Shown here: in pieces, positions 1-64,000 of the stretch | How the letters are laid out: each line of letters starts with the position of its first letter | Position numbering within the stretch: position 1 is the stretch's first letter | DNA from: Aquanectria penicillioides | Taxonomy: Eukaryota > Ascomycota > Sordariomycetes > Hypocreales > Nectriaceae | Direction: 5' to 3' | DNA length: 64,000 bases | NCBI GenBank assembly: GCA_003415625.1 | Contig: PYIU01000007.1 | Span: forward strand, 2,356,001-2,420,000 | Translations under genes and position numbers: made by a program | Notes under the pieces: model-generated | What the model saw: the letters and a program-made list of their open reading frames with translations, nothing else | Databases searched by the model: none | What the model was told of the DNA's origin: nothing

Positions 1-1542
1 CCCAATCCCATGCATGAATCTTCGTGACCAGGCGAGGACGATGGCCAAACTGATTGTCGATGCGTGGCCCACTTGATATCCCATGAGCCTGGATAAAGTG
101 AAGAAGGTGACCCGGATATAATGTAGTGGAAATTGTGGGCACGTTCTAACCTATGCCTTGGTTCATGTCGGCTATGCGCGTGTTCTTTCTTTTTCCCTTC
201 TTCCCTCCATTATTTTCAGCTGCCTAGGTAGAGATATCGCGTATGATCAGTAGCTGGGCCTGTCTCCTTTTTCCTTCTTTGCAGCTTTGTCTACTGCACC
301 TACACAACCCCAGGTCTCCGGTGATCTCTTTTGGCTTATTCTTCGCTTATTCTTCTTCTTCCTCTCTAGCTTCCGACGTGTTGAATTTCTGTCAATTCCG
401 CAAAATCCCATCTCATGGCGCCGCCACCTGCTGTTATAAATCACGGGTTATAAAATGAGCGCCCACTCACTCTCCCTTGCTCTCCACTTGAAAAGCCTCC
501 CTCCTTGTTCCCTGCTCACTGCGTAGGTGTCTGCTTGGGGCGGATCGGGTCTCGATTTTTGGGCTGGCTTGTGTCGCCTCGCCTGGCTGCATTTCATGTC
601 TTGCAACCTTCAGCCGGACCGCTCATTTACTGATGTTTCAGTCTCCACGTGTTGAGTCAAAGTGCCTCTCCCCCTCGTTTTCCATGAGGGTTGATGTGTG
701 CGTAGGGCGTTAGTGATAATTTTGAATCAATTACCTTAGCAAATATTTCCGTCTCCAAGAAGACCCACGTTTGCTGTTTTTTTTTTTGTGACAAGAATGG
801 TCCATGGATAAATTCAATCTTGGTTGACAGTTTTTCACGAGTGCACCAAAACATAAGTATACGGTACCTCCCAATCAATTCACAAAGGGCCCCTTAGGCT
901 ACCTACCTATGTAGTATTTTCCTGGCCAGCGCGCTATTCTCCTTCCCCTCTGCCGCCATCCCCTCGAACCAGTTGCAAGACTTGCCCCAGAAGCCACCGC
1001 CTCGACTATTCGCGCTAGTAGTCTTGGATCACCTTGCGAGCATGTCTCCATTGGCCAGCCCAGGTCCAACAAGATCGAAGTCCAACTTCAAGGTCCGGTT
1101 GAGCCCGAGGAGCCAGTGCTGCACTGCTCTGTCATTGATCCTGCCCTAGCCTCAGAATGGCATCTCCATCACTCGCCAGCATGTATGTAAAGTATACTGC
1201 ACGGCTCGGTCAACACTGCACATTCAACCCATCCATGCACTCCATACACCCCCTCCCCCCATGTCGCAAATTTGTCTGGAGCCTCGACCGCTACAAGGGC
1301 AGTGGACGCCTCTAGATGGATCCCATTTTACCAACCCGCCCCGTCCCACTTCCAGGTGAATACTTCTGGCCAACATTGCACACGCTCCACCAGAAGCAAG
1401 GCGTCGTCCGTCACAAGTATTATTATTACTCTACAGACCCAGCCATTCTGACTCCCCTCTTCGGTATGTTCTGAACATATCATTCTCGCCAAGACTGTGG
1501 CATCACCGGGAGTTCTTAGCCGACAAAGGGCCCTTCCTCACT
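1..1542. other. Intergenic / upstream region of the MHYT gene
   Basis: I find no supportable gene here. The short reading frames are low-complexity or antisense shadows. The stretch is rich in pyrimidine tracts and holds TACCTAGGTA-like words (near 221-232 and 899-912) that recur in other intergenic parts of this window. The last few hundred bases are presumably promoter and 5' leader of the MHYT gene. Confidence 0.6.
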
Positions 1543-4460
1543 ATGTCGTCCTCTGAAACCCAAGATCTATTCGACCAGTATCAAGGCCAAATAGTACCTC
1601 AGAGCTACAATGTTGGCTTTGTGGCACTCAGCTATGTCATCAGCCTGACTGGTGCCGCCTCGACACTCGAGTTGATCAACCGACGGACGGGCTTTAAAGG
1701 GCTATTCAATCAGTATGACACCATCCACTGTGGACAGCTTTTGGCCTATTTGGCTCTTCTATATGAAGTCACTGACCCTAGACCAGCATCCTTCTCATCA
1801 GCTCTGCTATCACCATGGGCGGTATTGCCATCTGGTGTATGGTGTGTGATTTCATTTGTCATCCCCTCACGTTTTCGCATGTAGCTTACCCTTTACTAGC
1901 ATTTTATCGGAAACCGAGCTATCGACCTAGCAAATGGAGAGGTTGAGCTGCAAGTTGCCTACTCGAGCGGTTTCACCGCTATATCCTTCTTCGTCCCTAT
2001 TCTCGTGCTTCTTGCAGCTTTCGTCGCCATCGGAACGAATAATCGTGTCTCTTGGTGGAGAGTTTGCGCTGGCGGCGTCCTCTGTGGCACTGCTGTCTGT
2101 GGTATGCACTACCTAGGAAATGCCTCTATCGCCAACTACGTTTGCGTGTACCGGACCGAATACGTTGTTGGCTCAGCAATCATTGCCGTGGTCGCCAGCA
2201 TCGTTGCTTTGGCCATGTTCTTCGTTTTTCGAGCAACCTGGGCCTCTTCTTGGCGGAAACGGGCCTTTTCTGCTGTCATCCTTGCAGGTGCCGTATCTGG
2301 AATGCACTGGTGTGCTTCTGTCGGAACACAATACCGCCTTACAAAGATTAGGCCTGAAGGCAACGAGCCGTCTCGTAGTGCCACTGTGGTAGTTGTGATT
2401 TGCTTGGTTAGTATCATTAACCGCAAAGACCAGCCCCCGAGGCTAGTCATGAATGATGTTGCTGACTCCTCGAGATAGTCCGTAGGTGCTTGTATCGTTA
2501 TTGCAGGATCGGCTATCCTGCGTGCAAGAAGTATGAGACGGACCGCCCTTCGTGCGCAACAGATTACGTTGGGAGCTGCCATATTCGACACGGATGGCCG
2601 AATCCTGGTTACTACTGATGGACTCATCCCTACTACCGTTGTGACCGATTCCTTTTTGGAAAAGGTAAATGCTCCCCTTATGGAATGAGCGACATAATTT
2701 ACTGACTGAATCAGCACGCTAAGGAAGGATTTAACATCGGACATTCATCCTTTCACTGGATGTATCATGCTTCTCGAAACTGGAATGGCATCTCTAGCCT
2801 CGTCGGCGGAATGAGACACCATCTGGCTCAACTACCACATTCAAGCCGTGACCGAGACGGTAGACATGGCATCCAGCTCATTGATGAACATGGCGACATG
2901 ATTCAAGATTACGACATCATCTTCCGAGAACTGTTTTGCATGGCCGCGGTTGCTCTTGCCGACCGACTTCGAGATCATGTTACATCCGTTGGGGTTCTTT
3001 GGGATGAGATATTACCGACAGGTGCTATTGGCAAGCGGTCCCGTGTGCAGATGCAAAAGAATTCGTCAAGGAAATCAAGCTCGGACAATGGTGACTCTCA
3101 GTCGGAGAGCCAGTTTGGCGCGGATATGGCTGAAAAAGGAATTCACCAATGGGAGCAAGACTACGCTCGCGGCTCACTGATGTTCTTGGTGCGCAAGATT
3201 GAATCTGATCGAGACGCTGAACGATATGTCTCTGCTGGTTATCGGTTTGCTGAAACCCAGCAAGTCAGCGGGATTATCCGGTCGAGCATGCAGATCAAAA
3301 GTCCGGGTTTCGACCAGAAGCTCCGCGACATGGCAACATACACAAACCGACAGCAAAATATCGTCCCTGGTGTGCAAGCAGGATTTTTTGCTATTCGAGC
3401 TCGGCCAAACTCTTTAGGGTTTGAGATTCTGGTGCAGAAAGGATCAAGAAATTTGTTGCCGTCGATGGCTCTTCCCATACCCGTACTCGAGGATTGGCAC
3501 ATCAAATTTCTAAAGAGGTTTGAAAACATTGCGGTAGACAAACTTTCCAGGATACTCACTCAAGGGGACTTTGCGTCACATTCTCACAAAGAAGGCAGGT
3601 TTGCAGGCCAGCTTGCAGAGGCTATAGAGGCGTTGCGGGGGTGGACCCAAGAACCATTGTTTGACGATGCTCTTCTTTCCTCGACCGTCGTTCAGCTACC
3701 GTCAACGAGCGAGGACAGCTCGAGCCAGCCGACCATGATTGCTCTGCGCCTCGTGATACCCATTCACTCAGTGTTATCTAGCTCAACATGCGAGTTTGTT
3801 CCTCTCAGCTTCTTTAGAATGCATCAAGTTCCAGCCGAGTTTCGGCAGGAGTTTATACGAGGTGTGCATCGAGAATTCGGTCCTATTGTTAAGAAAAGCG
3901 AGAATAGAGCAGCAAGGCTTCAGGGCAAGGCACGTGTATCATCAAGATTCTGGCCGTTTGGGCGGTCAAATACTCTGTCAGCAGCCCATCCGAACTCGCC
4001 CAAATCGAGCCAGGGACGTCGAGGCTCATCACCTGACTCGGTGAGGTCTGGTTCAACCATCAACCTATGCCATTCTAGTAACGCCAACCGCACCCAGTCG
4101 ATCGACTCTGGAGACGATTCCACATACCCGCCTCGGATCGAGCCCCCCTCAGCGCCCCCTTCGTATGGTGGCATCATGGTATTCCAGGAGATCAAGATTG
4201 ATATCGAAGAGGACAGCAGGAAAGCCATCAGACCACAGTTTGAGAACACCAAAAGCCAAGACACCATAGCCACTGAGCCGGGTAATGGCAACATGACGAG
4301 AATGGGGGCCAGCGTTGAAATGCAACCAATTGGGCATTTGGCTACTAACGTGCAGGTGGGACCCCGCGAGCTAAGCTACAACATCTTGCAGAATGGCGAT
4401 GTCAGCCCAGCTGAGTCATTTGTGGATGTTTTGTTCACGGAATGCATGGAAGGCCGCTGA
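1543..4460 (+). CDS. MHYT-domain integral membrane signalling protein, five exons
   Basis: My model joins 1543-1712, 1787-1841, 1900-2406, 2479-2664 and 2715-4460, giving 887 residues. All introns are 50-74 bp with GT-AG ends and matching phases. The N-terminal third is a run of hydrophobic helices carrying the M-H signature at least three times (WCMHFIGNR, CGMHYLGNAS, SGMHWCAS), the hallmark of the MHYT sensor domain. In bacteria that domain is fused to GGDEF/EAL modules and is proposed to bind a metal and sense a diatomic gas. Here the roughly 580-residue C-terminal part is soluble, without GGDEF or EAL motifs, and has a Ser/Pro-rich segment (about 4000-4200). The start is the first ATG in frame with the membrane domain. 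The domain call is secure; the function in fungi is not known to me. Confidence 0.85.
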
Positions 4461-6414
4461 GATTGAGACGAAGTTGGTTGATGATCCAATAGACTGATGG
4501 TTGCCTGCGGCATTGTCGCTGTATATATTGTATCTGGAGATTTGTGCCATATCGCACATCTAAGTGAGCATGGGGATGAGCATGGTGATGACGATTGGCG
4601 CACGGCGCTTGCATGGGATGGAATCGAAAATCAACTGGTTGTGAGGTTTCACAGAGTGGACCGATTACCCAGCCAGCAACTTGAATGCCTTCAGAGAGAG
4701 TCATTAAGAGAGAGGACAGGACACAGAGATACCCGGCATGGCTATGATGGATATTAGTTTGACGAGTAAAAACACTGTTTTCCTCACGGAAACGTTTGAC
4801 AGTGGCCGGACTATCAGGACTGCGTGAGAGTATTTGTGGGTGGTTTGGTGGGATAGCCGGCCGGAAGCAACCGACGATGGGCAGGCGAGGGATAGATAGA
4901 CCGGAGGGGAGTGGAGGAGGAGACAGCGTCGTTGGCGGAGACGGAATCGTGAGAGTGGAAGCGCCAGAATGTTGAGAGTTTGGGGGAGGCAAGGATAAGT
5001 TTGGGGGCATTGAGCCGCTTGCGAGGAGGGGGAGGGAGAAGGGGGACTGGAAGCATTTGTGGAAGCCACGAGGGATACAGCATCTTGTCTATCTTACACT
5101 ACACGTCGGATTGGGTAGGCAGTACGGCAGTGGGGAGGAAGAAAACTAGCATCTGTGGTTGGTGGGAAAATCCGAAGTAAGGGGGGGGGGGGGGGGGGCG
5201 GCAATTCGCAGCGATGAGGGAGACATTTGTCGGTAAACCCCCAAACCTGTCATGATTGGCTTCGGATGCCACTGGCACAGGGGATATTGACCATTGCTTG
5301 ACTCCTGGTTGAGATATTGAACAGGTCTATATGCCTTATCAAGGTTGGCGGGTTAGTATCTGGAATATGCTATACGCATCTTGGCCGGCTCTCAACGCTA
5401 TAAATAGAGGGATGGGTGTATGAGTCTAATAGGCACTGACTATCCGTACCTACCAGGCGAGCAGGTGAGCCAGAGAAGGTAGCAAGGAGAGAAGGGGGGA
5501 ATGAGGTGGTGGCGTCGGGACCCCCAAAATTATGGAGTTGGGTTTTGATGGAACAGGCATTGGGCCTTTCTCTCGCTCTCTCACTGACAAAACCCCCAAC
5601 TTTTCCCCAATGGGCGGAATCGACTTCATTGCAGCTCGGCTCCACCAGGATACTGGGAACTCACCTCCCCCATGCAAGATCGTGCATCTCATTCATCAAT
5701 CTCGGCGGCAACTACTGACCCGTTCAAGAACCGGCAATTGGGCCTCGTGATGCATGCTCGTGCCCACGGGGACCCTCGGGAGCATCCCATCCATCATCCC
5801 ACACCCGTGGCCAATTGGAGCGCTGAATTGGGACGCCTTCGGAGTAATTTGACCCTGAGCTCCAGGTGCCATTCCCCACGGTCGGATCCATTAGCTCTCC
5901 CAGTCCAACTCGGCTCCAACCCAACTTGGGCCAAGAACTGGCCCCGCCAATACCAACTCCTTTCGTCATGATAATGTTGTCGCTGGTGAAGCATGTGCCA
6001 GAGTGAGCAATCTTGTTGGAGTCTGGACATCCAGCCCGCCAGGCTTTTGTACTCCATGCAGTACGTTGACGACGTGCCGCGATTTTCCCCTTCTTCTCCT
6101 TCATCTCAGCTGTTTTGCTGTTCTCCTCCCAACTTCCTCAGCTGCGCCCTTCTTCAGGCACACGGTCACCATCACATCATAGGACCTGGCGTTTGAAAGC
6201 GCAACTCTGCGCATCCCTTGCAACCTGCCCTCCTCTGCCCTTCTCACTTGCCAATAGCTTCTTTCGCAAAATTCCTAAACACACTCGCACGGAGACAGCT
6301 TCGAAGCCCAATTGATTCCGATCGTAGTTCCGGCTCTGGCTCTGGCTACATCTCGAGTCACCCGCTCCTAGAACTCCCATTTCAACCTCAACCAATCTCA
6401 AGGTCCATTCGCAA
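4461..6414. other. Intergenic between MHYT gene and GUT2
   Basis: No supportable gene. The only marked feature is a pure G run of 18 at 5181-5198. The CT-rich stretch from about 6080 to 6414 looks like promoter and leader of GUT2. Confidence 0.6.
5181..5198. repeat. Poly-G tract (18 nt)
   Basis: An uninterrupted run of 18 G on the given strand, in intergenic DNA. The length of such a run is unreliable in most sequencing chemistries. Confidence 0.9.
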
Positions 6415-8528
6415 ATGTCGCCCGCCGCGGGTGCCCGATCTGGCCTACGCCGCTTCCTTCTGCCGGGGGTTGTCGCCACCACCGGCGCCGTCCTCCTCTA
6501 TAGTTACCGCCCTCGAGATATCCCCGGGCATGCCGCGCCCGCTGTCCCACCTCCCACCTACGGCACGGATGGTCCATTCACACTGCCCCGTTTCCCCCGC
6601 GTAAAGCCTCGTGACGAGCAATTGAGCGATTTGCGCAAAAGCTCGCGGCCTGGATCCCACGAGTATGACATGCTCATCATTGGAGGCGGCGCTACTGGTG
6701 CTGGTGTCGCCTTGGATGCCGCTACTCGTGGGTTGAAGGTTGCCGTCCTCGAACGCGACGATTTTAGCAGCGGCACAAGCAGCAAGAGCACCAAGCTCGT
6801 CCACGGTGGTGTTCGCTACCTCGAAAAGGCCGTGTGGAATCTCGACTACAGCCAATATGAGCTTGTCAAGGAAGCTCTCAAGGAGCGCAAGTATTTCCTG
6901 CAGACAGCTCCTCACCTAAGCTCGTGGTTACCCATTATGCTTCCACTGGACAAGTGGTGGAAGGCTCCATACTACTGGGCTGGCACCAAGTTTTATGACT
7001 TTCTCGCTGGAAGCGAAGGTATTGAGAGTTCCTACTTTTTGACTCGCAGCAAAGCTCTCGAGGCCTTCCCCATGCTCAAGCAGACAGATCTAGTGGGTGC
7101 GCTCGTCTATTACGATGGTGCGCACAACGATTCTCGAATGAACGTCTCCATCGCTATGACCGCAGCTCTCTATGGAGCTACTGTTGTAAACCATACGGAA
7201 GTTACGGGCCTCATCAAGGATAGCCAAGGCAGGCTTTGTGGAGCCAAGGCTAAAGATTTGGTTGCCTCCAAGGATGGACGTTCCTCCGAGGAGATCATCA
7301 TCAAAGCAAAGAGCGTCATCAACTGCACTGGACCATTCACTGATTCCATTCGAAAAATGGATGACCAGGATTGTAAAGACATTGTGGCCCCTTCGTCCGG
7401 CGTCCACGTCATATTGCCCGGATACTTTAGCCCAGGAAAGATGGGCTTAATTGATCCCTCTACCTCTGATGGTCGCGTCATCTTTTTCCTTCCCTGGCAA
7501 GGGAACACCATCGCCGGCACTACCGACTCCCCATCTACCATCTCTCCCAACCCTCTGCCCGATGAGAAGTCAATCGAGTGGATTCTGAGTGAGGTAGGCC
7601 ACTACCTCTCCCCCGAGATCAACGTGCGGCGAGGTGATGTTCTGGCCGCCTGGTCCGGTATTCGTCCCCTTGTAAAGGACCCAAAGGCAAAGAACACGGA
7701 ATCATTGGTTCGAAACCATTTGATTGACATATCGCCCTCTGGATTGCTCACATGTGCTGGTGGTAAATGGACAACATATCGTCAAATGGCGGAAGAGTGT
7801 GTCGATGAGGCCATCAAAGAGTTTGGCCTTGCGCCCGAGGCCGTCACCGATGCCCCTCGTGTCAGCGGCACCGAAATGATTGACGACGGAGCCATACTTG
7901 ACGGCACATGCCAAACGCATAAGGTTCGTCTAGTCGGTGCGCATGGCTTCAGCAGCACCCTGTTCATCCCCTTGATCCAACACTTTGGAGTGGAGACGGA
8001 AGTGGCCAAGCATCTGACTGAATCCTATGGCGACAGAGCTTGGGCCGTTGCGTCTCTCTGTAAGTTGACCGACAAACGTTTCCCTGCTCGTGGCGAGCGG
8101 ATATCTCAGCTGTACCCCTTTGTCGACGGCGAAATAAGATATGCAGTCCGTCAGGAGTACGCTCAGACTGCCGTGGATGTCCTGGCCCGCCGTACACGAC
8201 TAGCCTTCCTCAACGCCCAAGCTGCCCTCGAAGCCCTACCGAAGGTTATTGATATAATGGCTGAGGAACTCAGGTGGGATAGCCGCCGACAAGACCTTGA
8301 GTGGAAAGAATGTAAGCGGCTTTTAAAGCTCCCTACCGAGATAATTCACCATGTGCGTTATGCTAACTCATGTGCCTGTTAGCTGTTGCTTTCCTCGAAT
8401 CAATGGGCCTGCCTCAACCTATGCTCTCGGCAACGCGTAGACAGGTCGAGCAGGGCAAGATTGATTTTGCCAGCTCCCTCGAATGGAAGATGTACTCTCG
8501 CCATGATAGGCCGATGGGGGATGAATGA
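6415..8528 (+). CDS. GUT2: Mitochondrial FAD-dependent glycerol-3-phosphate dehydrogenase
   Basis: The enzyme oxidises sn-glycerol-3-phosphate to dihydroxyacetone phosphate at the inner mitochondrial membrane and passes electrons to ubiquinone. It works in glycerol catabolism and in the glycerophosphate shuttle. The reading frame is 6415-8311 joined to 8383-8528 (680 residues). The 71 bp intron has a GTAAGC donor and a textbook TGCTAACTC branch site, and splicing adds the expected C-terminal extension ending in RPMGDE. Residues about 86-112 hold the FAD-binding dinucleotide motif IIGGGATGAGVALDAATRG. It is followed by SGTSSKSTKLVHGGVRYLEK, the family signature. The N terminus has an Ala/Arg-rich presequence and a short hydrophobic stretch, as expected for mitochondrial import. 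Length is normal for fungal GUT2, and no defect is seen. Confidence 0.97.
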
Positions 8529-9612
8529 AGCAGCTGGTGCCTGATTTGAATCTGAACAAAATTGAAAATGCGACTAGAACATATATGTGGTGCGGAATTC
8601 ATTGGGTTGGAGATACATACAATGCAGGCCATGAATGCACACAGGCATCCACATGCACGTATGTATAAAGATTCATTCCTGTGTAAGAAATGCAGACGGA
8701 TTGCCGATTTCGCCGAGAAGGATGGACATGGGGTCATGCCGATGGTGTGACGTGGAGGGTAAAATGAAGAATAAAACACAGAGCTTAGAGGGAAGCTTTG
8801 GTTAGAATGTTTCAAAGCTTTAAAATGAGTTGACGCAATCAGGACAGGAAGAATGGCTTCTCTGAGTGGAATAGACGTTTCAATTCGTGATGTGGTGGTC
8901 TACGCTTCAGACCCATCTTGCCTCTACGATAACTCCGTATAGCAATCCAATGTAGATCAGAATGTGCTGGTCCTCGGTGACGTGGATGAAAGGAAATTCC
9001 TGTTGAATACGGCCGCTGGTGTATGCACGCATGTTTATCATTGACGCAATACAGCTATCAATTCATACTATGCGATGTCACTTTACTGACTCTGCCATGC
9101 ACACCACTCAGTCTGACTATGTTGTATCAGGGTATCATCAGTAATTGAACTATGATATTGAGCATTTGACATTACACCCGACGCCCACTCTCCTCGTCGG
9201 GATCGTGTGTCTGGGTAGCCATCCTTGTATTTCCTGTTTTTATCCATGCTAAATATACGTAATCGTCATAACACCACGTCCTGGATGTTCTTCACTTTCG
9301 CCACCACCGGGGAATATGCAACCTCATCCTCAAAAGTGCCAAAATCAGGGGTCTGGTGCGTACACACAGTACCCAGGAAGATCGTCAAAGAAACCCCCCA
9401 ACCATCCAAAAGCAAATGATATACCAAGTCCCTTCCAGCAGAGAAACTAAAATCATACAAACGCCTCGCCTGTTGCACTTGATGCTATCTATGAGGTGTA
9501 TGTAATCCCGTATATGCAAAATGTGATGCCTTCGCCAAAGAAAAAAAAACTAGACAAAAAAAACGACTTATCCGTTTGTGTTAGCCCTTCAACAGATAGT
9601 AAAGGGGGCCAC
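8529..9612. other. Intergenic, convergent 3' ends of GUT2 and the RGS gene
   Basis: It lies between two genes that transcribe toward each other, so it should hold both terminators. I see no gene and no tRNA. Confidence 0.6.
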
Positions 9613-11255
9613 TTAGGATGAGGCAGCTTTAAAAACTCGCTGCAATAGATTGGCTCTGGTTCCATTCGCACGTCGGTATGTGAAGGCAACGGTTTCGAAA
9701 TCTTCCTCTGCCATTCTCCGTTCCATTTCAGCCTCCCACCCGTAGATGTCCTCCTGCGACGAAGCGTGGCAGAATGACCTAGGATCATGAGACGTAGCTG
9801 GCACTGCATAGTGGCCACTCTCTAGAGCGGCTGGTAGGTAGCCTGATGGGTCGTGCAATGTCTGGAGTCCTTTCGATGTGTGACCGATTTCTGCGGCGCC
9901 TGCCTCGATAGGGTGAGTTGCAGAGGTCTGATGAGGAGATAAGATAAAAGTCGAGTAACATTCATCCTGTGAGGCCGTCGAGGACGCGCTTGGGGCAGGG
10001 CTATGAGCGATCTTGTGCTCAGCCTTGGCGACACGCATCCTCGTTCTGATTCTAATACTCTTCTGCACTAGAGTCATAGAATTACCAGCCCGTTTAATAG
10101 GGAATTTCGAGGCCGGGCCGTCCCCATGTCCACCACATTGTCTGGGTTCAGAGTCATAAGAGTACTCGTCGTCTGTCCCCATATGACCAGGCAACTGGTA
10201 ACCAGGAATTGTGCCTTCGGGATCAGGGGCATCATCGTAGAATTCGCTGGTCCAGTCGGCTGGGTTGTTTGGTGTAATAGGAAACGACGCAGCCTGCCAC
10301 CTTCAATAGGGGTCTTGGACATGCAGGCCATGATCCATAGCCGAAGACGACGTTGGGGGAGGTCGGCGGGATGTGCTTTTGCGAGTGAATCCGAGCTTGG
10401 CTCCCATCTTCTTCCACCCCTTATTGTGTGCAGCGAATGCACGCTGGAGGCTTCCAGGGGATGCATGATGGAATGACCATTCCGAAGTGGGAGGAGTAGT
10501 AGGTGGAGTCATGGGTTCCGTCGATGTCGGAGAGTGGCAATCGCTGTCATCCGTCAAGCTGTCGGATTCGAGACCCTGCATCGAGGTTGTTGAGCGCACC
10601 GGTGCACCGAGTTTGCTGTGGGGGGCGGATTTGGGGGACCGAGTTGACTCGTCAGAGGGACCGTCAAGGGGAGTGACAGATTCGAGAAATGGAACCAGCA
10701 GCGAGTCATTCATCAGCTCATAGATGATGCGGCCGGTCTCGTCAAGCTGAGAGGGATGAGGAGGGGAGGGACCACAAGGAAGGCCAAGTAAGTGGTCTCG
10801 CACATGGGCGGGAATGTTGACCTCCCTAGGGGCGCATGGGATAATATACACCTGAATCAACTTCTCCCATAACCGGCAAACACGGTCGTCATTTTCACGG
10901 GTCCGACAATGGGCTTCGGTGATCAGTTCGTTGTAGATGGACGAATATCGTTGAGCGTCCAGGGTAAACTCCAATGACTCCATGCAGTGATTCTGGGAGA
11001 GGTAAGCCATGAAAGCGCTGAGGGTCCATGGAGGCGAGGCGACGTCGAGGAGGATCTCGGTGAGGGTTGGGGGCGGGAGCCCATGGCGCCGGTTGGAGTC
11101 GAGGTTCCAGAGAGCAATGCTTCACTCAGTGGCCTTGAGGGAGGAATATCGGCATTAAAGAAGTCCTCGAAGGCGGATGATGGTTGGGGGGAGGGAGGCT
11201 GCGAATTGGGGCTCATACACTCAGGCGATTGCCTCCACAACCGTGATTTGCCCAT
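9613..11255 (-). CDS. RGS-domain regulator of G-protein signalling (RgsA/Rgs2-like), reading frame broken
   Basis: RGS proteins speed GTP hydrolysis by G-alpha subunits; fungal ones shape growth, stress and conidiation signalling. The coding sense runs from about 11255 down to 9613. The region 11075-10680 encodes an RGS-type helical domain. It begins PPTLTEILLDVASPPWTLSA, continues MAYLSQNHCMESLEF, and ends near IIYELMNDSLLVPFLES. Two defects are visible. The N-terminal segment (with SSAFEDFFNADIPPSR) sits one frame away from the RGS segment, and the two join if one base is missing in the GGG run at 11082-11080. An in-frame TGA at 10305-10303 separates the RGS part from a same-frame continuation, WQAASFPITPNNPADW, that runs to the stop at 9613. 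The true start may lie upstream, because the frame stays open above the ATG at 11255. RGS assignment is fairly sure; the RgsA/Rgs2 subfamily is my impression. Confidence 0.7.
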
Positions 11256-12861
11256 GTCTCTCGAGTTGGGCCGCTGTGGCACGTCCCACGCCTCGGATGA
11301 GAGTGCACTAAATGGGCACGGGCGAACAAGATAGGAAGAGCAACGAAGCGATCTTCTAAATGACCCAGGTGGGAGACACCGAGATCAAGTACTGGGAACG
11401 CGGAAACGTGGAGAAGAGGGAGTCGACCGTGGCGTTGGATGAGTGTTCAAGATGGTGCAAAGGCTCATATGACAGGGGCAGGACGCGGCGCCGAGTCTAA
11501 TTTAGCACTGCCGAAACGAGGAGGGAGAAGTCAGGCAGGGCAGTTCACTTGGATGGCGAACAGACTTGATCGACGATATGTGGAGGGACAAGTTGCTGTA
11601 GGTGATAACAGGGTGGAGGAGGGTGGCTTGCAGGACGGCGGCGAGCTAATGACAACGAGTCGAGGTTGAGAATGGGTACGAGAGAGAGGGTGTTTGATGG
11701 CGATCAAGACAGTCAGGCCTCCCAAACTAGGCGGAAAGCGGAAATGATCCGTTGTGAAAAGAACGAAGGCGGCTGTAGGCGGTTCGTCGCGTCGTTTCTG
11801 GGGTCGCCGAACTGAGGTTGGAAGTATTCGGTCCCAAAGTGGTGGAGGCTGAACTAGGTCGAAGCCGTCTTCAGAGGAGGTTGCCACGACGTTCCGAGCG
11901 ACTGGAATGCAAGATACGCAGGGAGGCAGTGAGTGGAATCGGCGGGCTGTCAAAGCGGTCGATGATGGGTGAACGGGAGATCGAGAGAGGATTGCGGGCG
12001 GATCGTGCCAGGGTCTTGGCAGGTGAAGAAAGAATTGGATGAGACCAAAAGAGTCGAAGGAGTGGAAGGGATGCTTTGGTGGCTTGCGACTGGCGGGAGT
12101 TTATGAGGGACAGCCGAGAGTCTATTGAGTGTTGAGGACCGAGTCGGGACTGGAGTGAAGAGTGAGGAATGAGAAACGGTGGCCTCAAAAGAGTAAATGG
12201 GGCCCAGACCCAGAGTAAGCGGAAGAGGCAAGGCTAAGGTTCAATCCAAAGGCGGCGGATGAACCAGTGATTTGGGTTCCTTTTGGCTTGATGACGTTGT
12301 GGTGATGGATTGACTGATTGGAGACGAAACAAGAGCGTGTGAATTGGGAATATGGTGTCTCGGTCTCTCCAGTACGTGCGTGGAGTAAGTCAGTTACGTA
12401 TGTGTCGTCACTGGAGACGTTGGCGCAAGCGGCACAAAAGGAGCAATTAGGCGGGTGGGATACGAAGAAGGGATCAGCAACGGTGCTGGGATGGGGGGAG
12501 CTTTTGTTGTTTAAAGAGACGCTGATGCAGACGCGGAGCAGCCGCATAGACAGACAACGTCCCTGTAGTTTGGTTCAATAGGCGACGACCAAGGCAAGGA
12601 TGGAAGGGGGGTGGAATCGACAGGGCAGAAGAGGCGTGTGCGTAGTGAAAAGGAGGATGCGATGGGCAGCGAGCGGAGTGCGCGAAGTGTTAGCAAGGGC
12701 CAAGGCCAGAAGAACGAACGAACTGGCGACTGGAGGAGAGCGCTGGAGCTTGGTTCTGGAAGCTAGCGCTGGGCTGACATGGTCAGGGCGTCCATAACAG
12801 ACTCAACGTCGTACTTGGCGAAAGGGGAAAGGGATGATTTAATCCAAACGCACTATGTAGT

Positions 12862-12895
12862 GGAGGCGGCGGCGGCGGCGGCGGCGGTGGCGGCG
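12862..12895. repeat. (GGC)n microsatellite
   Basis: About eleven GGC units with one GGT interruption, in non-coding DNA. Confidence 0.9.
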
Positions 12896-14212
12896 ACAAC
12901 GACATGGAGGCCCCAAGCCGACGAACCACGATGGGAAAGGCTGGATGGATCTTCATAAACGTAAGGTACGTACCCATGTCAAGCGCCGGAACCCCGACAG
13001 GGGATTGACGGGTTGGGAGAACTGAAGATCGGTTGATTGACGAATACTTGGGGAGGCAGCGAGCACGACAGACAGGGAAGACGTGCCAAGGCATGAGATA
13101 CCTGGTACCTTCTAAACCCTTCCGCCGCGAAATGCCTACATACCTGCATAGTAGGTACATACCCACCCATACGCCGGTGGTCGAAAGCCATGTGTGATGT
13201 TCGGGGAAACAGCACTGGATGAGGGGAAGTCTGGAGGAAAGTGAGATATGGAGTACCTACCTAGGTAATGGACGTCAGGTGCAAGATGCAAGGTGCAAAG
13301 GTGCACGTACACAGTAGCTTCTTTCATATCGGCACTATATTCATTTCACATTCCTTTTTTTTTTTTTTGCAGACCCTGCATGATTCAACCCAGGCAGTGA
13401 AAGAAAGCGAATCCGTGCGCCGCACTGTGACACTTCCTTCGTACCGTGGGCAGAAACGCGAGGTGATCATGCCCTAGATCGACCCTTTTCATCCTGCTAT
13501 CACCACCAAAGGTCGATTCGTTGCTGGTTCCTCCTGCCCTTATTAGTCAGGTAGGTACTATGTAGGTGGCTCATCACGCAAGTGATCGGCCAACGCCGGA
13601 GGGAAAGCCAGCTGGTCAGGTGGCCCAGAATGGCAAGATAATGCCCGTCCCATCCACAGGAACACAGGCTCCTTCGGGTAAGGTACTCCAGTAGGGGTAC
13701 CCCATCAGGGCGTACAGTAGGTATACGTACTGTATGCTTCGGCAAGATGGTTGTCGTAGCCAATGTAGCTTGCCTGGGCAAATAGCCGGCGAGGTACTGC
13801 TCACGGCAGCGCCCCACTTTGTCGTTTAGCCTAGCGAATGCCAGCGAAGGATGTGACCTCAACAAGGGGACCACTTTTGGGTGGAGATATGCTAGAAGGG
13901 CGCTAGAAGATGCACTAGTGGCCAATCGCGGGGGCTTGGTTGAGGGGTGACTGGGATGGCTCGGGGTTGGGGCCTGCGGAGCTTGGTCGTGAGATGATTG
14001 GACATCTCCTTCCCAGGAGGCCAAGAGGGGGGTTTTGGTGTTGGCCTCACTGCTCAAGGTCTGGGAGGCGATGGCCGAAGGGCGTGCCCCACACACACTT
14101 CACACCCGTCCATACAATTAATTGCCAGTCAGGCATTGCGTTGTGTTGGTGTGTGTTCGTTCATTCATCATTCACGCACTCTTCCAAGCATACATACGTG
14201 CATACCGGTATA

Positions 14213-14236
14213 TACATACATACATACATACATACA
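14213..14236. repeat. (CATA)n microsatellite
   Basis: Six tandem tetranucleotide units (ATAC/CATA phase) in non-coding DNA. Confidence 0.9.
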
Positions 14237-17072
14237 GTATGTGCTCCAGAGTGTTTCTTCCTGCTCTGCAAATAGCTGAGGATCCTGGGTAACAGCCGGC
14301 CAGCTTGCGGCTACACCATCACACCACATAACGCAAAATCCAGTCACCTTTCACCATGCCTCACATGCGTCATGCCCTCTCCAGTCTCTAGTTAGAAACA
14401 ATATGCTTCCCATCTCTGTCCTCTATAGGGATCTCCGGGCCAGGGCTCCAGGAGGCTCAACAGCCGCTCGTTCTGAGTGTTTGCCCAAAACTAGTTAGCT
14501 GCCTGGCTCGTGGATGGGGCAGTTGGAAAGATTCAACCCTCAAGTCAGGAAGCATCTCGCTGGATGAAGTAGATGGTGGAGCAACTATACCTTTGTCACC
14601 ACGCCACCCCTGTCGCTGTAATTCCCCGTTCGTCTCCATTTCGATGATGCTAACGGTGTCTGTTAGTCAACCCATCTATGACAGCGACACCGGCGCTCAG
14701 GGGAGTGTCGAGCAGTACTTAGGTAGATATGTACTGTGCTGTACTGTACTGGCTGCACTGACTGCTGTCATGTCGCATCGACTCACCTCGTTGCATCTCA
14801 TCCAAGGGATCCATCCAGCTGCCCCCGTAACTGTGACACTTGTGGGGCAGTTGTGTTCCCCGCAATCGAGACAAGAGGTGAGAACAACACAAAGGGTGAT
14901 GCACAATCCAATCCGAAACGCCATCTGCGTTGATCAGACACTGGCTGAGAAACTCATCTGGTATCGTAGGGACTTGCCATTGTCATCAAGAGCCAACCCA
15001 ATCGCTCATACAATCAGCGTTGGCCAAGCCTGTGAATATTGCAACGATGACGGCGCCAGCACGAAGGTTTTCATCCATTTTCCACTTCCGCGTCAGCCAT
15101 GTCATCATCAAGCGGTAGCTGGTGTCACCATGTCCAGTCACGGTATGGTGTTGGTTCCTCCGCGTCGTGATGGTTGGCCGCCGGCCACACTTCCCGACCT
15201 GGCTACCCACTCAGCTTGCCTTTGCCGCTACAAGACGGTGGCCCGGCCGATCGATGGGAGGAGCCCTGTGCAACCCCCCTAGCTTAGCCTTGCTTGTTTC
15301 CTTTTTTCTTCTTTCTTCCTCTTCTGCTTTTTTTTCATTGTCACACACAGGTGGATAGATTGTGAGGAGACGTCCCACTTGGACCAGCAAGCCTAACTTC
15401 AGGGCACCTTCAGGACACCTTCTCCAACGCTGCGTTCGGCGCCAGGGGTGCCTCACCCAGGCGGCTCAATGCACTCCGGGCCGCCAATTCTCTCCGATAC
15501 CTGGGAGGGTGGCATCGTTGTGCATGCATACATACGCACATACCTTATAGTGCATACTCGCGTACTTGGGTATGCCATGGAATTCTTCCCCATACTTCAA
15601 CCCACAGCCATACGGCTGCTATTAAAGATGCGGATGGCTCACTCCGAGACCTCAGACCGAAAATCCGAATCAGGAATACCTACCTGCCTGTGCTTTTATT
15701 GCCTGTCGCCCTTGTACCTGACCAGCATGAGGAATAAAGAAATACAAGCTAAGCCAGCAACAAGAACAACAACACCATGAATAGCCACACGTAGGCGAAA
15801 GACGGGCTCTAGTAAGGTCACCATCGAACAATTATTACCAATCGAATCGCCTTCGCCATCAATCCATGCCTTGCGCAATTTTCTTGGCGGCTCAGGTGTG
15901 TCATAGCGTCAACGGGACACCCTCAGTCTCCGGCTCGGTGCTCTGCACCAAGTTCTTAGGGTCCATCCCCCTTGTCAGCGGCAATCGTCGGTGAGAGTCT
16001 CAATCTCACCACACGGAAAGGACAACGAGACCAACCGTTGCCGGATTTGGGGGGGGAGGGAGCGCTCAAAATTCGAAAGGCACGTCACGTCTCGAAGAAT
16101 CGTTTGCGAACCTAATGCCCACCGTTTGCCGAGACGGAGCAATTACGGCTACCGAGCCATATCTCCCACAGCTAACTTACAATCTTGGATTGAACATTTC
16201 CAAGGCGCCCGCGAAAATGAAACCAAGAGCGGTGTAAAATACTGAATAGGTGATTCAATGGGGTTTGCCCGTCTTGGTTGCACAGTAGTCCGGATCAAGA
16301 TAACGAGAAACCACGACCAAAACCCAGCGGCACAACCAGCCACGCTAGCTTTCAAAATATCACAACCATTGTTTGATCATCATCAGACCCCACTGTGCCC
16401 GCCGGCGCAGTCGATCTCCAATAAGTTAAGTTCTCTGGGTCTGCTCTGCTACCCCAGCCTCCTATCTGCCGATATGTACATTATGCCACGCGACCAGAAG
16501 AACAGGGCACATCGCCGCCTTTCAGACCAAAAGTGAGGTGACCTGATTACCTGCACTAATCAGGATACCGTAGGCCCTGGAAATGACTACCGGCACTTGC
16601 ATGCACGCATCTCGCGGTTAGGCGCCGCAGGCCCTTCCTTGACCGTGTTTCGATCCCAGCTTTGGATGCTCGGAACCGGTTTTCATTACCATCTCTTTCT
16701 GTTGTACGTAGCTCCACCGCCTCCCTGCCTCTGCCCTTAGTCCCTGTGGATCTTAGGCATCACATGTGACGGCCCTGCTCAATGCGGTTTGCTTCGCCTG
16801 TTGTTTGCCCTTTGCCACGATGCTGAGCAGTTTCAATTCAAATCTTCAAAGATTGCTTCTCATGAAGCAGGATATGACATGAAATGAGGTCGAACCGAAC
16901 TGACGCAGCTCCCCGACCCTGCCACAATTAGGAACGTGTTACGCGCAGACCCCTCCCTCCCCCTTTCCGATTTTTGTTTCTTGCTTCGAGGTATATTCCT
17001 CTTTCTAGCCCTCCATCCGTCTTTGTCTCATAGCGATCGAATTCATCTCTGGCAAACTTGCAATCCAGACAC

Positions 17073-17098
17073 AAAAAAAAAAAAAAAAAAAAAAAAAA
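17073..17098. repeat. Poly-A tract (26 nt)
   Basis: An uninterrupted run of about 26 A in the gene-poor region. It is not next to a recognisable retroelement or retrocopy. Confidence 0.85.
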
Positions 17099-19652
17099 CC
17101 CCGTCGGCCGCAAACGCACATATAAATGGTCTCGCAGCTTGACACAACACACCCCTAGGGCCTCAGGGGTGTGAGGGTGTGTTGCGTTGTCTTGGTTGCT
17201 TGTTGTTCCGCGCCCAGGTGTTGATTCCGCAACGCGAGAGCACAAGCCAAGGTCACAATCAGGGTTGGAGGAACGGAGTCGTCTAGTTTACCGAGAACGG
17301 GGCGCCCAGGATAGGTGATGGGGTCGTGGCCCGACCCATGTCGTTCTGGAAGCCAAGGAATCAGCCCAGTGGCGCTCGATTCTAGAAGCCTTCCTGTTCG
17401 GGCATCCGATCCCACCGACCAATACTACCCGGGCACGTCTAGTCATCCAACTCCACACACCACCAAACGTCTCCTCCAACCGGCATCGCCGTGTCTCCAT
17501 CACTTTCACCAGGGGGGAACGGGGGAAGAAGGGAAAGGGAAAGGGAGAGGAAAAAAAAAAAAAACCTGCCACAATCATCCTACACGCCGGCTGGCCACGC
17601 CCCAGACTCCAACTAAAACCCTTGGGATCCATCATCTGAGCGAGAAAATTTTTTGGACTATTTCTTCACTGTTGTACTATGTATGTAATGCTCTTACCGT
17701 TTGAGGGCAGGGCCAACGCGGCGTCCCCAAAGAGCTCCGTATAAGCCCACATCGCGACGGGCCGCGCCCAACAAGGTGCTCAAAGAAGCAGGAGGAAAAA
17801 TAAGAGAAGCTACATTATGATGATTTTTTTCTGGTCATGGGTCGGTTGGAGACGGGTTACGCCGGATGCTTGCCATGCTCACATTCGGGGTTTCCACTTC
17901 ATGCCCCGTCCGGGTTCAGCTCTGTGGATGGCGATGAATGCGATCGGGTCAATCGCTTTGCTAGACGGCTTTGCGCACAGCTACTCACGGTCGTGTTGAG
18001 AATCGAGGTGCTCACTCAGGAACCTTCGTCTTGGCTCTACGGAGGGTTCGCGTAGCGCGCAGTAGCCACGGGACGCATCGGACCTCATCGCTGCCATAAT
18101 AGTGCAGCTCATCGTCTTCGTCCTTGCCTCGTTGCCGGCGTCATCTGTCCACCGACCCAGACAAAGGGCCACGCAATGTGCCAAGCCAAGGCGTTTAGCC
18201 CGTTTTCGTTTTGTGTTTCTGTGGCAAAAAGTCTTGTCCGCCGGTGTGGTGTGTTGCCTAGGGCTGGTTGGCTGGCGTTTCGTCTTGGGCTCGCAAGGTA
18301 TGTTTGCAAAATTCCCGCCCTCCCAGTCATGGAGGTCAACCACCACCACGATCGCCCGTCGAGGACTCGAGCCTCCTCGGGCCCCTCTTGACGCATTTGG
18401 TCAATCTGCTGGCTATTGTCGTCGAGGCATTGAAGGTGAGAATTGGCGACCATTCAGACGCGGCTTTCGAGAAACTTTCCCGACCCCTTCTCGAATATCT
18501 CGTTTCTCCTTTTACACGACTGACTTTTCAACCAATTCAACCTTGATTTGGTTTCTGGCTCCCCGAGACGCGTCCCCCTTCCCATCCCAAGTCCCAAGGC
18601 TCGTCCATTCGCTCACCTATCGCCGCCGATGATGATGATGACGCCGCGTGCAAGCCGGTTTCAATTTCCCTCGTCTCCTGCAATCCTCAGTCCCCTTTCC
18701 CGCCGTATTCCCCAATCTCCCATCTTCGAGAACGCCAACTACCTTCCCTCCTTCAGGTGCATCTCCTCCCCTCGCTCGGCGCATATGTGGATGGTCCACG
18801 CAACACCCCAACAAGCGTGCTAGGTGACAGCAGATGTGTGATAATATTTAGCTGAATTTGTTATTGCTCACCACTTGTCGTGCCGGGGTACCCACGTGCC
18901 GCTACTACCAACCAACTTCCGGAGGGGAGAAATGTACGCCCCTTTTGTCCCTCTTACGCAACAAGTAATCCGTGCAGAGGACGTTTGTCGAGGTGGTGCG
19001 GGTCCAGATGCTGAGACGCCATCGTTGCCCAAGGCGTAATCCAACCACGTCGTGGGCCGCCTAACTAGGTCGATGCCGTCGATGCCTGTTTTGTAGGCTG
19101 GATGCCCATATTACTTGATTGCGTTTCTCCGTTGCCAAGCGAGCCTGCGCGCCACGGTTGCAGGCTGTCCTGGTTGCCAATGACACGTAAGCCAAGGAGA
19201 AGAAATGATGGTAGTGGCGTGACGAACCAGTAGTCCAACAGTCAGGAGTGTAGTTGTGCGTGGTGTGTGAACAACTCCAATGCCAAGTGTAAGTAATCAA
19301 TCATATTAACACAAACGCCATCTCAGGTGGCTGGGCGCTCCGTCACAATGCCAGAAATCACATTCAAACAAGAGGACGCCAGGGCTTCTATGCGGTGACT
19401 ATCAGTCTATTGACTGTGATGTCGACCTCAAGCCTCGTCGAGCTTTCTCTTGCCTCTGAGAGTTTGCTCAGAAGTCCAAGTTATGAGAGCGAGGCTATCG
19501 AGCTAGTGCAATACTTGGTTGACATTCATATCCCTCCGTCTCATCAAACCGTCCCCTCGACAATCCTGTACTCTGCTGCTCGCGCCAAAAATTGGCGAGT
19601 TCTAATTTCTTGCCTCTCTGTCATCCAATAAACGCCGGTCCATGCTAGCAAC

Positions 19653-19682
19653 CTTGCTTTGCTTTGCTTTGCTTTGCTTTTC
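19653..19682. repeat. (CTTTG)n pentanucleotide repeat
   Basis: About five tandem copies of CTTTG, just beyond the 3' end of the SUMO-protease gene. Confidence 0.9.
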
Positions 19683-19808
19683 CTCTTTGGTATCATGCCA
19701 AAACATGCAATGCCATCCAACTAGAGTTTCCTCGCCCAACTCATTGACTTCTTCCTAAACGCCATACACAACAGTAATACATGTGTCCATTAAACCATAC
19801 ACATCCAA

Positions 19809-22800
19809 TCAATATACACGCAAGTCAAAGTCGCCTTTGAAACCCCCATTCAACAACGTGCATGCAATCCGAATTCGCTGGGTTGGCATGTCCTCTGCTG
19901 TGTATGAATCAATCGGGCTAAGTCCGAGGGCCATACACATGGCGTTGGTGATGGTGTGCACTCCACAGTCATGTCCATTGGTCTGCCGAGGCGCTTCGTG
20001 GCGCATCACTTTCCACTCCGCCTCCGTAAATTTTTCCTCCAGTACATCCTTCATCCACGCAAGCGCAAGGTTCGTATAGTTTCCGTTTCCACGAGGGTTC
20101 AGCGAGTCCATATGTGCCACAGTCCGCTTCGATGGGCGGATGACAAGGAGTGTCCAGTGCGAATGCTCACATATCGGAACCAGTACAGTATCGATATCTA
20201 GCAGATTTGTCTTCTCAACGCCACTACGTCGAAGGGTTCGCTGCGTTCGCGTGACGCCTTGATCCTGGAGTCGTTTGAAAAAGAATGAAGACATAGATAG
20301 ACACTTTCTAGTGCTCCTCCTAACATCTTTAATGCCAGCAGCCGAGTTTATGGCTTGGTCAAGCCAATTAAGGGATCCATTGACAATCTCGTCGTTCAGC
20401 CACTCAGTCGCTGGGACCACCTTGGCGAAATCATGGCGCCGTAGATCGACTCCCTCGCCAGTGGTCGCCAACGTAGTCGTACCTGAGACGCGCAGGGTAT
20501 CGCGTGCTCGCGTCTGCCAATCAATAGATACTGGTGATATCAAGGGCTGAGAAGGTAGCCGAAGTCCTCCAGAGCTGGCAAGTCGCTCTTCCAGCTCCCG
20601 CCGAGCTTGTTCCTCAGCAGCAAGTCTTTCAGCCTCAGCCTTCTGACGAGCTTCTTCGGCCGCCTTACGGGCTGCTTGTTCTTTTTGGAACACGATTCCA
20701 GCCTTAGAATCGTCACTGATACGAAGCGAACCAAGTGAGGGCATAGCCAGTAGCTCAGCAATGCGAGTGTCTGGATCGGGCCGCGACTCCGTGTGATGTC
20801 GCTTGTTATTGGGCTGGGAATCTGATCCCGAGTAGCGAGGTCTTAACAGGGACTGACGCAAGTAATTACCACCTCCGAATTGAGCGTCCTCGGGTTCAAT
20901 GGTTTCGGTTTGTGTGTGCTCGCTTTCTTTCTCTCCCGTTGATTCATCTTGACTTTGGGTGATTCTAGGTATGTCGAGTCCAATCCGCGTTCTTGGCTGT
21001 GGGCTCAAGGTACTGTCGGTGAACCGCACAGATCTAAGCGGGCGCGTGATTCCCAGACGCTTAGGCGTGCAACGAGAGGAGTGTTTCCGCTTGTATTTGA
21101 GAATAGATTTGATTCTCGATGCCTCTTTGGCGCTTAGAGGTAATTTAGGTGTAAATTCGTTCAGATAGGTTTGTTCAAGGTTGTGATGCGTCTCACTCTC
21201 GTGATAAAAGTTCTCGCGGTATTGCGCAGACGTTATTTGGGCAACGCGGCGTTCAAGCATGTCAGCTCTCATAAAAGCAGTCTTCCCATATTTGGGTCTT
21301 GCAAGTACAGGAGGAATGTATTCAGGGTGGGGTAACTCAACAGGCTCCAGTTCTGGTTGAGGCTCCTGTATGGGCGTGGGATCTGATTGTGGTTCCGGTT
21401 TGAGCTGAGGCTCCTCGAACTCAGGGAAGGCACCAGGGAGCAGAAGATGAGTCTGCAGATCAGTACGTTGAGGTCGAGGAAATGTTTCCTGAAGTTTCTC
21501 CCGGAAATCCTGAGAAAGGACATAACTCGGGATGGGATGTTGTGAGTAATAGCCTCCAAGTCAAGGATAATCTGGTCAATAAAGGACTCTGAGATTTCGA
21601 CATGTGTCTTGTTCGTAAGTCGTAGAATATCTTGGCAGATTGTTGGTAGAGCTGGTGCAGAAAAAAATCTCTTGATTGCATTCATTGTCTCCAAGCCATC
21701 CGGAGCGAGGTTGTAATCCAATATTGGTGGAACCGTTTCGTTCTTCTCGCGAATCTTGATGATGATGCCAATTTCATAAACATTATCAAGGGTTTCAAAG
21801 GCGCGTTTAAACTGAAGTTGAAAGAGTTGGCTGAGGTCATGGCCATCACCACCACTCAGAATAGCACGATCACTCTCGTTATCAACCAAAGCATGACGAA
21901 GGGGTTCCAGAGTTTTGTTCATCTCTCGTCGTGAGTGATGCGAACTGATAGACTCCCAGACACTGCTAATGCTTGTGGTAAAAGCCTTGTAATCATCCAG
22001 AAGATCGCTCAAGGCGTCTCGATCAATCCAGCGGATCTGAGCTTGTTCGTCATGGCTCAGTTTAACCCGTTTGGTGCTGACCTGTCTGTCGCTGAGGTAG
22101 GAGCGAAACTCAGCCACCCCATACGACTTCGGGTTAACTTGAGGGCATGTCAGCTCATCGAGTTCTCATGAACCAAGATCGGTGTGAAGACGTACCCCAT
22201 CGGCCCCATCGGCCTGACAGGCCGGATACGGCGGAGAGAACGGAAGTTATCATCCCGGTCCAAAAACTAAAGATAGAGGCCCAGCGCATAGGGTGTACGT
22301 CCTGTGAGCAAGCCTACTTAGCCAATTATGTTCAGGGCGAAGGTGAATCCTCCTATTCTCACCTGTGGGGGTTGATCAGGAATTTCGACCAGAATAATTT
22401 CGCTGCCACGCTCAATGACAACGGGGGAACTGAGGTCTGTGATGCCGTTGGCAGTAGCAACGAGTTCAATTTCGGTGGATTCAGCACAACGCTTGCGGGT
22501 CGGCCTGCCATTAATGACCAAGGTTTCAGTGTTGAAGTCTAGAGAGCTGGGAGAAGCCGAGAGGGCGTCTCTTGCTTGTAGTTGATTTGGTGGTCTACGG
22601 ACAGACCGAGGTTTTGAACGAGGCCAATGACTAGGCCTATCGGGAGAGTCAAGACGTTTGCGGGGAGTGTCAATAAGGAAGCGGATGTTAGAGCGAGGGA
22701 TGTGACGTGGGGTGGTGGGAACGTGGTCAGGAGGTTCCTGAGCAGAGGTCGGGTTGGAAGTTGCTTCAGGAACTGCCTGGGCGGTTATTCGGGAGCTGAC

Positions 22801-22914
22801 TGGAAGTCGTGGCCCAGGAAAGCGGGGTGCCTCCTTGAGGAAGCTGGGTCTAGAGAAGCCTTGACGGTCAGCTGAGGTGTGAATTCCGTAGCGTGCAAGA
22901 GGAGATGAGGACAT
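19809..22914 (-). CDS. Ulp1-type SUMO-specific cysteine protease (peptidase C48), frame broken once
   Basis: Ulp1 enzymes mature SUMO and remove it from target proteins. The C-terminal domain shows the whole C48 catalytic set: HSHWTLLVI (His), AHMDSLN (Asp), and RQTNGHDCGVHT (Gln and catalytic Cys). My model starts at ATG 22914, with exons 22914-22363 and 22301-22196 and a third from 22137 to 19809; both introns have good GT-AG ends. The predicted product is about 995 residues, with a long non-catalytic N-terminal part and an Ala/Glu/Arg coiled-coil (about 20700-20540) before the protease. Within exon 3 the frame changes near 21540-21500. LDLEAITHNIPS reads in one frame and SYVLSQDFREKLQETFPRPQ in the next, which fits one missing base at the CCC runs around 21529-21538. 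No intron of workable length fits there. The protease assignment is firm; intact function depends on the frame break being an error. Confidence 0.85.
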
Positions 22915-24005
22915 GGTTGCTCTGAAAAGGCCGTGTACTGCGGTTTGCAAAGGAGAATACAAAGAAGAGGTGCTATGGGAGAAAACAGAAACTGCGACGT
23001 CGAGTAGAAAGGAGAAACCAGCGCACGAAGAAGGGTCGGGTGTGGGGATTCAGTGGTATAAATTGGATCCAAGCAGGCGACCACAGAACAATGCTTGGAA
23101 GTTGTGATGTGATTAAAAATCAAGAATGACCAAGAGTTGTTTGACAACGGTTGGCGAAGTAAATCCAAAACTTGAAGCCAAACGAGTTGAAATGAAGTGA
23201 AGTCGCGGTGTAGGCGAGAGTGAAACTGGTCTTACAAGGATCTGTAGCGTAGATAGACGGAGTGCAACAGAGTGCTGAGCACTTGTTTGCTTAGGAAATA
23301 GCGAAGGCGCAAATAGTGAGGAGACGAAAGTGTGAGGTTCGAGGTAGGTGAGGGGCGGAAGCGCGTTGTGTTAACTTTGCTCAGACACTAGCCTAGATAC
23401 TGATTGCGCACACGCGTCGCCCGCCCAATGCGGGATCCGCAGACAATAAATATCGGTACTTGTTATTGCATTCGAAGCGGCGCTCGGGTCGGTCGAGGTG
23501 AGGGCATCGTGGGCGAGCCTTCAGCGGTCGTAGGCGTCGGCTTCCCTACTCTTTCCCGCTGTGGTGTTGAAGGAGTTACTGGAGCTTCAGTGGGTGCGTA
23601 GGCGGTGGAGGTTTTCTGGCAGTAGAAAAGCTTGGGCGGGGCCCAGGAGGCGCTGTGTGCAAGCTCTTATTGGGTGGCAATTTGACAAGGGTTTCGTCTG
23701 CCTTCTCTATTTGTCATTGGTCGATCAGTTCCACCTGACAAAATAAGTACATACCCCAGAGCGATCATGCTCAACGCTGCAGGTACTACTTACATCTTCC
23801 ACCAACGCCTCAGGTACGTACTTGCTCAAAGCGAACCTCAATCGGTGGTCAGGAACATGTTGAGTCAGAGTACCAAGTGTGTCCAATATCTTTATCCATC
23901 TACTCGAAAGGGTTACAAACACGCTTCTCGCAATCAACGAGATTTTCCTGTCAAAATCCACACTACTCTATCTCTATTCCGACGCTGAATCATCGCTCCG
24001 TTGTA
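22915..24005. other. Intergenic upstream of ULP gene and downstream of the monooxygenase gene
   Basis: The strand-minus genes on both sides leave about 1.1 kb that must contain the ULP promoter and the monooxygenase terminator. I see no gene. Confidence 0.6.
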
Positions 24006-26117
24006 TCACAGTTGCGCCGTGAGCTCACCCAGCTTCTTAGTACAGAAAGTCGAGAAGTACTCGTTCAAGGCATCAACAGTTCCACTACCTTCAACCAGGC
24101 TGACGACTACTCCCACGTAGCCGTCGGGCCGCACGACTACAATACCGCCTAATTCCTCATCCAGGCCCATCTTAGCGTGTGATGTCGCCTTGGCATTGAG
24201 AAACCTGGAGTCTTTTCGATCGTCAGCGTAGACATGGTCCCGGTATCGTGCAAGCAAATCGGGCAGATCACGAGATATCTCAATCTCAGACCTCTTTGCG
24301 GCAAAGATGGTGCAAATGGTGAAAAAGTGGCTGTGAGGGTTATGCTTTTCGTGATGTGAGACTTGGTTCAAATCCGGTCGCATGTACGCCGAGTAGAATG
24401 ACCTCTTGCTGTTTAGGTTGTTAGAAAAGTCCCACAGTGCCCTTTTAGTCTTAGACGGATCGCCTCCAAAGACAAAAAGTCGGAATGACCCATTGAGAGG
24501 CACTTCCTGCTCGAGGTGCACTACGTTGGCATCCACAACTCTGGTCACGTCTGAATTGATGAACAGACGGCCCTCTGAAAGTTTGGTTCCCTCAGGGTGG
24601 ATGAGCGGCGACTTTGCTGGGTGCTCGGGTGACCAGTTCAAAGCATTGGCCTTATAGTAAACTCCGTAACCGCTCGTAAACGCACATGACTCTTTAAATG
24701 TCTTGATGAATTCATTGTCATCGTGACCTTGGTTCGCATTGTGATTCTCTGAGGCAGCCTTCACAGTATCTGCTGCGGGTGGTCGCTGAGAAAATAGCTT
24801 GGCATATCGGTTGTCAAAGCTGAGGAGAGTCTCAGCTACGTCTTTGCGCTCTGGCTCATATGTCCTCAAGATGTCACGGCTTGCGAACCCAGCCTCAACA
24901 GCATGGATCTTCCATGCTAAATTCTGGGCGTCGAGGAACGCCGTGTTCATTCCTTGTCCTGCTTTGGGCTACCTGATGTTAGTAATCATGATCATTCGCA
25001 ATGGACGAGGTCGCTCACGCTATGGGTGTGACAAGCATCGCCACCAAGGAACACTCGCTGATCCAAAGTATATCGATCAGAAATTCCCTGTCCGATGGGA
25101 TAGACTGAGTACCACTCAACCCGCTCCCATTCAATGTTGTATGGTTGCAAGATCTTCTTTGCAGCTTCTTGCACCTCGACTTCCGTGGCTGTCTTTCTGG
25201 GGCTCCAGTCGGGATCTGTCGACGAACCAATTTGAATGTAGAGGCGAACCATGTTATCCTCGCGGGGAATTACCATGATGGAACCATGCTCACTATGGAT
25301 AGTACATTTCATCTTTCCATACTATTAGCGATACCATCTCATAGCAGACAAAAATTCAGTCATCATCGTTTAAGCGTACCTTAATATCAGGAAAGTCGGT
25401 GACGACAACACCATCCATGACACCCCAGACATAAGCAATAGGGTCCTTGTGCGTCACTCCGATCTTTAATTGGTTCCGAATGAATGACCTAGCACCCTCG
25501 CCGCCAAAGAGGTACTTAGCACGCAGGGTTTCCCTGAATGTGCCGTCGACTTGTTCCAGTTCGACCTCCACAGGGTACTCCGGGTTGGCTTGCTCGTCTG
25601 ACGTGAAATCCTTGATCGTCCAGGGTCGCTGAACTTCAACTCCATTCTTTTCAAGGTCCGAGATAAACACGCGCTCGATCAGTCCTTGGTGGAGCAAGGT
25701 AGTGAAGGGGTACCGAGCGTCGATGAAATCAGGGCAGCTGGCCCATGTCCCTGTGCGCTCAATGCCACGGCCGGAAGCAGGAGGGTCCCAAAAAGCAACT
25801 TCATAGACTCGCGCGGGCTTGTGGGCCATAATAGCCGATTTCAAACCCATGTTTCGCAAGAGATCCAGAGAGCGCGGCTGGATACCATCCGCCCGACCAG
25901 TTGGTGTGGGCTCGGGTCGGTTGTCAATGTGCCGGATCTTGTAGCCCCATCGAGCCAAACATGTTGACAACATGAGGCCAACTGGTCCAGCTCCCACAAT
26001 GACTGAGAAAGCATTCTGGTTAGCTTCTGAACTCAAACGGTTGACCATTCCAGACAGTGCGTCCTTACCGATGTCATAGTAGTTGAAAGGGATGTTCTCT
26101 GGTTGGTTTAAGGCCAT
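24006..26117 (-). CDS. Phenol 2-monooxygenase-like FAD-dependent hydroxylase, three exons
   Basis: Family members hydroxylate phenols to catechols using NADPH and O2. Exons are 26117-25380, 25312-25019 and 24968-24006, all phase 0 with GT-AG introns of 67 and 50 bp, giving 664 residues, the normal length for this family. The FAD beta-alpha-beta motif [20 protein letters not shown] lies at about residues 39-58. The second FAD/NADPH contact, [19 protein letters not shown], spans the second intron. The C terminus (about the last 150 residues, ending near [15 protein letters not shown]) matches the thioredoxin-like dimerisation domain of phenol hydroxylase. The exact substrate cannot be told from sequence. 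It is not in an obvious aromatic-catabolism cluster. Confidence 0.87.
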
Positions 26118-26385
26118 GATTTAAGCAGTTGTCGACAAATAATACAATACGAAATCAAGGGTATCGTTTCTCGACGCCTGTGGTTGAGTTGGTTGCTCTC
26201 CAGTCGTCAAGATGGAAGGAAGCTGGGGTAATAAATAAGCAGGACAGATGTCTCGGGGAGCAAGCGTGGGTTCAAAGGAACCGACGGATCAGTTTCGGCC
26301 GTAGGAGGGAATCGAAGGGCGAGCCGAGGTGACAGGGACGGAGAGATTGGGGCTAGCGACCAGTAGACGCAGAGGAAGGAAGGCA

Positions 26386-26870
26386 CTAATTCACGGCATA
26401 GATCTCGGGAAGATCAGACTGGAGGCGTTGGAGACGCCCGGCAGCAAAGGGCAGGGTTGTGAAATCTGAGTTGACAGTGAGACCCAGGGTCACAGAGCGC
26501 AAGTAGATACATGATTTGGCCGGCAGCAAAGCTCGGGTGCGCGCTAGGTTGTCAATGCTACCAGTCGCCCGTCCCAGCTCCTGCACCAAGAGCCCAGGGT
26601 GCGAGGCGGACCGACGTCAGCGAATCCCAGGGCCAGACAATTGTCATAGGCTTGCATCTTTGAAGAGGCGTGTGTGGGGTCATCTGGGGAAGTGAGGAGG
26701 ACAATGCCTTTTTGGGAGTCCGGGAGTTGAGTTCGGGAGTCGAGAGTGGGGCATGCCGGAGACGGCTCTTGGTTCGGGAGTGTAATGTGGCCAGGCGTGA
26801 TGGAGGCTAGACGGGATTTGTTAGCAACACTGCGGAGAAATCCAGCCCATGCTAATGGTATCCATTTGTG
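26386..26870 (-). pseudogene. Unidentified coding-like stretch, possibly the 3' part of a gene with a frame break
   Basis: On the minus strand a frame open from about 26870 reads protein-like text (ANKSRLASITPGHITLP, KGIVLLTSPDDP, MQAYDNCLALGFADVG) down to about 26610. The adjacent frame then continues it plausibly (HPGLLVQELGRATGS, LTLPFAAGRL-like hydrophobic text, QRLQSDLPEIYAVN) to a stop at 26386. The two halves join if one base is missing around 26605-26615. I do not recognise the family. It could be a 3' exon of a small gene, a remnant, or a chance open frame; composition is the only support. It lies 270 bp upstream of the monooxygenase gene on the same strand. Confidence 0.3.
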
Positions 26871-28193
26871 ATGACAACATTCTTCATAAGAGGCCTGGCC
26901 GGAATGAGGGACCGGGGCAGGAAACCAAAGCGACAGCCCCCACCGAGTGCGCCGAAAACCGAGATCTCATCACAAGTTATCGCAATACCACCTTGTCCCC
27001 TAGCTGTGTAGCAACCTAAATGGGGGCTCTTTCTTCCGGTTGGATGCGCAATGACATGTCATTGCAATTTTCAGCTGCTTCATTGGTTCCTATTGACCAG
27101 AAGGCTCGACCTCCTTGGAGGGAGTCCGCGGCATGCAGCTTCAATCGAGCCAACCATATCAACGGCAGGGCCCCGGTCAGGTGGCTAGAATCCCTGAGAT
27201 TCGGTAAGCCATGGTCTAGGCATGCTGTAGCCCAGGTTTCCCGGGCCTAAGTGCCGCACATGGCTCAAGGTGGGGAGAAGGTTGTGTGAGATTGTGATGA
27301 TGCACCACGTGCTAGAGTTGGCATCTCAGGTCATGGCAGCGCTTCCGCGAGCATTCGCTTCTGGAAACTCATAACCTGAGGACCACCCTTCCAAATGTGG
27401 CACAAAGCGCTTGCCTTCGTCTTGTCACTACCGCGTGCGCAATGTAGCAAATAAGTCCTCACCCGTAACTTCTGTAGCATGTGGTAGTGACTGCCTCTGC
27501 GTGTCGGAATATTTTCCATCTTGCTCTTGCCATCTCTTAGTTTCCTCTCCAATAAGTTCCCTAGCAACCTACTCATTTCTCTCCAACTAGTATTGGCTAT
27601 CTTCGGCTCTCATTTAGCATTCCTAATAGGAAAGGGCCTCCAAGGGCAGATTGATCTTGAAAGAGGCTCATTCTGTTGCACTTCGCAATTTTCAAGATAA
27701 CCCATGTACCACGTCTCTTTCCCTCGGATCCAGCCAGGACGTCAACAACTCTCTATAGTTCTCAATGCACCAAGCTCTTTATCCCGGGCGGTCACCGGGC
27801 AACACGGATTTCCCATCCTGACACACACTGCAGCTGTGTCCACTCGTCTTCAGCGTTAGGGCCGAAGTCACCAGTTCCCGACTCAACTACCGGCCATTAT
27901 CAATGGAAGACCCATGTATCCCTGATCCAGAAATGGATAAGACCGCCAATTTTTGGAGCACCTGCCCGATTTCCAACGTGCCCATGCCCATTGGGGATTT
28001 GACGAAGATAGTGGGCATCCCAATTTCTGACTGACATCGGATAGCTTCCGACTAAGTTCCCGTCCAGAGTGCCGAAACATCCTAGCAGTTTACTGCGCCC
28101 ACATTCCCCGCAACTACCAGTATCGGGATGGTATCCGCCTTGTTAGTATGAGCATCCTATACCGTGCAATGGCCGCCGTCTAACTACCCTCAG
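26871..28193. other. Intergenic / unassigned
   Basis: No gene I can support. The last 60 bp (about 28131-28193) looks like an intron of the next gene, with a GTATCC donor, a CTAAC branch site and a CCTCAG acceptor. Confidence 0.5.
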
Positions 28194-29159
28194 GTCTATC
28201 TGGTGCTGCGGGATCATCTTGGCGATGAGCGTCTCGGGCTGGCGGGCGGTGTTCTATATGAGATGATCGAAGTGGATTGCCAACATTCTGATGATCCGGG
28301 TGCGGCTTTCCAGCGCTGGAGGCACGATCATATGAAAAGGCACGCAGATTTAGAGTTGCCCCATGTGCCCCATCTCACAACAGTTACATCGACCGTCATT
28401 CCAACGTCTACTCTAGTCCTTTGGAGGATAAAGCACCCCCAGCGGTATAAAACGAGGCTCTCGGATCACTCGACCACCAATGGCAGACACCAATTCCAAA
28501 CAAGCGGTATCAGGGCAAAAAAAGAGTGGATGGTTGAGTATACCATGTATGTCTCATCTCGAAATGAAGGGACTCGTCCATTCAGGTCCATCAATGCTAA
28601 AAAGTTTCACGAGCTTCAATGGAATCAAGAAATAGGTCACACAGGAAGGCTTGTTGAGGAGAAATCTGTCGATTTGAATGATCTCTCATGGAATACTGAG
28701 TCTGATGATCTGGCTGAAGACACCCTTCCTTTCCAAAATAATACTAGGAAGGGGCTAATACGGTGTGCTGGAATATGTGGGCCTCTCTATCAACTCTTAC
28801 TACCCAGGAAACAGGCTTCAAAGACTCCATTTCGCCATCTCACAAATCACACAGCTGATCTGGACTTCAACTCAACGGCGTCATTGCTCGAAATCCTTGA
28901 ATCTAGACCATTCTCGCATGTTGATGATTGGGAGATTCCCAATGCTATATTTGCACGAAAATACGGGCTCTTTGCGGGAAATGGACCCTTGCCCCCTTCT
29001 ATCAAAGAAGTTCCCGTCGCCGAGGATAAGGCAATCAATATGGCAGCCAATCCAGACTTTCGGGAGCTGGCGTATTCTTGGGGTTTTCCAGGCCCTTTCA
29101 CTCCTCAGCTTTGGTTTGATGGCAGTATTTATCACCGATGGATGCGCTTCAGAGTCTAA
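28194..29159 (+). CDS. Hypothetical protein, 5' end undefined
   Basis: A frame of about 320 codons is open from 28164 to a stop at 29157-29159. It has no ATG before 28263, so either the protein starts there or an upstream exon is spliced in at the CTAAC...CCTCAG acceptor ending at 28193. A second candidate intron lies at about 28551-28590 (GTATGT donor, TTCAG acceptor). The best-looking coding part is the C terminus, with DDWEIPNAIFARKYGLFAG and ELAYSWGFPGPFTPQLWFDG. I do not recognise a family and see no signal peptide or membrane segment. Confidence 0.5.
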   Translation, partial: VYLVLRDHLGDERLGLAGGVLYEMIEVDCQHSDDPGAAFQRWRHDHMKRHADLELPHVPHLTTVTSTVIPTSTLVLWRIKHPQRYKTRLSDHSTTNGRHQFQTSGIRAKKEWMVEYTMYVSSRNEGTRPFRSINAKKFHELQWNQEIGHTGRLVEEKSVDLNDLSWNTESDDLAEDTLPFQNNTRKGLIRCAGICGPLYQLLLPRKQASKTPFRHLTNHTADLDFNSTASLLEILESRPFSHVDDWEIPNAIFARKYGLFAGNGPLPPSIKEVPVAEDKAINMAANPDFRELAYSWGFPGPFTPQLWFDGSIYHRWMRFRV

Positions 29160-29658
29160 CAATCCTTGACAAGTTGGTGTTCAGGCCGAAGCAAAGTGCC
29201 ACGTGCATATTTTGGAGGCAAACTTGATTAGCATCACCAAGATAGCAAAGGTCCGTAATCAGCAAGCAGTTTCAAATGAGCATTGTTTGTCACTTACTTG
29301 AACCTTCTTCTGGAGCCAGATTGCATGTCGCCAGTTGCATTACTAAGACTCTTACTAGGTACATACACGCACGCCTCTGGGCCGGAGCTGTAACCAGATG
29401 GCGCCAGCTGACAAGGTGACTTAGCAGTTGACTGTCGGTTTCTCGCGCGCAATTCCTATGTCTCTTCTATCAGTAGCATGATAGATTTCCTGTTTGTTTA
29501 TTCGCTTCTCCGTCTACCTAACTATCCCAACTTGTCCGATGAGGCTTTGACTCCAGAATTGCCACACAGCCTACAGCTCTTCTATAGTCTCCGAACTTCT
29601 TCTCTATTGTATTCGATAATTCAACGGCGCCTATTGTAGTTGCTTTGCCGCAAATCCA
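29160..29658. other. Intergenic / promoter of the downstream orphan gene
   Basis: About 500 bp between two plus-strand genes. The second half is CT-rich, as in other promoters of this window. Confidence 0.5.
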
Positions 29659-31449
29659 ATGCAGCGCAGCAACTTGAGCAAGGAGAAGAGCCACCACTCC
29701 GATCCGTCTTCGTCATCACCAACCGCACTTCGACACAACTTCCTGTCTACATCCGCCAGCTCACGATCTCGGTCGCTCTCGCCACGAAAGCGCTTAGCCA
29801 AGCAGCCACTTCACATCCGAATGAACCTTACGGAAGGCCAAATGGACAAAATCACCGACGCGTATGGCAAACCTCGTTCAGTTGAAAGCATCCTTGTTAA
29901 CTGTCAGACAGATTCAGTCAAAAGGTTCACAGCAGCCCCGCGCGAACTCGAACGCGAGCTGCTGTTGTCACTCCTAACTCGAGCCCTCGCAAAAATAAGC
30001 CGATCAATGACGAAGTACCTTACGCTTGGACAGCGAGCCATGAGACTACTTCAAGAATGGAGTCCCCCACATTCTCGGAGCTAATGCCAAGGCGGTACCA
30101 ATCCTCGACAAACGACACATTCTCAATTAATTTGGCTGAGCGTCGTCGAAAAGAGCCACCGGCTCCTCTTAAGTTGAGAGGCTCGAGGCGCCAAGCTAAT
30201 ATCCCCCTGCGAGCAGAAATGGAAAGCGTTTCTAATTCCGTTTCCCCTCTGAGTCAAACTCCACAAAGCCAATCTCGATTGGAGGGTGCCCAAGTCTCAG
30301 ATGAGGAGTGTGGATCGTTGTATTCCCAAGACACTCAATTCCATGCTCATCCTGAACCACTTATGCTTCGGCGATTTGGCCATGAGCGGTCTCGATCCAA
30401 ACTCAACGATGCTGTGGTTGATGCTTACAAGGACTGGGCTCGGATTCAAACTCCCTCCCCTCGAATAGAATCCTTAATTCAACCAAAGAATCCTCCCCAC
30501 AGACCCAGGCGATCCAAGAGCACTGCAGAAGGCCTTCGGCAATCTCGAGGAGCTGAGTTCGATTTGCCCCCAATCACCCCTAGGGATGTTCTCCGATCAA
30601 GTATTGCACCTCCATTTTCTCCACTTCAGTTATACTTCAGAGGTCTTGACTTTCCGACGACAAAGAAAGGAGAGAAAATAATGATTGGGGACAATGGGTG
30701 GCTTGAGCGGACTGAAAATCCGCCTGACAAGATGAAGAAGACACCACAGAAGAAGTCTGGCATTATTGAAGGTATCAAGAAAATTGCCAAAGACATGGTA
30801 AGCATTACTTATTGTTACAATCATGCTCACACTCGTTGACATTAGATAGGCCGAATTTCACTATAATACACGTCGAGCCCAGCATACAACTAAAGAGCGA
30901 CCAAGCGTCCAAGTGTTCATCTCTCTTGACTCCCGGGAGCAAAGCCTTCTCTACTGTGAGCTAGAGTTTCATTTGAGCAGTGCACTCAATGATTATATCA
31001 CAGTGCAGCTGGACAAGGGTCGCTTAATTCCAGACAACCTCAAGAAAATAGCGGATGCATGGCAACATAAAGGCCGTCCGAAAGTGGTAGGGTTTCGATA
31101 TGATCTAGAGACACAGCTAGAACTCATTAACCTTCATGTTGATGAGTTCAGATTCTACGGCCGGCGTCAAGGTGACCCCGTTGAGATATGTGGGCTCCTC
31201 TACGCAATGAAGGTCAACTCACGAGCCATGAGCATACGTACATTTTGTCAGCCCGACTCTGTGATCGCGAAACAGTTGGTGGACGCACAGTCGTTGTTCA
31301 AACTACTTGGGGTTCCAGATGCCCAACAGGTGGCTTTGGCTGAGGTTGCCCAGTTTTTCAAAGTGATTGTGGAGAGGGAGATGGAATACCGAGCCCAAAG
31401 GGAGTCAGAGGGTCACCAAACAGGGCCATCCGATGGCCAAGGGGAATGA
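29659..31449 (+). CDS. Conserved-looking hypothetical protein, three exons
   Basis: Three exons join in frame: 29659-29861, 29918-30797 and 30850-31449, for 560 residues. The first intron has a GTATGG donor, a TTAACTG branch site and a TTCAG acceptor; the second has GTAAGC and TAG. The N-terminal 300 residues are polar, Ser/Arg/Pro-rich and probably disordered. A short basic segment (KKSGIIEGIKKIAKDM) leads into a compact C-terminal domain of about 180 residues. Its key stretches are SLDSREQSLLYCELEFHLSS, RPKVVGFRYDLETQLELI and QPDSVIAKQLVDAQSLFKLL. No catalytic motif, signal peptide or membrane segment is seen. I recognise the style of a lineage-restricted fungal protein but cannot name a function. 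Its 3' end lies 464 bp from a RIP-degraded element. Confidence 0.75.
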
Positions 31450-31913
31450 GGCTCTCGAAGGGACGTTGAACATTCAGGAAGGTGAATCAACTACTGGTTC
31501 GTGAGTTTTCTCGATCCATGCTAATATAATATATCTTGCAGCAGGATCATGGACAAGCGGTGTACGTCTCAATAATGAAAGGGCGAAGACTGATCGACCC
31601 ATGCCATAATGGCATGGCCAACTAAAAGGAAAGCTCAATGCCAGGATGATAACGTGGAGGTTCAATAGTCCCAACACGGCTCTGCTACGGTCAAACACGA
31701 TGAGCCCCAGGCCTGTATATATTTGTATGAAGAATGTATCATGAACTTTTTGCAATGATGCGTCCTTTTTTAGCAAAGTAGCCCAAAGTTGCAATAGGAA
31801 GGAATATGAGTAAAAGGGGTAGCTCGTAAGCCGTGCACAGAGATATGGACACAAAGATTGAACAAGAGATACCCGGTGGGTCATATAGAAGCGCGCTACG
31901 CTGGGCTTGTAGA
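31450..31913. other. 3' flank of the orphan gene up to the AT-rich element
   Basis: Normal base composition up to 31913, then an abrupt change at the inverted repeat. It presumably contains the 3' UTR and terminator. Confidence 0.6.
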
Positions 31914-32000
31914 CAACCCCACCTCTCCTGCCGGAGAGGTGGTAATAAAACCTATAACTGCATTACTGGCGTAACCAACTTTTCTAATATAGCTTATCTA
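31914..32000 (+). repeat. Left terminal inverted repeat with internal hairpin
   Basis: It matches the reverse complement of the right end over about 85 bp. Positions 31919-31928 (CCACCTCTCC) and 31933-31942 (GGAGAGGTGG) form a perfect 10 bp stem with a TGCC loop. Only one intact GTAAC motif remains (31971-31975); the others appear mutated by C-to-T or G-to-A change. Confidence 0.85.
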
Positions 32001-34589
32001 CAACTTCATTAAATAAAGTCTAAATATAAAGATAAAGATATTATTAGAATTACTTATTTTAAAATAATTAGTTCTATTAATATAAGTTATTTTAATAGTA
32101 TAGTTATTAAATTCTAGCTATATAAAGCTTAAGCTTATTAATGCTATTATAACTTTAAAATAGTAATTTATATACCTTTTATAAAAATAATAGTATTAAG
32201 TTCTTTTTTATTAAAATATTAATTTAGTGCTTATTTAAAGCTAAATTTACTATAATTTATATTAAGTATTTAGCTATAAGCTTAATTATTAATATCTTTA
32301 TTTATTATAGTATTTTAAATATATAAAAAAGATTAATATAAAGCCTTAATTTAAGTAATTTAAATAATTTTAATTAAAGTATTATTAAAGCTTATATTTA
32401 AGGGTAAAAAAGATAGTTTAATTAATAAATATAATATTATTAATATAAAGTCCTTTAGGCTATAATTTTAGCTGCTACTTTAATCCTTAATTTAGGTAAT
32501 AGTAGCAATACTTGCTTAAGTTATATTGGCTTAATTAAATAACCTTTATAATGCCTTTTATTTAATTACTTTAGGGATATAATTAAAGTAGATTAGTAAG
32601 GCTATATTTAATAAAAGTTGCTTTTTTGCTTTATTAGCTTAAAGCTAAAGCTTTTTTAAGGCTTTAATGGCTTTAATCTCTTTTAGGATTATTGCATTTT
32701 CCTAAAGTTTCTATATAGCCTTTAGTATAGCCTAGCTATAAGGGATAGAACCTAAAGGGGCTGTTTTTTTCCTTTTAGCCTTATTTTTTTGCAATTAATT
32801 AAAGAGCTCCTTTTAGAACTAAATATTCTTTTTATTTTCCTTCTTTTAGTTTTTATAAGCTTAATCTTTAATCTTTTTATATAATTTCTCTATTATAAAA
32901 GCCTTATTATTAACCTAAATATACTACTATATATATATATATATTAAGACTATAAAGCAATTTGCTTTTAGTATTATTAAATTATTTCTTTTTGCATTAA
33001 TTAAGTAATAATTATAAGATTAAAATAGGCTATAGTATTTAATATAATCTATTTAATTAAGCTATTTAAAAGGTCTAGCTTTTATATGCTTTAAATAGCA
33101 ATAAGGTCTCTTTTAGTCTTCCTTAAGGTAATAGCTTTCTTTTTAAGCTATATAGAAAATAAGGGCTCTTTTTAATTCTTAATTAATTAATAAAAGGGCT
33201 ATAAAATAACCTTAAGAGTAAGGGGCATTAGCCCTACCTTTTTAAAGCCTATATATATATAATAGGCCTTAAATGCAGCTTAATATATTGCCTTCTATTA
33301 GTTAAAAAAGTTTAATTAAGTAATATATATGCCTTTAGCTTAAATAAAGTTCCTAAAGGATAACTGCTATACCTTCTTAAGGTATTAATAAACACTAATA
33401 TTAAGGGGCTAAAGAATATAATTAATATAAGTAAAAGGCAAAAAGGAATAATATTAAAGGTATAATAATACTATATAAAATTAAAATCTTTATAAGCTAA
33501 AAACCTATTTATTAAAAGTATTTAATATATTAGATTTTTCTTTTTTTTTAGTTAAATAATAAAAGCTTAAGTTTAAATAGCCCTTATAATATTAGTTTTA
33601 TATTTAAACTACTTTTAATTAAATAGCTATTAAAGGTATTATTAAAAGCAAAAGAGTATTTATTAAAATGCTTTAATTACTATTAAGCCTAATAGCTATT
33701 TATATATTTAATTGCTATATTAATAAAAATAATATTTTTATTAATATTAGCTATAATATATTCCTTAAGAAGGACCTTTATTAAGAGAATAAGGAAGGAA
33801 GAAATTAATATTTTAATAGTATTAATAGTATTAATAAAGGTAAAGGACTTTTTATTGCTTAGCTAAAAGGTTATAGATTAAGTATTTTTCTTTATTTAAA
33901 TTAAATATATCTTTAGGCTGCTATTAATTTAGTCTATTTATAAGGGCATTTTATTAAAGTTCTATAGATTAGCTAAATTAAATAAAAGCTTTTTAATAAT
34001 AGCCTTAAATTCCTTAAACTAAGCCTTTATATTAAAAAGGTTATATTTAATAGAAGCTTTTATAATCTCCTTAATTTTTAAAGTCTTAAATTAAAGCTTT
34101 AAATACTACTATTTAAACTAATAAGCCTAAGCCTTAAAAATAGCTATTTTTAAACCTTAAATTTAATATTTTCTTAAAAAGCTAGTATAATTGTATATAT
34201 AGGCTTTTATTACAGTAAATGCACTCTTCTCTATATTATATATATATATAATAATTGCCTGCTCTTTTTCTATAGTTATAGCTTAAAGTAACCCTCCCTT
34301 ATTAATACTAAAAGGAAGCTACTTTTTTACTTTTAATAATAATATATATTTTTTAATAAGAAATTTCTTAATATAATATAAATAAGCCAGTTTATTTACA
34401 ATTAATATATAAAGCAGTAAGGGATTTGCTTAAATTATCTATATAATATTTTAACCCAATAGGTATATATAGGCGGCATTTACTGCAGCAGCATAGAACT
34501 TATAAGAAATTTAAGCTATATTGAAATTAGAAATGAAAATGCAAGAATAATAAATTTAGTCGATTTTAGGCTTTAAATGAAGAAGTTAT

Positions 34590-34675
34590 TGATGAGTTAC
34601 GTTGGAAAAGTTGGTTACGCCAGTAATGCAGTTACGGGTTTTGTTACCACCTCTCCGGCAGGAGAGGTGGGGTTG
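34590..34675 (-). repeat. Right terminal inverted repeat with internal hairpin and four GTTAC motifs
   Basis: The better preserved copy. The hairpin arms are 34647-34656 and 34661-34670. Four GTTAC motifs (GTAAC on the other strand) lie at 34596, 34614, 34631 and 34643. Short spaced subterminal repeats of this kind are transposase-binding sites in some DNA transposon families such as hAT. Confidence 0.85.
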
Positions 34676-34679
34676 AAAG

Positions 34680-34910
34680 CTAGCTTACATAACCCAGCGG
34701 GTATATTTCAACAAACTTTCGACCAATTACGCCTGTCTCAGCCTCAGGCTCCGTCTGTGATACCAAGGGAAAACGATCTTTCTGATTCAGCCAACCCCGC
34801 AAGTGCCACACTTCCCGGACCAAACCAATGTAAAGTAGAGCAGATATAACAACATTCATGATAATTATAATGACGATAGCGATAAACAATTCGGCCGTGA
34901 CAAGGGTCAT
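34680..34910 (-). CDS. Possible small single-span membrane protein abutting the element
   Basis: An ATG-started frame of 76 residues. It opens with a strong hydrophobic helix (ELFIAIVIIIIMNVVISALL) followed by a charged tail (VREVWHLRGWLNQKDRF), a pattern typical of a type-III or tail-in membrane peptide. The stop codon is only 5 bp from the end of the inverted repeat, so the original gene could have been longer and truncated by insertion. It may instead be chance. I know no family. Confidence 0.3.
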   Translation of the reverse strand: MTLVTAELFIAIVIIIIMNVVISALLYIGLVREVWHLRGWLNQKDRFPLVSQTEPEAETGVIGRKFVEIYPLGYVS

Positions 34911-34970
34911 CTAGATTCATTACAGCGGATGGGCAAGTTTAGCCAGAAACAATTTGGATCTTGGGGGCGA

Positions 34971-35870
34971 CTAAGCTCGGTAGCGATAGCTTTCCTCGCT
35001 TCTCTGGCGCCGAACACGACGTTGCTCGTAACGAGGATCATCATAGACAAGGTCGTCATCGTCATCGGGTGGGGGAAGAGCCCTCTCCTTCCGATACTCT
35101 CTTTCCCTTGACGAGGGTCCTGAATCGTACCTCACCTCCTCTTCCTCGTCACGCTCATAGCGACGCTCCCAACTGTCTTGGCGGCGACGGTCTCGCTCGC
35201 GTGAATCCTCAACTCTATTGGCGATGGCGTTGGAGGCTAACCCGCCAGCAACTGCGCCGAGGATGGTTGACACCATGCGAGTCCGGTCATCGGATTCCCT
35301 GTCATCATAGCCCTTGGATTTGTGCTTGTGTCGTGCGGCTGCATCAGATGCCTCGCGCGCAACAAGGCCGCCCACAACAGCGCCCAACAGACCGGCGCCA
35401 ATGCCCGTAGCCGAATTTGAGAAGTTGTCCTCGACTGCATTACGAGCACGAGACAGCGGGCTGGGTGATCGGTCGCGGTCGCGGTCACGATCACGGTGAG
35501 AGCGACTCCGGCTGCTGTGGTGGCGACGGTGGTCGTCGTCGCTGGACGACGAAGAGCGAGAACTGGAGCGAGACGGCGCGCGGCGGACCATGGCGGTGGC
35601 GGACGGAGGGACAGAGCGAGGGCGGGCCTGGGAGGCTGGTGGCTCGAGGGTCATCGTCTCGCGGGGTGAGGGAGGGCCATAGGTGTCGCTCAGGCGCGAG
35701 GTGGAAGCGTACGGCGGGATGCCAGGTGCAGACTGCGGAGGCTGCGGACCTGTTGAGACGGGCGCATCGCTGGGTGGGCCAACAACGCCGCCACCGGAGA
35801 AGTGGTCCGGAGATGGGTCATATCGACGACGGGCGGCTTCGTCGTAGCCATAATACTCTTTGTTTGACAT
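34971..35870 (-). CDS. Low-complexity protein with two glycine-zipper-like hydrophobic segments
   Basis: A single exon of 299 residues from ATG 35870. Residues 1-90 are Pro/Gly/Ser-rich. A Ser/Arg/His/Asp tract (SRSSSRSSSSSDDDHRRHH, then RDRDRDRD) follows. Two Gly/Ala-rich hydrophobic stretches, GIGAGLLGAVVGGLVAREA and ILGAVAGGLASNAIANRV, come next, with small residues every fourth position as in glycine-zipper 2TM proteins. The tail is Arg/Glu/Asp/Tyr-rich. Similar RS-rich proteins with glycine zippers are common in filamentous ascomycetes, without known function. The GAGG-type segments suggest membrane association or self-assembly. The neighbour on its 3' side is the AT-rich element. Confidence 0.75.
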   Translation of the reverse strand: MSNKEYYGYDEAARRRYDPSPDHFSGGGVVGPPSDAPVSTGPQPPQSAPGIPPYASTSRLSDTYGPPSPRETMTLEPPASQARPRSVPPSATAMVRRAPSRSSSRSSSSSDDDHRRHHSSRSRSHRDRDRDRDRSPSPLSRARNAVEDNFSNSATGIGAGLLGAVVGGLVAREASDAAARHKHKSKGYDDRESDDRTRMVSTILGAVAGGLASNAIANRVEDSRERDRRRQDSWERRYERDEEEEVRYDSGPSSREREYRKERALPPPDDDDDLVYDDPRYEQRRVRRQRSEESYRYRA

Positions 35871-37192
35871 TTATCTGCAGGTGACGATGTGTTGGAGGGT
35901 TAAACTGTGCCGATGCCGTTGGGGTATAAATTATAAATGGATGTGCACGGTCGAGAGTCAAAAGTGCGGCTGATGAATTGCCGAAGAGACGCAGAAAGGG
36001 GAGAGAATAGAAAAAGGCCAAGAGAGAACCGCGATGATTTAAATCGAATGGCGGGGTTGGGGTTGGAAGGAAATATGTCAATATGTACTATGTGAGCCAC
36101 GGAGTCGCCGTCAGCCCTACGATGTGTGAGGGGAGGATACGAAGGAGAGAAATGGGGCTCTGCAGGATTCTGAATGCCGGGATATCCGACAAGAGGGACT
36201 TGAATAAGACAGGACACGGAGGGCCAAGAAGGCTGTGTATGTAGTGGCGAGGGGCGGGGGAGGATGCGGATATGCAGGAAAGCCAAGTCGAAGGTTGAAA
36301 GGAAAAGCTGGAGAGATGGCGGCCCAGACTGACGGAGAGGCAGACGGAGAGGCAGACGGAGAGGCAGACGGAGAGGGGGATGGATAGGCTTTAAATGACA
36401 TTGAATGAGATCAGGTGGTGCAGTGCCAGCCATCTGTGTGGTGGTGCGCACAAGGCATGAAGTGTTCGGCAAAATGTGAGTGAGGCTCCTCGTCAACAAC
36501 TATCCTTCCTATCTGTCACCAATGATTGCCGTGTTCTCGTCCTGCGAGTGATTGTCTTTCCCTTCCCCTTCCTTCTTCCCTCTTCCCCTCCCACTCCTCT
36601 GCACGACGATTCCCATGCACACATGGCGAGACAGTCGGATACCCACCATGGTCCGTCAGACGCCGATGCTGTGGGACGGGAGAAAACGGCGATGATGTCA
36701 CAAGGCCAGACGTCACGCTCCCCGCTAAGACAAGACGCTGCAGAGCACCCTGGCCCCAAGAACGAGCCTGTGAGCCCGTCATCCATGTTCTGAGGCCATG
36801 CTTGGTGGACAGTTCGCGTAAAACCCACTATACCACTAGCAAAAGTGTAAGGCACCCTGCTATAGGTACTAATGCAAATAGGCCATATATACTCGCGACA
36901 TCATAGCATAGTACTTGACGAGGTACTTAGGTACGTAGGTAGCTTGGGAGCTAGCTTGTTTGTTTGTTAGCCAAGAGAGAGTTTGTGCGTTCTAATAGAC
37001 TAGGAAGCTTTTTCTTTCCTGAGTTGAGAGTATCGGTACTCTAGGGTAAGGTGGGCAAAAATGTAACAAAATGCGCTAGCTATGGCATAATGTGCGGAAG
37101 AAAGTTGGTCAAATCATGGGTGTCAAGATCAGCTGTCAAGCCCTTGTTCTTGGTAATTTTGATTGACACCCTAGGGTAGTCATTATCATCTA
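35871..37192. other. Intergenic, divergent promoter region (left part)
   Basis: Upstream of the minus-strand glycine-zipper gene. It holds a 12 bp tandem repeat (separate entry) and TAGGTA/GGTAC words around 36915-36940. No gene seen. Confidence 0.55.
36331..36376. repeat. 12 bp tandem repeat, 3.8 copies
   Basis: GACGGAGAGGCA is repeated perfectly three times, plus a ten-base partial copy. Confidence 0.9.
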
Positions 37193-37517
37193 CAGGCCAC
37201 AAGGGTCACAAAGGTTAGCGTGAATAGTATCTGCAGAGTAGCCATCCGCTCATTGGCCCATCATGCATAAAGTACCATCCCATAGTGAATCCTATGCAAA
37301 ATACTTATGCACCTACAACGCCATTCAATCACCACACAGCGATACGTCCATTGATCCTGACAGTTGGCAGAATACTGACTACCTCTAAAGCTCTAGTACA
37401 TCAATAGGTAGGTAGGCATATCAAATAAATGGATGTTTAGGTACCAGTACCTTTCCCATTTAGAAGGGACCTGAATGGGCACTTTTTCGCGCTAACCTTT
37501 GTTACCCTTGTGGCCTG
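37193..37517. mobile_element. MITE-like element, 325 bp, TA target-site duplication
   Basis: The two ends are inverted repeats of about 32 bp with two or three mismatches. The left end starts CAGGCCACAAGGGTCACAAA (37193). The reverse complement of the right end starts CAGGCCACAAGGGTAACAAA (ending 37517). Each end is immediately flanked by TA (37191-37192 and 37518-37519). No coding capacity exists inside. TA duplication with a terminal CAG is the pattern of Tc1/mariner/pogo-type elements, so a non-autonomous derivative is the simplest reading. Unlike the larger element, it shows no strong AT bias. Confidence 0.75.
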
Positions 37518-37519
37518 TA

Positions 37520-38459
37520 GATCGAGCACACGCAGGCTGGTAAAAAAAACATAAAAATAAAAATAAAAATTATTCAACATAGATCGACTTCCTCCTCAAA
37601 TTTGAACCGTTGGGCATGCGATGCAATAGTGGAGGTTCCAGACTTGGTCGAGCCAAGTTTGACGGCGATGAGTGACTCAATAAATGAAGAACGCAACGCA
37701 GTGCAATCACGCCACGAAAAGGGCATGAGTCCAACTCGCATTATTAATGCTCCCACTAGCAACTGAACTCAATGCAGCCAGCCTCGACATAACTATCACA
37801 GAGCTCTCTCATCCTGCACACCGACTCGGGTCGTCGCCCCGGAATCGCCACAACTCCGGTTAACCCTGCCCCCGGAGCCCTGACTTGCCACATATGAGCA
37901 ACTCTCACCACTTTAGACTGTAGCTCCCGTTGTGCAATGATAGCTCCAGGCTTCGACTTCACCTTGTCCGAGAGGGGAAATTCGCTGTTACCCTTCGGAG
38001 GGGACCATGCTAATCCCATTGCCGCTCAATTCATCGATCCACCAAAAACCTTCCCTCCTCGTGTCTGGATCCCACATGCCTGACTTTCGCTCTTCTCAGC
38101 ATCTTGTTTAGCCAAGAACGGCGGAACTCGTCTCCGAGGTGCCCTTTTTCTTATCCCCCACCTTTGCTTTCTCTTCTCCTCTGGGGGTTGAGATGCGGTG
38201 GACATACAGCAGCGTGACACTTTCCCCGTTTATTTCTCCGCTATCGATTTGAAGGCGGTGGGAGTTCGCCTTGGATGTCTATAAAGAAATGGTTCCCTGC
38301 GGCGTATTTCACCCCTCCCCGGTTTTATTCCCGTTGTCATTCCCAGACCCGTGGTCCATTCTCTATAGATAACGTTGAGATAACCTATTGTTATTGTGTG
38401 ATTTCTCCACGGCTTCCCCTCGAATTAGTAGAGAGTTCAGGGATCTTTTTGACAACACC
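37520..38459. other. Promoter region of the MFS gene
   Basis: Non-coding DNA between the MITE and the MFS transporter start. No gene seen. Confidence 0.5.
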
Positions 38460-40030
38460 ATGGCCACAGCTTCCGCAACACCGCCTCCTCCATCACTTCT
38501 CGCAACCCATGATGAAAAGCCTAGCGCCTCAGGAAACAAGGAATGCCCCCCAGATAGGCTCCCCGAAGTTGCTCTAGAAGCAACCTCTGAAGATAGTGAT
38601 TCGAGAGGCGGCTTGGAGAGATGGAATAGTCCCAGAATCCATAGGTATCGCTTTTTCATCGCCAACTTTTCCCTATTCATCATGGGCATGAATGATGCAT
38701 GTGTTGGCGTGAGTTTCTACTTGTCTCGCTAGGAAAGTCGTCGTCAACTGACTCGTCGGACCTACACTAGGCACTCATTCCCTATGTAAGTTAAGACAAC
38801 ACGACAGCTTGTCACACGCGCTACATCTTAGCAGACTCTTACTCCGTTCTGGCAGATAGAACCTTACTACGGTCTTAACTACACCACCGTATCAACCCTC
38901 TTCATCGTCCCGTTCGCAGCATACCTCCTCGCGGCTCTTACCAACAACTGGGTTCACTACACCCTCGGTCAGCGCGGTGTTGCTTTTCTCGGTCCCGTCT
39001 GCCGCCTCATCGGCTACATACCCATGGCTCTACACCCGCCGTTCCCCGTCCTCCCCTGTGCTATGCTCTTCACCGGCTTCGGAAATGGCATCGAAGACAG
39101 CGCCTACAACGCCTGGGTGGGCAACATGCACCGCGCAAACGAGCTGCTTGGCTTCCTACACGGCTCCTATGGCCTAGGAGCCACGGCCAGCCCCCTCATA
39201 GCTTCCGTCATGGTCACCAAGGCCAATCTTCAATGGTACATGTTTTTCTACATCATGATTGGCATCTCTGTTGTGGAGTTCATCCTTGGGATGGCCGTAT
39301 TTTGGAAGGCCACGGGTGCTATCTACCGCCAACGAGTGCGCTGCGACGATCAAAGTAAAGCCCGAACCACAACTCGCATGGCGATGAAGGAACCCATTAC
39401 CTGGCTGGCCGCTTTCTTCTTGCTTGGCTATGTCGGAGCTGAGGTTAGCTTGGGAGGGTGGGTTGTCACCTTTATGCTCCGAGTACGGCACGCCGAGCCC
39501 TTCTTGGCCGGTTTGACCGTGACGCTCTTTTGGTTGGGTTTGGCCATCGGCCGAATCGTCCTTGGCTTTATCACCGGCCGAATAGGAGAGAAGCTGGCCA
39601 TCACTATGTATCTCGCCCTATCCATCGTGCTCGAGTTGCTGTACTGGCTGGTCCCAAACTTTGTTGCATCGGTCGTCTTCGTCATGCTGCTCGGCTTCTT
39701 CCTGGGACCGCTCTTCCCCGCAGCTGTCGTCGCCGCTACCAAGCTGCTACCGCCCGACTACCATGTCAGCGCCATCGGTTCGCTGCGGCATTTGGAGGTG
39801 GAGGAGCGTCTTTGCTTCCATTTGCAGTAGGGGCAATTGCGCAGCACAAGGGCGTAGAGGTCTTACAGCCTATCGTCGTGGCTATCCTCGTCTTCCTCAT
39901 TCTTGTCTGGTTTACTCTCCCAGGAGGGTTCAAGAAAGGAGGCCTTGAGAAAGCACGGGAGAAAAAGACAAAGCCGGGAGAAAACCTCAAGAAGATGTGG
40001 AAATGCGTGAAGAGCAAGGTTGTAGGGTAG
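38460..40030 (+). CDS. MFS transporter, BSC6-like, with a 15 nt exon and one frame break
   Basis: Multi-pass transporter of the major facilitator superfamily; the substrate is unknown. Exons are 38460-38708, 38771-38785 (only 15 nt, reading ALIPY) and 38856 to the end. The joins restore the continuous text GALIPYIEPYYGLNYTTVST. About twelve hydrophobic segments follow, including GNGIEDSAYNAWVGNMH, which resembles the BSC6-type family. At 39777-39782 the frame changes: YHVSAIG reads in the first frame and FAAAFGGGGASLLPFAVG in the next. One missing T (GGTTTC to GGTTC) explains it exactly, and no intron can fit. Uncorrected, the protein stops at 39830 and loses its last helices. Corrected, it is about 480 residues ending at 40030. 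Confidence 0.82.
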
Positions 40031-40543
40031 CTGGCCTCCGTGGAGCCCACGAGGAGGAGCCCTCAGCCAGGTTGCGGTGCTGTAATCTGCAGAAACATAG
40101 CGGCGAGCCGGGCATTGAACAGGGGATATTCCCGTGCAATAGATAGAACTAATGCAGAAATGTAGGGCATCCAGTTAGGTTCGCCGTATTTTGTATTAGC
40201 AGCTTTGTGTAGGATGAGGTGCAGAGCATTACATCATCGAGGGGTTGTCCGGAGTTGGATGTCCTGACTCGTCGCTCTATCTTATCAATCATGCCTTCGG
40301 GGGCGACCAGCAAGAGGGGTCGAAAAAAGAGCGAACTATCGGTACTTACTCCTCCTCCTCCTTCTTCTCCTCCACATCTCTCCCCATCCAGTCCGCAAAA
40401 CGCTCGAGGCGGCGCTCCTCACCTTTGAGCAATCTTCAATTCAATTCAATTCTTCTGCTTCTCCTTTTGCGCCTCATCCAAATCGATCGTCCCCGGCTCC
40501 CCTTCCGTTTCCGCCGGCCCCTCACGGCCGTCCCCTCGCAACC
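40031..40543. other. Intergenic between MFS gene and CIA1
   Basis: Terminator of one plus-strand gene and CT-rich promoter/leader of the next. No gene seen. Confidence 0.6.
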
Positions 40544-41966
40544 ATGTCGCCGACGTCGGCCCCTCCTCCGTCATCCGCATCGGCCGCCGACATCTCTGCA
40601 TCCTCGTCCGCTCGCATTACCGCCCTCCAGCCCTTTAAACCAGACCTTCATGAACGCGCCTGGGCTTCGGTTCCTCACCCGACGCTCCCACTCATCGCCA
40701 CCGCCCACTCCAAAAGCGTTACCGTATTCTCCCTCTCGTCCTTCTCCGCGCACAGCACCTTGACGGGGGGCCACACTCGCTCAGTTCGCTCGGTCGCCTG
40801 GAAGCCTGGTCTGCCCCGCACAAGCTCTGTCTCGTCACCGGCAGCTTCGACTCCACAGCCGGAATCTGGCGGTGGGACGGCGATGTGGCCGCCGGCAACG
40901 ACGATGGTCTTGAGATTGAGGTGACGGCCCGTCACGTGAAGAGGTCAAATATCGACGACAGCGATGATGACAACGGCTCCAGCCCCGGCGACAAGGACTG
41001 GGAGTTCACTCTCGTGCTTGAGGGCCACGACTCGGAAATCAAGTCGTGCTGCTTCTCCCCATCCGGCACCTACCTAGCCACGTGCTCCCGCGACAAATCA
41101 GTCTGGATCTGGGAGGACATTGGAGCCTCTGAGGCCGATGACGAGTGGGAAACCATTGCCGTTCTCAATGAACACGAGGGTGACGTCAAAGCCGTTGCCT
41201 GGTGCCCGGATGTTCCAGGCCGCAACCGCCGCCGCAGCTACGGAGTTGATGTCCTCGCGAGCGCCAGCTATGACAATACTGTTCGCATCTGGCGTGAGGA
41301 CGGCGACGCCGAATGGGTATGCGTCGCCGTTCTCGAAGGCCATGAGGGCACCGTCTGGGGACTGCAGTGGGAGGCTCAGCCCCGCCCCGGCGATCGCTTT
41401 CCACGACTCTTGACATTCTCCGCTGACGGCACCATTCGGGTGTGGACACTGACCGAAGACGACCCCGATACAGGAGATAATGGCCCAGGCGCGGCCTCAA
41501 GGGGCTCCCTAGGCGGAATCCCCAACACCATGCGGAGGTCGCTTCGAGAGGAATGGACCTGCACAGCTGTTCTGCCCAAAGCACACAGTCGCGACATCTA
41601 CTCGGTCGCTTGGAGCGCCGATAGCGGCCTGGTCGCCAGCACTGGCAGCGATGGCATTGTGGCGGTATACAAGGAAGATGGGAGCAACGACCAGGTAGGG
41701 GGGGCTCGGGACGACAAGAAGAACAAGACCAACCCGTGACCAACTCCGGTGACGTGACCGCTACCAGTGGCCCTCCTTCGACGTCAGCAAAATGGGGCTT
41801 GCTGACCACCCACGCCAACGCCCATGGGCCCTACGAGGTTAACCACATCACTTGGTGCCGACGATACGATGCCGGGTCGCAGCGTCGCGGGGAGGAGGAG
41901 ATGTTGATCACAACAGGAGATGACGGCGTGGTGCAGCCGTGGCAAGTTGAGAAGGGTCCTAGGTAG
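40544..41966 (+). CDS. CIA1: Cytosolic iron-sulfur assembly WD40 protein, two frame breaks
   Basis: CIA1 is the WD40 scaffold of the CIA targeting complex, which delivers Fe-S clusters to cytosolic and nuclear proteins. From ATG 40544 the blades read SVRSVAWKPGL, VTGSFDSTAGIWRWDG, EIKSCCFSPSGTYLATCSRD, VLASASYDNTVRIWRED, TVWGLQW and SVAWSADSGLVASTGSDG. The family-typical final blade is YEVNHITW...LITTGDDGVVQPW. The frame breaks twice. One break is at the CCCC run 40814-40817, between AWKPGLP and HKLCLVTGSFDST. The other is at or near the GGGGGGG run 41698-41704, between VAVYKEDGSND and the last blade. Both are repaired by one extra base. No intron fits the first; an unusual intron could be imagined at the second. 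The corrected length of about 474 residues is usual for fungal CIA1. Confidence 0.87.
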
Positions 41967-42461
41967 CAACTCATCGTCATGGTGAATTTAGAGAAGACAA
42001 AAAAAAAATTAACAAGATAAAAAATTAGTCCAACGCCCGAGAAGAAACATGTAATAAAGTAATAATAAGGCAGACAGACAAAGAAGGAGAGGAGGAGGAG
42101 GGACTGAAGCAATTCACGCAAATCAAATGACGACCAAGCTTTGTGTGAAATGTGTCAAGTTCATTGACGAACAAAAAAAGAGAAAAAAAAACCATGCTTT
42201 CTCCTACCTACGCCATTGCTGATGCAACAAGCACAAGCGGTTTATCCTTTCGTCTAGGAGGGTATGATACAAATTGGTTATACATTAAGGGTCCGGGTGC
42301 CCCTCAACCATCTAAGCTTTCCTTTGCATCCCTCCAAAACGAGCGTTGATGCTGTTGCCTACGCATAATCGATGCCATTTCCTTCCGTCCATCCTGTTCA
42401 TTCAAAATCCTCTTCTAACGAGAAAATTCTCCCACCAACTTTGTATAATATAACTGTCCAT
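41967..42461. other. Intergenic, convergent 3' ends of CIA1 and KGD1
   Basis: Short A-rich and CT-rich tracts and both terminators; no gene. Confidence 0.6.
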
Positions 42462-45400
42462 TTACTCGCCCTTGAGCTTGTCCTGCCTCACAGTGAAAGC
42501 TGCCTCAAGAAGCTCCTGCTCCTCCTTGGTGTGCACGTGCTTGAGACCAGTAGCAACTGATGCGCTGGGGTTGCGGCCGGCGTACATGACGTGCTTTCGG
42601 TGGTGGTGCTCGGTCTGGTTGAGCAGAGTCTCAATGCGAGGCTGGGTGAAACTCCAGGCACCGGCGTTGAGGGGCTCCTCCTGGGCCCAAACGATGGTCT
42701 TGGCGTTAGGGTACATGTCGAGGTTCTCCTTCAACTGCTGCCAGGGGAAGGGGTTCAGCTGCTCAATGCGAGTAAAGGCGACGTTGTCGATGTTATTGTC
42801 GGCACGGTACTTGTGAAGAGCAGCCCAGACCTGACCAGTGCAGAGAATAACACGGTCAATCTCCTCAGGAGACTTGATAGCACCGGTTTGGTGCTCGGGG
42901 TCTGGGATGATCCACTGGAATCCGGCCTCGGGGCCAGTGAACTCCTCAATGTTGGAACGGGCCAGAGGGTGGCGGAGTAGAGACTTGGAGAAGAAGATGA
43001 TAAGGGCTAGAGAGCGCATCGTGTTAGTGCTTGCTAAATGCGACGGAATCATCATTCGAGAAAATTGGAATCACTCACGCTTTCGGAATTGTCGGTGCAT
43101 CTGTCGGCGCAGAGCGTGGAACAGGTTGGCAGGGGTGGTCATGTAGGCGATCTGCATGTTGCAGTCCTGGTGCTGGCGCATGAGCTTCTCGCCAGAGGGG
43201 AACTCGCGAGGATCCTCATTGCTGAGCTGGAGGTAGCGCTCCAGACGACCAGACGAGTGCTCGGGGCCCTGGCCATCGTAACCGTGGGGCAGGGACATGA
43301 CGAGACCAGTGCGTTGCATCCACTTTACCTCACCAGAGGCAATGAACTGGTCAATGATGCATTGAGCATTGTTGGCGAAGTCACCGAACTGGGCCTCCCA
43401 CATAACGAGGGCGTTGGGAGAGGACAGAGAGTAACCATACTCAAAGCCGAGAGCACCGTACTCGCTGAGAGATGAGTTGGAAATAACAAACTTGCCCTGG
43501 TCCTTGCTCAAGTTCTGGAGAGGAGTGTAGATACCCTCAGTCTCCTGGTCATGGAAGACAGCGTGACGCTGAGAGAAAGTACCACGCTCGACATCCTGAC
43601 CGGAAACGCGGACGTGGTAGCCCTCGGTGACAAGCGAACCGAAGGCCAAAGCCTCAGCAGTGGGCATGTCAATATTGTTGCCCTCAATAACCGACTTGGT
43701 GCGGTTGGTGAGAATGCGCTTCAGGTTGCGGTGAACAGTGAAACCTTCGGGAACGGATCCAATAACTTCGCCAATGTGTTCAAGAGACTTGCCGTCAACA
43801 CGGGTCTCGTTCTGGTCGAGGACCTCAGTGGCAAGCTCCTTGGGGGACTTGAAGCCGTTCCAGGCTGACGTTGTCCACTCCTTTGAGGTGGGAGTGTAGT
43901 CCTTGGATTTGGTGAAGCTCTCCTCAAGCATTCCCCACACCCACTGCTTGTGCTCCTCAACATCCTCCTTGGTGAAAGTGCCATCCTCGAGGAGCTTGTT
44001 GGCGTATATATCGATCTGGGGGCTCTTTGACTGGATGCGCTTGTACATGAGGGGTTGGGTGAAAGAGGGCTGGTCGGTCTCGTTGTGGCCATACTTTCGG
44101 TAGCAGTTGATGTCAATCACAACATCGTGCTGAAACTCGGCGCGCCAGTCGGCGGCAAGCTGGCAGACAAAGTTGACAGCCTCAACATCGTCAGCGTTGA
44201 CGTGGAAGACGGGTGCGTCGATGGCCTTGGCGATATCCGTGCAGTAAGCAGTAGATCGAGAGAAACGAGGGTCAGTTGTGAAACCAATCTGGTTGTTAAC
44301 GACTAGGTGGACGGTACCGCCGGTGGAGAAGGCGGGAAGAGAGTGGAAGCCGAGGCATTCGTAGACAATGCCCTGGCCGGCAATGGCGGCGTCACCGTGG
44401 AGCAGGACGCTCATGGCGGTGCGGTGAGTCTTCTCGTCGTTGTTGTAATGCTGGATAGCTCGAGTCTTGCCTAGGACGACAGGGTCCTCGGCCTCGAGAT
44501 GGGAGGGGTTGGCGACCAGGGAAAGCTGAACGCGCTTACCGGAGGGGGTAGGTCGCTCAAAGTTCATACCGAGATGGTATTTGACATCGCCAGAGCCCTC
44601 GTCCTCGGCACCGGTAGTTCCAGCGAATTCGCTGAAGATGGACTCGTTGGGCTTACGGACGACATTGCTCAGAACATTAAGACGACCACGATGGGGCATA
44701 CCAATAACGATATCTTTAACACCGTAGTCGACGCTACGGTCAATGAGAGCCTTCATACCGGGAACAAGGGTCTCGCAGCCCTCGAGGCCGAATCGCTTGT
44801 CGTTAGGGTACTTGGTGGCCAGGAAGGACTCGAAGCTGGAGCTCCAGATGAGACGGTCGAGAATTCGGCGCTTTTCATCAATGGAGTACTTGAAGGGCTG
44901 AGGTACCTCAAGACGCTCACGGAGCCAGTCGCACTTCTCGCGATCAGGAATGTGGATAAATTCAACACCGAAAGAACCGCAGTAGATCTTTTCGCAAGCA
45001 TCGACGATCTCGCGGAGAGTCATCTTTTCGCGTGCCTCACGCTTGAATCTAGGGAGAATACCGGGGCCGAGGGTGTACTCAGTATCGAGGTCCTTTTCGG
45101 TGAACTGGTAGTATTCGAGAGTAAGCTCCTTGGGTCTAGCATCCTTGGCGTTGCGGATCTCGAGGGGATCGATGTTGGCAGTGTGGTGACCACGAGCCTG
45201 GTAGGCGCGGACGAGAAGCTGAACCTTCAGATGGTTCGTAACGTCGGAGCCATCCTCCATGGCAAGACCGCCAGAGAGACGAGGGACACCGCCGGTCATG
45301 TTGGGGACCAGATTGGGTGGAGGCTGGAATGCCTGGGAGACAGGCATGTCACCGCTCTCCATATTCTTGAAGTAGACCCGCCAAGAGACATGAACGCTGT

Positions 45401-45671
45401 CGGGATCCTGCTTCCATTGCATATACATCTCGTCGATGTAATTGGCGGTGCTTCCAGAGAGGAAGTTATCGCTGGGATCGGGAGGTGACTGGGTGGCGCT
45501 GGTGACATAGGCGCGACGACCAGCGAGGGCCAGAGGACGACGAGCGGACGCGAGCTTCCATGACGAGGTCCTGGCCGAAGTGGTCGAGACGAAGGTGGAA
45601 GACGAAGTAGCGGAGCATCGAGCACCGCGGAGCAGCTGGGAGCTAGCTCGGCAGAGGGAGTTCCTCAACAT
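42462..45671 (-). CDS. KGD1: 2-oxoglutarate dehydrogenase E1 component, mitochondrial
   Basis: This thiamine-diphosphate enzyme decarboxylates 2-oxoglutarate and is the E1 subunit of the TCA-cycle 2-oxoglutarate dehydrogenase complex. Two exons, 45671-43079 and 43006-42462 (72 bp intron), give 1045 residues, the normal length. The start [16 protein letters not shown] begins a Ser/Arg-rich mitochondrial presequence; the frame stays open upstream to 45914, but that part is leader. Recognisable blocks are the N-terminal E2-contact segment ([20 protein letters not shown]), [14 protein letters not shown], the ThDP/Mg motif [12 protein letters not shown], and the transketolase-like block [19 protein letters not shown]. 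The C-terminal part includes [10 protein letters not shown]. No defect is seen. Confidence 0.97.
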
Positions 45672-47802
45672 GGTGATTGATAGCTGAACAAGAGGGAGAG
45701 CAGGACAAGGCAACGGGGGAAGAAGGTTTAGGCGAGGAGATGGGAGGGAAGCATCCCCTAGGCAAGCTTGACTTGCGACGCAAAGGAACGGCGGAGTAAG
45801 TCGTTCTGGAGAGAATTGAGTCGAGCCACAAAATAGAACAAGTGAACAAGACGATCGCTTAAGAGGAGGAGAAGGAAGTGTAAGAAGGACGGGAGAGACG
45901 GGACACGGGGACACGAGGGAGGAAGAAAATGCTCTCGGTCGTGGAAGTAATGGTACCGGTACCTCTACATGGTAGTGACCGTACTGTAGGAGGTACGTAG
46001 CTTTGATGTCCGTCAGAGCCCTGCTTTGCTGGCTGGGACTGGGGAAAAAAACACGATGACGGTGCGCTGCAGCCCCGGTAAAACCGGTTCTGACCGCGAG
46101 GGAGCCCGTCGCTTATTGGGCGGGCCACGCCGTAGTGCCCCTGCGGCCACTGAAGAAAAGGGTTTTCCGGGTGGTCCTTCAGCGGCAGGTGGCCCTTCGA
46201 GTGGTCCCTGGGGTACCTGGACGGGTCATGAGCTGTGCAGAAGCTGTGTGACCGGCCCCTGCAAAGGAAAACCCAGCAGTGGACAGCGGTGCTGGGAGCT
46301 GCATCAAGATTGCGTAAAAGCAGTGCGGGATCCCAAGCCAGCACGGAGCAGCCCAGCCACTCACCGCGCTGTGTTGGAGTGCGATGCATTCCCATTGGCT
46401 GCCTGGGCCGGTGTCAGCGTCAGGGCCAGCTGCCATGGGGGAGCATTGGGGGCCCTTGGGGAGCATTGGGCCTTTTGGGTGATCCGGGCAGGCCGGGGGT
46501 CAGTTTTACCGAGGATCGCTGGCCGTGCCGATCCTTGTGCACACTGTACCACCCGCCCATCCGTTACGTAGCCGTAGCCGTAGCGCAGCCCGGGTCATCG
46601 CTAAAACCTACTAACCTGGCAACCCGTCCGGGGGTAGGAGTCCGTTTGGCAACCCTTTTGATGCATCGTCGGAAAGACTCGACAAAACAGCATCGTCGCA
46701 AGTCTGGGGTAGCCGAAGAATGGCATGTTTCCCACGGCCTATCTACCCGCCAGATATGCGGTCTCGGCGCAGAGGAAGCCAATCTCGCACGGCCCGGGCA
46801 GAGCCAGGGGCGCCTGGGGGGACTGACTGAGATTGCGGAGAAAATGTCATGATGCTGCTGCACTTCTGGCCTGTTTGCGCAGGGTGGAATAGCCGGCGCC
46901 ACAGGAGGGCCACGGGTGTGTCACTTGAACGAGGACGAAACAGTAATCAGCACCACCACCACAACCACCACCGCGGGCGCTGGCAGTGGCATTGCCACTG
47001 GGAATAGCCCTCTTGTAAAGTGGACTTTGTGGGCCACTATGGATTCCTCCGGAAGTTATTAGGATAGTTCCGAGAATTCTACGGCTTCTAAGAGGCTTCC
47101 GGCATGCTCGAAGCCACAGACGGGCTCGGGGATACACCTCCGACTAGCCACACTTTCCCGAAAAAGTAGCTATCGCAAGTGCTTGATGGCGCCCCGCTCG
47201 CTGAGCATTCACCGTGTCACCCACGAATTCAAAACTTCAAGGTGAGCGGGATGTCAAGTACGTACCCTTTTTGCTACACACAGCCCTTTGCTCCACTTTC
47301 AGCTGCGTGCTCCACTTTAATGCAGGAAGACACAAGGCTACCGCTCTCAACTGCGTGGATGCGAAATCCTCAGACAACGACATCACAACTTCATCAATCA
47401 AGGCAGACAACATCAGAGGCTCTAACTACCTGCCTTGGCGACCCAAATAAAAAATCCGGGCCTTTTTTTCGCAACAGACAGCAGGCATAGATTTATCCAT
47501 CGCCGCCTAAATCACGTCGTCACTAGCGCCATCGCTTTGATCCATCCACGTGTGTGAATCCAAAGCCTGCGTGCTTGTTTGATCACCTTGCCTCCCTGGC
47601 AGAGGAGGGCCAAGGCCCACAAACATCTTCCACGAGGCCGCAACCGCAACAAGCCTCACCCTCATCATTGTAGTACCCGGGGGCCTCTCCCACGCGCCGG
47701 GGCATGAATATTATCCTTTCTCGCAAGTAGAGACGTTCCTCGGCTCCCACCCCGAAAGAGGCGTCAGCCTTGCCTGCCTCGGCGGTCCAAACCTCACCAA
47801 CC
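45672..47802. other. Divergent intergenic region between KGD1 and TFB1
   Basis: About 2.1 kb serving as promoters for two divergent housekeeping genes. Around 46030-46560 the DNA is GC-rich with short G-rich repeats (GGGGAGCATTGGG twice) and GTAGCC repeated near 46568-46581. The open frames there lack motifs, and I call no gene. Confidence 0.55.
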
Positions 47803-49797
47803 ATGGCCATCCCAACAGGCCGTACTCTCTTCAAGAAGAAGGATGGCATCTTGACTCTCACCAGTGACCACCAGTTAGTCACATGGACCCCGAACACTGG
47901 TGGTCCTCCTACCATCTCCTTGGCCGTTGCCAACATCACCAGTACGCGTGCCTGGTCAACCAAGCTTACATCTTTGCTGATAATATTCCTTCCAGATCTC
48001 CAACAAACACCCGACACTGCTGCTAAGGTGATGCTCAAGATCTTCGAGAAGACTTCCGAGGCCTCTGAGCCGGTTACTTATCTCTTTCATTTCAACACAG
48101 GCGAGGCCAAAGTGGAGGCCAAGGCTGTAAAAGACCTCCTATCCCGCCTACTCACTGAGGCTCGTAGTGGTGATACTGGCGTTCCCAGACCCGCTGCTTC
48201 GGGCAATGGAGGTTCATCAACACCCAATGCCAACGGGGGTGTAGGGAGTGCATCTGCATCTATGGCGTTTGCCAGCGCGGTCAATTCTAACCCGTCTTTG
48301 AAATGGTTCGACGATGCTCAGCTTAAAAATGACATTGAGCTGCAACAGTCTCTCATGAAGAAGGATACCAGTTTGCATCAGACTTACGTCGAAGCCATGC
48401 AAACAAAACCTGATTCCATCTCGGGTGCTGCATTCAATTCTCAATTCTGGTCTACGCGAACTAGTCTCCTCCGTTCTCATGCTATCGAAATCAACCAGAA
48501 GAAGGGCGCCTACAATGTTCTCTCCACTGTCAAGCCCCGAACTGTTGATGGCGAGCTTAAGCTCAACATCAGTGTCGAGCAGGTTCAAATGATATTTTCA
48601 CAACATCCTTTGGTGAAACGCATTTATAATGAGAATGTCCCAAAGCTCTCTGAAGCTCAATTCTGGTCTCGCTTCTTCCTCAGTAGGCTGTCCAAGAAAC
48701 TACGAGGCGAACGTGTTAATGAAAACGACTCCAGTGATCCGCTCTTTGACAAGTATGACCCCAGTGACAACACTGAAGTCATTCAAAGCAAGATCATGGC
48801 ACAGCAGGTGCCGCACATCATCGATATCGAGGCCAACGAGGAGAATCAAGGTGGTTTTAGGAGTGGAAATGCCAAGGACATTGAGATGCGGCCCCGCGCC
48901 AATATCCCCATTGTCAAGACCCTCAACAGCCTTAGTGAGAAGATCATGGCCAATGTCGCGCCCTCTGACTCCAATGCCGATGATATCAATGGAATGTTCG
49001 ACACCTACAACCAACTCGCCCTGCGCGATCTTAAGGGCGATGCCAAAGAGCATCGCATCATGTTGAATGTTAAAGAGCAAAGCAAATTCTTTTCCAAAAA
49101 GGATTCTGCACCCTCAGCAAATGCTCTCATCTTTGCCACGCAGAAACCCGGTGATGTCCTCTTCGAAATCCAAGGCGACCTAGAGACGCTTGAAACTGAT
49201 GCTACCGGTGGTATTGACATCCACGCCGGCATTGGTTTTGATGACGAGAGTGACAGTGACGATGAGACTCCCAAGAGGCCTCACGTTGGTTCTCGTGCTG
49301 CCCTCACTGCTGCCGATAAGGATGTCATGAAGGGCGTCCGCCAACAGCGTGCCCAAAAGTATGGCCACGACTCCGACATCACTACACCTATGGGCCTTCC
49401 TGCCGAACTTGCTAGCAAGTGTAGTCTTACCCACGCTACTACCATTGAGTTTCTTCATCAGTTCTGGAACGCCTTCCTCTCTGGTGACCCGGACCGTGCA
49501 GCTGAGCTGCAATACCTCTCCGAGTCGCTCAAGCGCTCCACAGATCGAATTGCCGCTGTTGCTGATGAGGCAGAGAAGGAGCGCGAAAAGTTCATCACCA
49601 CTCGTAAACAAGAGATTCGTGAGCATTTCCAGCGCACTGGCAAGAAAATTCGCTGGAAATCGGATAATGCCGGTGGTGGCCGGTCCGCTGTGATGCGCCT
49701 AATGCAGCCAACTCTGGACGCTTTGGACAAGGCTCAAGCCGACTACCAACGGGCTCTTGCGGCAGAGGGGGTCCAGGCTTCGACTGAGGCCGCATAG
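47803..49797 (+). CDS. TFB1: TFIIH subunit TFB1 (p62 homologue)
   Basis: Core subunit of TFIIH, acting in RNA polymerase II initiation and nucleotide-excision repair. Exons are 47803-47941 and 47996-49797 (646 residues). The 54 bp intron is a multiple of three without a stop, so unspliced RNA would still read through. Splicing restores VANITNLQQTPDTAAKVMLK, the expected text of the N-terminal PH domain. Two BSD domains follow, with the diagnostic aromatic pairs in ISGAAFNSQFWSTRTSLL and LSEAQFWSRFFLSRLSKKL. The C-terminal block TIEFLHQFWNAFLSGDP is also typical of the family. The start ATG at 47803 begins MAIPTGRTLFKKKDG. No defect is seen. Confidence 0.95.
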   Translation: MAIPTGRTLFKKKDGILTLTSDHQLVTWTPNTGGPPTISLAVANITSTRAWSTKLTSLLIIFLPDLQQTPDTAAKVMLKIFEKTSEASEPVTYLFHFNTGEAKVEAKAVKDLLSRLLTEARSGDTGVPRPAASGNGGSSTPNANGGVGSASASMAFASAVNSNPSLKWFDDAQLKNDIELQQSLMKKDTSLHQTYVEAMQTKPDSISGAAFNSQFWSTRTSLLRSHAIEINQKKGAYNVLSTVKPRTVDGELKLNISVEQVQMIFSQHPLVKRIYNENVPKLSEAQFWSRFFLSRLSKKLRGERVNENDSSDPLFDKYDPSDNTEVIQSKIMAQQVPHIIDIEANEENQGGFRSGNAKDIEMRPRANIPIVKTLNSLSEKIMANVAPSDSNADDINGMFDTYNQLALRDLKGDAKEHRIMLNVKEQSKFFSKKDSAPSANALIFATQKPGDVLFEIQGDLETLETDATGGIDIHAGIGFDDESDSDDETPKRPHVGSRAALTAADKDVMKGVRQQRAQKYGHDSDITTPMGLPAELASKCSLTHATTIEFLHQFWNAFLSGDPDRAAELQYLSESLKRSTDRIAAVADEAEKEREKFITTRKQEIREHFQRTGKKIRWKSDNAGGGRSAVMRLMQPTLDALDKAQADYQRALAAEGVQASTEAA

Positions 49798-50295
49798 AAA
49801 ATGGAACAAGTTTATTCACGGGTCGTGGTCCTGTGCAGATTCAGATAGGCCTTGGCAGCCAAATTCTTTTATTTCTTTTCTTTCCTTTTCTTGTTTCATT
49901 TGTTGTGGATAGAGTCATTATATGCATTATATCCATATCAGGGCCCGGCGTTCAAAATCTATCCACCCTTTTGAAGGGTTCATCTGCCTCTTTTCTGGAA
50001 GCCATTCTTTTCATACAGGATATATCTGAGGCGGTATAGTACAATTGTAGAGTACATTTTTATTTATCATTCCATGTTCTCCCAGGGACATTTTCCAAGC
50101 CATGTCCGGCGAGGCGATAAAAGTAAGCGAAGAAAAAGAGAGTCCCATCATTTCCATCTGGCCATCGCTCCAACCGGGCCAGCGTCTAAACGTTTCAAAG
50201 TTTTTTGCTCGAGGATGAAAAAGAAGAAAGAAGAAAAAAGAAAGAGGGTAAAAAAACAAAGTCCATATTCTCAGGGGGGTCAAACCCAAATCCAG
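49798..50295. other. Intergenic, convergent 3' ends of TFB1 and the AAA ATPase
   Basis: Both terminators; A-rich tract around 50215-50260. No gene. Confidence 0.6.
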
Positions 50296-53200
50296 TTAGG
50301 TCCCGTCAGGAGCAGTCGAAGTCTCACGGACTACCCCGACGGATGCGAACCTCGTCAGTATCGACAGTTTCTTCTCAGTGCCGACGCCAAAGCCCATACT
50401 CTTCTTAGTGCCCTTCTTCTTCGCACCGTATTCCTCGTCGAATTTTCGAATTTGCTTCAGCGATTCCATGTCCTCGCTAATGGAGGCGGGTATTTGCTTC
50501 AAGGCCTTATCGAAGTGGCGGCTGAGCAGGGTCCGCTTCTTGGGGTATTCGTATGGCTCTGGCCCTGTGTGTTTCGCAGCAGCTTCGTTCTCTTCTTCAA
50601 CAGCAGCCATCGCTGCAGCGACGCAGGCGTTCTTGAGGTCCGAACCAGAATAGTAGGGTGTCCTCTGGGCAAGGTCATCAAGGGCGACAGAGTCATCGAG
50701 GTCCTCGTCTTTGAGGAGAATCTTGAAGATAGCGGCACGATCAGTCTGTAGTGGAAGATCGACAAGCAAACGACGTGGCAGGCGTCGAAGAACTGCATCA
50801 TCCAAGTCAAAGGGGCGATTGGTGGCCACCATGATGAAGGCCTCTGTTTCCTCAAGACCATCCCACTCCTTCAGGAATTGGTTGATATGGGATCGGTGTG
50901 ATGCCCGAGCACCGAGCATACTCCGGTTGGCCAAAAGAGAATCTGCTTCATCAATGAACACAACACAGGGCGATATCTTTCTAGCCAGTGTGAACACGGC
51001 ATGAATGAGCTTCTCGCTCTCGCCTACCCACTTGTCATTGATGGTAGCACCGCTAATCTCCAGCATGTTTGCCCCGCTTTCTTTGGCCACAGCCTTCGCT
51101 AGCAGAGTCTTTCCAGTGCCTGGGGGTCCGTAGAGAAGGCACCCTGGGATTCTATCCTGTGCTAAAACACCATATGAGAAGGCGTCTGGGCGCACGAGGG
51201 CAAGAGATGTCAATAACTTGAGTGCCGAAGTAGTCTCCGGGGGGACATGAACGTCATCGAAGGTGGTGCGCAGATTTTGACGATTGATGTGACCAGAGGA
51301 TATTCGTTTCTCATACTCATTCAACTTAAGGGACGAACGACTACTGGCTTGCGAATCGTCGGCCTTTTTCTGGGACTCTACCGAGTCAGTCTTGACTTCC
51401 GGCTCTGGATCGTCAAGGAAACGCTGTCCAGGTCTTTGCCGAAGGGGACCCATCAGCAATCGTTCTATGACAGCAACTGGCGCGGTGCCATCAGCTTCAT
51501 GTTCTTGTTGCTTTGCGGCACAGGCAATATTGTAGACTTCGGGGAGCGGAAGAATGGATTTCTTGAGCATCTGGGCTCTCGAATCGGTGACATGCATCAG
51601 GCCTTTCATGTGCTCATCCGATAAATCAAGCAGCTTCTGGCCACCTAGTGTTCTCAACATCCTGTTGATATTACGCACATTCTCCACAAACAAGTCCATA
51701 TCTTGTAGCGGGAATGAATTTTCTGAGACCTGAGTACCGCCCCCAGTTGGTTGGGGCTGCACCAAAGATCGATTGGGGTCAATGTGGCGGGAAATGACAA
51801 AGTCCGCCATTGATAGATCTCGGAGCATGTTCTGGTACTCGTCGGAGGGCTGTTCACTTGCTGAGGTGCCGAGAATAGCGAGCCTGCTCCCATTCTGCCA
51901 AGCAGCATCAACAAGACTTCTTAGCCTTCGAAGAAGCATCGACCCTTCCAATGTCATGTTAAGTTCCACATAGTCGTGTATGTGAATAATCAGAGGCCTG
52001 TCGCGAGGTGTTCCCTGTTTCGTATTTGCAGCCTGGATGAGGTGCTCGAGGACCTTGTCAATTTTGAGGTTTTCCCACTTCCCAAAAGGATCATAGCCAC
52101 CCTGCTTGATTTTCTGCAGTTCATCCTCCAACGATCCGGATGTTGTACGAATGTTGATGACGCCAGTATCAGGGTCATTATCTTCGTCCTCCATGCGGGA
52201 CCCGACCTCGGGCTCGCGGTATAGCTTTCCATTCATCTCGGCGGTGCGGAAGCCCATTGTGGACAGAGAACCACGTGAATATGCCCAATCCTGTCCAAGA
52301 TATTCACCAACCAGCACTGAGAGATCTTGGGCATCTAATCGGATCAAATCTGCGTCATTGAAGAAAGCCACGTGCTCGGCAAGTGCCTCTGCGATGCCCT
52401 GACCCCCATACCCGGACATGGCAAGAACCGTAATTTGTCGCTTGAGTGTTTTGGACTCGGCGTTAGCTGGTACGGGTGTGTTGAGCTCGCGACGAAGTGC
52501 GGATCGAATAGAGGAAAATGTCAAGACGGGAAGGTCGGCGATAGCTTGGGACAGAGAGTGATCGAGCCTCCAGTCATAGTCGAGGGTGCTATCAATGGCA
52601 GTCTCAATTGAGAGAAATTGGTCGCGGAATTCCTGGCTGTGGCGATCAAAGTCTTTGTAGTAGTGCCACCACCAGAATGGTCGAGAAGCATAGACATATT
52701 GGGCATGGCGGGCAGGGTACAGCGAGTCGGTCAGGTGCCAGGCAGAGTCAAGGAACATGTCGTAAATGCGGGTGACACCAGCAAGCCTGTTGGAATGCTC
52801 TTCGACATCGTGGGAGCCATGTTCGAGGTTAACTAGGTCATCGACACGATTTCCAGCCTTCTCAACCAGAGTATCAACGGCTTTGTCAAAGTAAGACTCG
52901 ATAGCCTTAGAATACTTTTGGAGCAGTGCGGGATTGTCGCCTGGCTGAGGATCAATAGAGATGGAGGATGTCTTTGTTCGCTGAGTGTCCTCGGCGAGGG
53001 CGACAGGGAGTCGAGGCCGACGCCATACGTGGTGCAGCGAGACATTGTCGTCGAGGAAGGACTGTGGCAGCGTGACGGGAGGAAGGGCTGGTGCGGCGTG
53101 CTTGCGAGAATAACGGTTCTTTAAAGAGCTTGAAGCACGGGTTCTGGTGCGACTGGCGGAAGATTCAGAGGCCGATTGAGGTTGTACATCCTCATCTTCG

Positions 53201-53382
53201 ATGACGGCGGGTGGCTCCTCGACAGGTTTACCCCCATTGTTATCTGCGGCGCTGCTGCTCAACCAAGCGGATGAGGATCGCCATGACGGATGGGCGACGG
53301 GTCGAGAGACGATTCTCGGTCGCGGGGCTCTTGCGGCTAAGACAGCGGGGTGGAGGAGGGCGCGAAGCCCTGGTGAGTGCAT
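50296..53382 (-). CDS. Mitochondrial AAA ATPase, large MSP1/ATAD-like
   Basis: A single uninterrupted exon of 1028 residues. The N terminus is rich in Ala, Arg and Ser with no acidic residue for the first 45 positions, predicting mitochondrial import. One AAA module lies in the C-terminal third. Walker A ([17 protein letters not shown]) is near residue 750, Walker B ([10 protein letters not shown]) near 806, then sensor-1 (MVATNRP) and the arginine-finger region ([11 protein letters not shown]). The long middle part ([19 protein letters not shown], and [10 protein letters not shown]) is not a second obvious AAA domain. The module resembles the MSP1/katanin subgroup, but the whole protein is a fungal-specific large form whose substrate I do not know. 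Confidence 0.9.
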
Positions 53383-55409
53383 CCGAGCGGGTTGTGGAGG
53401 TTGTGAGCGCAGAAGTAGTGAGGGAGGATCGCGAGGCTATGGACGAGCCCTGTCCAACAATTTCCCATGCAGCATACGCGATGCGATGTCTCTGGCTAGG
53501 AATCTCTGGCGCTCTGGGAGGGTACGTAGTTGGCAGGCAAGTGTTGAACCGGGGTTCGGAAGATTACGTGATCAACAAATCCCGCTCAGTGACATGTGAG
53601 GACCAGTGCATACTTCGTTACGAAGGTGCTGCTCTCCCAATTACACAGACAACACCCATACGAAGAAGCTGTCAAACAAAGACCAGTACATATTACTTTT
53701 CTTTTTTTTTGAAAAAAAAAAAATTAATAATAATAATAATAATTTTAAAAAAAAAAGCAAATCTGATATTTGACCAAAAATATGGCGAAAACGTAAAAGA
53801 ATAGCTATGGTATGTTGAAATGATGTTCCATAAATCGGAGGCTAATAAATACTATTCCAGAGCCCTCAATTTAACGCTTCGAGTTGACAAGACTAATAAA
53901 CCGCACTCCACCAACTCCTTGACCAACGGAACATGCCTCTTATTGTGCTGGTCCTGAATAGGAAATGGCCGGTGTCTTGGTCTCATTAGCCAATCCCACA
54001 GATCAGAAACGCCTCTCGGCGGCATTTCCTGGATTACTGCAGAAGGGGAAATGGGTCAGCGAGTGAGCAAGCTCGAGCGACGCCTCATGACATCTTACTG
54101 GGACACGGAATAAGCATGCAATAATAATAAAAAAAGGAACCCAACCTTAATATCACTTGGAGGGTGGGTGTGCGACGTTGGCGCCTTAGCTTGCAACAGC
54201 GTCGGAAGGATCATTCATCTGTCGTCAGGACGAGCCACTGCGCCTCATCAGCCAGGTCCATGCTGAACCAACAAAGCACAAAAGACACGAGGCGACTCCA
54301 CAAGCTGGGCTGAGCGTTGCGTAAGTTGCAAGATGGCGTTGACCGTTTGGGGGCGCCAGGGCAGGCAGCATCGAAACAACCTACAGCAAAGAAGTATTCT
54401 ATTCCAGATTGAGAAACACATTGGACGAACATTCATGGTCATTTGGCGCGTCATTTGCGTAATATTCGACGGATGGCTGCGGCCGCGACCATGACACTAC
54501 CAGGTCTTGACCAATGGTCACGATGGCTGCTTAGCCGCGACAGGGCTGGATGGCTGTCGAGGACCGAATGCCGTCGGAACAATCCAATGACGACGGCGCT
54601 TGTCCAGGGCGCGCCCCTCCCCTCCCCTTCTCTCGGTTCCTCGCATTCTGGCTTCTTGCGGTTGTCAAGGAGCAGGTGGTTGGCTGTCATTATTTCAACC
54701 AGACTTCCCTTGCGTGCCTTTTACTTTGACCTCTGCTCCCACTGTCACCCTTCGATCTCGACCTCGGTCTGGGGTTCGCTCACTCACTGGCAGATTAAGC
54801 CTCTGCTTCAATTACACGATTGTTCGCAGAATTCACGGCCCGGTGAAGCACGCACGACCACTTAGACCTCAGCTTGGTTCACTCCCCTCGAAACCGCCGT
54901 TCTTCCCCAGGGGTTGCCCCAGTTTAATTCGGGTGGGCGCCGATCCGACGCCGTTGCTCAACCTTCCCATCATCATAGAACTATCGAGGTCATCGGTCAT
55001 CGGCCATCTCGGCAAGCTCTGCTCGGGAACAGTATCAATCCTGCTTTTGCATTGTTCGCATCTCACTGCATTCTTCCACAAAGTTTCGCACAACCACGCC
55101 CTTAGTCCATCCTATCGCCGCGCCCATCATCTACCCCGTGGGATTCCGCCTGTTTGACCCAGGCTTCCTGACCCCGCCATCCAGCAACCTCCGGCTGTAC
55201 CTCATCTGACGCCTGACGCTTGCCCCACGCACGCGCAAACGCAAACGCTCTCGTTATCTTTCTCTCTGGTCAATCTGAGCGCCGTCCCCATTCGTGGCTT
55301 TCTTTACAACCAGAATAGCCTCTCTTGAACTGCCGGCATTGCCCTCCTCCTCTATCGAATCGATTTCTTCTGGTTAGCCATGTTATAGCCCCACCACCAA
55401 CTAGCAAAT
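53383..55409. other. Divergent intergenic region upstream of the AAA ATPase and the Zn2Cys6 regulator
   Basis: About 2 kb holding two promoters. Positions 53701-53760 are A/T homopolymers and (TAA)n. The CT-rich part from 54600 on probably includes the regulator's long leader. No gene supported. Confidence 0.55.
53700..53757. repeat. A/T homopolymer and (AAT)n low-complexity tract
   Basis: T run, A run, six AAT-type units, then another A run. Confidence 0.85.
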
Positions 55410-56999
55410 ATGGCCGCCAACTTTTTTTCCTCTGATCCGGCCTCCCAACAACCTCTGAGCCTAGACGAACAGCTCCAACAACAGCTTCAGCCTCGGTTTG
55501 ATCGGCTAGAATTGCAGCAGGAGCAACCATCATTGCTCTCTTCAGATCCTGTTTCTGATGTCTCTGCTGACACCGCCATCCCCCCGGCCGAAAAACCTTA
55601 TCATTCAAAACGCCCTCATAAAAAGTCCCGAACAGGCTGTCGTAACTGCAAGGCTCGCAAGGTCAAATGTGACGAGGGTCGGCCAACCTGTCGTTCTTGT
55701 AAACTACGCAAAGTCGAATGTGTCTATCCCACTCCCGCGACATCCTCCTCATCCGCTGCCCTATCACCTTCTTCCACAACACACGGCGGCACCAACGCCC
55801 TCGTACGCGGTGGCTCTCCCGATGGTTTCCCTCTGCCGTCCCCCGTTAACCAAAGCCGCCAGCAAACGCCCGCCTCCGATGATGGCTCTTCCCTCTTTTC
55901 CCAACCACTCTGGCACCCGGGCAACATTGACGCCGCAGACATGAAACTGTTGTGGTTCTACACCACCTCTACTTCGTCCTCTTTCTCAGTCACTGGGCCA
56001 GGAACCCCTGTGGAAGATATCCTCAAGGTCCGTATGGTCCAAGTCGCCTTCGAGACTCCTTTCCTCATGGACTCGCTCTTCGCCCTCTCTAGTCTCCACA
56101 TGCAGAGCCTCAACCAAACATGCGATCCTAGCCGAGCCCTCGCATACAGAGCTCGCTCCTTCGAAGGCTACCGTCACGCTGTTGAGGCTGCAGCCCCTGA
56201 AACATATCCCGCCCTCATCGCGAATTCTCTCTTTCTTACAGCCCTGTCATCCCAAGTATTTCGGGAACAGGACAGCAAAGAGCTCTACATCCTCGATTGG
56301 ATGGTAGTTTGGCGAGGAATCGGCCTGGTCATTGATCTGATGGGAGTTGAGAATCTCTTCGAAACTGGCATGTATGCCCTATTCCAACGCCCACCTATTG
56401 ATCTAGCTGAGGCCACGACCTCCATACCCAATCATCTCCTCTTCATGGTATCTTCCATCAAAGCCGACGACCCAGACCATGCACACGTCCACACATACCA
56501 CGAAACCCTCAAATACCTCGGGTCTCTTTACATGAATTTTCGGCAAGGGGTCAACCCGGTAATGCACCTTCGTGTCATAACCTGGTTCACATTCCTTCCC
56601 CGTCCCTTTATAGAACTAGCTCGTCAACGCCAGCCACGCGCTCTTGTCATCATCGCCTACTATGCGATGTTCCTCAAGCTCATCAAGGGTATATGGTGGC
56701 TAGATGGGGTTGGCCAACGCTCTCTGTGTGACCTTTGTGACCATCTCGGTCCAGAGTGGGAACATCTCTTACTTGTACCTCGAGCGGCAAGGGACGTCGA
56801 TGACAAGTTAGAACTAGCCCGAGTCATCTACCAAGACCCCAATTGGGTCATTCCTGAACCGACTGAGATGAGCTTAGACCACTCCGCCTACGTCGACGTC
56901 GTAGACGATGCAGGAAGACGCCTGCAATGGACAGCCAAAGAGAGAAAAATTGTCATTCTCGACGCAAATCAGACCGATAAGATATTATGGAATCCCTAA
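55410..56999 (+). CDS. Zn(II)2Cys6 transcription factor, sterol-uptake-regulator type
   Basis: A single-exon fungal regulator of 529 residues. The binuclear zinc cluster is at residues 77-104 with cysteines 77, 80, 87, 94, 97 and 104 (CX2CX6CX6CX2CX6C), preceded by a basic stretch [10 protein letters not shown]. The [19 protein letters not shown] form is typical of the Upc2/Ecm22-like group. A Ser/Pro-rich linker follows, then a helical middle-homology region ([33 protein letters not shown]). The N terminus is Gln-rich and may act as an activation segment. Target genes cannot be told from sequence; the nearest neighbours are housekeeping genes, so it is unlikely to be a local cluster regulator. 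Confidence 0.9.
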
Positions 57000-58176
57000 T
57001 TCCTTCCCATATGCTTTATTGGGTTTTTCAGCACCTTGTTCGATCATGTGTTGGTTCGGTGTCTCTGGCGTCATGGTTTGGAGAGGTTTCATGCCTAAGG
57101 TATTGATGTAAAGGGAGGGGAGGTTGGAGACAGATCTGGGCAATTAGACTTTATATACATATACGGAGATACCTCTACGTGAACCACGGTTCTATATACC
57201 CATTCCCCTTAGGTTATTTTCTCCCTTTTTAGTCTCAATGGTAGGTTAAAGATGGCAGGAGATTGTGTTGATCCAATAGTACTCTCATTTTAGTGATCGG
57301 TTTTTGTTTTTGAGATTTTCTAAGTACCACTAGGGTCAGGTTCAAGAGGATTGTGTGGAAGAGAGAGCAGCGGTGCCAATCCCTGCTCTCTTCCTGTAAA
57401 TCTATTTGAACCACCTTTGATCCACAAAGGACATTAAAAGGGAGGGAGAAAGAAGAGGTAAAAAACAAGCGCACTTGTCTTTATAGCCCACAACATTAGT
57501 AGTATTTGGGTATGAAGAAAAGAGTGTTTGTTCCTTACGGCCCTTTGCAGAGACGTGAAAAAACCCCGAGGTATAATGATAATGGTATGACGAATGGAAG
57601 TACAGGGTAGCTAGCTCGTGCTTGGAGTTGATGTTCAAAGGACAATACCCCCGCAACGTCATATGCCGAGAGAGCATGCACACAAGTAGATCTAGCTATA
57701 AATAACATGTGCCAAGATTATTACGTTTCTTCCATGCTGTGATTAGATCTCGGTATCCTGTCAAATCATTGCAAGCAGAAGGGGCCGATGGTGCGCACAG
57801 AGCAGGATCAAGGGACACGAATGGAAAGTTGTCAGAATTAGAAAACCTGCAGCTGTCGTGATGGGACTTCAATTTCAACATCACGGCGATGAGTGAGGAG
57901 GTAGCATCCTCGACAGTGTCTTCCAGGTCGTCGTGGTTTGATCCGCGCGAAACCCTCACGTCAACGGTCTACTGAGGAAACGGAGCAAGGGTCAGCTATC
58001 ACGGCGTAAACGAAAGTTAGATATGGCTACAAGAGGAATTTTGTTGATTTCTTGGTACACAGCTCACAAAAGAGACTTGATGGAGCTTATGAGAAACCTC
58101 CCTGGCCCCTGTTCCTCTTCTCTATACACAGGCCCATTTCTCCCTCCGTCTCCCGCTATTACTCGGCTCAAACCAC
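57000..58176. other. Intergenic, convergent 3' ends of the regulator and ATP2
   Basis: Both terminators; no supportable gene. Confidence 0.6.
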
Positions 58177-60181
<2,005 letters not shown>

Positions 60182-62891
60182 CTTGACAGATGACAAAGAG
60201 CGATCAGAGATGGGAGTGGAGAGAGGTTGGTGAAGCTGAGGGAGAACTTTTACGGAGTGAGCAGTTTTGCTCGGGAGGACGACTTGGTCGGTTAGAGCTT
60301 TCGTTGCGGGTCACGTGGGGCGCTAGCCTGAAATTACAGGCTTCTCCACCAAGGGAGCTGCGATGCCGGCAATTTACCGGGACGACGCGGCGGGATTATT
60401 CGCGACCTAGACCCAGCGGTTGCCTTGCCAGACAAGACGAGAGAGCGCAGGCCAACTTCAGGCCCAGTCCGCCAAAAAAAAAAAAATTGGCAGGCCCAGC
60501 AGCAGCAGTGTCCCATGCACAGTGAGCGAGCGACAGCGGAGTAACGGTATTTACCAACTGTCTTACCAGTCAGTGTCAAGGGGGTTCCCAGAGGTTCAGC
60601 CTGAGGCAGGCAGGGCACCGCACACCCGCACAACGCAGCTTCAGGACACTCGGGACTCGGTAACTTCAGTCCAGTAAATTCCACATTGGAGTATCAGATG
60701 GGTCCGCTGTCGGGTATTGGTATTACGGCGGCATGGAAAAACGAATTGAGTGAGATATTGCACAGTTGACGGCACGCTGCGACGAGATGAAGCCGTGATT
60801 ACGGTGGCTCAGATACATGTCACGGGGATTGATGAATGCTCGCTCAGAGCCCAATATTCAATGGCCCTGAAAGGCGTTGTAGTGAGCGATTGACAAGAAT
60901 GAGGCAGCGGCACCAGGGGAGGGGGGGAACAAAGCCCTGTCAGTGTCGGGAGAAGACCAACTCAAGATTGCCCGTCAGAAAGCGGGGAAAGTAGCATTGA
61001 GTACCTGGACGTATTGGATGGGTGGACGGAGAGATTGGGTTGGAGGGAGGGGAGAGTGGGTGCTCGGGGGTATGAGAGAATCCGCCGGGGAGGGAAACAC
61101 ACAGCCGCAGCATCAGCGGCAACATCAGTGGGAGCAGCAGCAACAGCATGGACGAGGACGGGACGGCGAGCGAGACAGGAGGAGACACAGGCACAGAGCC
61201 CACGCTCAGACATTGAAGATGGGCGCTGACACAGTGCTAAATGGAACAGTGTGCGCCCCCTCTTTAGGCAAGGCACAGCAGTGACAGCACCAAGCTCGTC
61301 CTCCTCTTCTCCGGATAAGGCATTTTGTGTACCTACCGCCGTGGGTAGAGAGTGGCTCCGGCGCCAGGTCGCCATCCACCCTGTCTACCACCCATCAATG
61401 CTAATAGTGAACCCGCCACGAGTCAATTGACTTCCTCGAATTTCCAAACTTCATTGCTGCCCCCCTGAACTCTCCATGAGCGCTGCTTGCAATACTGGTG
61501 GTAACCGTGGGGGCGCCGTCGGACAACAAGGTGGTAGGCGTCAAGGACCGGTAACAAGCTGCTTTGTGCACGCCTCTGGTGTATAGGTACTTCGAAAAAT
61601 GGTGCATGCTAGTTCACAGATCCCTCGTTTCCTAAGCCGTGCCAAAGCCCACCCATACATGCTTCCGATTCCCTCCTGCCATTGGCCCGCCCGCCCAGCT
61701 TTGTGTCCGAGTCCCTCCCTTTTATCACCATCCACATTGAAGTCAGCCAACCAGCGGTGGCAATTGCGGAATCCCCGCCTCCACTCAGAGCTCGGAGCTA
61801 GAAGACCCAAAGGACAGCTTTTTTTTTCCCTTTCTCTTTCGCTGGGGGCGAGCACGGAGTGTGTGGCCCAAGCATCCAAGACCCCGAGGCCCATTTTTTT
61901 TCTGGTGTGGTATTTGCCAATTGTTCTTTTTTAGTTATTTCCCTCGCTCCTTTTGTTGCTCCCCCTGTTTTTGGCGTTGCCTTGCGGGTCTGTCTCCGTG
62001 GCTTGGCTGAGGAACTTCCCCATGCCCGTCTGCCTGCCGACCCTCCCCGGCTGGCTCGGCTCAATCCATGCACTGACTGTCCTTGTTGGTTACTTCATCA
62101 GTCTCTCTCCTCTGCTTGTCTGCATTCTAATTCTATAACCGACAGATACATGACTTCACGTACATGGCAGCAGAGCAATTGATATCTCAAGGCCGCCCAT
62201 TTGTGTGTTGTTTGAAATCGATTACCACGTTTCCTCCCTCTCAATCACTTTCAATGCTTGTCTGTGGTCCGCCTGAAACTAATCCTCATGGTATCGCTAC
62301 CCCGAAGCCCCGAGCCGAAAAATCCGAGCCACCACCAACCCAAAGCACGGACGAATCTAGTCTAGTGGTCGACGGCCAGGGTTCGTCAATCTTTTGGTCT
62401 CCCTTGCAAAAGTCAACTCCATCAATTGATTTCTCACCTTACCACCGAAAACGTGAAAATTACAACCATTAGATGAAAATAGGACATGAAGCTAACGAGA
62501 AACTAACGGAAAACAAAAGAAAATGAAAAAAAAAAAGGCGGGGGGGACGGCTTCGAATCACTAGTAGAATCAACCTTCCCCATGCACTGAGTTCCGTCCA
62601 TCCTTCCCACAAATGCCTAGCTTGTCTGGATGAGCAGAGTTTAACAGTTAACTTTTGGAGAGATTCGATAGTATTAAGGCGTCTCTTCAGAATACATCGT
62701 ACTCAAATGAGAAAAAGCGAACTAAATGATGTTTGCCCATATGCATCCATCTTGATGGCCAGGAATGCGAACAACCACCATCAGTCATGCTGTTGTTTGT
62801 ACGAAGATGCCCTCATCCATCCCTTCCTTGACTCTGTCCCCCTTTTGTCAAACAAGCACCGCACACCTGAAGTTCTCTAGATTGGTCAAGC
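60182..62891. other. Intergenic between ATP2 promoter and GLC3 terminator
   Basis: About 2.7 kb. It holds the ATP2 promoter (60182 on), a CAG/CAA-rich patch at about 61105-61150, an A run at 60474-60486 and CT-rich tracts. Open frames are low-complexity shadows, and I call no gene. Confidence 0.55.
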
Positions 62892-64000
62892 TTACTGACT
62901 CAGTGTCGATTCGAGGGCCAAGACCTAATGTTTGGTCAGAGTACAGATACCACGTTAACAAAACGGTCGTCTTGTTTACTTACCATTGCTGTTCGGCATG
63001 GCACATACACGTGCGTCCAGTTCTTTCGTCCATTCCATTCCATCGGTGTGGTAAAGAACCTGGTGCTCTCGTCAACCCGGTCATGGCCTCCCACATCCTT
63101 CGAGTCAGTGGAGAGGATAGTTCTATAAGTTCCTGCCGCTTCGATGCCGATCCGGTAGTCACTGAAGCTTTCATTGGTATGAAAATTGAAAATGAAAACG
63201 AGACCAGCTCTCTCAAACACAATCACCTTGTCTTTCTCGTTCTTGAGTGAAATGTATGCTTGAGGAGCCGCTAGCCAGCCATACTTGGCCTCGGTTTGGT
63301 TCATAAGTCGATCAAAGTTGTTTAGGAACTGGTATCGGAGGAGATTGTCTTCCGTCAGGTTGAGTTGGCGTCGGGCATACCAAAATGAGTTGTTGTTGCC
63401 TTCTCGCGGAAAGTCCAACCACTCGGGATGGCCAAACTCGTTACCTTCAAAGTTGAGGTATCCCTCACCACCCAGCCCATGGGTCAAGAGGCGAATCATT
63501 TTGTGAAGGGCCATTCCTCGATCAATTGTCGCAGTCAATGGCGACAGAACTGACATGTTCGTATACATCTCGGCATCGCACAAATGCATCATCAACGTCT
63601 TGTCGCCAACCAGCCTGTAGAAGATGTCAATGGGACTCATAAATATAATGCGGGTGAAAATCACTCACGCTTGGTCGTGACTTTCGCAGTAGGCGATCGT
63701 CTTCTCTCCATGGCGTCGGTTCGTGAGTGTGTGGCAGATATTTGCAATGTCCCAATTTTCATCCTTGACTTCCTTCAAAATTTTGATCCACATGTCAGGG
63801 ATAGCCATGGCCAGTCGGTAATCGAACCCGACACCGCCAAGTGCCAATGGTAGGCATAGAGCAGGCATTCCAGACACGTCTTCTGCGATTGTAATACACT
63901 TGGGGTACAGATTATGTAGCATCTCGTTGGCTAGCATGAGATACACGACTGCCTCCTCATCTACCTCAGAGCCGAAATACTCGTGGTAGCCACCGGAGAA
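62892..64000 (-). CDS. GLC3: Glycogen (1,4-alpha-glucan) branching enzyme, 3' part, truncated by window edge
   Basis: GH13 enzyme that makes alpha-1,6 branches in glycogen. The window holds the C-terminal part in three exons: 64000-63669, 63614-62984 and 62924-62892. Junctions restore ESHDQA-LVGDKT and [19 protein letters not shown]. The last exon is only 33 nt, and without it the protein would end in intron-derived residues. Visible catalytic blocks are [14 protein letters not shown] (acid/base Glu), [17 protein letters not shown] and [13 protein letters not shown] (conserved His-Asp). The C-terminal beta domain follows ([15 protein letters not shown]). The 5' part, with the nucleophile Asp and the CBM48, lies beyond 64000. 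Confidence 0.95.

What the first reader, a model, noticed from the sequence alone, without database searches (positions are those of the whole stretch)
31914..34675. RIP-degraded element with preserved, GC-richer inverted repeats and hairpins at both tips
The interior is almost pure A+T with no readable coding frame, yet the outer 85 bp at each end remain readable. Each end carries a perfect 10 bp stem (CCACCTCTCC / GGAGAGGTGG) with a 4-base loop. A tip hairpin nested inside a terminal inverted repeat is unusual for standard TIR families. Survival of a GC-rich tip beside a saturated interior suggests mutation faded toward the ends or that the tips are under constraint.
Basis: partly seen in the sequence, partly recalled or inferred. 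Interest (0 to 1): 0.75.

Follow-up and report, generated by a model that had tools for sequence, protein, structure and literature searches.

The report
RIP-degraded Fot/pogo DNA transposon copy
This is one of about two dozen copies of an ordinary fungal jumping gene (Fot/pogo type) that was ruined by the fungus's own repeat-mutating defence; its ends look preserved probably because that mutation fades near the border with unmutated DNA.

Summary
Both ends carry the 10-bp hairpin. The genome (a 53.8-Mb fungus, probably Nectriaceae) holds about two dozen copies with the same interior. The interior is not unreadable: on the minus strand lies the wreck of a Fot/pogo transposase. The least damaged copy examined aligns nearly end to end with an 812-aa Fusarium nematophilum protein (DDE_1, HTH_Tnp_Tc5), and the window copy itself matches in pieces. 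Differences between copies are nearly all transitions, concentrated at CpA and CpG, as in RIP. The damage fades over the outer ~100 bp where the flank has normal GC; tips in AT-rich flanks are more mutated. Mutations are nearly independent between copies. This favours an edge effect over constraint on the tips, though two left tips in AT-richer flanks stay mostly intact. The hairpin is probably a transposase-binding palindrome (inferred). Ordinary.

The parts
31870..34703 (.). whole element, outer TA included at both ends (2834 bp); the transposase gene runs on the minus strand
   Evidence: stacked ends of copies, copy lengths, empty sites with one TA
31870..32024 (+). left end: TA, 43 bp of outer tip, then the 111-nt inverted repeat 31914-32024
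31919..31942 (+). left subterminal hairpin: 10-bp stem, 4-base loop
32980..34510 (-). remnant of a Fot/pogo (DDE_1) transposase, matched in pieces
   Evidence: tblastn with P0001 and P0006; 100 block-shuffled and 1 reversed control stay at or below 21.9 bits
34565..34703 (-). right end: 111-nt inverted repeat 34565-34675, then the outer tip and TA
34647..34670 (-). right subterminal hairpin: 10-bp stem, 4-base loop

Best explanation
A dead copy of a ~2.83-kb Fot/pogo DNA transposon. When active, an ~800-aa DDE_1 transposase with an HTH_Tnp_Tc5 DNA-binding domain cut the element out at its ends and pasted it into TA sites (family shown by homology, TA target shown by empty sites; the cutting itself is inferred from the family). 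The subterminal palindrome is most likely a transposase-binding site in each end (inferred). After the element had spread, its copies were mutated largely separately by repeat-induced point mutation, C to T mainly at CpA and CpG (pattern shown; the process is inferred from the pattern). The mutation weakens over the outer ~100 bp where a copy meets GC-normal DNA, which leaves readable tips, and reaches further into the tips where the flank is AT-rich (association shown; that the border causes the sparing is inferred).
For: Transposase: 13 proteins at E <= 0.001 for the L021 read-through, 10 of them with DDE_1 precomputed; F. nematophilum protein P0006 at 2.1e-132; DDE_1 over its cut-off inside copy L022 (C7:48946-49122, 24 against 22 bits); both domains in relatives P0001 and P0006; window copy 138 and 97.8 bits against controls of at most 21.9. 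Target: TA at 16 of 16 left and 14 of 14 right ends, no longer duplication in the 12 complete copies listed, ungapped empty sites with one TA for L044. RIP: 921 transition-only against 16 transversion-bearing variable columns; loss 69% at CpA, 62% at CpG, 20% at CpC, 25% at CpT. Fade: loss at CpA/CpG in GC-normal flanks 3/135 in the first 30 bp against 124/141 at 150-245 bp (left), 4/75 against 165/261 (right); in AT-rich flanks 16/45 and 19/30 in the first 30 bp. Near-independence of mutations: 54.1% incompatible site pairs, null 55.1 +/- 0.4.
Against: The L021 read-through reaches DDE_1 only below the cut-off (16.1 against 22 bits). Two of five left tips in AT-richer flanks stay mostly intact (L024 2/14 and L025 3/14 sites mutated, against 0-2 of 14 in GC-normal flanks), which an edge effect alone does not explain. 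Flank GC may stand for age. A small excess of shared mutations exists (about 2.7 sd; highest pair window-L019, z 3.9). The empty-site proof rests on one copy of 12 tested. The only control family tried for the fade, the LTR element, could not serve.
Confidence: 0.85

Rival explanations
1. The tips are kept by selection on movement: copies already ruined by RIP kept moving with a transposase supplied in trans, so only copies with good ends multiplied.
For: The hairpin stem survives in 35 of 43 ends (uninterrupted stem of at least 8 bp, counted). Left tips of L024 and L025 are mostly intact in AT-richer flanks. Slight excess of shared mutations.
Against: Most interior RIP mutations are not shared between copies, as they would be if RIPped copies had multiplied. 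Tip mutation follows flank GC (Spearman -0.62, p 0.004 left; -0.76, p 7e-5 right).
Confidence: 0.12
2. Copies in AT-rich flanks are simply older or lie in more strongly mutated compartments, and the flank association does not reflect a border effect; the fade at GC-normal borders would then need another cause.
For: AT-rich flanks are themselves RIPped repeats in at least one case (L044).
Against: Copies in GC-normal flanks are just as saturated 150-245 bp inside the left end (124/141 against 47/50) and nearly so on the right (165/261 against 95/138), yet keep their tips.
Confidence: 0.12
3. A different, non-standard TIR superfamily defined by hairpins in its ends.
For: Hairpins in both ends of most copies.
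Against: Transposase homology to Fot/pogo and TA target.
Confidence: 0.01

Closest known systems
Fot family of the pogo superfamily in fungi, FotC clade perhaps (PMC7386202; passages and section 8 seen)
   Same: DDE_1 transposase, TA target (in Fot only FotC and FotD), inverted repeat of about 100 bp (mainly FotC), element length within 1.2-5.2 kb, relatives of 805-812 aa within 300-977 aa; DD35D in relative P0006 by my own count
   Different: Broken by RIP; carries a perfect subterminal palindrome in each end, for which I have seen no mention in the passages read; clade not tested by a tree
P0006, hypothetical protein ACJ41O_006662 of Fusarium nematophilum, 812 aa
   Same: Colinear with copy L021 over residues 1-793 (34% identity over 809 columns, read through stops)
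   Different: Readable there, broken here; the ends of its element were not available

Membership tests
pogo superfamily, Fot family | DDE_1 transposase | tested here: met
   Over the cut-off in copy L022; below it in the L021 read-through; relatives P0001 and P0006 over it; window copy matches those relatives
pogo superfamily, Fot family | HTH_Tnp_Tc5 and/or HTH_psq DNA-binding domain | tested here: inconclusive
   HTH_Tnp_Tc5 in relatives P0001 and P0006; not scored in the L021 read-through at E <= 0.01
pogo superfamily, Fot family | DD35D catalytic triad spacing | tested here: inconclusive
   35 residues between the last two D in P0006, counted by eye; in L021 two of the three aligned positions are replaced
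pogo superfamily, Fot family | TA or TAA target duplication | tested here: met
   TA at all ends; empty sites with one TA for copy L044
pogo superfamily, Fot family | Inverted repeats of 40-60 bp, or about 100 bp (mainly FotC) | tested here: met
   111 nt, 86% complementary, plus less alike outer tips
pogo superfamily, FotC clade | Placement in the FotC clade of a transposase tree | not tested
   No labelled FotA-D sequences in hand
Repeat-induced point mutation (RIP) | C to T changes in repeats, mostly at CpA | tested here: met
   69% CpA, 62% CpG, 20% CpC, 25% CpT; 921 transition-only against 16 other variable columns; 15 rows
Repeat-induced point mutation (RIP) | Acts in the sexual cycle through RID/DIM-2 type enzymes | not tested
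   The genes were not searched for in this genome

The most novel reading that the evidence does not exclude
In this Fot lineage the subterminal palindrome is kept as a palindrome or hairpin (it survives a shifted, loop-changed form in one subfamily and a longer, altered 13-bp stem in diverged L045) and may be a paired transposase-binding site or cruciform used in recognising the ends, with tips also partly protected by function and not by the border alone.
Probability: 0.25. Interest if true: 0.3.

Novelty: new member of a known kind. Interest (0 to 1): 0.13.

Why it matters
Little beyond annotation: correct borders, TA target and superfamily for one repeat family. The fade of RIP-type damage over the outer ~100 bp, tied to the composition of the flank, is a usable example of how far RIP reaches toward the border of a dispersed repeat, and it would explain why RIPped elements can keep deceptively fresh ends.

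Tried and rejected
Considered Helitron/Helentron (hairpins at ends), foldback elements and Polinton-like large elements (copies of 15-21 kb), all recalled, none searched for; dropped when the large copies proved to be this element with nested insertions (a 12.4-kb element with 383-bp direct terminal repeats at four different points) and the transposase proved Fot-like.

LTR copies as a control for the edge fade failed: the GC of the 500 bp upstream is 0.14-0.22 in 20 of 20 fetched (20 of the 40 scored hits), so they do not border GC-normal DNA there. A preference of the LTR element for this transposon was dropped, since the first look gave 318 candidates genome-wide, 40 of them scored.

Five paper searches listed no paper whose title or abstract start describes RIP fading at repeat borders or hairpins in Fot ends. 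Seen: passages and section 8 of PMC7386202, passages of PMC11969663 (the term 'edge' does not occur) and of PMC12543289 (the shown passages with 'edges' speak of tree edges). The rest were seen as listings only. This is no claim of absence from print.

Rows dropped or special: L041 and L045 (diverged) left out; partial rows L020p and L038p left out of the independence test; L036, counted as a left end, has a left-type tip joined to right-side interior. L027 and L043 sit at the same TA site of a repeated flank, in opposite orientations.

Full report
WHAT IS THERE. The window lies in an unnamed 53,758,348-base genome in 13 contigs. A neighbouring gene (55410-56999) is closest to proteins of Thelonectria (74% identity), Mariannaea, Ilyonectria, Neonectria and Cylindrodendrum, so the host is probably a nectriaceous fungus; the species was not identified. 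The borders are not. When 16 left and 14 right ends are stacked, identity goes on past 31914 and 34675 to a TA at 31870 and 34703 and then stops. Of 12 complete copies whose 200-bp flanks were joined over one TA, L044 gave strong spanning matches: L026 (402 bases, no gap), L048 (384, no gap) and L040 (403, one gap); L025 gave three weak gapped ones and the rest none among the loci held. The L026 and L048 places are element-free and hold one TA, so the target is TA and the element is 2834 bp with both TAs counted.

COPIES. The tip searches scored only 40 of 46 and 40 of 65 candidates, so tip counts are lower bounds and could favour well-kept tips. Two interior searches scored all 25 of 25 candidates each. 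By my reading the 25 rows are 23 distinct copies, one second piece of a copy already counted and one weak 62-65 base match. For 22 of the 23 at least one tip was found; the exception is C3:1070006. One search adds one diverged place (C1:3048148, 70%). So loss of badly mutated tips from the sample is small. Ten complete copies were measured: eight are exactly 2834 bp, L028 is 2833 and L018, which carries an insert, is 3069. Four fetched copies carry a 12.4-kb element with 383-bp direct terminal repeats at four different points; one of them (C9) has further inserts.

CODING. The least damaged copy examined, L021, has 58 stops along the whole element in its best frame but is colinear with Fot-like proteins: 13 proteins at E <= 0.001 among 7996 scored, the best at 3.2e-171, an 812-aa Fusarium nematophilum protein (P0006) at 2.1e-132. 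tblastn without composition correction finds P0006 in 13 of 14 loci and P0001 in 14 of 14, the window included; L045 matches P0001 only weakly (E 7e-4). With composition correction the window copy scores 97.8 bits (P0006) and 138 bits (P0001) in its best piece, against at most 21.9 bits in 100 three-base-block shuffles and one reversed copy. Pfam gives DDE_1 below its cut-off for the L021 read-through and over it inside copy L022.

RIP AND THE TIPS. Across 15 aligned rows, 921 variable columns are pure transitions and 16 include a transversion; loss is 69% at CpA, 62% at CpG, 20% at CpC and 25% at CpT. Sites at which no copy keeps the C are not counted, so interior loss is understated. At CpA/CpG sites, loss in GC-normal flanks (15 ends each side) rises from 3/135 in the first 30 bp to 124/141 at 150-245 bp on the left, and from 4/75 to 165/261 on the right. 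In AT-rich flanks (GC under 0.35; 5 left and 6 right ends) it is already 16/45 and 19/30 in the first 30 bp. Per end, over 60 bp, GC-normal ends have 0-2 of 14 (left) and 0-3 of 10 (right) sites mutated, AT-rich ends 2-10 of 14 and 5-10 of 10; Spearman against flank GC is -0.62 (p 0.004) and -0.76 (p 7e-5). Against a pure edge effect, the left tips of L024 (2/14) and L025 (3/14) are nearly intact. Interior mutations are close to independent between copies (54.1% incompatible site pairs, null 55.1 +/- 0.4; 13 copies, 578 sites), with a small excess of sharing, highest between the window and L019 (z 3.9). Together this favours mutation in place after insertion, weaker near the border with other DNA, over selection on the tips; age of copies in AT-rich flanks is not excluded as a partial cause.

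HAIRPIN. Folded with RNA parameters, 35 of 43 ends (18 of 21 left, 17 of 22 right) keep an uninterrupted stem of at least 8 bp. Of the 11 ends in AT-rich flanks 5 lose it (L043 left, L044 left and right, L017, L027 right); of the other 32, 3 lose it (L039, L023 right, diverged L041) (my count). L014, L026, L028 and L039 share a shifted stem start and a changed loop: L026 keeps 10 pairs, L014 and L028 keep 9, L039 is interrupted. Diverged L045 has 13 pairs with altered letters. That fits a palindromic binding site in the once active element; this is inference, and no binding data exist here.

COMPARISON. PMC7386202 (passages and section 8 seen) gives TA targets among Fot elements only in FotC and FotD, ~100-bp inverted repeats mainly in FotC, DD35D for almost all Fot/Fot-like, and HTH_Tnp_Tc5 and/or HTH_psq. 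The element fits Fot and perhaps FotC; no tree was made. It is a new, unremarkable family member. The less common points are the conserved subterminal palindrome and the clear fade of RIP-type damage at the borders.

Noticed in passing
L009-L017 (C11, C8, C3, C9) and the LTR hits: A 12.4-kb element with 383-bp direct terminal repeats, RIPped, nested in four copies at four points; upstream flanks of 20 of 20 further LTR copies fetched are AT-rich (GC 0.14-0.22), as if it lands in already AT-rich DNA.
   Followed up: partly
L018, about 531-759: An insert of about 230 bp inside the right end of this copy, with AACCGC at both of its edges, perhaps a small element with a target duplication.
   Followed up: no
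L042, 3379-3439: Only the outermost 61 bp of a right end are present, followed inward by unrelated sequence.
   Followed up: no
L027 and L043: Both copies sit at the same TA of a repeated flank but in opposite orientations: two landings in one site, or a flip through the inverted repeats.
   Followed up: partly
L036, 493-1089 (C6:7441892 onward): A left-type outer tip is joined to right-side interior, which also hints at exchange between the two inverted repeats.
   Followed up: no
G000 C8:4111016-4111462 and C11:945720-946166: Two other DDE_1 matches lie in open frames of 616 and 427 aa without stops, so less damaged pogo-type genes exist in this genome.
   Followed up: no
G000 contigs C9 and C12: Contig lengths are exactly 4,470,000 and 3,845,000 bases, which looks rounded or trimmed.
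   Followed up: no
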